Of a stretch of DNA of 64,000 nt, positions 1 through 64,000 are shown in pieces. Made by a program: the position numbers and the translations under genes. A model generated the notes under the pieces. The model saw nothing but the letters and a program-made list of their open reading frames with translations, was not told the DNA's origin and searched no databases. The DNA comes from Nothopassalora personata. Taxonomy: Eukaryota; Ascomycota; Dothideomycetes; Mycosphaerellales; Mycosphaerellaceae. The DNA is taken from contig CM066290.1 of assembly GCA_033816765.1 (NCBI GenBank), forward strand, positions 248,001 to 312,000. Reading direction: 5' to 3'. Position 1 is the first letter of the stretch. Each line of letters opens with the position of its first letter.

Positions 1-342
1 GAATGATTATTTCAGGTCGTGGCACTTGGCACATTGAGGGACCTCACGCCGCGGGTACAGTTGGGAGAGTCCGTCGAGAGGTCACGCGAGGCGCTATTCG
101 AGGGCGCTTCGAGATGATGTGAGGGGCTTCACGGCTTGTGCGAGCACGCTCTGAGGTGCTGAGGCGACGCTGCCGGCGGTCTGGTGCCTTCAGTTGTCAC
201 CACACGCGGCAGCGTCCGCTGTATCAAACCTTATTTCAGCGGCTACTTAGAGAGCGCACCGCTTTCCTTAACAAACTTGCCCACCCACACCACTTAGCCT
301 CACTTCCTACGCGTCGACTACCACCACCAACCACCGCACGAC

Positions 343-1697
343 ATGTCCAACCGACACGACAGGTTCCCCGAGTTCAAAGATGGCGATGTCAAGCTCGTCG
401 TCACCGGCAGCCGCCAGTACAAGCTCCACAGTGGCGTACTGCGGAACAACTCACCAGTTATGCGTGAGCTGCTGCATGAGAAATATGCCGCGCAGCTCGA
501 CAGAAAGGCTCAGAAGAACGGCATCACCACTCGCTTCAAGCTCGTGCTGGTGGAGAACCCTCTCTATCCAGATGGCGACGACGAGATGAGCAGGATCGAG
601 TACGCCTTCGAGGCGGTGGCTCTCAACTCCAACGGTCAGCCAGCCGGCAACAACCTAAGAGGTGTCGGGGATGGCTTGGAAAACGGCAGAGTTATCCCAG
701 AGATCTTCCTTGTGAGTTCGCTACCACATGTTTGCGCTGACGCCACTGACACTCAAACCAGGCTTACGATGCCGTCCTGGGCGCATTCTACAACGTCCCG
801 ATTCAGCTCGGTGACGCTCAGTCGGATGGCCTGACCCACCTCCTCTCCATGGCTCTCCAGATCACCTCAGTCGCTGAGTATCTTGACTGCGTGAGTTACC
901 CGCTCTTGCAGACCTCAAAAGCTCCTACTTATCCGATCTAGGTCCACATCATCACCAAACCAATCGAAGCCACCCTCCTCGCCACAGGCCAACACCTCCT
1001 CAAAGCGATCGCCAACAACCCAACAGCCTGGCTGTCCTTCGCCCACCGCATCCGCTCTAAAGCCATCTTCCGCGAATCCCTCATCCACGCGGCCGGCCAA
1101 TACCACTACCCCACCGTCCAAACCTCCATCGAGAACGGCGAACTCCCCGCAGAAGTCACTACCCTCCTCAAACAAAAGGCCCAAATCATCATCGACGCTG
1201 TCCGCTCCTGCGAACGCCACCTCGCCTCCTACTACCCCACCATCCTCATGCGGGAAAAAACCGTCGGCCGCGTCGACCGCGACAACATCGGCCGCGCAAA
1301 TTACGCAAACGACATCATCATGTGGATCGCCCTGTGCATTTTCCGCCACTGGGCGAGCGACATGATGGCATCGGATCAGACCCATCATGCGAAAGATATG
1401 GGCTTTGCGTTCATTAATGCTGTCGCCCTGGGTGGGGACGCGTACCTCGCGAAGAGCGTGTTGCATGATCAGTTCCATCTGCGGTTCCCGATGAGTCCGA
1501 AGGGTATGGCGTGTACGGAGCATCGGCTGGCGGAGATTAAGGAGGTGGTTAAGCAGTGGACTGTGCCGCTAATGAGGAATGAGAGTCATCTCGATCGGAA
1601 GGCAAATCCGCAGAAGCATTTTCTCTTTACGGTGGTGAAGGGGACGGATTATTCGTGGGATAATGAGAGTGGGTTTGAAGATGAGGATGAGTATTAG
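343..1697 (+). CDS. BTB/POZ-domain protein of unknown function, 3 exons
   Basis: Exons 343-711, 762-890 and 942-1697 join in phase 0 with GTGAGT donors and AG acceptors, giving 417 aa. The N-terminus (FKDGDVKLVV, then YKLHSGVLRNNSPVMRELL, residues about 6-45) has the start of a BTB/POZ fold, as in fungal BTB proteins that begin by describing a ligand-like or adaptor module. The remainder (residues about 90-417) is helical and has no motif I can name; it ends in an acidic tail (GFEDEDEY). BTB domains mediate dimerisation and often Cullin-3 binding, but no partner can be inferred here. The start is the ATG preceded by a C/A-rich leader; no in-frame ATG lies upstream. The gene is transcribed toward the minus-strand sugar transporter, so the two are convergent with about 250 bp between their stops. 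The fold is likely; the function is unknown. Confidence 0.82.
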
Positions 1698-1947
1698 AAG
1701 AGGATGGGCATGATTACGGTGAGTAACGGACAAGTAAAGGGATGTTCGAGTCCTTGCAGCACGGACCACGAAGACGTGACAGGATATCGATCGAGGCCTT
1801 CACGAGAAAGGGCACGTGAGCAGGCGAGACCACGGTCCACGGGCAAGACGACCAAAAGGAGCCCTTCACGAGGTAAAAATGAAAAGATAGCGTGGGTAGA
1901 GGTACTCCTGTATCAACAAGTTGAACCTACTGCACGACACTCCAGTA

Positions 1948-3955
1948 TCACTCGAACTTTCCATCCAGATCCTCCTTCATCTCCCTCGCCTCCGTAGTCT
2001 TCACAGCCTTCTCAGCGGCCCCCGCAGAAATCACAGAACTCCTCCTCATCTCTCCCACAGCTCTCGCCTTCTCCGTATCCTCATACGCGATAAGAAGCTC
2101 GCCCTTCTTACCATATATCCGTGGCATAGTCCTTGCGACCTTGACAATGCTGAAAGCGCCCTTCCATCCCTGCACTTCTTGGAAGATCTGGTCCATTTCT
2201 TCGAGGGAGCGGTAGGCGGTTTCGGGGAAGAACTGGGGAGGATTAGTAAGTGAGGGAAGGGTGCTGGGGGTACTGGGGGATAACGAACGAAGTAAACGCA
2301 GGGCACCATGAAGGCGTTGATGGCCATGAAGACGATGTAGGTTTGGTAGCCAATGGCGTTGAAGGCGACGGGGGTCACCATGACGACCCTAGTTGACATT
2401 TTGTCAGCAAAGTGAGCTGTGGTCAGCATGCCAGTAGGTTACACTCACATGAAGTTGAAGATCCAGTTAGCAGTAGTCGACACTGCGTTGGCTGGGGCAC
2501 GGATAGCCAAAGGCGTAATCTCGGCAGGATAACTAAGCAAGGCGTCGGATCAGCATGGATGCCTCGTGCGTGGCATATTCGGACCGGATTCCACTTACAG
2601 CCATGTCATACCAAGCCAACCAATGGCAAAGAAACTGTTGAAAACAAACAGGAAGACGGCTGCAGCGATTCCAGCCTGTTCGCTCCGCGGGTCGTCGGTC
2701 GGAATGCTTGTGGTACCTGCAAGTACAGCCATGGACACGGCTTGTCCAGCGGCGCCGAACAGCATAAGTTTCCTCCGTCCGAACTTCTCAATGGTAAAAA
2801 TGGCGATCCAGGATGCCATAAAGTATTCGGTGCCGTTGCATGCTGCAAGAATACGGCTCAAGAAGGGCGAGAGACCGATGTTATTCTCGAAAATCGTTGC
2901 GGCGTAGTATGTGATGATGTTGATACTGTGTCAAGGTGAGTAATGGAAGATGGAAGTGATAGAGGACCCCTACCCTGAGATCTGCTGGAACATCTGGTTC
3001 ACGTACGCCAGCACGGTGCGGTGAAAGTTGCGATTGCGGTTTAACTTAAACATGTCGCTGAAGCTTCCCTTGGCCATTTCGAAGACTGTGTCCTTGACAG
3101 CTTTAAACTCGTCCTGGATCCTGGGATCGTCCTCTGTGGTGTCGTTCAGCGCGCACAGCACTTCCAGAGCCTCTCTTTCCTTGACCTTCAGAATGAGCCT
3201 AAACAAGTTGTCAGCCTACGCTCAATATCGGAGGACACTGACTTTCAAGTTTACCATCGTGGAGACTCTGGCAGTCCCGGGATGAAGAACAAAACAAAGA
3301 GGGCAAATACAATTTGGAAGGCGATAGGGAAGCGCCATGAGATGGTAGATGGCTCGAGAAAGGAAAACCCAAGATCGATCCAGTAGCTCAGCATAACACC
3401 GAACACGATCAGTGATCCTTCAATCATGACCATCTGTCCGCGGCGATGCGATTTTGAGGTTTCGGACTGCCATGTTGGTACCGTTGAAGTATTCATTCCT
3501 GTTGCAGAGTGTCAAGGATGCCTCAACTTTGCCGATATAGAATACGTACCATTGCCGAAACCTGTGAGCAGCCGTGATGCGATGAGTTGGCCAAGACTGA
3601 ACGACGAAGCTTGGATGGCAGCACCAACAACCATGATTGCCGAACCTACTATAATCGTTCTCTTTCTGCCGAGCCAATTGCCAAGCCATATCGTCGCCAC
3701 TGCTCCAAAGAAGCATCCTAGAGTGTATGCGCCAACCGTGATCCCCTGGACGTTTGATGCTGTTGATGATGAAGTGCCAGGTGGGGGATTTTGAATGTTG
3801 ATCTCCGGAAAGTAGCGCAGGAAGGAACCCAATGTCAGAAGGCCTCCAGTGACACCCTGATCATAACCGAATAACGCGAAGTCGGTTCCTGCAACGACAG
3901 CAATGGCGATGTTGAGCTTCGTGCCCGTCAGGCCATAGAAGGGTTTCTTCGCCAT
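1948..3955 (-). CDS. MFS sugar (hexose-type) transporter, 7 exons
   Basis: Exons 3955-3550, 3498-3255, 3198-2974, 2925-2599, 2532-2449, 2388-2289 and 2232-1948 join in frame to 556 aa, the normal length for fungal HXT/lactose-permease-type carriers. Family signatures are visible in order: the FGYDQGVTGG segment of helix 1, the loop WLGRKR between helices 2 and 3, the R..TGFGNGMNTSTVP stretch of helix 4, PESPRW at the end of helix 6, the EKFGRRK loop between helices 8 and 9, and PETAYRSLEEMD after helix 12. The protein should sit in the plasma membrane and carry a monosaccharide or related polyol by proton symport; the substrate cannot be read from sequence. Six introns of 48-83 bp interrupt it. 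The last donor (GTTCGT) is weak and is the least certain junction. Confidence 0.9.
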
Positions 3956-4309
3956 GATCGCGTGCTATGCTGTTCGCCGAAATCAACCTGACAAGATGAG
4001 GCAGCCAGGGAGTGGCAAAGATTGAGAAAGAGAAAGAAAACGACAAGACATCTTGAAGGATGCACTTTTCGGTCAAAGACTACCAGAAGGATGCGCTACT
4101 CGGCCTGCCTTGATAGGTATGCCGGAGTACATGGAATCGTCGCCCTCATGGCTCGCGTGGTACAAGGACGGCGTTTGCAGGTGAAGTTCAAGCGGCCTTT
4201 TCTTCAGCAGACTCTTCTTCACCTGAAATCGTGAGTGGTTGGGAGTAAGACAAGGTTGAGCGGTGTGAAGTGAGGAGAAAGCTGGGGAAGATGTGTGAGC
4301 AGGTCTACA

Positions 4310-5350
4310 GTTTATGTACCCTCTTCTTATCCTAACCTAATTAGCTACTATCGAATCTATAAAAGGTCTTATTACCTTTTTATCTTATTTCCTATACTGT
4401 TTCTATATACCTTAAGGATGTATTTTTACTATATTTAAGAAGGAGGCTATATAGATAATTTATAAATGTACCTACTAGCTAGACTAGCGTATTGTAGACG
4501 CGCTAGATACTACTAGAGGATTAGGCTCTTTATTAAGGTTATAATTAAGGTAAGACACTTTTATAGTAAGAAAGAGAGAGCTATAAGTATACTTAATACC
4601 TCTAAGTATTAGTAATATATTGATCGAGCTATTATAGATACTTTAGCCGCTACGTATAACTAGACTAGGCTACTACTCTTAAGAGTATTAATAGTTATAT
4701 TATATAAAGAGGTAAGGTATAGTAGCTAAACTAGAAGCCTAAGACGCTCCTTAGTAGCGTTTAAGCTTAGTATAGCTATAGTCTACGAGCGTACTACGCT
4801 ATTTACGCTCCTGAGATATTATTAATACTATAAGCTAAGATTATCTCTATTCTACTATTATTATCTAATATACTACTTGCTAGTAGCCTAATTAAATATC
4901 CTTATATATTAAGATAGTAAAAGCTACATTTAGAAAGATAAGCTTTATATAATAGGCTATAATATATAAGCTATTATTTATTACTATATAGAATAATAAC
5001 TTAATCTATAAGGCTTAGGTAATATAATAAGTATCTAAGGAAAGAGACTATATTCTATAGAATAGCTAGCTAATTTACTAGGTCTTAATTAACCTATAAG
5101 CTTTACTAAAGTATTAGGTAGCTACTTATTTCTCTACTATATAAAAATAAGGTAATAGCTAATATCTTCATTATATAGACTAGATTTTTAAAAAATATAA
5201 CAAGTATTTATTAGAGTATATAGAGGGCTGTAAGGTATTTATATCTAATCGTAGATACTATATAAGATAGTAGATATAAGGTAGCAGGTAAACTAAGTAG
5301 TAGAATACTCTCTCTAAATAGAGATAAATAGAAGACAGGGAAGGTATATA
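4310..5350. repeat. AT-rich, RIP-like repeat island
   Basis: About 1 kb is dominated by TA, TATA and CTA/TAG strings with almost no CG or CA. It has sharp transitions from balanced composition at both ends and no ORF worth reporting. This is the composition of the decayed copia and Fot1-type elements at 24-42 kb, so I read it as an old repeat copy mutated by RIP. No LTR, inverted repeat or target duplication could be identified at its edges. The flanks 3956-4309 (promoter side of the transporter) and 5351-5826 are of normal composition and show no supportable gene. Confidence 0.7.
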
Positions 5351-5826
5351 CTATGCCTGATGTTGTAGCACTACAAATACGATGAGATGTTGTGCCGATG
5401 TTCATGCGTCATGCAGGGCTGAGCAGGGTGATGGCAAAGTGTGCCGCGTCTAGCCGTTGGGTATCTCCAGAAAGTGCAAGCGCTTTTCTCCCCCGACTCT
5501 TTCACATGCAACACAGCCTACGACGGCTATAAATTCACTCATGATCCCTCGACTTTGCTTACAACTAGTCGACGATATGTGAAATCCTGGTTCTCCAACG
5601 TCTCTCCGGCAGAGCAAGTTTCGATAGGCAAGCCACACGAGAAGTGTCACTCTGCGATAAGTTTGACAGACATGGCGCATTCACTGTCCACTTTCTCAGC
5701 TAAGGCTTATACCTTGCGATTTCGACAACACGCGGTAGCATGTTCCTCTTTGTTGATGCCGCTGCTAAATAGCATGGACTCTTCCGATGGGCGTCGGATG
5801 TCCACACTTCCTCGACACGAGGCAGA

Positions 5827-6275
5827 TCAGATAACAGCCTTGCCTCCACTTGCTTGATCCTCACAGGAACAGAGCAGGCGCTGCCACGAGGCCGACCGCC
5901 GATTCTTTCTTTTTATCCACTTCCGCATCGAAATCCACAACCTCATCGCCACTTTCTGGACATCACCTTCTGTCAGCTTCGTTATCGCCTCCCGCAGCGG
6001 CGTGAGACCATAATCTCGCGACGAGTCCAAGCTTCCATCCGCAGCGATCGGAGCGCTTTCGTTGGCGGCAGACTCGCAACGACTTTTGCATACTCTTGAT
6101 GCATCCACTTTACACGACATCGCGAAACAACGCGCTGCGCGTTCCACTGGCCTGACCGGTCATATCCCATGCTCGAAGGGCTCCTCGCGCTGGTCTCGAT
6201 GACAGAAACAGTAAAGCTCTGCGCTTTGCCAGCCTCCTTGCTGTCAAGAGACTGCCAGAAAGGAGCGGCCGTCAT
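5827..6275 (-). CDS. Possible small hypothetical protein, probably spliced
   Basis: Two overlapping minus-strand open frames lie here: one starts at an ATG at 6275, the other ends at 5827. The second carries a helix-rich, basic C-terminus (TPLREAITKLTEGDVQKV, then MRLWISMRKWIKRKNRR) that looks more protein-like than the surrounding noise. An intron near 6080-6150 (candidate donor GTAAAG, acceptor CAAAAG) could join them, but I could not settle the phase. No domain is recognised. It could equally be chance open frame in a 5' flank. Confidence 0.22.
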
Positions 6276-6590
6276 CGGCTATAAGGACGAGTGTAGACGT
6301 GGTCTGCTGTCTATACAGCATTCTTTCGAACCTCCCGTCAAAGCTCCCAGAACCAAATGATAGGCATGCAGATCAGGGAAAGAGCTCGTTGGCGAGCCAT
6401 GATGCCGTGCTCATGAGAATAAGCCCTTTGACTCTTCGCATTCTTCCTTTCCTTCTCGCTTCTCATTCGAACAAATTGTCCTTCCAGCAGCTTCTACCGG
6501 GACTCGACCTTGCTGACGTTCTCAGGACAACCAAAGCCCTACTGTTGAATCGTTGATAGAGCTACGTGGAGTTAATCCAGCACTACAATC

Positions 6591-7559
6591 ATGCTAGCGC
6601 CACTGTCCTCAGGCTCTGGAAGAGGGCCGCTGGATCCCATCCACGAGAGCTCAAGTATACGAGCATCTAGAAATGCGTCCCGGTCACGCATTAAGAGGAC
6701 TCCCCCCACGGAAAAGGTGTCTGTCTCGTGCCAAAGCACCGTTTCGCGCCCCCAGCCACTGTTGGCACGCCCGCTCGGTTTCAAGAAGGACGAGCTTGAA
6801 CCATCGAAGCGAGGCGCAAAGCGATGTCGAACGGAAGATCACTCGAATTCAACGCCATGTAAGGATAGAAAGCTGTCTTGTCAAGATGACGGTTCGCCGC
6901 TCAGCACACCAGAGTCTGCGCGATACGATAGCGGCATCGAAATGACTCCAGAAAGCACAACAGAGGACATCGATGTACGACCACAGTCGCCTTGCGAACG
7001 GATTTCCAGAGAAAATGCAGATAAATACGAACTCGATAGCTCGGTCTGCGGCCAAAGTCCTTCGAGAAAAGTCAGGAAGGCGGCAACAGCTCATTCGAAG
7101 ACTCGGCGACGGTCTCCGCGGACAATTCAGCACGAGGCCAACTCTGACAGTGGCTGGCTACAGCACGACTGTGCGGCATCACCACTCTCTCAAGGTGAAC
7201 AGATAGCGGCAAAGGACCGCGACGGCGACGCAGACATGAGAACCGCAGATCCAGGCACTCGCGAGTCGCAATCTCCAACACGTTCGTCTGACCATCGGTG
7301 GCCTCCCAACGCTGCCACGACCAACTCGCAACTGACCTGGCAGCCGCATGGATCAACAGAAGACGTCTCCACGCTGCTTAGTATCCTAGGCGAAACAGTC
7401 GTACAGCAGCAGCGGACGAAGACCGTCTTACAACGCTGGCTTCGAAGTCACGACGACCACCGAATGTTCTGGCTGAATTACGGTGGATCCTCGTCTCCTT
7501 CTGACTATCTCAGATGGACGAAGAAAGTTTCACCCAAATGCGATCTGGAAGATTTGTAG
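6591..7559 (+). CDS. Hypothetical Ser/Arg-rich, mostly disordered protein
   Basis: A single uninterrupted ORF of 322 aa starts at an ATG with no upstream in-frame ATG. Residues 1-230 are rich in Ser, Pro, Arg and Asp with repeated SPxR/K-like motifs (RRSPRT, QSPTRSS, PQSPCER), typical of a phosphorylated, disordered nuclear or cytoskeletal regulator. Residues about 255-300 (STLLSILGETVVQQQRTKTVL and the following segment) are predicted helical and are the only part that looks folded. No catalytic motif or known family is recognised. The absence of introns and the composition make it lineage-restricted in appearance. The reading frame is convincing because of its length; the function is unknown. 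Confidence 0.6.
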   Translation: MLAPLSSGSGRGPLDPIHESSSIRASRNASRSRIKRTPPTEKVSVSCQSTVSRPQPLLARPLGFKKDELEPSKRGAKRCRTEDHSNSTPCKDRKLSCQDDGSPLSTPESARYDSGIEMTPESTTEDIDVRPQSPCERISRENADKYELDSSVCGQSPSRKVRKAATAHSKTRRRSPRTIQHEANSDSGWLQHDCAASPLSQGEQIAAKDRDGDADMRTADPGTRESQSPTRSSDHRWPPNAATTNSQLTWQPHGSTEDVSTLLSILGETVVQQQRTKTVLQRWLRSHDDHRMFWLNYGGSSSPSDYLRWTKKVSPKCDLEDL

Positions 7560-7722
7560 TTTATGTTCGCTGGGACGAGATGCACTCAATCCACTCAATC
7601 CACTTCTGCTCCGTACCCGCGTACTCAAAACCTCGTCTCAAAACGCTCCAGAAAGTTCAAACCCAAGCACCACCTACTACATTACGCCTGGAATTCCAAG
7701 TAAGCTAGAGTTCAAAAATCAG

Positions 7723-7750
7723 CATCATTATCATCATCATCATCATCATC
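7723..7750. repeat. ATC/CAT trinucleotide microsatellite
   Basis: This is a run of CAT/ATC units, perfect from 7731 to 7750 with one interruption before it. It lies in the 3' flank of the Ser/Arg-rich gene and upstream of Sld5. A shorter CAT run also occurs at about 26758-26775, just before the antisense gene of the chromovirus. Confidence 0.85.
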
Positions 7751-7969
7751 GTGCTATCATGTCCAGTCTTTTGAGAGGTGTCTCTGGGGAACGCGCCACA
7801 TGGTCGATAGCATCGTCGTGAATGAGCGAGAGTCAGAAGTTTTGAAAGCATCGCCCAACACCCCTGTCAAAGTCAGCGCGAAAGTGCCACGCTAAAGGAC
7901 CCCTCCACCTTGGACGCGTCCCCTCCCAAAGCCTACCGCCCCTCACATTCTCAGCACCTCTCGTGGATT

Positions 7970-8696
7970 ATGAAAATGGACGCCGACATAGCGGACATCC
8001 TCGCCTCGGTTTCGGTGCCAGCCATCCCACAGCGCGCTCTTGACCTCCAAGCACTCACGCGAGCATGGATCAACGAGCGCAGCTGCCCGGAACTGCTGCC
8101 ATATCCCACCGACCTGATCCAACGATGCACAGATGGCGTCAAGAGACAACTCGACGTCATTGAGGAAAAGACGGGAGCCATGGACCCTGCGAGTAACTTC
8201 ACGTTGGTCATCTTGCAGACCGAGTTGGAGAGGATCAAGTTCCTCATCAGATCCTATCTCAGGGCGAGGATAGCAAAGGTAGGCCATATAGTGCGCAAAC
8301 GACCTCGAACAGGGACTGAATTGAGCTACAAAGATCGATAAACACCCCATCCACTACCACCAGCTCGCCATCGCCGCGGACCCCGACGATGCCATCCTCT
8401 CAACGCTCGAATCGCAGTACCTCACAGCCCATCAAGCGCTCCTCTCCTCCCACTACTCCGCCTCTTTCCTCTCAATATTCCCCGCAAATCTCCAGAAACT
8501 CGACGATACAGGTCTCGGCGGCAGCATGGTCGACAAGCCAGACCAAGATACAGCCGTCTTCTGCCGAGTTCTGCGGGACAGCTATGTGGAAAGAATCGTG
8601 GACGAGGACGTTGAGTTGAAGCGAGGGGATGTTTGGGTTCTGAGGTGGAGCCAGGTGAAGGAGCAGGCAAGGAACGGGGATATTGAGTTGATATGA
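7970..8696 (+). CDS. SLD5: GINS complex subunit Sld5, 2 exons
   Basis: Exons 7970-8278 and 8334-8696 join in phase 0 to 223 aa, the normal size of Sld5. Sld5 is one of four GINS subunits; GINS with Cdc45 and Mcm2-7 forms the replicative CMG helicase in the nucleus. Family landmarks are the N-terminal ALTRAWINERSCPELLPYP (helix 1), the hallmark ELERIKFLIRSYLRARIAK (helix 4, just before the intron) continuing after the splice into IDKHP, and the C-terminal B-domain ending DVWVLRWSQVKE. I chose the ATG at 7970, or six bases later at 7976, because the open frame upstream has no earlier ATG. The 55-bp intron has donor GTAGGC and acceptor AAAG. The cupin gene on the opposite strand ends only 17 bp downstream, so 3' UTRs must overlap. 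Confidence 0.93.
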
Positions 8697-8712
8697 AGAG
8701 CAACCATATCCT

Positions 8713-9322
8713 CTACGGGAGGTTTGCATGCGTGGGATCAATCCATCGCACCGTCTCGGCATCCACCATCTCAACAGGCTCCAGATCCGGCAGATTCACC
8801 GCCACGGCATCACTATCGCTCCGCATCAGGACACACTCCAGTTTCTCCTCCGCGCTGGCATTGATCTCCTGGTGCGGGACATATGGAGGGACATAAATGA
8901 AGTCACCCGGTCCGGCTTCTACACGCACGACCCAAAGACATCAGTACTGCATCACATCCTCCCTAAACTTCGGACCACTCACCAGCTGTGAATTCCAACT
9001 TCTCGCCCCAGCGCATCCGGGCTTTTCCCTTCAGGACATATATCACACTTTCGAGATGGCCATGATGATGAGCACCAGTCTTGGCGTTGGCGTGGATGTT
9101 TACGGTCCCGGCCCAGAGTTTCTGCGCACCGACACGGGCAAAGTTGATCGCTGCTGCGCGATCCATGCCTGGCGTCTGAGGTGTGTTGCTGTCCAGGGAA
9201 TCAGAAGGAATCACACGGACGCCCGTGTTCTTCCAGTCGTCGCTTTGCGGTGCGTGAGGGTGCTCATGCTCATGGTCATGAGAAGAGTGTGCGTGATCAT
9301 GAGCTTCTGGGTTCGACGTCAT
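8713..9322 (-). CDS. Cupin-domain protein with His-rich N-terminus, 2 exons
   Basis: Exons 9322-8983 and 8918-8713 join to 181 aa. The single cupin barrel shows both metal motifs. Motif 1 is TGAHHHGHLESVIYVLKG (two His and a Glu). Motif 2 is GDFIYVPPYVPHQEIN (His near the end). A bound divalent metal is therefore likely. The splice join gives the conserved AGEAGPGDF run, which supports the chosen acceptor. The N-terminus (residues about 6-25) is a string of His, Asp and Glu (HDHAHSSHDHEHEHPH), an unusual extra metal-binding-like tail. Many small cupins of this type are uncharacterised dioxygenase or isomerase relatives, and no substrate can be assigned. The ATG at 9322 is the first true start; the open frame continues upstream without ATG. 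Confidence 0.85.
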
Positions 9323-10026
9323 CGCTCTGGATATGCTCAGTGTAGAGCAACTGAAAGATTGCGCGGAGGACTTTGGCACAGATGAAGGATTCAGGCGGCG
9401 GATGCGGATGCGGAGTCGGATCACAGCTCACGGTAATATCTTGGCCCAACACTCTGATTCCTCGAGACTTGCTATCAACAGAGAAAAAGATATAGTGCTC
9501 ACGATATGGATTATGGAGCTGCGCAGTGGAGTCAGGAAGGCGTGACCGGCCGGCTATACTAATACTATCAGCACGGATGAGTGGGGCACGCTGTAGTGGA
9601 GCTCCGAGGGCTGAGGATAAAGTTCGTCGCCGCTCGATAGCAGAGTACGGATGGGAAATCTGCTACGGTTTCTGCTATGAGCTGTACGGCCTCCGCAGGC
9701 ATTCCATCGTTTGTAGCGACGCGCTTGCCTTCGAGTACACGTCTTGTGCCACGCAAAGTTGCCACACTTTCGCAGGTTCGAGCGCGAGTCTCGCTCGTCT
9801 TTGAAGAGGCGAAGCGCGGCCGGCGGCAAACGAACTTTGTCAACAGCCCTCGCTCGCTCGCTCGGCCTCAGCAATCGTAATGCCCTCAAGCTCAGCCTTT
9901 CACGTGCATCAAACCTTACAACATCACAACGGCTGCAGAAGCCCTTTAAGCTCTTCTCTATGTGCGGTCCCCCGAGCAGTGCTCCATGCCAAAAACGTCG
10001 TCAACCCACGCCGTCACCAGAAAATG
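9323..10026. other. Intergenic, shared upstream/3' region, no gene seen
   Basis: This stretch holds the promoter of the minus-strand cupin gene and the 3' flank of the minus-strand flavocytochrome. Open frames on both strands are short, overlapping and compositionally random. I see no RNA gene or repeat. Confidence 0.5.
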
Positions 10027-11522
10027 CTACAACCTCACAGACCCCACCATCATCTTCTCCAACTTCTTCGTATTCAGCATCTCAGCCCTCAAATCCGCTA
10101 TCGTCGCCGCCCCAAGAAACGCCATATTCGTCTCCAACTCCTTCCTCAAAATCTGAATCATCCTCCGAATGCCATACTCACCGTACCCAGCGGACATGCT
10201 ATACAACACCGGCCTACCAACCCCCACCGCGGTGGCGCCCAGACATAGCGCTTTCAGCACGTCGGTGCCGCGTCTTACGCCTCCGTCCACGAAAATTTGC
10301 ATTCGACCGCCGATGATGTGCGGTGCGTATTTCCGAATCTCCATTAGAGTTACGAGTGGTGGCTGGGACGTGTCTTGGGAGCGACCGCCGTGGTTGGAGA
10401 GGACTATGCCGTCGGCGCCGTGGTCGTGGGCGAGGAGGGCGTCTTCGACGCATTGGACGCCTTTGATGACGATGGGGAGGTCCGTGATGGTGCGGAGCCA
10501 GGAGATGATTTCCCAGTCTGCGTCTGCGTTTATGGCGGAGTTGTGGGACGCTGCTATGCCGCGGCCGCCAGTCTCTTGGGATTCTACGATTTTTTCGAGG
10601 GATTCTTCGATCTTCAATATCGGTCAGCAATGGCGTCCTTCTCAACCCAAGTCAGTCTGCAAGATCTCACCTCCTCAATAACCTTCCCCCTCTCATCCTT
10701 CTCGCGATTCCCCGTCACCGGAGAATCCACGGTCAACCAAATCGCCTTGACCCCCGTTTTCTCCACCCGTTCCACAAATTCCCTAGACTTCTCCAGATCG
10801 CGATTGAGGTAAAGTTGCCAAAACACCACCTGCTCCTCTCTCACCCTGCTTGCCATAATCTCCTCAATTGGAACACTACTCACAGTATTCACAACCTGTA
10901 TGATCCCCTCTTTCCCATCAGCTCTCGCGATATTACACTCCCCGTCAGGATGCACCAGCTTCGCCAGCCCGACGGGAGACGTGTAGATTGGCAGCGAAGA
11001 ATCGTAGCCGAGGATCTTGGTGGAGAGATCTACGCTCCCGACTTTTCGCAGAATCCGTCCGCGGAGGAAAACTTTAGAGTAGATGTGGCCGTTTTGGCGG
11101 AGGGAAATTTCGCTATCTGCGCCAGAGGAGACGTACGCCCAGGCCAAAGGTGTCATGTGTTTTTCTGCGACTTTTTCGAAGTCGTGGAGGTTGATGATTG
11201 AGGCTAGGGGTGGTCTTTTTGAATTTGGTGCGGCATCGCCGACTGCTTTGGGTTTGGTTGAGGGTTGCAGTTTTAGGAGTGAGGCTGGATCGATTGTGCC
11301 TTTTCTCGCCGCGGGATCGAGAGTTTTCGCCACGAGCTCGGCGTTGTGGAAGGTCTCGTATTGTTCTGTGGCATCTTGACCTCCGAGTTTGAGGATTAGG
11401 CTGGGACCGCCGGGGTGTTGGTCTATGAAGGATGTTACGTCGTAGACTTGGCCGTTGATGGCGATCCAGCAGGAGGATTTGGTGTTGTGTTTGGCCAGTT
11501 CTTCAGCAGTTATTGTGGCCAT
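10027..11522 (-). CDS. Flavocytochrome b2-type FMN-dependent alpha-hydroxyacid dehydrogenase
   Basis: Exons 11522-10671 and 10611-10027 join in phase 0 to 478 aa. Residues 1-75 are a cytochrome b5 domain with both haem histidines (HPGG, His36; FHNAE, His59). Residues about 110-478 are the FMN-binding TIM barrel of the L-lactate dehydrogenase/glycolate oxidase family. It has AYVSSGA (substrate Tyr), FWQLYLNRD, TVDSP, VIKGVQ (catalytic Lys), SNHGGR (catalytic His and Arg) and VDGGVRRGTDVLKALCLGA (phosphate-binding loop). The enzyme should oxidise L-lactate or a related 2-hydroxyacid and pass electrons to its own haem. Yeast Cyb2 has a long mitochondrial presequence; this protein starts directly with the b5 domain, so a cytosolic location is inferred. 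The 59-bp intron has a canonical GTGAGA donor. Confidence 0.9.
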
Positions 11523-11978
11523 TGTTCCGGGACTTTACATGGCCAGATTACACGTTTGTCATGCAGGCGACATGATTGACGAAGAAGCATTGTACCAGAA
11601 GGTGGCCGACGATGCCACGAAAGACATGGCCCATGTCTGCAGGCTGATGGATTTGCCGGCTGAGGAAGACGGGCTGCCGTCGGGGAAAGACTACGGCGTA
11701 CCATATCGATAAGATTTCTCGGCCCAAATTGCCATCTTCGGAGCGGTTGGGGGTCAGTTGGGGGCCATGACTGCCGTTGGGGGCTGGCTTGGCGTGGCGT
11801 GGGACGACTTCTGCACCATCAACATCTTCCTCGGTGTTATGAGTGCCGAGCTCCCAATGTCGGCGATTGAAATGCCATCGATGCGCGTGCCGACATGTGA
11901 ATTGGGGTAAGAAGACTGCACGCTGTAGTCAATCGCGACATTGAGCACGACTCGGATTTTTCGACACCCAGCTGCCTC
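11523..11978. promoter_or_regulatory. Divergent promoter between flavocytochrome and reductase
   Basis: This 456-bp gap separates two genes transcribed away from each other, so it must contain both promoters. The minor open frames inside it are not convincing. No individual binding site can be named with confidence. Confidence 0.5.
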
Positions 11979-12953
11979 ATGGCAAGTCCAGAAAGCAAGA
12001 CCAATATCCTGCTCTTCGGTCTCGGCGCCATAGGAGGCTTCTATGCCTTCATCCTGAGCAGGAACGAGAACATATCTCTCTCAGCAATTGCACGTTCAAA
12101 CTATGAGGCAGTCAAACAGCATGGCCTACAAATCGACTCCCAAATCCATGGCAAGCACCAAGTCCGGATAGATCATGTCTTCAAATCACCTTCAGAACCC
12201 AACATCAAGTTTGACTACATCGTTTGCGCGCACAAGGCGAGAAATCCAGCTTCGATCCCACCATTGTTCAAGGATGTGGTAGACGAGAGAACGACTTTCG
12301 TGATAATCCAGAATGGTGTTGGGAATGAAGACCCCTTCCACGAGCTGTATTCGCAGAATGCGATCATATCCTGCGTAACCTGGACTGGCGCCGTGCAAAA
12401 GGAACCAGGTGTGATAACGCACAACAGCAATGAAGATATGCAAATCGGACTCTTTCCCACTCCCAAGTCGGATAAGGACTCAAGATCCGGAACACTAAAC
12501 CGTTTCGCGGAGCTGCTGGAGCAAGGCGGGACGAAGTTTAGCATCGAGAAGGACGTGCAAATTAAGCGATGGGAGAAAGTCGTGTGGAACGCAGCCTGGA
12601 ACCCTCTCACGACTCTCACGTCTGTTTCTGTCCAGGACTTCTTGGAGTCAACACCAGAGGCAACGGCCATGGCCAGGCAGTTGATGCGAGAAATGATTGA
12701 GATTGCTCAACATTGCGGTGTCCCACTAGAGCATACCCTGGCGGATCAATTGATCGAGAAAGTCTTGGCAATGACCACTCCGTTATTCAGTAGTATGTAC
12801 CAAGATGCGAAAGAGGGCAGGGCGTTGGAGGTCGAAGTGATATTGGGGACGCCGATGCGGAGGGCGAAGGAGTTTGGGATGGAGGAGAGAGTTCCGGTGT
12901 TGAGGACGATTTATGCCACGACTATGGCTGTGAATGCGAGGTTATCTAGGTAA
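11979..12953 (+). CDS. ApbA/PanE ketopantoate-reductase family protein
   Basis: An intronless ORF of 324 aa begins at ATG and is complete. The N-terminus has the dinucleotide-binding loop of a Rossmann fold (ILLFGLGAIGGFYA, residues about 9-22), then VIIQNGVGNED, the conserved NGVGNE motif that lines the active site. The C-terminal helical domain contains KRWEKVVWNAAWNPLTTLT, with the catalytic Lys and the N-P-L-T element of the family. The enzyme is expected to reduce 2-dehydropantoate (pantothenate pathway) or a related ketoacid with NADPH. Fungi carry several paralogues of this family and only some are true Pan5 enzymes, so the substrate is left open. It lies head-to-head with the flavocytochrome gene. 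Confidence 0.88.
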   Translation: MASPESKTNILLFGLGAIGGFYAFILSRNENISLSAIARSNYEAVKQHGLQIDSQIHGKHQVRIDHVFKSPSEPNIKFDYIVCAHKARNPASIPPLFKDVVDERTTFVIIQNGVGNEDPFHELYSQNAIISCVTWTGAVQKEPGVITHNSNEDMQIGLFPTPKSDKDSRSGTLNRFAELLEQGGTKFSIEKDVQIKRWEKVVWNAAWNPLTTLTSVSVQDFLESTPEATAMARQLMREMIEIAQHCGVPLEHTLADQLIEKVLAMTTPLFSSMYQDAKEGRALEVEVILGTPMRRAKEFGMEERVPVLRTIYATTMAVNARLSR

Positions 12954-14523
12954 AACATAATGAATCGTCGGGACGTACATCCAATTGTGAGGAATAAAGC
13001 ATAAGGCTTAGTGCTGACTCCATCACAACGACAGACGAAATTCGGCCTGGCAGCACCCTCTGCTATCTCCTGCCATTTCCGAGCTGCCCTGTATCCTCCA
13101 CATCCATATCTTATTCATTCCCTGTCCACAATTTCCTTTGATTTTGGCCGCTCATGCACTCGGAACCAGCCCTTGTTTTCCATAGTATCTTTCCAAGCTC
13201 CGGCCACGCTTTGTGATCTCATGCGGTACCGCCACACAAGGAAGTTGGGGATTATTCCCAACAGCTCATTTGATTGCGAAGGCAGTCCAACCGGCTGTAG
13301 TGCACCCGGTGTTCCTAGTGAGATGCTCAGAAGCTAACATCTCGAGTATCGGGAGCCCGCTGAGATCTTATTGTTCGATAAGGGCCTGGGAGATTTAGTG
13401 GAAGATGTTGAAGGTGGGAGGGAGCTAACAGGATAACCGTGGAAGAGGTGAAAAAAATGGAATCTCAACTGTGAGCACGGCACGACATTCATAATGCCAG
13501 CACCCCTGAAACAGTCGACTAATCAGTGGCTTGATTGCACGAGCAGAGCTTGGCAAGCTCACAGGATCCCGCATAAACGTCGTCTCAAGCAAGTAGCTAT
13601 TCAAGTAAGTAGCTATCCTTCCTTGCCAGTGTCAGGTACAGCGAGGAGTTTCAGCTACAACTTTGAATGTTGTCTTTGATATTGCTCGAAGCTTTCAGCG
13701 GCAGCTTCGTTTCGAAGTCGTTTGTAACTGGGAGGTAGTGCATAGTACGACGCGCCGCTTCGGCTTGCCTGCTATCGTCCTAGCTATAGAGCTACCCACC
13801 AGCGTGCTCGAGCGAAGGCCTTTGTCTCGCAAATCAAATGAAGCGGTCGACGGCGGCCATCTTTCCGTCAGCCCTCGCACAATGGCCAGCGTGTGCTGAG
13901 GCTGAGTTCGCAACCCGCTGGTGGCAGTTGGTAGCGTCGATCGAGTAGCGATACTCGTCGCAATGTTCCGCCGCATCGAGCAATAGTGCGATAGCTTTGA
14001 ACGGAATCTCTGGATTTTGTCCGGGAACCTCGGCGGCAGCTTTCTCCATACGCTTCTCGCATCCCGGTGGTAGGCCCAGCACTGGAAGCTTTTGCGTGAG
14101 ATCTCACCAAAGCGCAGAAGTTCGAGAGCTTGGTTGCCTTTTCCATTTAAAATGTTACCAGTCGTGCAGTCGAGACACAGTTGCAGCTAAAAGGTGCGTC
14201 GAACATTTGATGACGGTTCATCTTCCCGAGTGGAGGTACCTTGATATGGAAGACCCAATCTTCAACAATGCAGGTGATCTGTTGATTGGTCTACCATAGC
14301 GGAAGGGAGGGACATTGGGCGGTCTGCAAGACTGTTGAGGCCATAGGAGTGATGATGGTTCATTAGATAGACGAAGGCGTCAGTCGTGTCGGCGAAGAAG
14401 ATAATGTCGTTGTAGAGATGCCATTTAGAGAAGAACGCGAAGTCGTCTCAACACTCGCGTTTCGCAAGCGCGGCGCACAATCTGGCTCGTGCGCCTCTCT
14501 TACACATCCACGTTCACCTACAT
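12954..14523. other. Gene-free stretch, 1.6 kb
   Basis: The composition is normal. Short overlapping open frames (for example around 13000-13400 and 13695-14146) show no conserved motif or splice structure I trust. I see no repeat, RNA gene or transposon remnant. A non-coding transcript cannot be excluded. Confidence 0.45.
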
Positions 14524-15166
14524 CTACTTGATCTCACTACTCTGCACAATAGTAGCAAACGCATCCCCCAACTCATGCATAACCATCTTCGTCACCTCCG
14601 CACCACTCGCACCGGGGATATCACGATCGCCCACAGCATCCTCAGCGATCAAGACATCATACCCAAGTCTCGCGGCATCGCGGGCAGTGGTCGAGACGCA
14701 GACATGTGCCTGTAAACCCCTGTCAGCATCACACCCCGTCTCCCACTTCCATCTCTTCATGCTTTTGACTTACCATATACCCCACAAGCACCACCTTCAA
14801 CGACCCATTCCCTCTCAAATAATCATGCAGCGTCGTATCCGCGAAACTGCTAGGATGGATTTTCTCAATCACTTTCTCACCATCCTTCGGTGTGAGCTCT
14901 TCGAATTCCTCGGCGAGCTTCGTCTTGGGGGTGAAGACTGGTGCGCCGTCCGGGACGGAGTGCTTCACGTGGACGATCTTGCCACCGCCGGAACGGTACT
15001 TTTCCAACAGGGTGGCGATCGCTTTTCGAGTTGAGGGGGCGTCGGTTACCTTGAGGGCGCCTTCGGCGTATTCGTTTTGGGCGTCGATGATGATGAGGGT
15101 GCTGTCGGAGGTGGAGGCGGTGGAGGGCGAGGCGCCGACGAGTTGGCGGAAGGATTTGGCGGACAT
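14524..15166 (-). CDS. Isochorismatase-like cysteine hydrolase, 2 exons
   Basis: Exons 15166-14774 and 14709-14524 join in phase 0 to 192 aa, the usual size of the family. The catalytic triad is visible: Asp28 in [10 protein letters not shown], Lys102 in [10 protein letters not shown], and Cys135 in [13 protein letters not shown]. The motif [13 protein letters not shown] spans the intron, which confirms the splice. The donor is GTAAGT, the acceptor ACAG, and the intron is 64 bp. The fold covers isochorismatases, nicotinamidases and N-carbamoylsarcosine amidases; this member resembles the broad fungal class of uncharacterised cysteine hydrolases. No signal peptide or membrane segment is present, so it is probably cytosolic. 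The substrate is unknown. Confidence 0.88.
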
Positions 15167-16748
15167 TGCGGCGATGTTGGAGGGAGTGGTGTGGTGGTGG
15201 CAAGGATTGTGTAGGAGGTTGAGGAATCGTGATGTAGCCTACCGGGTTTCATGCTATGACATCTAGACCACCCCGCTGTTGTAGCTTGACTTGGTGGGGC
15301 AATGCGGGCTGGAAGGGCCTCGGGCTTGGTTGTTCTGTGGTTGTCACTCGAGCAGAACGTTGACTGGTGTCCGCTCGTCCTTTGCTGACAATTCCTTGAT
15401 GAGCGTTTGCACGTGAATGGCGATCTGAGAAGACTTTAGACATCACTTTGCCTGCTCTTTTGTCGATTTGAATCCGATCATCTTGGAGGCAAGGCAAGCC
15501 AATCATTTGGACCTTCTTGTCCGGGGGTATTGGTTCTCCATCAAGCAAGCTGCCGTGACAAGTCAATTACTTTTGTCTGCATAAGATCCAGAAAGGTGCA
15601 GGAAGGCAAGACGATGTCGATGCTGACTAATCCATACTCGGTGCGATATGGTTGTTCCGTCTGCCTTCGCTTGTTGGTAGAAAGTCCGCCCATCTCTTGA
15701 TTCTGTTGTCTCGATCCTCGACAACCTTGATCTGGCCTGCATGTTTGCCGTGTCGCGTTGATACTGCCCTCACGACCATGTCGAGACCACCTTCAGCAGG
15801 CGCTGGACGATTGTTGAGTGAGTGACATCGCATCGCTGTCCTCGTGTCATGCTACATGGCGCGATGCTTTTACATACGAGGCCTCATTGCCCTTAGTCAT
15901 GCGCTGGTCCATGTCGAAGGACATACATATCCAACCTGCTCTCGTCCCCTCGTGTGCCAAGCGGTGCACCATGGGCGAGTCATCTGGCCTTGTCTCAGAA
16001 ATGTTACCATTGCCTGCTATTGCTGGCGTACATGTATTCATTGTTGGCGTACACTTCACAGACGTCGTCCCGAGCCTGGCTGGGTCTGTCGTCGGCTGAA
16101 TTCTTCTCTTCCATGCTTGTGACCGATTGTGTACAGACTGTAGCCGGCCGCTCCATATACCGCCAGACGGCCGCACAGCTTGATCAAGGCAAACATGTCG
16201 ATATGATATAATCCGTTGAGCGAAGGGCGACGGAGGGCTGTATATGTACAGTATAGTGGTGATACAATGCAACATGTTCTCTCCGTCCCAAGCGTTCCTT
16301 CGGTAACCAGATCCCTGCGCCGCTGACGACAGTCATGTAGTAGAACTATTCTAGGATTGTGCATATCGATGGACCTAACTTGTACGCGTTAGGCTCAGAT
16401 GGTCGCGTTTCGCAACGAGCACAGCCACCTTTGGCTACGACCAGATTGTTGGCGCAGTTTTCGTGAATGAACACCTTCTCCCGCCTTGCTCAAGCATCTC
16501 TTTCAAGCCTTTGCCCAGCATAATCAAGAGACGGATCAGCAGCAGGAAAGCAGGCTGCCCTTGACGCAGCAGCACGCAGCTCGTAGAACATTACACGACC
16601 GATACGACAGCCACCATCCGCCCCCCCCCCCCCGCCCTCGACCAACGACCCCACCACCATCCATAATCCATAATCCCACGGCGACGATCGCGCACAACGA
16701 CAACGTCTCGGCGGCGCCAGCGCTGCCTCGAGCCGAAAGAGCGTCGCT
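15167..16748. other. Gene-free stretch upstream of the DUF300 gene
   Basis: No supportable gene is seen in 1.6 kb. A 13-base C run at about 16621-16633 lies in a pyrimidine-rich leader just before the DUF300 start. Open frames at 15847-16364 on both strands look random. Confidence 0.45.
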
Positions 16749-18504
16749 ATGCCGACGTGCAACACGACCCTCGAGGACTCCATCATCGCCGAAGACGCGC
16801 TCTGGAAAGGCTTCACCTTCCACCAGATCGGCCTCTTCCTCGCCGCCATCTTCGGCCTCATCTCCGTCATCATCTCGCTATGGCTCATCTACATGCACGC
16901 CACCCACTACCTCCGCCCCAACGAGCAGAAGAACATCATCCGGATCGTCTTCATGATACCCATATACAGCGTCGTCAGCTTCCTGAGCTACTTCTTCTAC
17001 AAGCACGCCGTGTACTATGAAGTGCTGAGGGATTGTTACGAGGCCTTTGCCATTTCGAGCTTCTTCGCGCTGTTGTGCTTTTACATTGCGCCGGACTTGC
17101 ATGAGCAGAAGGAATACTTCCGCACTATCCAGCCGCAGAACTGGCTCCTGGGTGTATTTTGGTTGCAGAAGTGTACAGGTGGGGAGAACAAGGGACCTTT
17201 GAGGAAGCCAAGGAGTGGCTTGACTTGGTTTAATGTGAGTCGGAGGAGAAAGCCGGGAAGATGGCATACTCACGTCTTGCACAGGTCATCTGGGCAGGCA
17301 TCTTCCAATACTGCTTTGTTCGCGTATTCTGCACTATTGTCTCGGTTATCACCCAAGCTTTCGGCCGATACTGCAGTGCATCGCTAAGTCCGGCTTTTGC
17401 ACATATCTGGGTCTTGGCATTCGAATGTATCTCAGTGACGGTGGCTATGTTCATGGTCATTCAATTCTACATCCAGCTCAAGAACGACTTGTCGGAGCAC
17501 AAGCCATTCTTGAAGGTGTTGAGCATCAAACTGGTTATCTTCTTCTCCTTCTGGCAGACTGTAGGTATGACCTCATGCGATGAATGTGCTAGGATGCTAA
17601 CGACAATTAGATTGTTATCTCTCTGTTATCATCAGCAAATGGTCCATTGCAGCCGACCAATCATCTAGCCTACCAGGACATCGAGATTGGAATACCGTCA
17701 ATAATGCTGTGCATTGAGATGGCTGGCTTCTCCATCATGCACATCTTCGCATACTCATGGAAGCCTTACAGCATCAGGCACATGAAGAACCCAACCATGG
17801 CACCAGATATGGGCTCCATCCACGGCGACGCACCTCAATACAAAGGAGGCTTCATGGGCGTCAAAGCCATCGCAGATGCCTTTAATCCTTGGGACATCAT
17901 CAAGTCCATAGCACGAGGCTTCAGGTGGATGTTCGTGGGCGTGAGGAAGAGGCATAACGATACCAGCTATCATCCAACAAAGGTCAGCGTCGACAGCACG
18001 GCATACATGGGCTCATCTTATGCTGCGACGGGTGACGCTGCGGCTGAGTTGCGACCGAGCTATGAGGACCGGCCTGATAGAGGTAGAGCGGGAACTCTGG
18101 GACCAGACGGGCCGCATGACGACCAAGCTGGACTCCTCGGATACTCACAGTCTCCAGGACGAGCTTCTAGCTCCAGTCCATACCGCCGTCAAGGACCCGA
18201 CGACTATGCATCGGGTGACCTAGGAGCGCCTGCACATCCTGTACCCGCTCAGCATCGACAAGATGACAGTCTGCATCCCGACATTTATTCCACCGAGTGG
18301 GACGAGGAAGATAATGGGTATCATCCAGGTATGGGACCTGCGCCTGGGATCTCAACAGGGCCGAGCGAGAACTTTCACCCTACCTCAAATGGACACAGTC
18401 CTCAACCACCGGGGTGGAATCATTGGGGTGGTGTAAGCCCGGAGCGTCTGGGACGGCTGCCGACGACGTATAGCAGTAATGATCCTCGCGTGCGAGGGCG
18501 ATGA
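16749..18504 (+). CDS. DUF300 / organic solute transporter Ost-alpha family membrane protein
   Basis: Exons 16749-17234, 17285-17560 and 17611-18504 join in phase 0 to 551 aa. The first ~320 residues contain about seven hydrophobic helices, with family landmarks IYSVVSFLSYFF, RDCYEAFAISSFFALLCFYI (conserved R-D-CYEA..I..F), a short CTGG cysteine loop, and a final SIMHIFAYSWKPY segment. The family includes animal Ost-alpha and plant LAZ1 and sits in endomembranes or the plasma membrane; a transport role in fungi is inferred only. The last ~190 residues are polar, Pro/Ser/Asp-rich and disordered, a probable cytosolic tail. The three exons have good GT-AG borders (GTGAGT, GTAGGT) with introns of 50 bp each. 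Confidence 0.88.
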
Positions 18505-18786
18505 ATTGTCATGATGTTATGACCATGGAGTGGCTGGACGTGGTGTTGTTGATGCATGGCGTTGGTGGAGCATTGGCGCCTAGTGCGCCCGTGGGAATTG
18601 TGTAGTCGTTTGGGATACCAATGAAGCGATTTTTGGTTTTGGCCCCATTCCTTTCGGTTACACAGTAGCTGCAAGGAGTTGGGGAAGCCGCATCAGTAGC
18701 TGGACGTCTCCACTATCTGCGCGCCTTCAAAACTCCATCGCTCCATTCCCTCTGCCGGTCGACATATTAGTCTCCAACCACGAGCA

Positions 18787-19521
18787 ATGTCGTCAGTCGT
18801 TCTCACCGCCGAGACCTTACCCGATGCACGACCGTCTTTAACGTCGATCAAGCCTCCAAGATTCACCAAGGAATTCCGACCTCGCTTTTCCTCGAAACCC
18901 CAACATATCTACGAAACCAAACATGCGCACTTGCCCGCTAGTACGACGGCATCAAATCACGGACCACGAAAGCTGGAAGTCTGCGCCGCAGACCTGCAGA
19001 TCAAGGGTCACAACACTGTACCGCACTCCTGAGGGTGTGCAGGATTCTCCAAAGGGACTGCATCTCGATTTTCTACACCATCAACAATTTCATCAGCTTA
19101 ATCCCTTTCAACCCCCATCTGCGGCTGCCCGTTTGATGTGGAATCCAGTATCCGGCAGTGGCTATTCGCTTTTCGGAGAAGAGTGTCAAGCCTTATGCTA
19201 CACCCCGAAGCCAAGGCTGGAGGGCCCCGTTGGGGTGGAATGGAGTTCGTTCCACGCCGGGTGGAGATTGGGAGAGGACTTGAAGTGGTAAGGGAGGTGG
19301 GCTTTGAGGTGGAGAGGCAGAGGTTGTTGAGGTCTGGACGGGAGGGATTTGAGATTGTGAGGGATATTATGGCGGTAGAACGGACGGTCTGGAAGAGGAA
19401 CGAGGAGGTTATGGAGGGGAAGATTCGGTTTGAGAAAAAAGAGTTGGGAACGGGACAGTTGTTTGCTCTCGTGAAGGCTCGTCTGACAGACGAGATCTTG
19501 TCCTCGTATACCACTCGTTAG
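18787..19521 (+). CDS. Possible spliced hypothetical gene, structure unresolved
   Basis: An ATG-initiated open frame at 18787-19032 (81 aa, basic, starting MSSVVLTAETLPD) is followed by a longer frame ending at a stop at 19519-19521. Its last 110 residues (VRREVGF-like, EVERQRLLRSGREGFEIV and following) are strongly helical and charged. The second frame has no ATG of its own near its start, so an intron in about 18990-19100 would be needed to join them. I could not find a pair of sites that keeps phase. Either this is one gene with unresolved splicing or the first frame is spurious. No family is recognised. Confidence 0.3.
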
Positions 19522-19633
19522 CTGGTGCATGAAGATCGATAACCTTCCAGCTCCGTCACGAGGCTCGGCATCACTATCTTCATGCTTTGTGCAACAAGTT
19601 TGCCCCAGGTCTCCCTGCCGCCATTTGCTTCCC

Positions 19634-19726
19634 ATGCCAACTGATCAGACAATGGCCTCTAACAACACAAGTACCACCACCTCAGATTCAACGCCTACCC
19701 TCAACCCGCCCTATACCTCTCCATAA
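19634..19726 (+). promoter_or_regulatory. Upstream ORF overlapping the next start codon (TAATG)
   Basis: A 30-codon ORF rich in Thr, Ser and Pro has two in-frame ATGs (19634 and 19652). Its TAA stop shares one base with the ATG of the downstream 304-aa gene. A ribosome terminating here is positioned to reinitiate, so the uORF probably dampens or couples translation of the main frame. A spliced alternative was not seen. Confidence 0.45.
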
Positions 19727-20640
19727 TGCGTCCAGAAGTCGCACACAACCGAGACCTCCTTGCCGAAGCAAGCATCCTCCTATCGAAATTCCGCGCCCTC
19801 CAGAGCATCATGTTCACTCTCGAATACGCCGACGCTCAACACGTGAGCCTTGTCAGCTCCATTGCGGAAGCCCTATCGCAGGCCGTATCATCCTCCAGTC
19901 CAAGAATTTACACAAACGCCGTTCAGACCGCCCAAGATACATGGGACGCCGCCGAAATTCAAAGCCTGGTCTTGGCGATGGAGATGGCTGGGAAGGATAA
20001 CTTCGCAGCTCTAAAGGCACTGCTTGATGCTGCGTTGCCGTTCCTCTTACCTCCCTACCGCGCGAGAGAGGGGGACCCGCACTCTTTAGCGGAGAGTGAT
20101 CTTGCTTGCGATTTGATGTATAACGCATTTGATCCTGCGGCATATGCGGACTGGAAGGCGAGGGTCAATCTGGCGCTTTCGAATAGAGTCCAGATTGTGG
20201 AGTTTCAACACTTCGATGATGCGATCCGAGCGCTGCGTCGTGAGGTCGTGGAGTCTGAAGCTCGTCTCGAGAGTCTGCGCTCGGCGGACGAGGATGCGGA
20301 TGAGGACATGTTTTGGAAGGAGGAGGAGTTGGATCGCCCCGAGGCCAAGCAGAAGCGTAAGCCGGCTCAAGTGATAGACGATGAGGAAATGGCGCGGCGC
20401 GAACAGGAGAAGGAGTACAACAGAGCTCCGATGCAGAGTCCGGCGGAGGTGGCAGCGAAGATCAAGGAGGCGAAGGCCAACGCGGAGGTCGAGAAGACGT
20501 TTGCAGATACGATGCGGCAGTTTGATCTGGGGCTCTTGCAAATTAGTGATGCGGCGGTGCCTGCCGGTGGTTCGAATGACGATCCTGACTTGATGGATGA
20601 GATTGACGATGGCGAGGAAGGGGAGGAGGAGGACTTTTGA
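19726..20640 (+). CDS. Hypothetical coiled-coil protein with acidic C-terminus
   Basis: An intronless 304-aa ORF starts at an ATG that overlaps the uORF stop. It is mostly alpha-helical: residues 5-150 form Ala/Leu-rich helices, and residues about 160-200 a coiled coil (DDAIRALRREVVESEARLESL). After that comes a charged Lys/Glu segment (MARREQEKEYNRAPMQSP) and a final run of Asp and Glu. The architecture suggests a small adaptor or complex subunit rather than an enzyme. No motif points to a known family, although conservation among fungi is likely from the clean reading frame. Its 3' end faces the minus-strand Gln-rich gene 270 bp away. Confidence 0.65.
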   Translation: MRPEVAHNRDLLAEASILLSKFRALQSIMFTLEYADAQHVSLVSSIAEALSQAVSSSSPRIYTNAVQTAQDTWDAAEIQSLVLAMEMAGKDNFAALKALLDAALPFLLPPYRAREGDPHSLAESDLACDLMYNAFDPAAYADWKARVNLALSNRVQIVEFQHFDDAIRALRREVVESEARLESLRSADEDADEDMFWKEEELDRPEAKQKRKPAQVIDDEEMARREQEKEYNRAPMQSPAEVAAKIKEAKANAEVEKTFADTMRQFDLGLLQISDAAVPAGGSNDDPDLMDEIDDGEEGEEEDF

Positions 20641-20911
20641 GTTTCCTGGGACTGCTGTGGCAGCGCTATGTTCTTCTTGGAGGACATTGTGCTCATCTCG
20701 GGGACTAGTCAGTGTGTGAGCTCCTTAGACTTGCATACTGTGCTCTAGACCCAGAGTCATCATGTAAATTCTTTTCCCCTCTATCTTTCCTGCTGAGCTT
20801 CGCCAGCAGTCACCAACTCTACGCACTTGTTTGGAGCCGAATCTCTTGGAGCACTGTCTATTGACGTTCAGATTGAACAGCACCGGCGCTCGGAATCGAA
20901 ATGTGTTATTG

Positions 20912-22750
20912 TTACTTTAGGCCCAAGAGAGATGCCGCTCCCTTGACCGGTGCGGCCAACCATTCATGTCCCCTCATACGCTGGTTATGACTGACCTTCC
21001 GGCTTTCGTCCACTTCTTGCTGTCTATTCATGAAAGCCTTGTGCGCTTGTTCTTCGCGCCTGGAGGCGAAGTCTGCATCATCCTCGTTATTGTTTCTGCG
21101 CTTTTCACGTCGTCTCATCCATTGGTCATGACGTGCTTTTTGCATTCGATCCTGCATCTCTCTGTACTGGATGACTCGCTCGCAATGATCCATGTATTGC
21201 TTGTGTGCTCGCTCCTTGCTCGCGACCTCTCCGGCCTCCCACGTCGTTTGAACCTCTCTGCACTTCTCTGCCATGGCTTGTGCCGCTTTCACACTTTGCT
21301 GATACTGTTGCATACTCATTGAAAGCTCCAAGACCTCTTGCAGGGAGATGATTTCGGTCTCACGCTGCCTTTGAGCTTCAGTGAAGTACTTCAAATCGGA
21401 CAACACAGCACCATGTATTCTTTTAACCGTGTTCTCCACAATGCTCAATAGATCGTCACCCGACTCTTGCTCCTCGTCTCGCCGCCAGGAGTGACAATCT
21501 AGGCCAGTGGCTGTGATTGCCCATTGAAACTTTCTATACCAATCAATCACGTGGCGCCAGGCGATGACCACACGACCTTCTTCCCGCTCTTGCTCCGGAA
21601 ACGCTTCCAGCTGCCTTAACAGTGCCTCAAGCTCTTGATCATCATCACTGGGCGTTGGAAACTGGAAGAGCTTGACCTTTGTCGTTGGAGCCGTCATGGG
21701 TGCGACGTTGTCATACCTTGTCTCGTTGGGCCGCCTTTCAGGTGCAAAGTCTCGATGGTTATTGCTATGATGAGATACAGATGCAAGTTGACCGCACGCA
21801 AAGGTGGGAAACCCCGACATTGAAGGTGAAGATGATTTTCTAGGCAGAGCGCCCTGCAATGAATGACCAGCGTTGTGCATCGAGCTGTCTCGACACGGCA
21901 CGGGATCTCCCAAGTCTGGTTTGGCAACGGCTGCAGCCCCCCATGTGTTGACTCTTGGAACTGGAGCACCATAGGCGATGGATTGAACGTCAGAGGAACC
22001 TCTGGAGAAATTGTTCAATCCTCCGGTGGAGGACGCGGCCGCAAGGGTGCTGGCGGGTCGCGTTGCGATCACAGATTGTAGACCGGAAGTGGACGCGGGC
22101 TTGTAGCCAGGGGGTGGACCCAGCCCAGGACTGAGCATGGTGCGATTGTTGATACTGTGTACCTGAGGCGTTGAGGGTTGGTGGTGCAAGTATTGCTGAG
22201 GAGCATATAACGGCACATCTCTGGTGGCAGGAGCTGCAGAGGTGGCGCTGTAATTCCTGTAGGGGGGGCAAACACCAGGCGGAACTGCGGGACCCTGGCC
22301 TTGTAGTTGAGGTGCTGATTGTTGTTGGCGTACGGGCCCCCGAGTCACATTCAGTGGCCCAGACTCGGAAGCAGCGCTCATGGGTTGTAGCGCTCTCCTG
22401 GACTGCCTGCTGACTTGATCCACTGAGACAGATGGCATGAGCCCTACTGGTGGCCTGTTTGAGACCTGATTTGGAGGTGCCAGCAGTGGTGCACTACTCA
22501 GAGTTCGGGAAGACTGACCAGTCTGGACTCGATCGCTCAGTTGTACTGTCGAACGAGAAATCTGCGAAGGGGGAGGCAGGACTCGCAAGTGCGGGTCAGT
22601 AGTGGTGCGTATGCTTTGTCTTTGTGCATCAAACACAGCTAGAGACTGCTGCGTAGGATACGTCGTGCTCGTTTGGCCGACCCAAGGCTGTCCATCACTA
22701 ATATGTGGCAAAGGGCTTGAGTCTCCAGAGGAATGATTGAATTGAGACAT
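20912..22750 (-). CDS. Hypothetical Gln/Ser/Pro-rich protein with C-terminal coiled coil
   Basis: An intronless frame of 612 aa starts at the first true ATG (22750); the open frame extends further upstream without ATG. Residues 1-370 are low complexity, rich in Gln, Ser, Pro and Thr. Residues about 375-612 are helical and charged with long heptad-like stretches (QVEALLRQLEAFPEQ-type, VLELSMSMQQYQQSVKAAQ, then many KRREK/RRE runs), a probable dimerisation region. The combination suggests a scaffold or transcription-associated protein. No DNA-binding motif or catalytic site is seen. It is an unknown with a very convincing frame. Confidence 0.68.
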   Translation of the reverse strand: MSQFNHSSGDSSPLPHISDGQPWVGQTSTTYPTQQSLAVFDAQRQSIRTTTDPHLRVLPPPSQISRSTVQLSDRVQTGQSSRTLSSAPLLAPPNQVSNRPPVGLMPSVSVDQVSRQSRRALQPMSAASESGPLNVTRGPVRQQQSAPQLQGQGPAVPPGVCPPYRNYSATSAAPATRDVPLYAPQQYLHHQPSTPQVHSINNRTMLSPGLGPPPGYKPASTSGLQSVIATRPASTLAAASSTGGLNNFSRGSSDVQSIAYGAPVPRVNTWGAAAVAKPDLGDPVPCRDSSMHNAGHSLQGALPRKSSSPSMSGFPTFACGQLASVSHHSNNHRDFAPERRPNETRYDNVAPMTAPTTKVKLFQFPTPSDDDQELEALLRQLEAFPEQEREEGRVVIAWRHVIDWYRKFQWAITATGLDCHSWRRDEEQESGDDLLSIVENTVKRIHGAVLSDLKYFTEAQRQRETEIISLQEVLELSMSMQQYQQSVKAAQAMAEKCREVQTTWEAGEVASKERAHKQYMDHCERVIQYREMQDRMQKARHDQWMRRREKRRNNNEDDADFASRREEQAHKAFMNRQQEVDESRKVSHNQRMRGHEWLAAPVKGAASLLGLK

Positions 22751-23938
22751 GATCACTATCCGTCTTCTTCTACGATGATTTTCAAGATAGTTGTGCTGCG
22801 TAGTCAAAAGACACAGCTGAGTAGAGCAGAGTCATCGCTTACGGGCTGTACTACACACCAAGTCAGCTCATGCAGCCACATCTCGCTTGGGATCGGCTTG
22901 AGTAGTCCTGCGTATCGACGGCTCAGTCGCAAACCGCACAGCACCTGGATTCCTTGACGGCTTTGAAAGGTGCAACTTAATGCAGTCCGATTGTTACGCT
23001 TTCTGCACAGAGACTAGCTGTGGCGCTGTCATGAGATCGAGGAGGTTCCGCCCTACCCATCCATGCTACAGGCAAGAATCAAAGTCAAGTAGGTGTATAA
23101 AGGCCCGGTCTTGTCATCTTTCCAGAGTGACCACGAGAAGCCAGATGATCTATTTTCATGGCAGTCAATCTGCCATACGCAACCCGCTGATCAAACCACC
23201 TGAGCACTCTATAGAGGAGCTGTGGCGAGGATACTGAGGGTTGTCCTCAACAGCATGCGAGAGGTCGAGCTCCTTTGCAATTGACGGTGCTCAGCTGCAA
23301 TGCCTAAGAATCATTTCACCCGGTCGTCGATCTTGCATCGATACCTGCATTTCCCTAGATGAGACGTCCGGATGCAGCTGTTCCAGCGGGCGGTGCGATG
23401 GATATCGATGAGGGGGACGATTTGCAGCCAGGAGCTTTTTCGCAGGACAGGTAGAAACCCTCTCGTATCTGGCGTGTGGTTTCGAGCAGCCAGTGCCAAT
23501 GGAAATTCGTCTAACCTCATCCAGTCCGGGAGCGCGCATTCAGCCATCTTTGACCGAAAGGTCGACCTCAAGTGCCTTGCGCTTCTTTCGCAAGCTGAAG
23601 CTCCCGAAGGTTGTCTTCAGCATCTCGCACTTGCTCCCCTAGACACAGCCGTCAACGTCGAAAATTCGTCCCATGCTGATCTTTCAGGGAAGTGCATGAA
23701 CCTTATGCTCGACCGATGCTACCTCACCGCTCGTTTGTGGTACCTGGCAAGTGCCTAGGTAATGAGTAGATAACACGGCTCTGTTAGCGGACCACTCCTA
23801 CGATGGCAAATGCGGTCGAATAGGGGACATTCGCAATGTTAGCCAGGCAGATTGTATCGCGGAATCTCTTGTGAGTTCGAGACAAGGCCACTCAGCAAAA
23901 CCGGTCGAGTGGTGCGTGGAGACTGTCTTGGAATTGAA
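22751..23938. other. Gene-free stretch, 1.2 kb
   Basis: This holds the promoter of the Gln-rich gene and the 3' flank of the broken sulfotransferase. An 85-codon frame at 22980-23237 and a 128-codon frame at 23372-23758 start at ATG but show no motif, signal peptide or splice logic. I leave both as noise. Confidence 0.4.
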
Positions 23939-24184
23939 TCACTGCAGACGCATAGATTGCAGGTACTCGTAATTCCGCCACGACTCGCGCACCCTCTTCG
24001 CAAGCGTCGCTGCTCTGTCCCATCCAAACGTCTCGCGCCATTGCTCCATCCTATCCTCGAGAGTCACATGCTGCGACGTTTTCCTTCGATCAACCCCAGT
24101 TGACCCCTGTATGGACTGCAGAAAGCGCTTGAACCTCTCGTTCGCTTGAAACTTGACCGGCGTGGGAGTGGAGTCCCAAGCATA
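23939..24184 (-). pseudogene. 3' fragment of a sulfotransferase-like gene cut by a transposon
   Basis: This is the C-terminal 81 codons plus TGA of the gene whose front part lies at 42239-42994. Read on the minus strand it starts with the TA target site followed by T, giving Tyr-Ala-Trp-Asp. It continues through FKRFLQSIQGSTGV and ends WRNYEYLQ, the usual tail of fungal sulfotransferase-like P-loop proteins (S-T-G-V block and terminal Y-E-Y-L). The frame across the join is exact: with the 18-kb insertion and one TA removed, the codons continue without change. An ATG at 24235 lies within the transposon's inverted repeat and is not the original start. Without its N-terminal half this piece should be non-functional. 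Confidence 0.85.
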
Positions 24185-24225
24185 GAAGTCAGGTGCGCGT
24201 TGGGCACGGTCGCATATCAAGCACG
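24185..24225 (+). repeat. Left terminal inverted repeat of the Fot1-type transposon
   Basis: It begins GAAGTCAGGTGCGCGT and matches the reverse complement of 42198-42238 at about 35 of 41 positions. Differences are mostly C/T or G/A, as expected from RIP. TA precedes it. Confidence 0.85.
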
Positions 24226-24648
24226 GACACCACATCTTATTCGATGTTGTTTAACGAGGTGTCTCACTACAACCACTGCACCGATTGGCTTTATATTTAG
24301 ACTGTATTATATTTGAATTGTGTTCTATCGACTGTGTGAGTCTTATTGTTGTAGCTGCCGTGGTAGGTTAATAGCGCGACCTCGTCGCGTTTTGAGCTAG
24401 ATTGGACTGTCCGGCTTTTTAACCTTATTATCTACCTTAATACACACTAGTAGCGTGATAATCAACTGCTTACGTCTTCGTAGCTTACGTGTCGACTACT
24501 AAAGGTGTTGTTATAGCTGCTAAGTAGCTGCTTTGCTATTATTATCTTGCTGCTTTAAGGCCTCTATTCTTACCTTCTTAAGCTCCTTATTCTTAGCCTT
24601 CTTAATGCGCTGTTCCTTACGCAATTTAATAGCGATACGTTAGCTAAT

Positions 24649-24989
24649 TGTTGCGGTTGGGCCTTGTCCCTCGTCACGTGGGTGGCCTAGGAAGTGTCGA
24701 TCCTCGATATGTCTCTAAAGTAGTGTGAACGAGAGTTCACTACAAGGTTGCAACTTAACACAAGAGTGTTGATTTGAGTTGAGCACGAGGCTCCTATCTA
24801 CTCGTAAAGAAGCGTCGTCTATATAGTGCCATGTCTTGGCGTAACTGATCAGACTGAGCAGACTGATCACTGAGCAGACTGAGCGAACTGATCACTGAGC
24901 TGATCAGTCTGAGCGAAGTCGACCTGCTCAGTTTCGGTCCTTCCCGAAGAATGAGTGGCTGTGGGTTCTTCCTGAACCGAACCGTAACA
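24649..24989. mobile_element. Solo LTR, 341 bp, target duplication CTAAT
   Basis: It starts TGTTGCGG and ends CCGTAACA (TG..CA termini) and is bracketed by CTAAT on both sides. It is nearly identical to the LTRs of the gag-only element at 38828-41380 but lacks two 16-bp internal units. It is a remnant of LTR-LTR recombination after insertion into the Fot1-type transposon. Its sequence is not RIP-decayed although its host is, so it arrived later. Confidence 0.92.
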
Positions 24990-25118
24990 CTAATGTTCTT
25001 AGCCTTCGTTGCTTCCTTCTTAAGTTGCTTATTAGCCTTAGCTATCTCTTTCGTAAGCTCTTTCTTAGCCTAAAGTCGTCTTGCCTAATCGATCTTCGTT
25101 AGGCTAAAGAATGTAGCT

Positions 25119-25365
25119 TGTTAAGTTGAGACCTTACAGGATACGTAGTTGGCAGCGGAGTGGAGTAAGAGATTAATCTTCAACTAGCTAATAGCCATAG
25201 GGCATGCAGCAATATATTAGGAACTAATGTGTTGATTGTGTTAGATGTCTATCTAAGCTAAAGGGGAGAGAAGGTGTCTTCCGACAAGCTAAGTTATCGT
25301 AGATGCCTTAGGCTATTAGATCACAACCTAACTGTTAGCTCCCCTTAAGATGCTATATCTTAACA
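25119..25365 (-). repeat. Left (3') LTR of the copia element
   Basis: It starts TGTTAAGTTGAG and ends ATCTTAACA. Compared with the right copy it keeps more C and G, so the right copy is the more heavily mutated. Confidence 0.85.
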
Positions 25366-26275
25366 CTCCTACTTATCTTACATAGGAGGTCACAGTCTGC
25401 TCTTCTCCTATTAGTAGTATTTAGACCTCTATAACAGGTTGAGCTAGCTTATAAACCTCTAGAAGTGTAGACTAGTCTTTAGCTTTGTAAACCTATCTAT
25501 AACTATCTTAGATATTAGGGTGTACTTAATAGTAATAAGCCTTCTCCACTAAAGTTTCCTAACAGCATTATAGGCAATGTTAATGTGCTTTAACTTGTTA
25601 TAAACATGTGCATCCCTTACTAGGGTAAGGGCAGCTTAGTTGTTACCTCTTAATTGGACTAGTCTTAAGCTTAATACAGTCTCCTAGTTTCTAGTGATCC
25701 TTAGTTAATAGGAATAGTCTCCTACTAACTCTAGACAGTCTATCTCCCTTAGTAGTAAAGCTAGGAATTAGGATTGCTTTACACATGCATTTATAGCTAT
25801 GTATTTAGCTTCTATTATAGATGTTACTATAGACTTTTGCTTCTTGCTTATCTAGGAGACTAGTGCCCTATAGAGGAAGAAGACATACCTAAGGATAGAG
25901 ACTCTATCTACTTTATCTATTGCATAATTAGAGTCATAGTATCCAACTAGGCATCCTTCTCTATGCCTAGAGAAGACAAGGCTAAGATTAGGATATAACC
26001 TTAAATATCTTATAATCCTCTTTAAAGCCTTTATGTAGTAGGTAGATAGGTCACTTACAAATAAGCTTATCCTTCCTAGGGCAAAAGCAATGTCTAGCCT
26101 TATAATTGTTGCTAGCTACATCTATGTACTATTAATACTCTAGTACTCTGCCTTATTACACCTCTTATCTATGTAGCTTAAAGGTTTAAGAGCCTTATAG
26201 CTGTCTATAGGTAAGTGTATAGGTGCTGCCTTCTTATAGTTTATCCCTATCTTAGCAAGGTTGTCCCTAACAAAG

Positions 26276-26472
26276 TGTTAAGGGGATGTCGCAATGTATA
26301 GCACGCCCACGACCTGCCAGTCGTAGATGAACTAATTCTTGCCTTTTGTTCAAGACGCATCGCGCGTCGCAAGGTGTACTCATGCGTGTCACGTGCGGCT
26401 TGGCAGCCGGTCGCGACCGCATGTCACATGCAAGGCCACATGTAGGGGTTAGCCACTGGGCTGCCCCTTACA
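26276..26472 (-). repeat. 3' LTR of the chromovirus (197 bp)
   Basis: Its termini on the plus strand are TGTTAAGGGG and CCCCTTACA. It is identical by eye to 32704-32900. It may also act as promoter for the plus-strand antisense gene that begins 300 bp inside. Confidence 0.93.
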
Positions 26473-26487
26473 ATTGCCTCCCCTCCC
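26473..26487 (-). other. Polypurine tract of the chromovirus
   Basis: On the minus strand GGGAGGGGAGGCAAT directly abuts the 3' LTR, the position and composition of a plus-strand primer. Confidence 0.7.
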
Positions 26488-26773
26488 GTGCGAGCTGTCC
26501 TCAGCTCGCTAGTTGCTACGTAGAGGCTCCTATGTACTTCCAGAACCATAGTTGCTATGCGGCCCACATGCGGGTTGCGTGCGTGTCGTCATGTAGGTGT
26601 AGGTGAGTGAGGTTTGGTTGCCATGCCGACGCAGCTGGTTAGGGGCATAAAACTCCAGCCCAACCCAGCCCTTTCTCAGCACGCTCCCCAGCTCATCACC
26701 TTCGCCACACCACCACCACGCACCCGCACCGCACCATCGTCGCAAGCGCCTCGCCAGCATCATCATCATCATC

Positions 26774-27544
26774 ATGTCGGCCGTGCCCTCCTCGCCGCCA
26801 TTCTCTGGCCGCTCCGCCTCCTCCAGCAGCACCAGCAGCGACAGCACCACCAGCGCCGCAGAAGACGAGCGCCGCCAGGCGGCTCTGGTGCGCGACGCAC
26901 CCAGGACGCCTGGTGGTCACAAGCGACCAGCATCACCCTCGCAGCCACCAACGCCCTCGCCAGCCACCAAGCTCTCGCAGAGAATCAACATGTGCATGCG
27001 GTGCCTCCCGTACTTCGTCAGGGGTAAGTCTCCACGCGCGTCGCCTGCGATTCGCATGCTAACCACTTGCTAGACGAGGCCGATGACTGTGATAGTGTCA
27101 CCACCGGCGAGCTCCTGAAGAAGTGTGGCCGCTGCAGGCGCAGCAAACACAGCTGCGTGCCCAACACCAGCCACGCCATCGCCTCGCTGGTGAGCCGCCT
27201 GCGCGCCGCGCGGTCCCAGCGCGACTTCCTCACGGCCATGATGGGCCAGGCGCCCACAGACCTCCAGCAGCAGGAGCTGGTGGAGCAGATCCGCCTGTGT
27301 GCCCAGCTGGGCAACGACATCAAGGAGGTAAGTCGCTGCTTCGCTCGTGCGAGTCGACTGCTACTGGCGGGGGAGGGCTCTAGTGCGTCCCCTGTGCTTC
27401 GGCTGACCCTTCCTATAGGCCATCAGGCAGTTCAATGCCTACAAGCACAAGCGTGCCGGGGAGACCCGCATGCGTGCCTCCGCCGCCGCCGCCACCACTG
27501 CCGACCAGGCATTCTTGCCTGAGTCACTGCGTGACGACAACTGA
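26774..27544 (+). CDS. Antisense accessory gene of the chromovirus: six-Cys zinc-cluster-like protein
   Basis: Exons 26774-27023, 27074-27327 and 27419-27544 join in frame to 209 aa, with canonical donors GTAAGT (both) and TAG acceptors. Residues 1-70 are Ser/Pro-rich. Six cysteines follow as C74-x2-C77-x12-C90-x11-C102-x2-C105-x6-C112 (final block KCGRCRRSKHSC), reminiscent of a fungal Zn2Cys6 DNA-binding cluster with an enlarged first loop. Residues about 120-175 are helical (SLVSRLRAARSQRDFLT, then LVEQIRLCAQLGNDIKE), and the C-terminus is Ala-rich. It is transcribed opposite to gag-pol and ends 134 bp from the pol stop, so it needs its own promoter, plausibly the adjacent LTR. A protein of the same plan sits in the gag-only element. 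DNA binding is inferred from the Cys pattern only. Confidence 0.75.
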
Positions 27545-27678
27545 GGCGCTCGCCTCACACGCTGCTCGCGGGCTCCTCGCCTGCTACCACTCTGCGTGGC
27601 CCCTGGTGGGCGCGCCACTCTTCAGCTTTTGTTTTGTTTATAGTTGAGAAAAGTTTTGTTTGTGCTCCAGTGCCAGTC

Positions 27679-30600
27679 TCATTTGCTTCTCCTTGACGCC
27701 TCATAGCCGGCTACCATGCGATCCGCATTCGCGAGGCCCTCCGCCGGTTCCCAGCTGTTGTACTCCTCTGGCCAGTCCTTCCACTGGACTAGATACTGCA
27801 GCTTGCCCTTGCGCTTACGCCTATCCAGCACTGCCTCTACCTCATACTCTCCGTCCTCATTAGCTAGAGGGGGTACGGGTCCATCCTCATCGCTACCGAT
27901 ATACGGCTCGAGGAGAGAGACATGGAAGACGTTGTGGAGCCTTGAGTCGGCTGGTAGCGCTAGGCGGTTCGCCTGCGAACCGACAGCGTCCGTAATGCGG
28001 TATGGGCCGATGAACTTCGGACCCATCTTCTTCTTTGGCACTGCCAACTTGAGGTTCTTCGTTGACAACAGAACTAAGTCACCTACGCGGTAGGTCTTGG
28101 CTTGGTGGGTCTTGTTGTAGTAGCGAGCCTGGCTTTCTGCTGCAGCCTTCCATCGCTCCTCGAGTGTAGCGCGTAGTTTTCGCATGCGACTCGCAGCTGT
28201 TACCGCTGCTGGTACTTCCCCCCCCTGGGTCTCGTCTCGAGATCCAGTTGGTGCAGGGGCAATCTCAGGTCGCCAACCGTGCGCTATTTCGAACGGACTC
28301 ATCCGCAGTGTTGGGTGGATGCTGTTATTAGCTGCGAATTCAGCAACTGCAAGCCACTCAGCCCACTCAGTTTGATTGTCACTGCAGTAACAACGAAGGT
28401 ATTGTTCGAGGGTTTGGTTTGCCCTCTCAGTTTGGCCGTCAGTCTGAGGGTGAAAGGCCGTGGATAGCTTGCGCTTCACACGCGCCTCGAAGCAGAAGTC
28501 ACTCCAAAACTGACTAGTGAAGACCGGACCTCGGTCGCTCACTATGCCTGACGGGACACCATAGTGTCGCACAACTTCGTCTCGCAGGAGCCTCGCAAGC
28601 TCCACGGCTGTGCAAGTCTTCGTCGTCGGGATGTACAAGCTCATTTTTGAGTAGCGATCGACTATCACTAGGATCGCATCATACATGCAACCGGCTCGCG
28701 TGCTTGGAGGTAGGTCCGTAATGAAATCCATGGTGATTTCCTGCCACGGTCGCTCCGGTCTAGGAAGCGGTTGCAGCTCGCCGTAGGGTCGATGGCGCCT
28801 CGCCTTCGAACCCTGGCAGGTTCTGCAGGCTTGGACGTATTGTTTCACGTCCGTGCTAAGTGAGTCCCACCAATAATTACGTCGCAACAGCTCTTCAGTC
28901 TTGGTCCTTCCAAAGTGACCCGCGAGGACGTCGTCGTGGTGCATGCGAATCAGATGCGACCTGATTGCGTGATCCCTGGGTACCACGATCGCGTCTCCGC
29001 AGTACACAAGGTCATCCTTCACATGCCATCCCTTGGCGTCCCTCGCGCTTGGCGCCTGCGCCAAGCATGCGACACACTGGTCGTCTTGCTGCTGCGCGAT
29101 CTTCATCAAGAGTGGGATCAACTCACCCGTCGAGCTGTAAGCTTGACCCTGTATCACTGCAGCGCACACTGCTGCTGGTAAAGACGGCTTGTCTTGATGG
29201 GGAAGGTCACCTCTCCGCATTGCCATCGCCGCGCCTATGTCGCCCTGCATCGCCTCGCAGGTGGCAAGCACGCGCTTCACCGTCGGCTCGCTTGTCCCTT
29301 CCAGAGACTCCTTCCAGAAAGACAGCTTACTTTGCAAGGTAGGCAGCAAGTTCGAAGTTTGTTGCGTTATGGCTGCGTAGTCACTGCGTCTCGAAGGCGC
29401 GTCGGCTGGGTTAGTCTTACCCGGCCGATGCTCCACTACAAAATCAAAAGACTGCAGGAACGTAGCCCATCGAGCTTGCCGCCCATTCAGCTGCTTTACT
29501 GTCATAAAGCCCTGTAGGTTAGCGTGGTCGACTAGCACTCGCACCGCATGCGTAGCGCCCTCCAAGTATGGCCTCCAATGCTTGAAAGCCTCAACCACTG
29601 CAAGTAGCTCCTGATCGTGCGTCTCGTAGTTGCACTCAGCTGGTATCATCTTGCGTGAATAGAACGCGATGGGATGCCACTCAGCACCAAACAATTGGGA
29701 TATGATACCTGCGATCGCGAAACCTGAGGCATCCGTCTCGACTCGCGTGCGCAGCGCAGGATCGAAGTGCCTAAGTATTGGTGCACCTAAGAATCCGGCC
29801 TTAAGCTGTCGAAACGCCTGCTCTTCGCTTAAGGTCCACGTGAGAGGGCCGTGCTTCTTGCCGTCCTTGGATCCCTTTAGCAGGTCCGTTAGGGGCTTGC
29901 AGACCCTTGAGTATCCTTCTATAAAACGCCGGTAGAAGTTGCAAAACCCAAGGAAGGACTGGACCTCATGAAAGGTCGTAGGTGTAGGCCATTCCTCGAT
30001 AGCGGCTACCCTGCTCCTGTCCATCGACACGCCTGCGGCGCTCACGACAAACCCAAGGAACTCTGCACTCTCCTGGAAGAAGTGACACTTCTTAGGGTTT
30101 GCGAACAGGGCAAACTTTCGTAGCCTCTCCAGCACCGCGCGTACGGCTCGCACGTGTGCCTCACGCGTCTCGCTGTAGATGAGGATATCATCTAGGTAGA
30201 CCACGCAAATGTCATCAACTAAGCCGGTCAGCGCCTTGTTGATATACCCTTGAAAGGTTGCCGGTGCGTTGGTTAACCCGAACGGCATCACCAGGTACTC
30301 GTAGTGTCCGTATCGCGTGCGAAACGCAGTCTTCCACTCATCGCCTCGCTTAATAGGGATACGATGGTAGGCGTCCTTCAAATCGATTGTAGTGAAGAAC
30401 CTGGAACCTGATAGCCTATCTAGCGTCTCGCTGATTAGGGGCAGGGGGTATCGGTTCTTCACTGTAATCTCATTCAGGCCTCTGTAATCAACACAGAGCC
30501 TAAGAGTGCCATTCTTCTTTGGCACGAACAGGATAGGCGCACCCGCCTCGCTTGCGGACCGCCTAATCCACCCCTTCTCCATTGCTTGCGCAAGGTACTC

Positions 30601-31554
30601 CTTCAAGGCCTCCAACTCAGTCAAGGACTGGTGGTACAGCGGCTTGAAAGGGGGTTTCTTTCCTTCAACGAGATCAATCGCATGCTCAACCCCGTCGGGC
30701 ATCTTGCGCTTCGCCTGCTCATTAGGTGCGTATACATCTCGGAAGTCTGCAAATTCTTCAGGCCACGAGGGGCCCTCTCCTTCAGGTACTGCTGCAGCAA
30801 TAGCCCGAACACTCATCGCATAAACCTGCTTTGAGCTCTCGAGATCCTCAAGGAACTCGCGTGCGTCACGCTGCTGAACCGCAGGCGTCTCTGCACCGTA
30901 GTACCACTGGTCATCCTTATCGGCCTTCACTATCCGATTACGATGCCGCCAGGGTCTACCCAAAATCACTGATGGCCTACCCATAGGCACCGCGTAGCAG
31001 ATGGCGTCACTCACGCGCTCTACTCCCGCGTCATCAGCGAGTCGCAGCCGAACCGCAAAGGCGCCGTAGCAATACCCTGGGTCATGCGCATACGACTCTA
31101 ACTTCGGCAGCCTTGCCCCATCAATGGGTTGCATTTGATGTCGGAGTACATACTCATACGACACTAGGCTGAGATCCGCACAGTCATCCAGGAGAAACGT
31201 GGCCTCGCGAAAGCCCTCACGAGTCTCGACTGCGCCTCGCAAGTGACGCGCTGGACACGCATCCACTCGCCTCAAGGGGTCGACTTCAGGAAAACTCGGA
31301 CTCAGGAGCGACCCACTTATGGTCCTCTGCCTTTTCCCTGGTCGCTGCGATGGACACACATCCACTCGCCTCAAGGGGTCGACTTCAGGAAAACTCGGAC
31401 TCAGGAGCGACCCACTTCTGGTCCTCTGCCTTTTCCCTGGTCGCTGCGATGGACAAACATCCACTCGCCTCAAGGGGTCGACTTCAGGAAAACTCGGACT
31501 CAGGAGCGACCCACTTCTGGTCCTCTGCCTTTTCCCTGGTCGCTGCCCTTCTCA
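27679..31554 (-). CDS. pol: Chromovirus Pol polyprotein (PR-RT-RNase H-IN-chromodomain)
   Basis: The frame is open from just after a TGA at about 31555 down to the TGA at 27679 and has no ATG at its start, so it is made as a Gag-Pol fusion by -1 frameshifting. The following residue numbers start at 31473. Two and a half 33-aa repeats occupy the first ~75 residues. A protease-like segment around residue 95 reads LLDDCADLS. Reverse transcriptase has YLDDILIY near 425. RNase H has TDASG near 580. Integrase has a His-His-Cys-Cys zinc finger near 850-885 and the D-D-E core (MDFITDLP, VSDRGPVFTS, HPQTDGQTERANQTLE). A chromodomain lies near 1205-1255 (YEVEAVLDRR, LVQWKDWP, SWEP). The chromodomain targets insertion to marked chromatin, consistent with its place inside dead, AT-rich repeats. 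Confidence 0.95.
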
Positions 31555-31557
31555 GTC
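31261..31557 (-). repeat. Three tandem 99-bp coding repeats at the gag-pol junction
   Basis: Units begin at about 31261, 31360 and 31459 on the plus strand with only a few base differences. The period is 99 bp, or 33 codons, so the pol frame stays open (RRVDVCPSQRPGKRQRT and following). The rightmost unit, first in transcription, also encodes the last residues of Gag and contains the frameshift site. Confidence 0.9.
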
Positions 31558-32666
31558 AGAGCCTTCGCAGCGTCTACCCTGCGAACCGCTTGCGCGCCAC
31601 GGTCCTTCCACAGGTGCCTGTTCGGGCAATCCGTCTTAATGTGACCCTTCTTATGGCATCCATAGCACTCCGCTTTGGTCCTATCAAAGGTCACAGACGA
31701 TCCGCCGGCGTCCCGCTGGTAACTCGCACCCGGGTCGCGCGACGCCTGACTATGCTTCTGCTGCTTCGAGCCACGATCGCTTCGCCCTTGGTCGCCCTCA
31801 GTCTCTCGCCTGCGGCGACCATGCTGCCCGCGGTCGTGCCCTCCGCTGCCACGCTCCGTGCTTTCAATGCGCGAAGCCAGGATCACCAGTTCCTCTCTGG
31901 TTGTTGGGATGTCATGAAACTTGACGATTGCGGACCGCAGGCCAGGCGCAAGCTTAGCGAGCATATGTCGCACGCGTTGCGCCTCCGTATAGTCCCCCAA
32001 CTGATCCTCCATGACATCCAGCTCAGTCGCAAACTGACGCACTGTCTGGTTGTCCTTCTGTTTCACCGCCTCATACTCCAACATCACGTTGAGCACGCGG
32101 TTCACAGGATCACCGCATGCGTCTCGACAGAACTCCTCAAAGTCCTGGTATGTATACCCTTTAAGGTCAAGGACGCTATGGTTGGCGTGCCATCGCTCAC
32201 TTGCCTCTCCGCTTAGGTACATAACCCCATACAGGACCTTTGACTCGTTCGTCGCATACGTGCCGCCTGAGAGGGCAAAGACAAGAGAGAGCTCCCTTAG
32301 GAATACCCGTGCTTTCTTGATCGAGTCCCCTCTAAAAGGCGTAGGTTCTTTGAGACGCAAACGTGTCGCATGCGATGCGACCGCGCCTCGAGCTGCGATA
32401 TCATCGTCAGTTACTACAGATGGAGGAGGGGGAGGGGGAGTAGGGGATAGTTCTCCGCCGGATTCGCCCTGAGGGTCCGCCGGCGGCACGCTTGCGTCCC
32501 GCAAGATCTCCAACTGTTCAATCTCCCTCTGTATCTCCTTCTCCTCAACCTCTGCCCGAAGGGCATCCCTCCTTGCGACTAAGGCTGCACGCCTCGCTTG
32601 TTGCTGGGCCCTAGGGCTCAGGGGAGCCGCAAGCGTAGCGCTGCTGTCGTCGCGTTCGGACTCCAT
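31500..32666 (-). CDS. gag: Chromovirus Gag, 388 aa, CCHC zinc knuckle
   Basis: The ATG at 32666 is the first true start after the LTR. Residues 20-70 are a charged helix (ARRAALVARRDALRAEVEEK), and a proline run follows (SPTPPPPPPS). The middle (LKEPTPFRGDSIKKARVFL through AKLAPGLRSAIVKFHD) is the conserved Ty3/gypsy retrotransposon Gag core, and a C-terminal zinc knuckle (CYGCHKKGHIKTDC) binds RNA. The TGA at 31500-31502 lies in the first 99-bp unit. Gag and pol overlap by about 50 nt. Gag should assemble the particle in which reverse transcription occurs. Confidence 0.93.
   Translation of the reverse strand: MESERDDSSATLAAPLSPRAQQQARRAALVARRDALRAEVEEKEIQREIEQLEILRDASVPPADPQGESGGELSPTPPPPPPSVVTDDDIAARGAVASHATRLRLKEPTPFRGDSIKKARVFLRELSLVFALSGGTYATNESKVLYGVMYLSGEASERWHANHSVLDLKGYTYQDFEEFCRDACGDPVNRVLNVMLEYEAVKQKDNQTVRQFATELDVMEDQLGDYTEAQRVRHMLAKLAPGLRSAIVKFHDIPTTREELVILASRIESTERGSGGHDRGQHGRRRRETEGDQGRSDRGSKQQKHSQASRDPGASYQRDAGGSSVTFDRTKAECYGCHKKGHIKTDCPNRHLWKDRGAQAVRRVDAAKALTEKGSDQGKGRGPEVGRS
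31530..31536 (-). promoter_or_regulatory. -1 ribosomal frameshift heptamer GGGAAAA
   Basis: In the Gag frame the codons are CAG-GGA-AAA-GGC, placing G-GGA-AAA in the X-XXY-YYZ register 28 nt before the Gag stop. A one-base slip back gives AGG-CAG-AGG, which is exactly the pol frame. No downstream pseudoknot was modelled. Confidence 0.75.
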
Positions 32667-32703
32667 GGCGTGTATGGATTGCAACGAAGAGAAGAATTAG
32701 AAC

Positions 32704-32900
32704 TGTTAAGGGGATGTCGCAATGTATAGCACGCCCACGACCTGCCAGTCGTAGATGAACTAATTCTTGCCTTTTGTTCAAGACGCATCGCGCGTCGCAA
32801 GGTGTACTCATGCGTGTCACGTGCGGCTTGGCAGCCGGTCGCGACCGCATGTCACATGCAAGGCCACATGTAGGGGTTAGCCACTGGGCTGCCCCTTACA
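32704..32900 (-). repeat. 5' LTR of the chromovirus (197 bp)
   Basis: It is identical by eye to 26276-26472 and is followed by CAAAG, the right target duplication. Confidence 0.93.
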
Positions 32901-34571
32901 CAAAGTGTCCCTAGTTAAGTTTTAGGATTCCTCTCCTCCTGTCCCTTATAACTCTTATGCTAAGGATCTTTTTAGGTTTACTAAGATCTTTAATCTTGAA
33001 GACTTTGCTAAGTTCTCTTTTAAACTAGAGAACATCTGTCAACTTTAGTATAGCAATTGGAATGTTATCTACATGTATAAGAATTATAATCTCTTTTTCC
33101 TTATAAATAAGTAGGCATGGATCTACCTCTAACTATATAAATCTAATCTCTCTAAGCTTTAACACATAGAGTTGATTCTAATCTCTAGCTACTTGCTTAA
33201 GTCTATACAAGCTTTTAAGGATCTTAAATACTATGTTTAGTAGAAGCTTAACTCCTAGTAGTAGTAATATAAAGATGTCTTTATAGAGGGTGCTTTCTGT
33301 AAACGCATTGTTTACATCCACTTAGTAAAGATAGAGATCCTTCTTACATATAATAGCTATAAACACCCTAAGGGTGTCCTATCTAACTGTAGGCGTAAAT
33401 GTCTCTATAAAGTTAACACTAAACTTCTATAAAAAGCCCCTTATAACTAGCCTAGCCTTGAACTTTTTAATGGCTCTACTAATGCTTCTTTTAACATTAA
33501 AGACCTATCTTAACGTAACTAAGTTTACTCCTTTTAGTAGAACAGCATTCTCCTAGGTGTTGTTGCTCTATAGAGTATCTAGCTCCTTCTAGATTACTTC
33601 CTTCTAAAGGTGTCCCTATTTCTTGTTATTTATAGCATCCTTATAGGACTTTAGAATTGGGATCTCTTACTTGTATGCAATAACTTTTGTAGTTGCTATA
33701 AAGGCTATCTCCTTAACTTCTTCTAGGAATTTACTATCCTATAGTATTGAATTATCTACTAATTGTATAGCTATAAAGAAAGCTTAGTAGTAAGCAGCAA
33801 GGTTCTCTAAGAGATCTATTGCTTCTCCCACTTTAGTAGCTAGTTTAGGTATAGGGACTATGGATCTTAGGGCTTTCTGTTTCTATTTATAGCCCTCAAC
33901 ATTATAGTTAGCCCTCCTCTTACTAAGGGATAATATAAGAGTAGTTACTTATGTCCTAGTAACATTCTTTTCCTAGAGATCTAGTAAGCTTATCTTAATT
34001 GGCTTATCGATTTTCTGAAATTCCCCTATATTCTTTAGAGGCTAGGGAAGTTGCATAAACAGCTTTCTTAGCTAGGCTATTACTAGGCTGCTCTACTAAA
34101 TAATTAAATAGTAAACAGGTTGCTCTAAGGATATGTCCTTCCTTAGCCTCCCTAAGGGTCTCCTAGCTAGTGCATTGCTTAATAGATTCAATTTTGTAAC
34201 ATTAAGATCTATATTACCTCTAGGTTAATCCTTAAAGAAGTATACATATATGTGTTGTTTTACAGCTTTTATGTCTAGTTCCTAAAAGAGCTAGGCCTTA
34301 GCTATGTTTTTAACGTATCTAACAAACACTGCTTCTTTACCTCTATTTATTAGTTTATCACTTCTTACCTAATAAGGCTAGGATCTTGTATCTATGTAGA
34401 CAATAGCTTTGTATCCTTAAACCTTCAAATAGTTGATAGTTGGCTTAATACTATTAAAGGCTTTATCTAGTGAAACCTTAAACCTATTATAGTCTAGACT
34501 ATTTAGTAGTTTGTTCCTTATGTAGGTTTAGGCTTCTAGTGCTTTAGGCTAGAATTCAATTAGCATCTTAG

Positions 34572-35006
34572 TGTTATTGTCTCGTTCCAGGGCTAGTCTC
34601 AAAAGAGAGATAAGTCAAGTCACGTGGCGGTATTATTCTTTGGAGAGGCTGAAGCAAGCTGAGCGAAGATGAATGATAGGAATAAGAGTTGTATTCCAAT
34701 CAGTGAGATAGTAACATGAGTTGAACGCATCAGAACCATAAGGGTTTCTAGCGTTCCTAAATACAAAGGAGGTTCGTATGCCATCCGGTGTTAGATGTCC
34801 GTCTGTCCACTCGACCGGTCGTCTGGTCGTGTGGTCGTGTACGTCCATACGCTACTTCTGCGGTCGTGTTCGACCATGCACTAAGCGCGCGGTCGTGCAC
34901 GTGACCCGGACGTGGGGTCCCTTTCTCTTCCTAGCGATTGGTTCGTGTCTTCTGATTCTTCCTCCCCATGCCACGTCCTGCACCGTCCTTCATCCGAACC
35001 GTAACA
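34572..35006. mobile_element. Solo LTR, 435 bp, target duplication CTTAG
   Basis: It starts TGTTATTGTC, ends CCGAACCGTAACA and is flanked by CTTAG on both sides. It has normal composition inside the AT-rich copia remnant, with several GTCGT-type short motifs. Its last 13 bases equal those of the 341/373-bp LTR family, but the rest differs, so it is a separate, related family. No internal region remains. Confidence 0.88.
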
Positions 35007-36571
35007 CTTAGCCTCTTTAAGCATTGCCCTTATAGAGTCTTCTAAGGTTTGTATTAACCTTTTAACTAGTCTATTTTAGAGCGAGTTATATGCCTTAGTA
35101 TGCTCTAGCCCAATTCCTAAATCCTTCTCCCACTGCTTAACTAATGCAATAAGTTCCCTTATATTATTAAGCCTAACTGCTTTTAACTATGCTAATGATT
35201 TCCTCTCTGCCTTAATCTTCTAGTTCTAGAGAGCAACTAGAGCATCTTCTCTTTTCTTAAGAGGATAGGTCTACTTTTTTCTAGAGAAGTTGTTAACAAT
35301 CTTAAGCTAGTATTTAAACCCTAGCCTTAATGTTAGCAGTGGACTATATATGTTAATAGATATAAGGGCAAGTCTTTTAGGTCTTCTCTTAGTAACTTTG
35401 CCTTTGTACTTTTTTATCTTTACTATTAAACACACTCTATACTAGTAGAAGCTATCCCTAGGAATAGGAATAGGTTCTTTTAAGTCTATTACCTTATAAA
35501 GATTCTAGAGCAAGTTCTTCCTAAAGTGTGCAAATCTTCTATACTAAAGCTCCTACTATTTTAGGCTAGTCTCTAATTTAGCAGTTATAAAGGCATTCGC
35601 TATTAGTGGTGCACATAATAAGTAATGTGCCCTTTTTTGTAGTAGAGGAGAAATCTTATTAATAAATGGAACCCCCCTAAGAAGCCTTGTCTAGACAATA
35701 GTTTAGCTAGAGGGGGATATAAGAGAAAATAAAGGAGGTTAGACACTAAACTGCTTGCTAAACTAGTTCTAAGAAACTAGGTTTACCCCTAGCTTAGGTA
35801 TAAGTAGAACATCTTCTAAAACAACTTTCCTACTAGATCTCCTACTTATCTCTACAGTTCTAATATAAGTGGCTAACAAATGCCTACCTCCTACTTTAAT
35901 CTATTTCTTCTTTATTAAGGGAGTTATAGATCTAAAGAGGCAGTTCTAGTCGGTTATATAGGATAAAGCACAAGAATTAAGTAACTACTCTAATAAGGGG
36001 AACTTGCCTTAGACTTCTATAGTTAAGTAAGCCACTTTATTATACTTATTATTATTAGACATTGTCTTCTAGGATAAGTTGTATAAGTTAGGTAGCTCTT
36101 AGGTAGAGAAACCTTTCCTAGTCTTCCTTATTTTAGAGGAAGGAGACTAGGCCTAGTTCTTCTAGAGTGATATTATATTAGAGCTAAGTTTCTTCACTAT
36201 TTTCTTAAGTTCCTCTATAGAGGACTTCTCTCTTAGTGTTCTTCTTAAAGATAGTAGTAGAGATCTTCTCTTCTTAATATATATTACATTCTAGGAGGAT
36301 AGTGCTTAGGAATGAGATCTAAGGACCTTCTTTGCCTTAGAGAGACTAGGGCAGTCCTTAATAAGATAGTCCTTCTTATAGAGAAGGCAGGAAAGTAATC
36401 TTACCTAACCTAAGGGCCTAACCTAGGTAGCTACTATACTATACTTAGCCTTAGAGGGATTTAATCTAGCCTCTTAAGCCTTAAGGATCTTTAAGGTCCT
36501 TTTATAATCTATCTTTAGCTAAGCTATAATAGTATCCCTAGCTATATAGTAGTTAGGTAGTAGTAAGCTTA

Positions 36572-36912
36572 TGTTGCGGTTGGGCCTTGTCCCTCATCAC
36601 GTGGGTGGCCTAGGAAGTGTCGATCCTCGATATGTCTCTAAAGTAGTGTGAACGAGAGTTCACTACAAGGTTGCAACTTAACACAAGAGTGTTGATTTGA
36701 GTTGAGCACGAGGCTCCTATCTACTCGTAAAGAAGCGTCGTCTATATAGTGCCATGTCTTGGCGTAACTGATCAGACTGAGCAGACTGATCACTGAGCAG
36801 ACTGAGCGAACTGATCACTGAGCTGATCAGTCTGAGCGAAGTCGACCTGCTCAGTTTCGGTCCTTCCCGAAGAATGAGTGGCTGTGGGTTCTTCCTGAAC
36901 CGAACCGTAACA
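36572..36912. mobile_element. Solo LTR, 341 bp, target duplication GCTTA
   Basis: This is the second solo copy of the gag-only element's LTR family, flanked by GCTTA on both sides and inserted in the copia element. It matches the copy at 24649-24989 almost base for base (one visible G-to-A change near its start). Confidence 0.92.
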
Positions 36913-37901
36913 GCTTAAAAGCTAGGTTATTCTTATATTAGCTTTCCTATAGTGCTAGCCCTCTAGGTTAACATTAGCAATCCTCCTTCTAAGAGACACT
37001 AGGTGTGCCTATGCAGATCTAATAGTGAACTCTTCACTTATCTTAAAGTTCACAAACTGTTTTGTAAGCTTATATGTATAGGTTAGTAACACCTAGCTAT
37101 ACTTGTTCTAGAGATGCACCTATATCTTAGTAGCTTTTCTAGATTCGTAAGAGCCCTTAAGCTTAAATTTATCTTCTTCTATAATCCTACTTAGGATACT
37201 AAAGCAGCAAGCTGCATTTTGTTTTGTCTATGTTAGTGCATTAAGAATCTCTTTAATCTTAGTCTCTTCCTAGAGTTTTAGGTTCTTGCCCTTAATGTTG
37301 TTAAATAACACTTCTAACAGGTTATCAATTGCAAAGAATGCTAACTGGCTCTCTATCTTATATCTCTAAAGGTTAAACCATCTCTTCTAGTTGTCTCTCC
37401 TAAGAATTGGGATTTTAGTTCCCTTCTCTTCTCCTTTCTCTTAGTGTAAATCTATAATAAATTGAATGTAATAAAACAAGGTATATATGCTTTAAGGTCG
37501 TAGCTTAGGTCCTACTAAGGCTTTTGGTATAGAATAGTAAGGTTCGTAGGTGTAGATACTAAGGCCTGCTTAGTAGAGTAAAGAAAGAGCGGTATAGTCT
37601 CGGAGCTAGGACACAGGTCTATCTCTCCTAGCAGAGTTCCAAATAACTTACTTAAAGTCCTTCTTAATAGTATCTCGATGCAGTTCTGCCTATAGAGTGT
37701 CTTTAAGGTATTAGCTTATAGTAAGCCGTATAGAGTCCTTTTCTAGATTACCTATCACTTAGTATTAAACTAAGCTCCTTAATAGGACAGATAGGGTAGA
37801 CTTCTACTTCCTAGATGTTTTCTACTATAATAGCAAGGGATACAAGTAACCTGTACTAATATAGGTTGCTCTTACTCCTACACAAACCCGGGCTTATAAC
37901 C

Positions 37902-38148
37902 TATTAAGTTAAGACCTTATAGGATACGTAGTTAGCAGCGGAGTAGAGTAAGAGATTAATCTTCAACTAGCTAATAGCTATAGGGCATGTAGCAATATAT
38001 TAGGAACTAATGTGTTAATTGTATTAGATGTCTATCTAAGCTAAAGGGGAGAGAAGGTGTCTTCCGATAAGCTAAGTTATCGTAGATGCCTTAGGCTATT
38101 AGATTACAACCTAACTATTAGCTCCCCTTAAGATGCTACATCTTAACA
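37902..38148 (-). repeat. Right (5') LTR of the copia element
   Basis: This is the decayed partner of 25119-25365. The first bases have become TATTAAG from TGTTAAG. It is followed by the TAGCT duplication. Confidence 0.85.
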
Positions 38149-38827
38149 TAGCTCCCTAATTGTCTTAAGCTCTTAATTCTTCGAAGAGCCCTTTGCTACG
38201 CTTCCGCTTCCTCTTCTTAAGGTTAAGGGTAGTAACGAAGCCTCTATTCTTAGCCTTAAGGATAGCATTCTCCGTTGTAATAGCGACAATCGTATTCTCG
38301 AGCTTCTTAAGCTTTAGGGTATTAACGTTAGCGACAACGTCCTATAGCAAGTTACGGAGCTTTCGCTAGTTACTAGTAGACAATATCGAGTCGGCTAACT
38401 TGCTAGATAAAGGCCGTAAGCTCTTATTCGAAGGTAAGGCCTTAGGAAAGATGCTAAGCACTACTAAGGGATCGAAGGGATTAAGGTCTATTCTCGTCTA
38501 TCCGGATGCTATATTCTTCGTAGTAAAGGCCTTGATCTAAGCTAGCTAGAATAAGACGAGGAAATCACGCTTTGTAACACTTAAGAGGCCTTAGTAGTTG
38601 TAGATGAATGTATCGAGCTATTAACTATAGTAGATCCCTAGGGGTGCAAATAACGACACGTCTAGTGGCTGTAGCCTATGAGTTAAATGCGGTGGATACA
38701 CCCTAACTAGTATCTTATTACTATAGGCCTATTCGAGGAAAGCTATGTTAATATAAGAGCCGTAGCTATTAATATATAGTAACCTATATTCCCTTCGAGC
38801 CTTATCCTTTATATAACGATAGAACAC

Positions 38828-39200
38828 TGTTGCGGTTGGGCCTTGTCCCTCGTCACGTGGGTGGCCTAGGAAGTGTCGATCCTCGATATGTCTCTAAAGT
38901 AGTGTGAACGAGAGTTCACTACAAGGTTGCAACTTAACACAAGAGTGTTGATTTGAGTTGAGCACGAGGCTCCTATCTACTCGTAAAGAAGCGTCGTCTA
39001 TATAGTGCCATGTCTTGGCGTAACTGATCAGACTGAGCAGACTGATCACTGAGCAGACTGATCACTGAGCAGACTGATCACTGAGCAGACTGAGCGAACT
39101 GATCACTGAGCTGATCAGTCTGAGCGAAGTTGACCTGCTCAGTTTCGGTCCTTCCCGAAGAATGAGTGGCTGTGGGTTCTTCCTGAACCGAACCGTAACA
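38828..39200 (-). repeat. 3' LTR of the gag-only element (373 bp)
   Basis: It contains four-plus tandem 16-bp units of the ACTGAGCAGACTGATC type at about 39025-39110. The solo copies have two fewer units, which accounts exactly for 373 against 341 bp. A TCTATATAG motif lies about 170 bp from its left end. Confidence 0.92.
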
Positions 39201-39215
39201 CCATCCCCCTCTTAG
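39201..39215 (-). other. Polypurine tract of the gag-only element
   Basis: On the minus strand CTAAGAGGGGGATGG abuts the 3' LTR, which fixes the element's orientation. Confidence 0.7.
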
Positions 39216-39260
39216 TCTAGTTCCGTCCCGGAACTTCTTACATAACCCGCTTGTCACCGT

Positions 39261-39951
39261 ATGTTTCGAGCTGCACCCGCAATGTCTTCCTCCAAATCGT
39301 TTTCTAAAACATCTCTTCGAAGAAAGGCGCTCGCCATCGATATTGAGAGAACCGGTGTTGAAATGGCTCCTTGTCATCATTGCCGTGCCGCAAGGGTCCC
39401 TGCCCTCGCCGATCGTCCGAAGTGCATCGTGTCGCCCCGTTCCGGAAAATGCTCAGAGTGTATACGCAAAGGATACTCCGATTGCGATGTGACACTTTCG
39501 GCACACGAGTGGACGAAATTTCGCGATATCCGTGACGGTCTCCAACGTGAGCTCGAGCGTGCGGAGGAGAAGGAGGTGGAGCTTCTCCATCAGCAAGCCG
39601 AGCTGGCCCAGCGTATCATACGCCAAAAGGCCAAGAAGATTTGTCTTCGCAAGCAGCTTCGCCTCGCATCCGGCAAGGCCGACGATGCTGTGGCGAAGGA
39701 GCTTGAAGAGCTTGAGGCTGAGGATCGGGAGGGGGAAGGTGCTGCTGGCGTTGAGACGACATCCTCTGGCAAGGAACTCGATCCTTGGCAGATGCCGCCT
39801 CAGGATTGGGAACAGCTGTGTGACCCTTCCTTTCCTTGGACCGTCCCTCCGCTGGCCTCCTTGTCGTAAGTTCTTATCCAGTAGTCGTGTTTTTGTGTCG
39901 CTGTATTGACTTCTGTGTCCTAGGCCATCAAATCAAGAAGCCGCTGTTTGA
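39261..39951 (+). CDS. Antisense accessory gene of the gag-only element: six-Cys zinc-cluster-like protein
   Basis: Exon 1 (39261-39865) ends at a GTAAGT donor that overlaps an in-frame stop. Splicing out 58 bp to 39924 gives 210 aa, almost the length of the chromovirus protein (209 aa). Unspliced, it would be 202 aa. Cysteines run C38-x2-C41-x13-C55-x8-C64-x2-C67-x7-C75 (PCHHC, then KCSEC and YSDC). Next comes a long coiled coil (residues about 82-160, LQRELERAEEKEVELLHQQ and on) and an acidic stretch ending in a Trp/Pro-rich tail. The start lies 60 bp inside the LTR, so the LTR is the likely promoter, firing opposite to gag. It ends 27 bp from the gag stop, tail to tail. A DNA-binding or dimerising role is inferred from layout. 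Confidence 0.75.
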
Positions 39952-39978
39952 TGCCTTGCTGTCCTCAGGTTGTTTCTG

Positions 39979-40968
39979 CTAGGCAGATTTCGAGAAGAAG
40001 TTCTCGCATTCCTGGTATGTATTCTCTTCGCGAATCATTGCGTTGAACTCGCGGCTAACCATGTTCTTTTTCTTGCAGTTCTTTGCAAAGTGGCCTTGCT
40101 CGCCACATACGTAGCAGGTGGAACCTTTGCTCTTCAGCCCCCTTCCTGTCCTACGCTCCGTTACGTCCAATTCCATTGGGTCTCCGTAACTAGGGTCCTG
40201 ACTTCTGGCCTTGAAGCCCCCTCTTCCGCCCGCGGCGGGTCTCTGGTATCCAGGCTGTACGAATCGGTCGTATCTCAAATCCTGGAGCCTTTCGTCGATT
40301 TCCTTTGCTACCTTAATCATCGCCCCTAGCGTAACGACGCTGGCGTTTCGGGATAGCTCAGCTTTGACATTGTCCTTTAGTCCGAGGTAGAATTGCGATC
40401 GCAGTGCTGCGTCGTTCCATTCCAGGTCGGCGGCATATCCTTGGAACTCTGAGGCGTATAGCGCTACAGAAGTGGTCTGTCGAAGTTGTCGGATATGTCG
40501 GTCGGCGTATACCTCCTCATTAGGTATCCCGTATAGATCATCAAGTTTCGTCTCAAACTCGTCGTAGTCGTGAAAAATTTTTCGAGTCTCCGTTTTCGGT
40601 GTTTCCCCCTCACCCTGGTTATGGAGCCAGTCCTTGAGGTATGGTCGGAATCCTCTAGCTGCTTTTCCACGTAGGAAGGATGCGGCGTACAAGACCTTGC
40701 TGGCCTCGCCTTGAAACTGGTGTGCGTTGAAGTGAAGGTACAACTGAACCTGCAGTTGAAAAGCCTCCAGTTTGTCCTTAGTCCCGTCGAACGTCTCCGG
40801 CGTGGACACCTTAGGTGCACGGTGGTGGTCCAATGGGTTCAGCATGCCCATAGGAGTGTTGTTGTTCTTGCTGCTTCCTGTAATCGACATTTCGCTCATT
40901 CGTTCCGTGATGCCAGTTGACTGTGGCTGTTGTCGTGACGGACTCCGGGTAGCGTCTCTCCCAGACAT
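39979..40968 (-). CDS. gag: Gag of the non-autonomous element, 329 aa, CCHC knuckle
   Basis: The ATG at 40968 lies 40 bp inside the 5' LTR. A polar N-terminus is followed by the retrotransposon Gag core (STPETFDGTKDKLEAFQLQV, YAASFLRGKAARGFRPYLKD, LRQTTSVALYASEFQGYAADL) and a C-terminal zinc knuckle (CYVCGEQGHFAKNC). The core is of Ty3/gypsy type but clearly diverged from the chromovirus Gag at 31500-32666. The stop is TAG at 39979-39981, and no protease or polymerase reading frame follows. The protein can probably form particles and package its own RNA, with enzymes supplied in trans. Confidence 0.93.
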   Translation of the reverse strand: MSGRDATRSPSRQQPQSTGITERMSEMSITGSSKNNNTPMGMLNPLDHHRAPKVSTPETFDGTKDKLEAFQLQVQLYLHFNAHQFQGEASKVLYAASFLRGKAARGFRPYLKDWLHNQGEGETPKTETRKIFHDYDEFETKLDDLYGIPNEEVYADRHIRQLRQTTSVALYASEFQGYAADLEWNDAALRSQFYLGLKDNVKAELSRNASVVTLGAMIKVAKEIDERLQDLRYDRFVQPGYQRPAAGGRGGFKARSQDPSYGDPMELDVTERRTGRGLKSKGSTCYVCGEQGHFAKNCKKKNMVSREFNAMIREENTYQECENFFSKSA

Positions 40969-41007
40969 ATAATCGATAGCACTCCCCGCGGCTTTTGGTG
41001 CTCAAAG

Positions 41008-41380
41008 TGTTGCGGTTGGGCCTTGTCCCTCGTCACGTGGGTGGCCTAGGAAGTGTCGATCCTCGATATGTCTCTAAAGTAGTGTGAACGAGAGTTCACT
41101 ACAAGGTTGCAACTTAACACAAGAGTGTTGATTTGAGTTGAGCACGAGGCTCCTATCTACTCGTAAAGAAGCGTCGTCTATATAGTGCCATGTCTTGGCG
41201 TAACTGATCAGACTGAGCAGACTGATCACTGAGCAGACTGATCACTGAGCAGACTGATCACTGAGCAGACTGAGCGAACTGATCACTGAGCTGATCAGTC
41301 TGAGCGAAGTTGACCTGCTCAGTTTCGGTCCTTCCCGAAGAATGAGTGGCTGTGGGTTCTTCCTGAACCGAACCGTAACA
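41008..41380 (-). repeat. 5' LTR of the gag-only element (373 bp)
   Basis: It is identical by eye to 38828-39200. Directly inside it the minus strand reads CTTTGAGCACCAAAAGCC, not a TGG-type primer site. Confidence 0.92.
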
Positions 41381-42038
41381 AACACCTATTATAGCTACGC
41401 TAATCCGAGCCTATTGTCTGTCTAGCCCTTCTTACTTAATGCGAAGAAAGCTTAATGTTTCTTAGCGTCTAGATCTTGTACCTAAGTGTCTTGAATATTG
41501 CCCGTTTTAGCTTAATATATTAGGCCTGGTAGTAGCTATGTATTGTCCGCATAGATATAAGCAATAATAGTAAGCTACTCGCGATTGCTATCTTATATAT
41601 TGCCAATCAACTTTCCGCTCTTAAACTAGGCCTTAGAGACGATTCTCCTTGCCTTGGTAAGGAAGCCGATAAGCACGCCTTTCTCGTCTATATTATAGGT
41701 GTTTATAGGCTTAATAGCGTACTTCTTAATCTTCTCTTGCTGTAATCGAAAGTAGGACTCGAGGTAATGCTTGCTGTCTACATTCTTTCGTTCCTTATCG
41801 AATAGCTTAAGGTAAATAGAAAGAATCTTGTCCTAGTGCCTATTGCAGAATCTAGACACCTAGGTTCGATAGGGACGCTTTTGGCGATATCCTCGACGAA
41901 ATTGAGGAGCATTAAGGGTGTAGGTAGTAGGCCGCGCTTAGATAGGGTGTTAAGATAGTCTACAAGAGTGCGCTCTTGCTAGTCGTTAAGAATGCGCTGT
42001 TCTTCGTGCTTTAAGGTAGATTTTTTGGTGAGCTTGTT

Positions 42039-42170
42039 CTAGCGCTTGCTAAGTGCCGAGCGCTCAACACCAAACTTCCTAGCGGCCGCAGCGATATTGG
42101 GCTCATCTTGCTGATTCAAATGAGCTATCGCATGGTTATATACGTCTATTGTGTAGTAAGATATGAAGGT
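42039..42170 (-). pseudogene. Transposase N-terminal helix-turn-helix remnant (Fot1/pogo)
   Basis: A short open frame gives a pipsqueak/CENP-B-type helix-turn-helix with the pattern NIAAAARKFGVERSALSKR preceded by an AIAHL helix. This is the DNA-binding start of Fot1/pogo transposases. The frame is lost beyond it through many stops, and the catalytic DDE region is spread over decayed sequence on both sides of the inserted elements. Confidence 0.75.
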
Positions 42171-42197
42171 GAGAAGAATAGCCAAGAAAACGCGTCG

Positions 42198-42238
42198 CGT
42201 GCCTGATGTGCAACCGTGCGCGACGCGCACATGACTTC
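42198..42238 (-). repeat. Right terminal inverted repeat of the Fot1-type transposon
   Basis: Its reverse complement starts GAAGTCATGTGCGCGT and pairs with 24185-24225. TA follows at 42239-42240. Confidence 0.85.
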
Positions 42239-42994
42239 TACAGCAATCGCCCTTTATCCATACCGATGACATCGCAGAGCTTCTCCACGACGTCTTGTCG
42301 CTCAATGACATCGTCTGCGTCTAGCACGATGGGTCGCGTGGGGGAGTCAAAGTGTGCTTCGTACCAATCGAAAATGTATCGCTGAAACCTCAGGGTGGTG
42401 TAGATTTTCGCATATTGCGAGTCCAGGCCAGGGTATGGCTCGCCTTCTGCTCGAAGCCAGCTTTCGTAGATCAGGATAGGGTTTCGAATGAGAATTATGG
42501 GTGTCCAGGAAAGCATCAAATTGTCAGAGAACACAGTCGGATTCGTACTGGAGGTTTGTACGCAGTTTGGCTGCATGGCTTTCGGACAGCACATTGAGTC
42601 GCTTTCCGTCTCGTCATACGTGGTTTCCACTGGCTGCACAAGATGAGCGTGGTCTTTCAATAGGAGATGTTTCCGCTTCACGGTTGTCAGTCGGTCGCCC
42701 TGTGCTGTGTTCGTCACCTCCCGTATGACTTACGTTGTGCAATGACGAGCGTAGCTCTTGTTCAAGTCTCTCGTGCCCGTCGTTCATGAGCTCTTCGTGC
42801 TCCTGCCTTACAGCGCTGGGTACATCGTCGAGATCTGTGCCCCAGAAGGCCTCTCGGGTATACTGAAAGGCATCGAAGAACAGGTAGTCTGACACCTGCC
42901 AGTCGGGCTGCGCAGACAGAATCCGCGTCAACAGATTCGATGCCGTCCTAGGGTGACTGAATAGGAATGCTCGTTTTTGTTGCCATTGCACCAT
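42239..42994 (-). pseudogene. 5' part of a sulfotransferase-like P-loop gene, truncated by transposon
   Basis: Exons 42994-42734 and 42675-42239 (GTAAGT donor, GAAG acceptor, 58-bp intron) encode 232 residues. The start carries FLFSHPRTASNLLTRIL, the 5'-phosphosulfate loop region of sulfotransferase-like fungal proteins. Then come LLLKDHAHLVQP and PIILIRNPILIYESW, the 3'-phosphate-binding strand region with Arg and Ser/Tyr. The reading frame ends abruptly in TAG formed by the TA target plus the transposon's first base. Joined to 23939-24184 with one TA, it yields a 313-residue protein of normal family length with no frame change. The gene was therefore intact until the Fot1-type insertion. 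Original substrate unknown. Confidence 0.88.
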
Positions 42995-44271
42995 TGCGAC
43001 TAAGAGTTGTGACCGAGCTGTTCTCTGCTACACGTCTGGTATTGAGGACGAGCATGCAGCAGAACAGCTGAACGTTGTCTGAAATACATGTTGTTGAACA
43101 TCCGTGATCATCGCGCCGAGGAGGCACTACGGCCTGTGTTGAGTATCGATCAGCAGCAAGTACCGACCGGAGAGTTTGGGGTTTTTTGTGTTTGCAGATT
43201 GTGGTCTAGAGTCGTATGGACCCGGTGCTAGAATGCGCGCTCACCATACTACAGTACCATTGAATACCACAAGAAGGACTGGTGCTGCCTTATGTCATGC
43301 CTCGAAACTTCAAGTTTCGATCGGCTAGCTGGGGGCGCCGCAAGTATGGGTGGATGACATGGCGCTGTAGAACTATCGGGGCCTCATGCAGCCTGTGCGA
43401 TCATGAGGTTACTTTGGCTTGCGTGGAGATCGACACAAACCCGAAAACATCTTGTGATGGCCTGGGGGTCGGGCGGTTCGAGCATTTGAGAATGGCAAAA
43501 CACCGCGAGGTGCCTATCTATGTTTGTTCATGAAGGAAATGGTTACTGATCATGCGCAGTGACAGTCGAGACATCAGCAGACATTGTACTTCGCAACACC
43601 ACCGTATCCAGGTGATATAAGCCTTCCTTGCATGTATCGTTGAGCCAGATCCTCAGCGAGGCTCTCGAAGAGCGGTTGCACCAGCACAGGGAGGCCTCTG
43701 GTTGGGCCAAGGAGTCGTTGCAGATCTTGGCTTTGTAGGATCAACAGAACACGAGCTTGATGTTGACATGTCTTCGTCGTATATACTATATAATGGGAAG
43801 ACGATGACGATGGGCATGGTTGATCTCAGTGCTTGCACCCCAAAATTCAAGTTCTCTCTTGCTCTCGACTCCAACAGCTTGCTCGCTCCTCGCCATATGA
43901 ATATGACCGACCACGCAAACGTTGACGGGCAGAAGGAAGCACCAACAGCTGTCGTTGCCCATATGGCTACCATGCCATCGCTAACAAACTCCACCACGCT
44001 CACCTCTTCGTTCCTGCTCTTCCATCGTGAGACAGCAAGAGCAGCTTCAGCATGCCAGATTATGGCTGCCACGGCAGTACATACCGACGCGCAACAGTAG
44101 GTAAACATGTAGGTCTTTCTTCTTGCCTGCTACTCAGCCTCCATCACTCCCCAGCATCCAGCTGCACTCGACCGACCATTCACATGGTGCATGCTTTTCC
44201 AACACAATCGATGAAGACGACATACATTGGATGAGATCGCAACCACTGCACACCAGAGTCTGCCCGCAGAG
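42995..44271. other. Gene-free stretch, 1.3 kb
   Basis: This holds the promoter of the broken sulfotransferase gene and the upstream region of the next gene. A 132-codon frame at 43702-44100 begins with TTG and has no recognisable features. Composition is normal and there are no repeats. Confidence 0.4.
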
Positions 44272-46542
44272 ATGCTTTCACGATCGAATAGCAACGCCGC
44301 CGACCGACTACGGCGAGCAAAGTCGAACTCGTCCGCCCACACCACCGCCTCCAGCCATCACCGCCAGTCTACGAACATCGAGCCGTACGTCGGCACACGC
44401 CAACATGCCGAGGCTGCAGCAATCGAAGCTCACAATCGAGCAAAAGAATACGAACTGTCTGCATCACGGCCGGTTCCACCCAAGCTGCAGCGTCGACGCA
44501 GCCAGAAAGACGGCAAGAGCCAGGGCAGTCACTTTGAAGAGGCACGAAGAAAGTCTCTGGCCCGGGCCGACGACGAGCCCCGAGTGAGACCTGTATCGTG
44601 TCAGCCCAGCCCATCGAAACCGATTGAGTCGATCGGAAAGCCGGAGGAAGGCACGGTTATCACACGCAGAAGGTCGGTCATCCCTCCACTGGCCGAGTCG
44701 AAGCTGTCACAATACGATCCGGCATCGTCAACATCCACCTCGGCACGCCATGTCCGACGACGACAATCAGCGTACACAGAAGGCAGCCCTCAAGCTCGAT
44801 CGTCCCTGACCTTCCAGGACCCGGACGCGACCTTGCAGCTGCCGGATGTCGAAGCTGGGCCTACTGGCGTATTCCACTTGCGTAAGACGCCAGACCATCG
44901 CCCGCCTGCTGATCCAGTCCAACGGGCCATCCGCTCGGGTAGGCCTTCCCTTCGCGAGACACAAACAGATGAGGACATCCGCAACATGGCTCGCGACCAA
45001 TACTTGCAAGACCTCAATGCCAAGCGTCTGAGAGAGAGGAAGTCGTTCATCCTGGCTCCCTTTCAAAAACGACGAGCAACCACTGCTGTCACCAGCTTCG
45101 ATTCGTCGCTACCTCCCTTCAACCACGCGAATGATGGTAATGCCGCTCCGCTGCCTGTCAATCCTGCAGGAGATCACCTCAAGCTCGAGAAGTCACGAAA
45201 GGTGTCCGATACCATCAAAGGACGCCTGAAGAAAGTTTTCCGTAAGGTCTCCAAACCTGTCAGCTTGCCACCTCAGCACATTGAGGCCAGCGAGCTCCAC
45301 TACACCGTGCGCGAGGATGATATGAGCGATGCGGATGTCAACCACGCCATTGACTGCACTGATCCGTTCATGACTGTGGCCGCAGAAAAGCTCGAGCCGC
45401 CTGCGATCAAATTCAGCGGTGCTTCGAGTAGTAAAAATGGCAGTCAAGAGAGCATCGCGAGGTCAAGAGTCACGAGCTGGACCGCCTCGACTGTTGCAGG
45501 TATCTCCAGCTTACGCAGCAGAGATGGGCCCTTTGCGGGTAGAGGCGACGATGCTGGATCTATTGACCCCCGAAAGGTCCGCAAGAGGAGCTCCTTCTTT
45601 GGCCGTCCTATTCAGAACAGACTTCGTCGCACCAGTAGACCTGACCTGAAAGGCTCCGACGAGAGCCAGAGTCAAAGCCTGTACAATGCTTTGCAGAAAG
45701 TGATCAGACCTTCAAAATCTATGGACCCACCTCGAGAGGAGATCTCAATCTCTGCTCCGATTCCGCCGCGGACTGACACCATCGTATCGAGGGAGTCGAC
45801 ATCTTCTGCACGCGCGCTGTTGCCATCACAACAGCGCTGCAGCATATCAGCAGCGAGCTATCGAACTAGCCTCTCGTCTACAATTCGACCTATATCGCCC
45901 CTTGACCCACCTGAGTCTGGCGCTGTACACATTCCTTCGCCAATCAAGGAGGTTACAAGCCCAGGACCGGACGACAACTGTGCAGATGAACAAAATTCAC
46001 CAGAGTGTACACCGGGTGGCGGACTGAAGCGGCGCGTTGCCACGAAAGCTTCCGCACCTTCGGAGGAACAACTTGCTCGCAGAATGGAACGCCACAAGAA
46101 CAGGTGGCAATCGCCCTTGGACGGAGTCGCTCCTCAAGGAAGTAACTCGGCGAGGAAGATGATGCCTGAGGACAATCCTTACGAATTGCGCTCGCTCAGT
46201 CAGTCAATGCGGCACACTTTGCCATCGAATGACCTCCCTCACCACGCCAGTCTTGGAGCCCCACGCACGGATGCCTTGTCACCCAGCGTATACTCACGTG
46301 CAACTGACGGCGCGTCTCCCCGGCCGGTGACGCCTGACGATGTCGGTATGACTACCATCACTATCACTAGTCGTGAGGTCAGGAAGTACGACATCTCGCC
46401 CGGAGCAAAACACACAGATGCGGCCAGGCGTACCCAGGGCAGTCGAGAGTGGCGCAAATGGCTGTCCGACGAGATCAGCAACTTCGCTTCTGCCCAACAG
46501 GCGGCCGGCAACAGACCCGGCTCTTTGTCCCCTACGATGTAG
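44272..46542 (+). CDS. Long Ser/Arg-rich disordered protein, first part (ends at an in-frame TAG)
   Basis: 756 aa from the first true ATG; the open frame extends 45 bases upstream without ATG. The protein is rich in Ser, Arg, Pro and Asp with many potential phosphosites (RRRSVIPP, RKRSSFFGRP, RRTSRPD). It includes a conserved-looking basic segment SDTIKGRLKKVFRKVSKP (residues about 325-345) and a further block EEQLARRMERHKNRWQSPLDG near the C-terminus. The final residues read EWRKWLSDEISNFASAQQAA, a helical motif. Such proteins in fungi often act as cell-polarity or cytoskeletal scaffolds, but no family is named here. The same reading frame continues after the TAG into 46600-47403, so the real protein may be about 1,040 aa. 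Confidence 0.7.
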   Translation: MLSRSNSNAADRLRRAKSNSSAHTTASSHHRQSTNIEPYVGTRQHAEAAAIEAHNRAKEYELSASRPVPPKLQRRRSQKDGKSQGSHFEEARRKSLARADDEPRVRPVSCQPSPSKPIESIGKPEEGTVITRRRSVIPPLAESKLSQYDPASSTSTSARHVRRRQSAYTEGSPQARSSLTFQDPDATLQLPDVEAGPTGVFHLRKTPDHRPPADPVQRAIRSGRPSLRETQTDEDIRNMARDQYLQDLNAKRLRERKSFILAPFQKRRATTAVTSFDSSLPPFNHANDGNAAPLPVNPAGDHLKLEKSRKVSDTIKGRLKKVFRKVSKPVSLPPQHIEASELHYTVREDDMSDADVNHAIDCTDPFMTVAAEKLEPPAIKFSGASSSKNGSQESIARSRVTSWTASTVAGISSLRSRDGPFAGRGDDAGSIDPRKVRKRSSFFGRPIQNRLRRTSRPDLKGSDESQSQSLYNALQKVIRPSKSMDPPREEISISAPIPPRTDTIVSRESTSSARALLPSQQRCSISAASYRTSLSSTIRPISPLDPPESGAVHIPSPIKEVTSPGPDDNCADEQNSPECTPGGGLKRRVATKASAPSEEQLARRMERHKNRWQSPLDGVAPQGSNSARKMMPEDNPYELRSLSQSMRHTLPSNDLPHHASLGAPRTDALSPSVYSRATDGASPRPVTPDDVGMTTITITSREVRKYDISPGAKHTDAARRTQGSREWRKWLSDEISNFASAQQAAGNRPGSLSPTM

Positions 46543-47403
46543 CATGACCTAGGAGAGTCAAAGTTTCGCGCGAGAGCTGGTAGCAATGCTTCGAGCCAGA
46601 TGAATGGTCGTTACCCAGCGATCAGCGGCAGTCGTCCCGTCAGCCGACAGAGCAACTTCTCGTCACGGCATGTTTCACCGCGGGAAAGCCAAGAGCAGCC
46701 TGGGAATCGCTCTCGCACTGCAAGTCGCCAGCCGAGTCTAGAGGCCATCTCTGCAGTGTTTGGACAGCAACGGCCGGTACAGCCTAATCCAGTGTTCTGC
46801 GCAGCGCCCAATCACCAACGCACGCCAGTAGAACTCCCAGCCGGTCCTGTGCTGGGCACATGCACAAATTCTCAGCGCATGCCAGCAGAGCTACCAGTTA
46901 TTGACACGGCGCAAGTCATGGATCCATATGGGCATGGTCCAGCCCACGTTTCGCCTGTGCATCATGGACCGAGAGCCCCCTTCCGTCCCAAGTCAGCATA
47001 CGAGCTTCGTGCCAACTATCGCAACAGCAAGACTGGCCGATCAACGCCAATCGAAGTGCACCGCAAGACCGCTGAACCTAATTTGATGGAAGATAGCACT
47101 ATTCGCAACATCTCAAATGGTCCTTACGCTGCTGCGTCGCTACGTATCCCCAGTGTCAACCAGGAAAACACACGCCCACCACTTTCAGCAGTCTCGAGTT
47201 CTGAATGGCTGGCCACCGGTGGGGCTGTGAAGAAGAGGAAGGAAGTGAAGAAGGCGACTTCTATGTACATGCAGCCGCTGACATCGAGGGATAGTCTGAG
47301 GGCTGGGGAGGTCAATGGAGCGAAACGATCGCCTGGACAGAGGATGGTGACGAGTTGGTTGGATGATCGTAGGAGTAAGGAGAATACTCCGGCTTTTGTT
47401 TGA
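46543..47403 (+). CDS. Continuation of the preceding gene in the same frame (second part)
   Basis: The frame is identical to that of 44272-46542 and is open from directly after its TAG. The first ATG is at 46600, and 267 aa follow to a TGA. Composition matches the first part (Ser, Arg, Pro, Gln), and it ends in a basic block MVTSWLDDRRSKENTP. Three explanations compete. One is a 45-nt intron 46539-46583 (GT donor, TAG acceptor, divisible by three) that removes the stop. The second is read-through or a genuine nonsense mutation. The third is two separate genes, which is unlikely with only 57 bp between them. I favour one gene. Confidence 0.6.
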   Translation, partial: HDLGESKFRARAGSNASSQMNGRYPAISGSRPVSRQSNFSSRHVSPRESQEQPGNRSRTASRQPSLEAISAVFGQQRPVQPNPVFCAAPNHQRTPVELPAGPVLGTCTNSQRMPAELPVIDTAQVMDPYGHGPAHVSPVHHGPRAPFRPKSAYELRANYRNSKTGRSTPIEVHRKTAEPNLMEDSTIRNISNGPYAAASLRIPSVNQENTRPPLSAVSSSEWLATGGAVKKRKEVKKATSMYMQPLTSRDSLRAGEVNGAKRSPGQRMVTSWLDDRRSKENTPAFV

Positions 47404-48014
47404 TGATAGACTGCAAGTGCTGGATATTGCCGATATTGGTATTGCTGCTTTGGAGGTGTAACGAGGCTTGCTGTTGAGCAGCGAGATGTGCGTTGTTGGT
47501 AGGGCTTTGGTGGCACGAGCAATGTGTATTGATAGTGGGGATGCGATGATTATACGGGCATATACTACAGTATTACAGTATATGCTTCGAGCATACATGT
47601 ACCTAGAGGTACCTGCATTCTCCACGACAAGCTGTTAGGCATAAAACGATGTCGCCGAAATCACCGAAAGCAGGGGAACGATTGCTAATTGACCAATGGC
47701 GGAGGGCGGCGGAAATCTTTCTTCGCTGTTCGTTTCGGCCGCTGTCTTCGCTGAGCAGAATCTCGGTCAGCATCTGCGTCAGCTTTCTACGTAGAAAGCC
47801 CACCACCGCAGGAAGTGGGCAGCGGTGCTAAGACATGGACAAGATGAGGGCATTAGTACAGTACAGTATTGCTCTCCTGTTCGGGACACTCGGGACGGAT
47901 CAGGGCGACTTCCGTGATGGCGATAAGGGAGGGCATCTGGTCCCTACTGTACAGTAGTTCTACCTTGTGGTACCGCTTTGCAGCAGCTGCTCAAAGCATT
48001 GCATAATCAATCCA
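47404..48014. other. Intergenic, no gene seen
   Basis: It contains TA-rich runs and a short GTACAGTA-type repeat near 47855-47960 and no convincing frame. It probably includes the nitroreductase promoter. Confidence 0.45.
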
Positions 48015-48989
48015 ATGCCAGCCTCGTCACGATTCTTCGGTGGAGCTCTTGCGCTTGCCGTGTTGTTGCTGGCATATTTAGTTCTTCTGCCGCCCCTCCA
48101 CGAGAATATGTCTGCCCCACTGCTCCTTCGAAGTCTTTTCTCCCGGAACACTAGTTCTACTGCTATCAAGTCTTTGTTGAGGCCACTTACTACTGCTACG
48201 TCTGTAGCTCCTCCTAGCACGACGTTCGCCAGCACCACAACACTCGCCAGCTCGCATCCCTTCAGCACCACCGCAGCAACCATGTCCGCAATCAAAGGCT
48301 ACGACCAGACCTCCTTCAAGGACGCCGTCAAGCACCGCCGCACTGTCTACAGCTTGCAGAAGAAATCTCCCATCTCCGACGACCGCATCAAGGAGATTGT
48401 CACACAAGCCATCAAGGACGTCCCATCCTCCTTCAACAGCCAGTCCGCACGCCTGGTCGTTCTCGTCAAGCACGACCACGACAAGTTCTGGCAGATCGTA
48501 AGCGATGTGCTCAAGGCGCATGTGCCCGAGGATAAGTGGGAGCACACGAAGCAGAGGATGGACCTGTTTTCGGGTGCTTATGGTACCGTAAGTCGTCCTC
48601 ACCTACCACGACAGCACAACCCCGCTTTGCTTCCCAGTGCTGACACCTCACGACCCTAGATCCTCTTCTACGAAGACCCCGCCCCCATCAAAGCCCTCCA
48701 GTCCAAACTCCCCACCTACGCCGACAAGTTCCCCGTCTGGTCTGAACATACCTCGGCCATGCACCAGTACGAGCTCTGGACCGCGTTCGAGACGGAGGGC
48801 CTAGGTTGCAATTTGCAGCACTATAACCCGCTGCCGGATCAGAAGGCTTCTGAGATATGGAACATTCCACTAGAGTGGAGTCTGAAGGCGCAGCTTGTTT
48901 TCGGCGAGCCCAAGGAGGGCGCGAGGGATCAGTTGCCGACGAAGAGTGAAGAGCCCATTGAGGAGAGGGTTAAGTTCATTGGGTTTTAG
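48015..48989 (+). CDS. Nitroreductase-family protein (Hbn1/Frm2 type), 2 exons
   Basis: Exons 48015-48587 and 48660-48989 join in phase 0 to 300 aa from the first ATG. The nitroreductase fold begins near residue 95 (SFKDAVKHRRTVYSLQKKSPI, the conserved R-R-x-Y segment) and continues to VPSSFNSQSARLVVLV (flavin-binding), LWTAFETEGLGCNLQHYNP and a final VKFIGF. These are FMN-dependent NAD(P)H oxidoreductases linked to fatty-acid and oxidative-stress responses in yeast. Three in-frame ATGs are possible (48015, 48108, 48282). The third gives a ~211-aa cytosolic protein of normal family length. The first gives a hydrophobic leader (GGALALAVLLLAYLVLLPP). The second gives an Arg/Ser-rich presequence (LLLRSLFSRNTSSTAIKSLL) that looks mitochondrial. 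The intron has a GTAAGT donor. Confidence 0.9.
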
Positions 48990-49418
48990 ACTGGCATACG
49001 GATGGGATAGCAAAGGCTGCATCGAGAAGGAGCGAGGAGGAGTTGATGAGGGGATGCGGAAAGAACATATACACGATTATGAATAGATTGCAAAAGGTCA
49101 CCGATTTTTGCAAGGCCGTGCATTACACTCCGCGCATTGTCGCATTGTAGCGCAAGCTCGGTCTACCTCTCAGCGGAGACTGTGCTGAGTGAGCTTGCAG
49201 GTAAAGCTGTGGTAGGGCGTCTTGACATATCCAGCCGTCAACGTGCCACAGGAGGCGAAGGCCGGTCGCTAGACTGTATCAAAATTCAGAAGCACTTCCG
49301 GAATCGTTCATCCCAAGCCCTCTTTGTTGAGCTCAAGCCAAGTCCTCTCAGACTCACAAATCACGCCTTTACAACCTCAGCCTCCGTGTTCAGCCACTCT
49401 ATACACACGACGATCACC

Positions 49419-50666
49419 ATGTCCCATCCCGACGATGGACCATATCTCACGCTCGACAGAATGATCGTCAAACCTCCTACCAAGACCAACAGCGTCAGAA
49501 ACTTCAACCCAGAGGTCGTGAAAGCTGACGCAGCGGCAACTCGAATCATAGTCCATCCTCGTTTCCCAAGTCTCGCCGAGAAATTTCTCAAACATAAACT
49601 CGAATACGGATCTCAGTACGAGAAAGGCCTCTACAAAGACCTCTCTTGGCAAGGCCTCACATCTCGTCTCATCGAGAAACGGCCTCTTGTGTTTGTGGGC
49701 AGCTGGGATCACACTCTCCTCCGCGACGGTCGTAGCATCCAAGATGAACGACAACAATGGGATCGAAACGGCACAGACGAGCAGCATCTCAACACAAACC
49801 TCACCTTGAAGGAGTACCTCAGCTACGACGAAATCATGCTAGGCTCCCTGATCGGCGTGAGTGGTCCAAGCCACTTCATCAACTCTGGCACGAGGCAAAA
49901 CTCTGGCCACCCTGGGCAATCCTTCGAACCACGAGGCGTGATTATGGGTCTTGTTGGAGCGAGGTTCGAGAGGGATGATAGGATGGACAGTGTATTCATC
50001 CTCCCTCCTGTCGCGAAGCCAAGGCAGCATCCACAACTTACGAAACTTTTCATCGACTTCTTCGGCGCGGAAAGGGACGAGACCGCGTCTTTCGACTCTG
50101 CAATGTATCAAGCCCGAATCCGCATAACAGCCGACATCCTCCTCCTCGAAGCCAACGCTCGCGCAGCTGATCAACACAAAAAAGCTTACGTCTACATCGT
50201 CGGCCTCGGCCTCGGAGTCTGGCAACACACCTCCGCCCAAAATGACTTGTACATCCAGACTTTCTCCTCCGCCATCGTATCCCTCTCCCTCCCCAACATC
50301 AGCACCATTGAGTTCGGGTGGGTTTCGTGCTCACCCAATGCTCAGACCGCAGTGATCAAAGCCGGCGATAAAGCCAAGATCGAGGTGAAATTCTCAACCG
50401 CCGCACCGGCAACAAAGCGGGCAGATCGTTATAAGAATGAATTACTGGTATTGAGCTATGCGTGGGACGGCAATGCGTTTCCGGGAAATGAGTATTGGCA
50501 GGGGAGTCTGATGGGGAGTGGGGATCCGGCGGCGGCGTGTATGAGTACGATTGGTGAGTTGCATAATCCGATGGTGAATGAGGGGTTGTTGAGACGGGTG
50601 CATGTTGTGGGAGGGGAGGGGAGGGGAGGGGAGGGGAAGAGATGTGAGTGGTGTTTTGGAGTTTGA
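49419..50666 (+). CDS. Uncharacterised protein of DUF4804 type
   Basis: An intronless 415-aa ORF is taken from the ATG at 49419; an in-frame extension upstream has no ATG. The core contains YVYIVGLGLGVWQ and a strongly alternating beta pattern (VSLSLPNISTIEFGW), and the C-terminus has WDGNAFPGNEYWQGSLMGSGDPAAA. I recall this as the DUF4804 family, found in fungi and bacteria, but cannot verify it here. No transmembrane segment or signal peptide is seen, and no catalytic residues are assigned. Near its end the gene contains a G-rich tandem tract coding Gly-Glu-Gly-Arg repeats. A GTGAGT at 50644 with an acceptor at 50697 could instead splice to a TAG a few codons earlier, changing only the last residues. 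Confidence 0.75.
   Translation: MSHPDDGPYLTLDRMIVKPPTKTNSVRNFNPEVVKADAAATRIIVHPRFPSLAEKFLKHKLEYGSQYEKGLYKDLSWQGLTSRLIEKRPLVFVGSWDHTLLRDGRSIQDERQQWDRNGTDEQHLNTNLTLKEYLSYDEIMLGSLIGVSGPSHFINSGTRQNSGHPGQSFEPRGVIMGLVGARFERDDRMDSVFILPPVAKPRQHPQLTKLFIDFFGAERDETASFDSAMYQARIRITADILLLEANARAADQHKKAYVYIVGLGLGVWQHTSAQNDLYIQTFSSAIVSLSLPNISTIEFGWVSCSPNAQTAVIKAGDKAKIEVKFSTAAPATKRADRYKNELLVLSYAWDGNAFPGNEYWQGSLMGSGDPAAACMSTIGELHNPMVNEGLLRRVHVVGGEGRGGEGKRCEWCFGV
50609..50637 (+). repeat. GGGGA tandem tract, potential G-quadruplex
   Basis: Five or six GGGG runs spaced by single A bases lie at the 3' end of the DUF4804-type coding region. Such tracts can fold into quadruplexes in DNA or mRNA and are prone to length change. 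Confidence 0.6.
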
Positions 50667-53600
50667 GATGATGAGTTGAGTTTGATTGACATTGCAGAGA
50701 TGCTCACAGACGGTCCATAGTTGAAGAGGACCTCAAACCAACTCATACCAAACACTGCAACCTTCCATCGAAATCCCATCAACCAGTGAGTGACTCCTGG
50801 ATTCGGCATTCCTGTTCTATCCCTCTGCTTCATTATGGCCTGCATCATACCACATCTCTCAAATCCCAGCAGAAAGCTTCATGCTTCTGCGTGGGCTGCG
50901 ACCTGCAACACGTGTCGAAAGCTCCCGAATCGATGCAGGTGATTCCGGATCCTGAGCACTGTAGGCCGGATCAGTCAGCAATAAGTCATCAGGCCTTCAA
51001 AACTAACGTCTCACCTGGTGATTAGCCCCTGCATAATGCTCTGGTATGCAGTTTTTTGGGAGTCGAGCCGAAACTACAGCAGACCATGGTTGCTGTGTCG
51101 TTTTGTGGGTCTGTGCCGCTGGGGTCTTGAAACCCGGGGAGAGGATGGTTAGCGCGTGGAATTGCCGTATGGGCGGTATGGAAGCCTTACTTACAGCTGT
51201 CGCCTGCGAGAGCACTGGGATATGTTAGTATCAAGCCAGCCCAGTATAACAGATCATGGTACTCACGAGCTGACGAATGAAGTGGATATGCTCGTGTGAA
51301 CTTCACGGCTGAGTTGTGGGGTATGTGTGCGTGCACGACTTGCTTGTTACTGCTGTTGTGGATGGTGATTGATAGGGTGACAGATGCTTAAGCAGCCATA
51401 TGTTCGCGTCCTTGCTCTGGACTCATGCCCACGGCGCCCACGTGTGAGACCATTGCTGAAGGAATGCAGTGCTATTGGAGTCTGTGGTTGCACTGGCGTC
51501 GCACACTTAGCCTCGTGTGGGAAATGAGGAATGCTTGAACGTGCCCTTTGCACAGCGTTTTCATGTCTCACACGTAAGTGATAACGCACATGTTGTGGTC
51601 GCCTCCTGGGCACTGGTGGTTTGGCTTAGGATATAAGGTCAGCAGCGTTCCAAAGTGTGCAAAAATCGCAAGACACATTGTTGCCGTTGTTGCAGCACGT
51701 CTCAGTGCAATCGTTTCGCTGAGGGCCGAGGGCCAGCACTAGATGGATCCTGGCATTTGCAAATGCCTGTGGTCCAGTGAATAAGAGAAAGGGTGGTTGA
51801 AAAGACGGTCACAGTCTTGCTGCAAGTGCAGTGCCGGCGAGCATAGCGAGGGAGATGATGACTGTGGTGAAACACTTCATAATGGATACCGAAGGTGAGC
51901 AATCTGGTCGGATCGAGTATGATGGAATTGACCTTGAAGAAAGCGCGACTGATGCTGCTACTAGACTTCTAGAGGACTTCATCAACATATGGCTCGAGAC
52001 TCTGGGAGTCTCGCATACTACTATGGATTCTCGCAGCCCATCGACTGTCACGCTTATCAGTGTTAGCGAACGATTCAGACCAGACTGCTTGACATCCAGA
52101 GGTAGAATACTGTGAGACACCTACCGAACACGTGCATATCATCGCAGGGAACCCGCTCATAGACTAAAGGTTCATTCATGCAGGGACGGCATGCTGACTT
52201 GGCACTAGCCCACATCCTAGGATTAGATATTCCAGCGGAGGCCTGTGTGCCCTGGTCAGCATAGTGAGGTCGAATAATCATCTCGCTCTTCGGCTTCTTC
52301 ACGAACATCGGCATTTGGGGTGCCACACGGTTTCATCAACATCTTCAGATCGTCGTCTTGCGGCCACCGTCATCGACACCCGTTGCGAGACCACGTAAGG
52401 AAGCAGAGACAGTACGATGCCCGAAGCGAGAGAGAACACGAGTCTCGTTTCGCTATGGAAATCCTAGGATTTCATGTCACACAGCGTGGTACCGGCATAT
52501 GTCGACCCGGTGCGGGCTCGCATACAATCTCGTACATGCAACGATTGCTGCGGCATCACTCACGTGGAACGATCAAGCTCGAGAAGTGTGACCACATTTC
52601 CGCACGCCTTTGGTACCCAGCCTTCAAGGACACTGAGCATCTTTGCAGATGTCATCATGATCATGCAAAGCCCACGGGCATCGTGCATATGGACGGGTTT
52701 GTCCTCTACGCCCGCAATCAAGAGGATCCGCTGTACCTTGGATCCCCTGATATTGAGCTTTCACTATGGAAGAACTTATCGAGAATTGGTCGAAATCTGC
52801 GAAGACAAGTTCGCGAAGAATAATGACGACATGCACACCTGTAGACCTCTGAGAGATCAGCATGCCATAATCTGGCACAGTCATATCTCCTGACTTTGTT
52901 GCTAGCCACTATTGAATAGAACGTACCATTGGCAAGAGGACGATTCATACGGCTCAGTATGGTGAAGCACGCGGCCCCTCCCGGATGAATGACCTGCCCG
53001 TAACAAACAGCATGCAAAGGTCTAATGCTCCCCTTGGGTGAGCTTACAAAATTTTTTGTCGACCATTCATAGATCAAGACAATAGATTAGTGACACTGAG
53101 TCTGGAAACTCGGCGAAGAACCCCAAAATGCAACAGACACGACCACATCCGTCACGACGGCGCTATAGACTCCCTCTCGCCATCCCGCGGCTCTCTGGCG
53201 TATCGATTGAATCAAGTCAGCAGATATGCATTTGAAATGAGCCATCACGACGAACACTGTTGCCAATAGCCATCACATCGTGACTTCATGTAGAGACACG
53301 AAGACGTATGGTCACATGCGCGCCAAGAGAGTTCGCATCGGCAGATAGGCACTGTCTTTGGGAAAAGCACACCACCTGACAGTCTCTCCACAGGGAAGAA
53401 ACTAATCAGGCAAAAGACGAGCAATTCCTATGCCGACATACAAGCTGTTGGCCAGCTATGTCAAAGCTGGGATGAGAAAAACCACCACGTCTGCTAGGAC
53501 TGCATTCCCTTTGCATTTCTCATCCAACATTAGCGGCACAGAGACTGGCTTTCGAATGGCCCAGGTTGGCTGCCATGTCAAAGGGACAGTGTCACTTCAG

Positions 53601-54005
53601 TTGGGCCATCCTGGCAAAGGTGGTCGTCGAGGCGTGGAAAGGCTCGAAGGGTGATGTACCTTGCCTTGAGCGTCGGTGCATGAAGTTACGCTGTGAAAAA
53701 TCTACATCGGTAGACCGATTGGATGATCAATACCTGAATGGAGGGAGTATGATGTCCCGCAGAATGAGCACGCTGTGATGGGATATTGCTCAGCCTACGC
53801 GCATCCTCTGTCGTGTCTGTGAGCCTTTCTGTACTGCTCGATGTCGTGTTAAACAGGGCTGTCTTCGCTTGCTGGGCAATCGCTATCCAAGTAGACGGAG
53901 ATTCAATCGAGTCTGCGCAGTGACAATGATAACTGCGACTTGCCTTCATATCCGCAACACGAGAGGGCAGCCCAGCGTTATTCAACACCATTTCACGCGC
54001 CACCA
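50667..54005. other. Gene-poor region with scattered small Cys-containing frames
   Basis: Over 3.3 kb I see no large gene. One candidate small secreted protein is listed separately (51568-51880, minus). A second weak candidate is on the minus strand at 52624-53077. It has two frames joined by a plausible 55-bp intron (GTACGT donor, CCAG acceptor), Cys-containing and without a recognised domain. The rest has normal composition and no repeats. Confidence 0.4.
51568..51880 (-). CDS. Candidate small secreted cysteine-rich protein, 3 exons
   Basis: Exons 51880-51813, 51749-51677 and 51612-51568 would give 61 aa. The start MKCFTTVIISLAMLAGTALA is a clear signal peptide with an A-L-A cleavage site. 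The mature peptide has five Cys, including DCTETCCNNGNNC, a spacing common in fungal small secreted proteins. The second intron has a strong branch point (GCTGAC) 26 nt before CAG. The first intron's donor (GTGACC) is weak, and the reading frame depends on it. Such proteins often act outside the cell in host or microbial interactions, but no activity is claimed. Alternative joins give other tails, and it could be a decayed gene. Confidence 0.32.
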
Positions 54006-54857
54006 TCACTTCCCACCTCCATCCCGCCCTGCCAGCGTCCTCGCCTGCCGCTCCGCCCGCCGTGACAGTACCCTATGCTCCCTCTTCCTCTCAATCGCAG
54101 TCCGGCGCGGGAAGTCAGAGAGTGTAATGTCGTCTTTGCTGTCGACTGTGCTCGGCTCGAACCGAACGGTCTCCTGTTTCCACACTGTCCTACCATATCC
54201 ATTCCTTACACAGATCGGACAGATGAAGGTCTCGATCTCGTTCGCTGCTCCCGGTGTCACTTTGACGCAGGAGCCGTGGTACCATTCTTCGCAGGGGCCG
54301 TCGCAGGCTATGAGGGAGGTGCTGAAGCCTTCGGGTTTGCGGCCTGGAGTGTGTGTCAGCTGGAGGGTATCGAGAGTGGCATAGAGCAGGAGTTTTGGTG
54401 GAAAACGTGGCGCGCAGTTTGCTTGTTGTGGGAGCGGCTGCGCTGGCTCTCTAGGGCATGTGGTGGCGATCCGATGTTTGCAGGATGTGAGGTACCTACA
54501 GTAGCAGATGAGGCCTTCGGCCCAATAGTCCCCCTCGGTGTTGTCTGTGTGCTCGGTGGCCTCCTCAATGGAGACATGTTCCATGAGGGTGTCGTCTTCG
54601 TCCTCCGCCGGCGCAATATGTGGGCTTGGTGGCTTGCGAACGTGGAGGCGGACGCGAGGACGAGCAGGAAGAGTCAATTCGACGTCGATAGATTGGAGGA
54701 GTGCATCTTGCGCTGCCGCTTGCCGGGTAATGTTGGCGACTGTTCTTGCTGTCATAATGCTGGCGTATGCTGTGGCTTGTGGTGAGGTCGCATGAGATGC
54801 TGGTTCTGGCGAATGATGCGAAGTGGTGATGCCTGTGATACTCAGCTGCAGAGCCAT
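54006..54857 (-). CDS. PHD-finger protein, 2 exons
   Basis: Exons 54857-54500 and 54343-54006 join (donor GTAGGT, acceptor CCAG, 156-bp intron) to 231 aa. The splice reconstitutes a C4HC3 PHD finger at residues about 116-165: ICYCRKP at the splice, CDGPCEEWYHGSC, then ICPIC. Its C-x-C start and the CDxxCxxWYHxxC core resemble the Spp1/CFP1 type of PHD finger, which reads methylated histone H3 tails. The protein should be nuclear. N-terminal residues 40-70 are helical and polar. The C-terminus is basic with RKREHRVLSRRAERQAR, likely nuclear-localising. Without splicing the finger would be interrupted by about 50 unrelated residues, so the intron is well supported. A direct link to a complex cannot be read. 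Confidence 0.85.
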   Translation of the reverse strand: MALQLSITGITTSHHSPEPASHATSPQATAYASIMTARTVANITRQAAAQDALLQSIDVELTLPARPRVRLHVRKPPSPHIAPAEDEDDTLMEHVSIEEATEHTDNTEGDYWAEGLICYCRYLTSCKHRIATTCPREPAQPLPQQANCAPRFPPKLLLYATLDTLQLTHTPGRKPEGFSTSLIACDGPCEEWYHGSCVKVTPGAANEIETFICPICVRNGYGRTVWKQETVRFEPSTVDSKDDITLSDFPRRTAIERKREHRVLSRRAERQARTLAGRDGGGK

Positions 54858-56014
54858 GTGAAGTGCGGGCAAGCAAAATTCCGCATTTCGTGAGTGTGCC
54901 TGACCAAAGCGGCGGCTGCCGTCAGCAAGTGAATGAAGGCAGTAGAAGCGAAGTCACAGATGCTGTGGATGATTGGATGAGGCGAGGCGCCGTTGAATGC
55001 AACCAAACGGGTCTACGCTCGTTGGTATAGCGGTCAACTGCGCACCATGGCATAGCAATCCACAGTCTCGGTGTATGCTCTGCATTGTGAAGCATAAAAT
55101 CAGAAGCAGTACTGCTGTGGCTGTGGCTAAGTCTGTAGCGAAGTAACCGAAGTCACATCTTTCGCTGGCGACGAGAGCCTTGTTTCCGCTGCTGAGCTTC
55201 ATCTACACGACCATTTTCTCACATGTTCAGCTCTATCACAGTTGTCCCGAAGCTGATGACAGAGTCTTGCGAGCCTACAGACAGCCACGTTGACAAGGTG
55301 TGTACACGATAGTTGTCCCGGTCATAGTCATCCTGCCATGCTTGATCCCATACTGTTGCGGCGATCTTTTGAGTTGTGCTGGGTGACTGAGAGCACGCAA
55401 ATAGCCTCATGCTTCTACAGGTTTTCAAGCTATCGGCACTCTTGGAGTGACTCTCTCTTTCTTCACCTGCCCCGATCCTTGCCTCTACCTTCGACCTTCG
55501 TCGTCGTGTCAAATGATCACATCGGTCAGAAGGGGCATTTGTTTGCCCATCGAGAAGGCGGTTTTCACGACCGTGTCGTCGCACTGGAAGTGAGTGATCA
55601 CGTTGTCGGACTTCGCCTTATGGTACGCCAAGGTACGCCGTACTTCGTGTTCACCACCGTGGTCAATAGAAGGGGAACTGGCGAGAGTGAAGTGAGGTCC
55701 GGCGGTATGTTTAAGCGTAAAAACGCCCCACGGCGGTCGGATCATCTCATCCGTCAAAGGGTCCGAGGGTCCGCGACACATTGTTGTGCAGCGGTATACC
55801 ATACAACAACTTTATTTATCCATGCTCCTCGCTGTTCACGACCCTCCTCCATGTCCCTGTGAGTGTGTTCTTGGTGGCAAGCGATCGACTCTTGTGGCCT
55901 GAGATCTGGTTCCAAGAAGTAAACCCCGAAGCTGCGCAATAAGCATTGGATCATAACACATACATCCTCGATCCATGGCAGGCAGAAGATGAGATAATTG
56001 CCGCAGCAGTCTCC
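54858..56014. other. Divergent intergenic region between PHD gene and PIK1
   Basis: It holds both promoters. Short frames (around 55200-55860) look random. A sequence near 55018-55040 resembles a tRNA A-box but has no partner B-box or cloverleaf (see rejected list). Confidence 0.5.
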
Positions 56015-59000
56015 ATGAGCTGGAACTTACTCGAACGTTTCATCGAGTCGGAGCACTTCAACAAAGATCCCTCACTCACCGTTGCCTATCTTGCGTGAGT
56101 GACATCCTTTCCTCTGCGCAAAGCTCGAGTCCGGGAACATTTACTGACTCCTGCGACCCACAGTCGCTACGCAGAGCATGTTGGTATACACTATGTCTTG
56201 TGCTCCAAGCTGCGGGCCTTCAGCTACGAGGAGATCGAATTCTTCCTACCGCAGTTATGCCATCTCGCCATATCGATCGACAATGAGTCTATGGCATTGG
56301 AGGAGTTTCTTGTAGACCTCTGTGAAGAGTCGGTCAATGGCGCGTTGTTCGTACGTATGGTTCCGGATGAAGAGATGAAGACAGGTGTTGACCCTGTGGA
56401 CAGACATTCTGGCGATTCCAGACATATCTCCACGACCTAGCGAACGCGCCGGGCTCCCACACCTTTCGATCCTGTCGCAGACTATACAACAAGGTGCAGA
56501 GCATCGTTTTTGGAGCCGGCGAGCCACCGCGAAGAGCTAGGATACAGGAGAACGTACTTCCAGTGACAGTGCTCTCGAGCTTGGTACTGGCCGGTATTGG
56601 TCTACCTCTTCTGCCGCAAACTGCTGGACCTCTAGCTATTGCGCAAGCAAGGAGACCGCGTCCTGTTGAAGATGTCATATCGGATGCGCTACCCGCAGCG
56701 CAGAAGCTGAGCCGGAGTGCTACGGTCACAGGCACGAGTACTTCACGAAGGACGCGGCCTGGATCTGGCGATGGCAAAGATTCAGCACGAAGGAAGTCTC
56801 GAAGACCTATGGATATCGCGACCGACAGACCTCGAGCCACAGCGTCGCAGCCAAACACTCCTGCTTCGGACACTGCAACGATACAAGGACGTAACGTGTC
56901 CTCCCACAGGATGTCGCTAGCAGTCACAAGAGGCGGTGAGGGCTTCACCAGCACTTCATCTCTACCTGACCAACGACAGAGGAAAGTCAGCAGTCCGGCG
57001 ATGAGCCTTCCTGCCTCGCCCGGGGTGCCGAGGAGGATAGCAGGTGACTCTTCGCGGCGGCACTCTCAAGCACTGCGCACTGTGGTCCCAGCCGCGATGT
57101 CCAGGAACCAGAAGATACGGGCGCTGCGTCAAAATTACTTCAGAAACGAGACACAATTCTTGGCAGCGCTAGAAGGCATATCGAATCGGCTTGTGGTGGT
57201 GCCCAAGGCTGCACGACTGAGCGCACTCCGGGCAGAACTTGGCCTGATAGCGCAAGATCTACCCGCCGAAGTTGATATACCACTGATATGCCCCGCGACT
57301 TTGGTTGATGGCTCCGCCAGCAAGAGTCGACACCATCGCATAGTCAGACTCAACCCTGCAGAAGCGACCAGCTTGAACAGCGCAGAGAAGGTGCCATACT
57401 TGCTATTGCTGGAAGTGCTGCGAGAAGATCTCGACTTCGACCCTGACAGTCAACAGAATCAGGATCTTCTGAACAAGCTGGCTGCAGAGAAGGGCAAACA
57501 AAGGCGCCGACTATTCGACACTACTGACGCCGCCAGGGAAGCTGTAATAGAATCGCGTTTGGACAAGATCCAGCAAGCGGATAGTGTCTTGGAGCCAACC
57601 AGTGGAGACCTCTCGAGCGCGAACTTACTACAGGATCTAGACGACGTGTCCAAGCAAGGCAGAAGCAGCCCTCGAGCACAGACAGGTTGCAGAGACCCGC
57701 CCAGGTTGTCCAGTGGTGTCAGCACGATATCCACAGGGCCCAGTTTACCTACGCCACGCAGCTCAGATTCGGCCCCGGGCCGACCCAACAGCTCTCCATA
57801 TCTCAAGCCTCAGAACACGAATCAAGCAGATGTATCAGCGCTGGCAGATCACATGCGCACCGCGTCGCAGATGCTCGCGCAGCTCGACATGAGTGCTACA
57901 AAGCGCCCAAAGGCCGAGGTTGCCGCAATCAGGTCCAAGATCATCGCAAGCATGCAGTCCCTCGAAGAGCATAGCTTCCTTTCAGTAGAGTCAACCCATG
58001 CTCCGAGCTTTGAGACCATCATGGCGAAAGCAGATGCGTCACCTACAGAAGCTCAAGATCTAGCAGAAAGCCTGGATGGCGTAGCAGACACCAAGCTCAA
58101 TACTGGAAAGGGTGCTGATCGCATGGAGAACGATGCCATGACGGGTGGTATACAGCGCAAAGGCGATCGGGACGATCCTTCTGCAGCAACGCTCGGCGAA
58201 GCCTGGGAGCAGAAGAAGGAGCGCATCAGGCAATCGTCGCCCTATGGTTGGATCAGAAACTGGGATCTCATCTCAGTCATCGTCAAGACCGGCGCCGATC
58301 TGAGACAAGAAGCCTTCGCCTGCCAGCTCATCGGCGTATGTTCAAAGATTTTCGCCGAGCACGACGTTGACGTCTGGATCAAGAACATGCGCATTCTGGT
58401 CACAGGCGAGACATCTGGCCTCATTGAAACCATCACGAATGCTGTGTCACTTCACTCAATCAAGCGCTCCCTCACCTTGGCCTCGATAGCAAGCGGCACG
58501 AATCCCAAGAAACGTATCGCCACCCTGCAAGACCACTACGCCAAAACGTTTGGTTCACCCGACTCCAGCTCCTACGCCAAAGCTATCGTCTGCTTCATCC
58601 GTAGCTTGGCAGCTTACAGCATTATCTCGTACATCCTCCAACTCAAAGACCGGCACAACGGTAATATTCTCATCGACTCGGAAGGCCACGTCGTCCACAT
58701 CGACTTCGGTTTTATGCTCTCCAACTCACCCGGTAACATGGGCTTCGAAGCCGCGCCCTTCAAGCTGACCTTCGAGTATGTCGAACTTCTGGGCGGCGTC
58801 GATGGCGAGGCGTTTTTGAAATTCAAAGAGCTCATGAAAGATGCATTCCAGGCTCTGAGGCGGGAGGCGGAGAGAATCGTCACGCTCGTGGAGCTGATGG
58901 GAAAGGAGTCGAAGATGCCGTGCTATGGTGGCGGTCTGGTCAATGTTGTGAGTGCTCTCAGGGCGAGGTTTGTGCTGGAGAAGAGCAAAGAGGAAGCGCG

Positions 59001-59094
59001 CGATTGGGTGGAAGATTTGGTCGGGAAGAGTGTTGGGAGTTATTACACGAGGCTTTATGATACGTTTCAGTATCGGACGCAAGGGATATACTGA
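56015..59094 (+). CDS. PIK1: Phosphatidylinositol 4-kinase Pik1 (PI4K beta type), 3 exons
   Basis: Exons 56015-56094, 56164-56350 and 56404-59094 join to 985 aa. The start MSWNLLERFIESEHFNKDPSL and the following RYAEHVGIHYVLCSKL and YEEIEFFLPQLCHL match the helical lipid-kinase unique region of Pik1. The middle 300 residues (about 150-550) are Ser/Arg-rich and disordered. The C-terminal lipid-kinase domain has YGWIRNWDLISVIVKTGADLRQEAFACQL, the catalytic loop LQLKDRHNGNILID near residue 837 and the metal-binding DFGFMLSNSPG near 855. It makes PI4P at the Golgi and in the nucleus and is essential for secretion in yeast. Introns of 69 and 53 bp are clean. The third exon's acceptor is GGACAG, giving the conserved FWRFQTYLHDLA. 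Confidence 0.95.
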
Positions 59095-60628
59095 GATGGC
59101 AAGGACCATGATCTCTGGGAGGAGGATGCTGCGTTCAACTCTGATAGAAGCATACATGGAGGGAGGGCCCGTACTTGTTGTTAGCCTCATGGTTCAGAAC
59201 GAGAATGATGAGAGGTGCAGGGTTGCCTTGAATCTGCATGCTTCCACAGCGCGTTGACACGTCGGAGATTGAGCTCGTTAGCCGGACCATGAAGAGGTGG
59301 CAGGGTGGCGGCCAACGGACACACTTGCTTCAACACGAATACTTGCGGCTAGGCCAACAAAGAGGACTTCCGACAATTCAAGGCAATATATGTATATTTG
59401 CATCTGCGCGTATGCCGGCGAGCCGGAAGAAGGGACTGACGCTGATTCTGCATCGGAAGACTTCTATCGCTGTTTGGCGAAGCAGCATTTGGACTGGGTG
59501 TGGCAGTGATAACATCCCTGTTTCCAATTCATCGCAGACTTCGTACGTTGGCCCCACTTAAAAGTGATGAAATTGCGAGATATGCTATCCTTTTCAAGAC
59601 TGACATTCTCTTGCTGTGCACGAGGTCTTGGCGTACTGCGCCGAGGCTGATTTCCGACAATTTGGGATGCTCAACCATGTGAGTGGTACATTTCATTCTT
59701 GTAGTTCTTGTCGTCTCATCTCAGCACGTGTGCACAGAGTGGTTGTGGAAGCTGTCAAACATGGATGGAGGTCTCCTGGGTGCAAAATAAACGGGACAGC
59801 GCTCCCAGCCTTAGAACGTCGCAACACTACTCTAAACACCACTTTACAGCACAAAAGTGAGATTGCTGTAATCGCTAAAGACTCCTCTACCGAATGCACT
59901 AGCTTTAGTGAGCCAGGAAATGTGTGTATTCATAGTTGTATCGAAAGTCGAAGTTGCGGGCTGTCCCGTTTATTTTGGAAGCCAGGAGGAGTTGTCCAGT
60001 ACAGTAGTAGGCTGTCGACACCATGCAGGGATCATGGCTCGCCAAATCACTAGGATGACGCAACTCATCGTTATGGCCAGTAAAGTGTTTTATCGAGCAC
60101 AACAATCCCAAAATGAATTGAGCTGATAATCAGTGAGCGAGGATCCCACGAGCGTGAGGTCGCCGCAGCCACGAGATGAACAGAGGTGAGCGTTGATGAC
60201 GCCATCGCAGGACGGTTAGAGTTTCACCAGGCAACAGCACCCTGCATTCTCGAGCTCAGGCTTCTTTCATGGTTCATCACTTTAAACATCAGCACGTCTA
60301 CGCGAAACTAACACGTCCACTTCATCTTCACCTTCACGGCTATTTCTTCTTCTTCCTCCTCTTCCTCCTGCTCCTCCTCCTCTTCTTCTTCACCGGCGCG
60401 GAGTCTGGCGTTGTTTGCGAGGCGCTGGAGCACTCTGGAGCGGCGTCATTCCCGCGACACACAACAGAAAACGGGGCCCGCTTTGCTTGTGACACCTGCA
60501 CATCTCGGACGGGACGTGCGTGCAGCCTTTCTTCACAAGCTCAGGTTAGGACGAATCAATAAATCGCGGCTGTTCCTTCTGCAGCCGGCATGCTACCACA
60601 AACTTCGTGACCGCCACGTCTGCACAGC
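59095..60628. other. Intergenic, 1.5 kb, with CT-rich leader
   Basis: No gene is seen. A pyrimidine tract of TTC/CTC units at about 60344-60394 precedes the ubiquitin-hydrolase start and is of the kind found in fungal promoters. Small frames at 59238-60126 on both strands are unconvincing. Confidence 0.5.
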
Positions 60629-63600
60629 ATGGCCAACACAAACACCGACTACGTACGCGACCCTGTCGTGGACGCGAATCCTGATCTCACCCGCAAGCGG
60701 CAACGCCTCAGCGAGGAGGCCGATGAGACAGCACCACCATCCACTAACGAGGACATCGTTATCGAGGAAGTACCAATGGAAGAGGATGGAAGTAGTCTGG
60801 CTGCCGCCATCGAGCTCCACGACGACCTGGACGGAGAACTACTGGCGCCTTTCAGCGATGCCTTTCTCATCGTCGACAATGGCATGTCCCCTCTACAGCA
60901 GATTGAATGGCTACGCAATCAACTCATGACACCAGATGCGTACATGCATAGCCAGTTCTTTGCGACTTTGTCATCCGCACTCGGCAACCACATCACGCAT
61001 GCTCAAGCCTTACCGGACCTGGGCCGCACGAAATATCTGGATGAACAAGACTTCTTCGACAAGCTGGGCGATTTGTGTTACCGCATATTAGCACGGCCCA
61101 CTCTGTTCGAGAAGGAATCCTCGGAAGACAGGTATCACAAGCCCGCAGTACTCGACAGCATCAACGATTTCATGCTGAATATCAATGATATGTGCCTCAA
61201 TGTCATTGAAGTCTTGCCGTTGGTCATGGAATCTACGTCAACAAGAAGGGATTCTGGTAGCATTAAGGAAGCTCCTCAGCGCAACAGTCTGCTCTGGTTC
61301 ATCCGCATACTTGGCCAGAGTCTTGCCGAGTACAAGGCAGGCGTCTTCGGCCACTTCAAGGATTTTGGTTTTAAGCCAATCGGATCCCGCAATGACCGCC
61401 AACACCAGTTCGTAAAGTACGAGGGCGCGATTGATAGGCTTGTTCTGATCTTGCAGAAGCTCGCAAAGTACAACAAGCGACTACTCAACGATGCATGGGA
61501 CGACCAGGCGTGGGAGGCTGTTAGCGCAATTCTTCACGTGCAAGACAGGATTCAAGTACAGGAGATCGACAACATTCATACAGTCCTGAGGACACTTCAT
61601 GAAGACATTCTGCCAGTCATATGCAATCGCAAAAAGCAGAGCCTGCCACATGGACTCCATGAGCTCAGCATCAACCTGTCAGAGAAGCTCCTCCAACAGC
61701 TTCTGGCAAATGCCGATGAAGAGTCGGTGGCCCAAATCTACACGACATACATCAAGAGTGACGAGGACGCGCTCTTTCCGCAGCCGATCAATGGCAGGAA
61801 TCTAGCACAGCAGCTGGTCGACATCAGCGATGGCGATGTAAAGATCCAGCGACACCTTATGAGTGCCTCATGGTTCCTCCAGCAGATGAACAGGCTACTG
61901 CACAGCGACATCATGGACTTGCGGAACTACGGCATCAGCCAAATGGATACACGCCTGCCAGACTTCTTCAGTGCCTATCAAGCACTGCCGAAACGGCTCG
62001 AGCATCCGGTATTGACATACATTGCCAGATTCTTGCGTAGCAATGAGGTGATCCAATACATCTTCGGGCCGAACTCGCACTCAAGTCTCATCAACTACAG
62101 TCGCCAAGTTGTCGGTTTTCTAGCGGCAGTGTGCAACTACACTGATCAAGAGACCGACCTCATCTGGCATGCATGTACAGGGAGTATTGAGATTGAGAAG
62201 GCAAAGGCCTCGTGGATCCTGCTTTCTGCGACCTGTGGCTACCTCGACATCGATCATCTGCTGCATTTGGCGGAGCTTTATGCGCGTACCGCTCCCGCCA
62301 AGCTGAGCAAAGACATGGTCGAGTCGTTGGAGGGCCTTTTCTCGAGTATATCGGACAAGGTCACACACAATCGTTCTCAAGACGAGTACCGCCTCAGGAC
62401 AGCTTTCGTCAGCATCGATATTATGATGAACCTCGGCGCTACGGCTGACGATGCGCTTTCCCAGCATCTCCGTCACAGTGCAATGAGCGAGCTACGTCGA
62501 TACACAACGACGGACTATACTGCTGCTGACCGACATGAGATCTACGCGCGCTGCATCAAGAGCCTGAACGGTCCGCCGCAGGTTGCAACTACCGCAACGA
62601 ACATCCTGAATGTCTTGCTGCTCCATGTGGAATTCTCGCCCGCAGAGATCCAGGACCTGCTTGGGATGCTGTCAGTAAGTGCTGCGGTCGAGGAGTTGGG
62701 TCGATTCGTGACAAGATGCCGTGACTTGCCAGATCGAAATGCTCAGCGCCTCGCGGTCACGCCCAGACTGACCACGATCTTGCAACTTGTTGCTCTCTCA
62801 GGTGTCGCCATGTCAGCGGAAATTGAGAAATTGCTGTTTGATAGCGTCTGCGGAGCTTCGGCGCTAGACAACCAGGCGAGAGACCTCGCGTGGACATTCT
62901 TTTCCAATGTGTCCAAGGGCAATTCTCATCATGTGGCAGTGGTCGGTGGGCTTCTTGACCACTTCCTCCGCGACCTGGTGATTGACGTGCCCCTAAAACA
63001 CACAACTCCGCAACTGGTACGCCTATTGGGCGCCTCTTTGATCAATCCCAGGAAGAACGGCGATGACCTCAAGGACGAAGTCGCCATGCTAGAATCGACG
63101 GTTTGGAGACGACTTGTCGATTCTGCTGAGAGTAGCAACGACCATCGTGTGCGTCAAATAGCAGTGTGCTCGATTCGCGAGATACTGTGCGACCCCAAGG
63201 TTAAGCTGCCGAACGACATTACTGCCGCAAAGCTGCAAACAGAATTCGCTCATCGACACAGCCAGCGTCTCTGCAAAGAGGCTGCTAATCCCTCCTCATC
63301 GTCTGGCCAGGCGATTGTCTGCCGACAGCTAGACCTACTGGACGTTGTGTTGCAGGCCAGTAGAGAGCATCCGGTATACGTCGACAGCAAGGCCGATGCC
63401 AAGATCTGTCTAGCATCAGATAGCAGAGAGAACCTGCTGCAATTCAGGTTGCAGCTATACCGCACCGGTCAACTTCAGCCAACGGTCTTCCACGTGCAGG
63501 CAAAGACGACCACAACTCTGCGGGCATTGAGAGACGACCTTCCTGCTCGTTCAGGCGCGACCGAGCATCGGGTCATCCTGGGCGGCAAGCTTATAGACTT

Positions 63601-64000
63601 GACCAAGCAGGCTGATGAAACTTTCGCGGCTATGGGACTGAAGAGCTCAGGTGTGATGCAGATTTGTCCGAAGTACACATTTCAGAGCGATCTTAACACG
63701 CTGATGAACCCGGTAGGTGCCATCGAGGATACAATCATGTCTCACTACGATAACATCGAGTGTCTTTTGGATGGCATAGAGGAGATCGCACGCCGGACAT
63801 ACAATCTGCTCAAGCAAATCCGACCACCGAAGCAGGCACGCGACAGGGTAACGTCGTTGCAGACCCCCGTGAACGAGCTGTGTCCTGCCTCGTCAAGATG
63901 GCGCACTTTGATGACGGTCTATGTGCTCCGAACACACCTCGCCGACTTCGCCAACATGGGCGTTGTGGATCCAGACTTCTTTCGGTGCGGCACTCGGATA
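60629..64000 (+). CDS. N-terminal part of a giant USP-type ubiquitin hydrolase (runs off window)
   Basis: One frame is open from ATG 60629 to the window edge, 1,124 codons, with no intron needed. The N-terminus is acidic (KRQRLSEEADETAPP), then long helical-repeat sequence of the kind that precedes the catalytic core in USP9X/USP34-like enzymes (LIWHACTGSIEIEKAKASWILL is typical). Residues about 940-1010 form a ubiquitin-like fold (QFRLQLYRTGQLQP, RVILGGKLIDLTKQADETFAAMGL). The catalytic Cys and His boxes must lie past 64000, so activity cannot be confirmed from this window. Fungal homologues are around 2,500 aa and act in ubiquitin recycling or signalling. The start is the first ATG after a stop-rich leader. 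It follows Pik1 in the same direction with a 1.5-kb gap. Confidence 0.88.
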   Translation, partial: MANTNTDYVRDPVVDANPDLTRKRQRLSEEADETAPPSTNEDIVIEEVPMEEDGSSLAAAIELHDDLDGELLAPFSDAFLIVDNGMSPLQQIEWLRNQLMTPDAYMHSQFFATLSSALGNHITHAQALPDLGRTKYLDEQDFFDKLGDLCYRILARPTLFEKESSEDRYHKPAVLDSINDFMLNINDMCLNVIEVLPLVMESTSTRRDSGSIKEAPQRNSLLWFIRILGQSLAEYKAGVFGHFKDFGFKPIGSRNDRQHQFVKYEGAIDRLVLILQKLAKYNKRLLNDAWDDQAWEAVSAILHVQDRIQVQEIDNIHTVLRTLHEDILPVICNRKKQSLPHGLHELSINLSEKLLQQLLANADEESVAQIYTTYIKSDEDALFPQPINGRNLAQQLVDISDGDVKIQRHLMSASWFLQQMNRLLHSDIMDLRNYGISQMDTRLPDFFSAYQALPKRLEHPVLTYIARFLRSNEVIQYIFGPNSHSSLINYSRQVVGFLAAVCNYTDQETDLIWHACTGSIEIEKAKASWILLSATCGYLDIDHLLHLAELYARTAPAKLSKDMVESLEGLFSSISDKVTHNRSQDEYRLRTAFVSIDIMMNLGATADDALSQHLRHSAMSELRRYTTTDYTAADRHEIYARCIKSLNGPPQVATTATNILNVLLLHVEFSPAEIQDLLGMLSVSAAVEELGRFVTRCRDLPDRNAQRLAVTPRLTTILQLVALSGVAMSAEIEKLLFDSVCGASALDNQARDLAWTFFSNVSKGNSHHVAVVGGLLDHFLRDLVIDVPLKHTTPQLVRLLGASLINPRKNGDDLKDEVAMLESTVWRRLVDSAESSNDHRVRQIAVCSIREILCDPKVKLPNDITAAKLQTEFAHRHSQRLCKEAANPSSSSGQAIVCRQLDLLDVVLQASREHPVYVDSKADAKICLASDSRENLLQFRLQLYRTGQLQPTVFHVQAKTTTTLRALRDDLPARSGATEHRVILGGKLIDLTKQADETFAAMGLKSSGVMQICPKYTFQSDLNTLMNPVGAIEDTIMSHYDNIECLLDGIEEIARRTYNLLKQIRPPKQARDRVTSLQTPVNELCPASSRWRTLMTVYVLRTHLADFANMGVVDPDFFRCGTRI

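Follow-up and report, generated by a model that had tools for sequence, protein, structure and literature searches.

Gag-only LTR retrotransposons of Nothopassalora personata with 97-99% identical Gag proteins were found to carry at least 13 types of antisense protein, mostly at saturated divergence. The dS of gag ranged from 0.009 to 0.20 (66 pairs), whereas that of the antisense gene, referred to below as the regulator, ranged from 0.80 to saturated. The LTR portion before the TATA box (U3) also varies among the gag-only elements, and the remainder of the LTR is nearly constant. This structure of a constant backbone with a variable cassette was present in two backbones: the autonomous elements L061 and L064 are 97.2% identical through pol, unalignable over a block formed by the regulator and U3, and then 97.1% identical. 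The fact that both the regulator sequence and the adjoining promoter differ between near-identical elements suggests a private on-switch for each element. Judged from these sequences, we consider it an even call that the variable block is a swappable regulator and promoter cassette encoding a Zn2Cys6-derived activator of the element's own LTR.

Antisense Genes of Two LTR Elements

The window, which is the whole stretch of 64,000 nucleotides analyzed, contains two LTR elements with an antisense gene. The features of element 1 and gene 1 are:

26273..26472, minus strand (the element sense strand), 3' LTR of element 1, repeat pair with 32701-32900
26490..26509, minus strand, hairpin GCGAGCTG-agga-CAGCTCGC, immediately 5' of the polypurine tract and separated from the LTR by 17 nt
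26774..27023, plus strand, exon 1 of gene 1, carrying the first C-x2-C
27074..27327, plus strand, exon 2 of gene 1, carrying the remaining four cluster cysteines
27419..27544, plus strand, exon 3 of gene 1
27679..31134, minus strand, pol of 1151 aa with RT, RNase H, integrase and chromodomain
31500..32666, minus strand, gag of 388 aa, zinc knuckle below cut-off
32701..32900, minus strand, 5' LTR of element 1, identical repeat pair

Element 1 has a pair of 100% identical 200-nt LTRs (26273-26472 and 32701-32900), and its pol encodes RT, RNase H, integrase and a chromodomain, which makes it a chromovirus. Among the best 40 scored genome matches of pol1, 20 were full-length, stop-free copies. An alternative chromodomain end had been suspected in six pol1 copies; in the one inspected (L034), nearly the same protein is encoded in another frame. 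Gene 1 encodes a predicted protein of 209 aa, its open frame requires the removal of two predicted GT-AG introns, and its GC content at codon positions 1, 2, and 3 is, respectively, 0.60, 0.57, and 0.84. Of the 31 retrieved loci that were tested, 25 aligned over the full 771 nt at 99.2-100% identity, corresponding to 23 places because four loci overlap in pairs, and one copy among the 25 aligned loci has a TAG in exon 1. Weak Pfam matches of gene 1 to Rpn3_C and UL92 were below cut-off and were taken as composition.

The features of element 2 and gene 2, with the solo LTRs found in the window, are:

38828..39200, minus strand, 3' LTR of element 2
38991..39008, minus strand, GCACTATATAGACGACGC (TATA box), with which the constant half of the LTR starts
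39009..39200, minus strand, variable U3 of the 3' LTR, containing TGATCAGT arrays, with 60 nt between its edge and the start codon of gene 2
39201..39235, minus strand, polypurine tract and hairpin AGTTCCG-gga-CGGAACT
39261..39865, plus strand, exon 1 of gene 2, with Zn2Cys6-like domain, long helix and acidic C-terminus
39924..39951, plus strand, exon 2 of gene 2, after a predicted intron of 58 nt (39866-39923)
39979..40968, minus strand, gag2 of 329 aa, Retrotrans_gag and zinc knuckle
41008..41380, minus strand, 5' LTR of element 2
24649..24989, minus strand, element 2-type solo LTR
36572..36912, minus strand, element 2-type solo LTR
34574..35006, minus strand, L064-type (autonomous) solo LTR, its U3 spanning 34772-35006 (C4:282772-283006), other end placed by eye

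The LTRs of element 2 are flanked by a 5-bp AACAC target duplication, and no pol was found between them in the list of open reading frames or the Pfam scan. With LTRs and gag and without pol, element 2 is a non-autonomous element of the gag-only (TR-GAG) type. Gene 2 is predicted to encode 210 aa, all six cysteines lying within exon 1. Its protein, when spliced, ends in SPSNQEAAV, similar to the EPSHQESAV in which the relative L062 ends without splicing. The gene was present at 97-100% identity and stop-free in at least 22 places. A helix at residues 81-135 follows the cysteine cluster in a single-sequence structure model (pLDDT 64), and coiled-coil matches were obtained in the profile search; a coiled-coil dimerisation segment is common after the Zn2Cys6 cluster. 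The many coiled-coil Pfam matches of the relatives were below cut-off and were taken as composition.

The original prediction that two elements with diverged Gag each hold an antisense gene with six clustered cysteines, tail-to-tail with gag or pol, was confirmed from the sequence. Both genes are intact, and Gag1 and Gag2 show only a slight relationship, with 23% identity across 96 aa (E=0.002). The predicted cysteine pattern also held for both genes, except that the second gap of gene 1 is 11 and not 12: the spacing is C-x2-C-x11-C-x11-C-x2-C-x6-C in gene 1, and the gaps are x2, x13, x8, x2, and x7 in gene 2. A chance origin of this pattern is unlikely, because shuffling either protein 200,000 times never reproduced it and, of the 170 frames in the window that run from stop to stop over 100 aa or more, a single one has it, namely gene 2 (gene 1 needs splicing). 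No Rfam match was obtained within the window, and a search of viral contigs yielded no relatives from outside this genome.

Relationship of the Antisense Proteins to Zn2Cys6 Regulators

The gene 2 family is large (150 scored matches), and a related class accounts for 111 matches, one of them a host gene. The three classes of antisense proteins on the gag2 backbone are homologous (hhalign 97.2-99.8%). The Zn2Cys6 domain (PF00172) has the spacing C-x2-C-x6-C-x5-12-C-x2-C-x6-8-C, and canonical or near-canonical spacing was found in 7 of the 13 types on the gag2 backbone, namely L067, L069, L072, L077, and L079, together with L066 and L068 when neighboring cysteines are used. Genes 1 and 2 lie outside this spacing, with second gaps of x11 and x13, respectively, and neither matched Zn_clus at E<=1 in the Pfam scan. 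Zn_clus was listed at E<=10 for 6 of the 14 relatives scanned, the best being L069 with 20.4 bits (E=5.5e-4), below the gathering cut-off of 21.0. In addition, the L067 protein matched a host frame (E=3.6e-4) that itself has Zn_clus at 3.2e-10. The cysteine-domain profile gave six matches in the PDB at E<=10, weak and covering half the domain (best E 0.033): LEU3 (twice), Pho7, LAC9, C27B12.11c, and CBF3b, all of which we take to be Zn2Cys6 proteins. The L069 protein alone had eight PDB matches at E<=10, none recognized as Zn2Cys6. The suggested Zn2Cys6 regulator with a widened loop agrees well with the gene 2 family, in which the canonical loop is present in homologous antisense genes carried by the same gag backbone. 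For gene 1, no Zn2Cys6 match was found in Pfam or the PDB.

The six cysteines were invariant across 14 sequences, and the last 60 residues were net acidic by at least 5 in 14 of 16 proteins. The dN/dS values were 0.09, 0.15, 0.16, and 0.23 in four of the five closest regulator pairs, three of these values being unreliable with dS near 2; the fifth pair (win2-L061) was saturated. Purifying selection on the antisense genes is indicated in the closest pairs where it is measurable.

The further proposal that genes 1 and 2 form one protein family is unproven, since the profile comparison was not significant: gene 1 against each gag2-backbone class or combination gave hhalign probabilities of 0.35-5.5%, a comparison that is weak because only one gene 1 type was available. 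What gene 1 shares with gene 2 is the layout, the number of cysteines and the 3' cis hairpin only, and sequence homology is undetectable. An independent capture of gene 1, converging on a cysteine-rich antisense gene, has a probability slightly below even. The low hhalign values agree with it, as do the missing Zn_clus and PDB matches, the neutral tail of the gene 1 protein and the absence of U3 arrays from element 1; however, the gene occupies the same site in related chromoviruses (pol1 and pol61 are 47% identical in the RT part), and the same hairpin lies ahead of the polypurine tract in both elements.

U3 Repeats and Regulator-U3 Pairing

Repeated 8-mers were in excess in 9 of 14 U3s (p<=0.032) and in neither of the two constant halves. 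Palindromes reached p<0.05 in 6 of 14 U3s (Fisher 3.7e-5), in tests that are not fully independent because the U3s are related. The LTR of element 1 showed no repeats and no significant palindrome, which weighs against the model of a regulator of its own LTR.

Among the matches listed, the own U3 type was found within 250 nt of the regulator start in 16 of 16 L061-type, 9 of 9 L062-type, and 4 of 6 L064-type places. LTR-bounded intervals contained the matching regulator in 13 of 13 cases each for the L067 type and the element-2 type (hand count among the matches listed). Pairing is thus fixed, among these matches, within four subfamilies and in 4 of 6 places of a fifth, which could be mere linkage in recent copies. 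Across backbones, the regulator nearest to that of L064, L063, has the most similar U3, and the two nearest to L061 (win2 and L023) have the two most similar U3s (p=0.011 in a post hoc test). Regulator identity and U3 similarity were not correlated over all 15 representatives (Mantel rho -0.10, p 0.81), among the 13 gag2 types (rho -0.08, p 0.71) or across backbones (rho 0.00, p 0.55). This global correlation may fail because distant U3s are unalignable; it is still counted against the cassette model. Also against the model, L065 and L066 have identical LTRs with regulators of different classes (27% identical), and L066 and L067 have 62% identical regulators with dissimilar U3s. The U3 of L066 was absent from the other four copies of its regulator (all 16 candidates of that U3 scored).

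Proposed Function and Alternative Explanations

According to the cassette model, the antisense gene product would be an element-encoded, Zn2Cys6-derived and putatively zinc-binding regulator that binds DNA at U3 sites, repeated or palindromic, within the element's own LTRs. From presumed transcription start sites, it would turn on, rather than repress, sense transcription from the 5' LTR and its own antisense mRNA from the 3' LTR U3 adjoining its start codon. At the 3' end of the element, the regulator gene adjoins the polypurine tract and the U3 without interruption, so that the three would be replaceable by recombination as one cassette, with gag, pol, core promoter, R, and U5 kept nearly constant. 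The gag-only elements would probably be mobilized in trans by those autonomous relatives whose LTR termini and polypurine tract resemble their own, and gene 1 may have the same role in its own element. The self-regulation or counter-silencing role suggested earlier fits both the place of the gene beside the 3' LTR U3 and the U3 and protein being the sole variable parts.

A sequence-specific anti-silencing factor like VANC, binding the U3 arrays and removing silent chromatin without being a classical activator, is an unlikely alternative; VANC comes from plant (Arabidopsis VANDAL) DNA transposons and belongs to another protein family. In the available portions of the literature, VANC targets often form tandem repeats with considerable variation from one related element to the next, and VANCs that are related to each other have different elements as targets (PMC5735166, PMC10398659), a pattern similar to that of these LTR elements. 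The genome also damages its elements, many copies having several to dozens of TAG/TAA stops. However, this damage looks like RIP, i.e., mutation, which a bound protein would not obviously undo, and the acidic C-terminus fits an activator, with the variable sites placed directly upstream of the TATA box.

It is distinctly unlikely that the protein serves another role (RNA packaging, integration targeting or nuclear import), with its variation driven by host defence and the U3 varying independently. The missing global correlation and the L065/L066 mismatch are compatible with such a role, and a cysteine cluster could also bind RNA, but the regulator and U3 share sharp block boundaries, the repeats of the U3 are absent from the two constant halves, and the profile matches are to Zn2Cys6 proteins.

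A self-limiting repressor, which would control copy number or confer immunity against further elements of its own type, is very unlikely. Element-specific DNA binding would serve it equally, private specificities would define incompatibility groups, and the element anatomy is the same as that expected for an activator; against it stand the acidic tails in 14 of 16 proteins and the many copies per type, e.g., at least 26 places of the L067 regulator, which argue against strong self-limitation. That the antisense transcript and not the protein is the active agent, by dsRNA or interference, is extremely improbable: the convergent tail-to-tail layout would suit it and the available part of one review discusses dsRNA regulation as an option (PMC7264820), but dN/dS was 0.09-0.23 in the four measurable closest pairs and the six cysteines are invariant over 14 sequences. 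A private activator exchanged together with its promoter is the reading we prefer.

Comparison with Known Systems

TR-GAG elements possess LTRs and gag without pol. Element 2 is like them in this, with the difference that the TR-GAG literature found concerns plants; TR-GAG elements are not known to us to carry an antisense regulator. The retroviral transactivators Tax and Tat act on the LTR; they and HTLV-1 HBZ are unrelated to the antisense proteins described here, and we know of no cassette exchange in these systems. HBZ is similar in being a nuclear regulator encoded antisense, as described in the accessible text (PMC11963269).

The layout had been thought undescribed in fungal LTR elements, a claim that does not stand, as the antisense brtn was reported in Boty of Botrytis (PMC7264820, PMC11963269). 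This is an antisense gene of Boty-like retrotransposons in Botrytis and Sclerotinia (PMC7264820, PMC4227169, PMC8365987), and by its description, on which the comparison is based, it too is an extra gene that runs antisense to the gag-pol of a fungal element possessing a chromodomain. Variable cassettes, U3 coupling and gag-only carriers are not among the features reported in the available portions of these papers (PMC7264820, PMC4227169, PMC8365987). In plants, Grande (gene23), RIRE2, and Retand (TRP28) have antisense aORFs sited, as here, between pol and the 3' LTR; the Grande product is nuclear, TRP28 is predicted to be DNA-binding, and Retand includes non-autonomous members as well as many with tandem repeats (PMC7264820, PMC11963269). 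The protein domain of these aORFs is a different one, Retand belongs to a plant lineage outside the chromoviruses, and a co-varying U3 is not described in the sections available. Similar to the present elements, VANC is an element-encoded sequence-specific protein with fast-changing targets in tandem repeats, but it brings about DNA methylation loss according to the accessible text (PMC5735166, PMC10398659). The Tnt1 superfamily shares a constant coding part and hypervariable U3, whereas an element-encoded regulator is not described in the portion available (PMC1838419).

Antisense genes by the 3' LTR and hypervariable U3s are thus already known, with brtn, Grande, Retand, the Tnt1 U3, and VANC as precedents. 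A search of open-licence literature found neither an LTR element with a zinc-cluster gene nor a cassette of regulator and U3; such reports may nevertheless already exist. That a Gal4-type factor and its own U3 are swapped between autonomous and gag-only backbones with many specificities, which to our knowledge would be the first antisense zinc-cluster activator of an LTR, is advanced as a tentative proposal with not quite an even chance of being right.

According to the available part of a review, it is not known what antisense accessory genes do in LTR elements (PMC7264820). The anatomy described here offers a testable answer, in that the gene adjoins the promoter to be controlled and both differ between near-identical elements. 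If the proposal is true, these elements would represent, among retrotransposons, the equivalent of swappable regulator-promoter types, would be a source of small, naturally distinct regulator-promoter pairs, and would show selfish elements escaping shared control or host silencing through a diversified regulator-promoter pair.

Antisense genes of the window

Analysis of the window (C4:248001-312000 in a genome of 54.5 Mb and 40 contigs) confirmed the two LTR elements of the original prediction, the chromovirus (element 1) and the gag-only element (element 2), whose Gags, as noted there, are diverged (23% identity over 96 residues). Splice sites, copy number and cysteine pattern support both antisense genes, and gene 1, of element 1, is further supported by codon bias. 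The predicted six-cysteine pattern of gene 1 held, with a second gap of 11 instead of 12. The layout of gene 1 matches that of gene 2, on a chromovirus related to those that carry the gene 2 family. Sequence tests gave no link between genes 1 and 2; their common descent stands at about even odds. Repeat arrays were looked for in the LTR of element 1 and none was seen. A 99-nt repeat in three tandem copies (window 31248-31546) lies between gag and pol of this element.

Full-length, open pol of element 1 (pol1) was found in 20 of the 40 copies scored, and gag of element 2 (gag2) was open in 121 of 122 best-scoring copies (best 122 of 1039 candidates), indicating recent activity alongside repeat mutation. 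Decayed element copies in the genome have abundant TAG/TAA and almost no TGA stops, as would be expected from CpA-type RIP. Together with the introns and a Zn2Cys6 host gene, this RIP-like decay suggests a filamentous ascomycete. Six pol1 copies match only up to residue 973-977, and in one of them (L034, G000:C1) the remainder lies in another frame.

The gene 2 family

Among the best 150 of 695 candidates scored in the genome, stop-free gene 2 relatives formed groups at about 97-100, 84, 54, 48, 47, 46, 44, and 41% identity, and other matches had several TAG/TAA stops. One relative of 45% identity, with two TAG and two TAA, turns up repeatedly on short contigs and, in one case, close to the end of a contig (C9:5379 and 20183, C20, C21, C30-C34, C39, and C40), including two cases of pairs spaced 14.8 kb; it may hold introns and is possibly a subtelomeric repeat.

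An antisense ORF tail-to-tail with gag2 was present in 20 of 20 gag2-bearing stretches examined beyond the window's (L023, L024, L030, L062, L063, L065, and L066-L079), where gag2 is 96.7-99.1% identical to that of the window. This ORF extends into the gag end in L073, L074, and L079, and is shortened to 133 aa in L074. The antisense proteins, putative regulators and so called hereafter, comprise 13 counted types on this backbone. Some had no BLAST similarity to gene 2, and all contain six clustered cysteines; profile comparison joined three classes (X13-C, 99.8%; X13-B, 98.6%; C-B, 97.2%).

The second-to-third cysteine gap is 13 in gene 2 and its relatives, 11 in the autonomous element L061, and 5-6, the canonical Zn2Cys6 spacing, in classes B and C. 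The expanded loop originally supposed for gene 2 thus occurs alongside the normal form within one family. The Pfam domain Zn_clus was listed at E ≤ 10 for 6 of 14 relatives: the regulator of L069 scored 20.4 bits, below the cut-off of 21, and the other five had E-values of 0.9-7. The L067 protein matched a 771-aa host frame (E 3.6e-4) over a stretch that is a clear Zn2Cys6 domain (3.2e-10). Against the PDB, a profile of the cysteine domain only returned six sequences at E ≤ 10 (best 0.033, alignments spanning about half the domain), all of which we take to be Zn2Cys6 proteins, and the whole-protein profile returned 59 matches, mostly coiled coils, with LAC9 at E 1.6. All 16 proteins measured have a neutral to basic segment N-terminal of the cysteines, and in 14 of them (the exceptions are gene 1 and L079) the C-terminal 60 residues carry a net acidic charge of at least 5. 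Judged from sequence, we class the gene 2 family as Zn2Cys6-derived, short of certified membership.

Constant backbone and variable cassette

Over 66 pairs of gag-only elements, gag dS ranged from 0.009 to 0.20, while that of the same pairs' regulators ranged from 0.80 to saturation. The LTR is nearly constant from the TATA box on, in two main versions, and the ~150-235 nt upstream (U3) differ between subfamilies. The autonomous elements L061 and L064 share 98.7% Pol identity over 1039 residues and their regulators only 43%. Their DNA is 97.2% identical up to 97 nt beyond the pol stop, has no in-place alignment anywhere across regulator and U3, and is again 97.1% identical over the next 207 nt. 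Because the edges are so sharp, block exchange of this cassette is suggested rather than fast point mutation. In four of the five closest regulator pairs dN/dS was 0.09, 0.15, 0.16, and 0.23, only that of the first pair (dS 0.80) being firm because the other three have dS near 2; the fifth pair was saturated. A third chromovirus, L081, whose Pol end is 74-76% identical to L061 and L064 over 124 residues, has a class B regulator tail-to-tail.

L070 (G000:C12:1354000-1367600) has six gag2 copies spaced by 2056 nt, which in the part fetched stand in tandem with common LTRs. They adjoin a truncated gag2 that is joined to a regulator and a U3 of the L064 type. L068 (G000:C7:2716352-2719404) holds two neighbouring gag2 elements, whose middle and right-hand LTRs are identical only from TCACGCC onward, and hence differ in U3.

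Directly 5' of the polypurine tract, with 17-19 nt between it and the LTR, sits a hairpin whose loop is (R)GGA(C) or similar. It was seen at these window positions and at the same place in other elements:

26490-26509, hairpin of element 1
39219-39235, hairpin of element 2

It occurs in 14 of 16 elements, element 1 included (outside the window L023, L030, L061-L065, L068, L069, L072, L073, and L077); L066 and L067 have a variant only. The stems have six different sequences with pairing fully kept, and single-sequence shuffling gave p < 0.05 in 7 of 16 elements. The hairpin is a candidate cis RNA element.

Pairing of regulator and U3

Among the gene 2 relatives scored (best 150 of 695), the regulator's own U3 lay within 250 nt of its start at 16 of 16 L061-type, 9 of 9 L062-type, and 4 of 6 L064-type places; the two misses may fall outside the best 40 of 179 candidates scored. 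By hand count, the matching regulator was present in 13 of 13 intervals between paired L067-type U3s (best 40 of 90) and in 13 of 13 between paired element-2 LTRs (best 40 of 824). Pairing inside subfamilies may reflect recent common descent only. Across backbones with different core promoters, the nearest regulator to that of L064 carries the most similar U3, and the two nearest to that of L061 carry the two most similar (p 0.011, for a post hoc choice); against the two belonging together, an overall correlation of regulator and U3 similarity was absent. Further observations speak against it: L065 and L066 have an identical LTR and different regulators, the L066 regulator has four more copies, none of them with this U3, and the regulators of L066 and L067 are 62% identical with dissimilar U3s.

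The U3 looks like a binding-site array. Repeated 8-mers were in excess in 9 of 14 U3s and 0 of 2 constant halves (TATA box onward), and palindromes such as TGCTCTCTCGAGAGAGCA and GGATCTGTCGAACAGATCC exceeded shuffles in 6 of 14 U3s at p < 0.05 (Fisher 3.7e-5). Element-2-type LTRs measure ~342, 358, 374, 390, and 406 nt, i.e., 16-nt steps. In each of the 22 stretches measured, 60-155 nt separate the regulator start codon from the LTR (for L064, L069, and L077, using the Met that matches relatives), which makes the 3' LTR U3 the regulator's likely promoter. The 5' LTR places an identical U3 upstream of gag.

Proposed role of the cassette

The layout had been thought undescribed, but antisense genes between pol and 3' LTR, of unknown function, appear in PMC7264820 and PMC11963269, with brtn as a fungal instance (PMC7264820, PMC4227169, and PMC8365987). 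Other reports describe U3 modularity in Tnt1 (PMC1838419) and, in other transposons, the protein-plus-repeat system VANC (PMC5735166, PMC10398659). The open-licence literature searched gave no LTR element with a zinc-cluster regulator and no case in which such a regulator is exchanged jointly with U3.

The main rival explanation is that the regulator is a VANC-like anti-silencer. The scheme proposed here, the likeliest at about even odds, is that the regulator would form a dimer, that this dimer would bind the U3 of its own element, and that, once bound, it would boost transcription in both directions. Protein and site are contiguous at the RNA 3' end, where template switching could carry them jointly; the antisense, terminal position of the regulator may be explained by the two moving as one.
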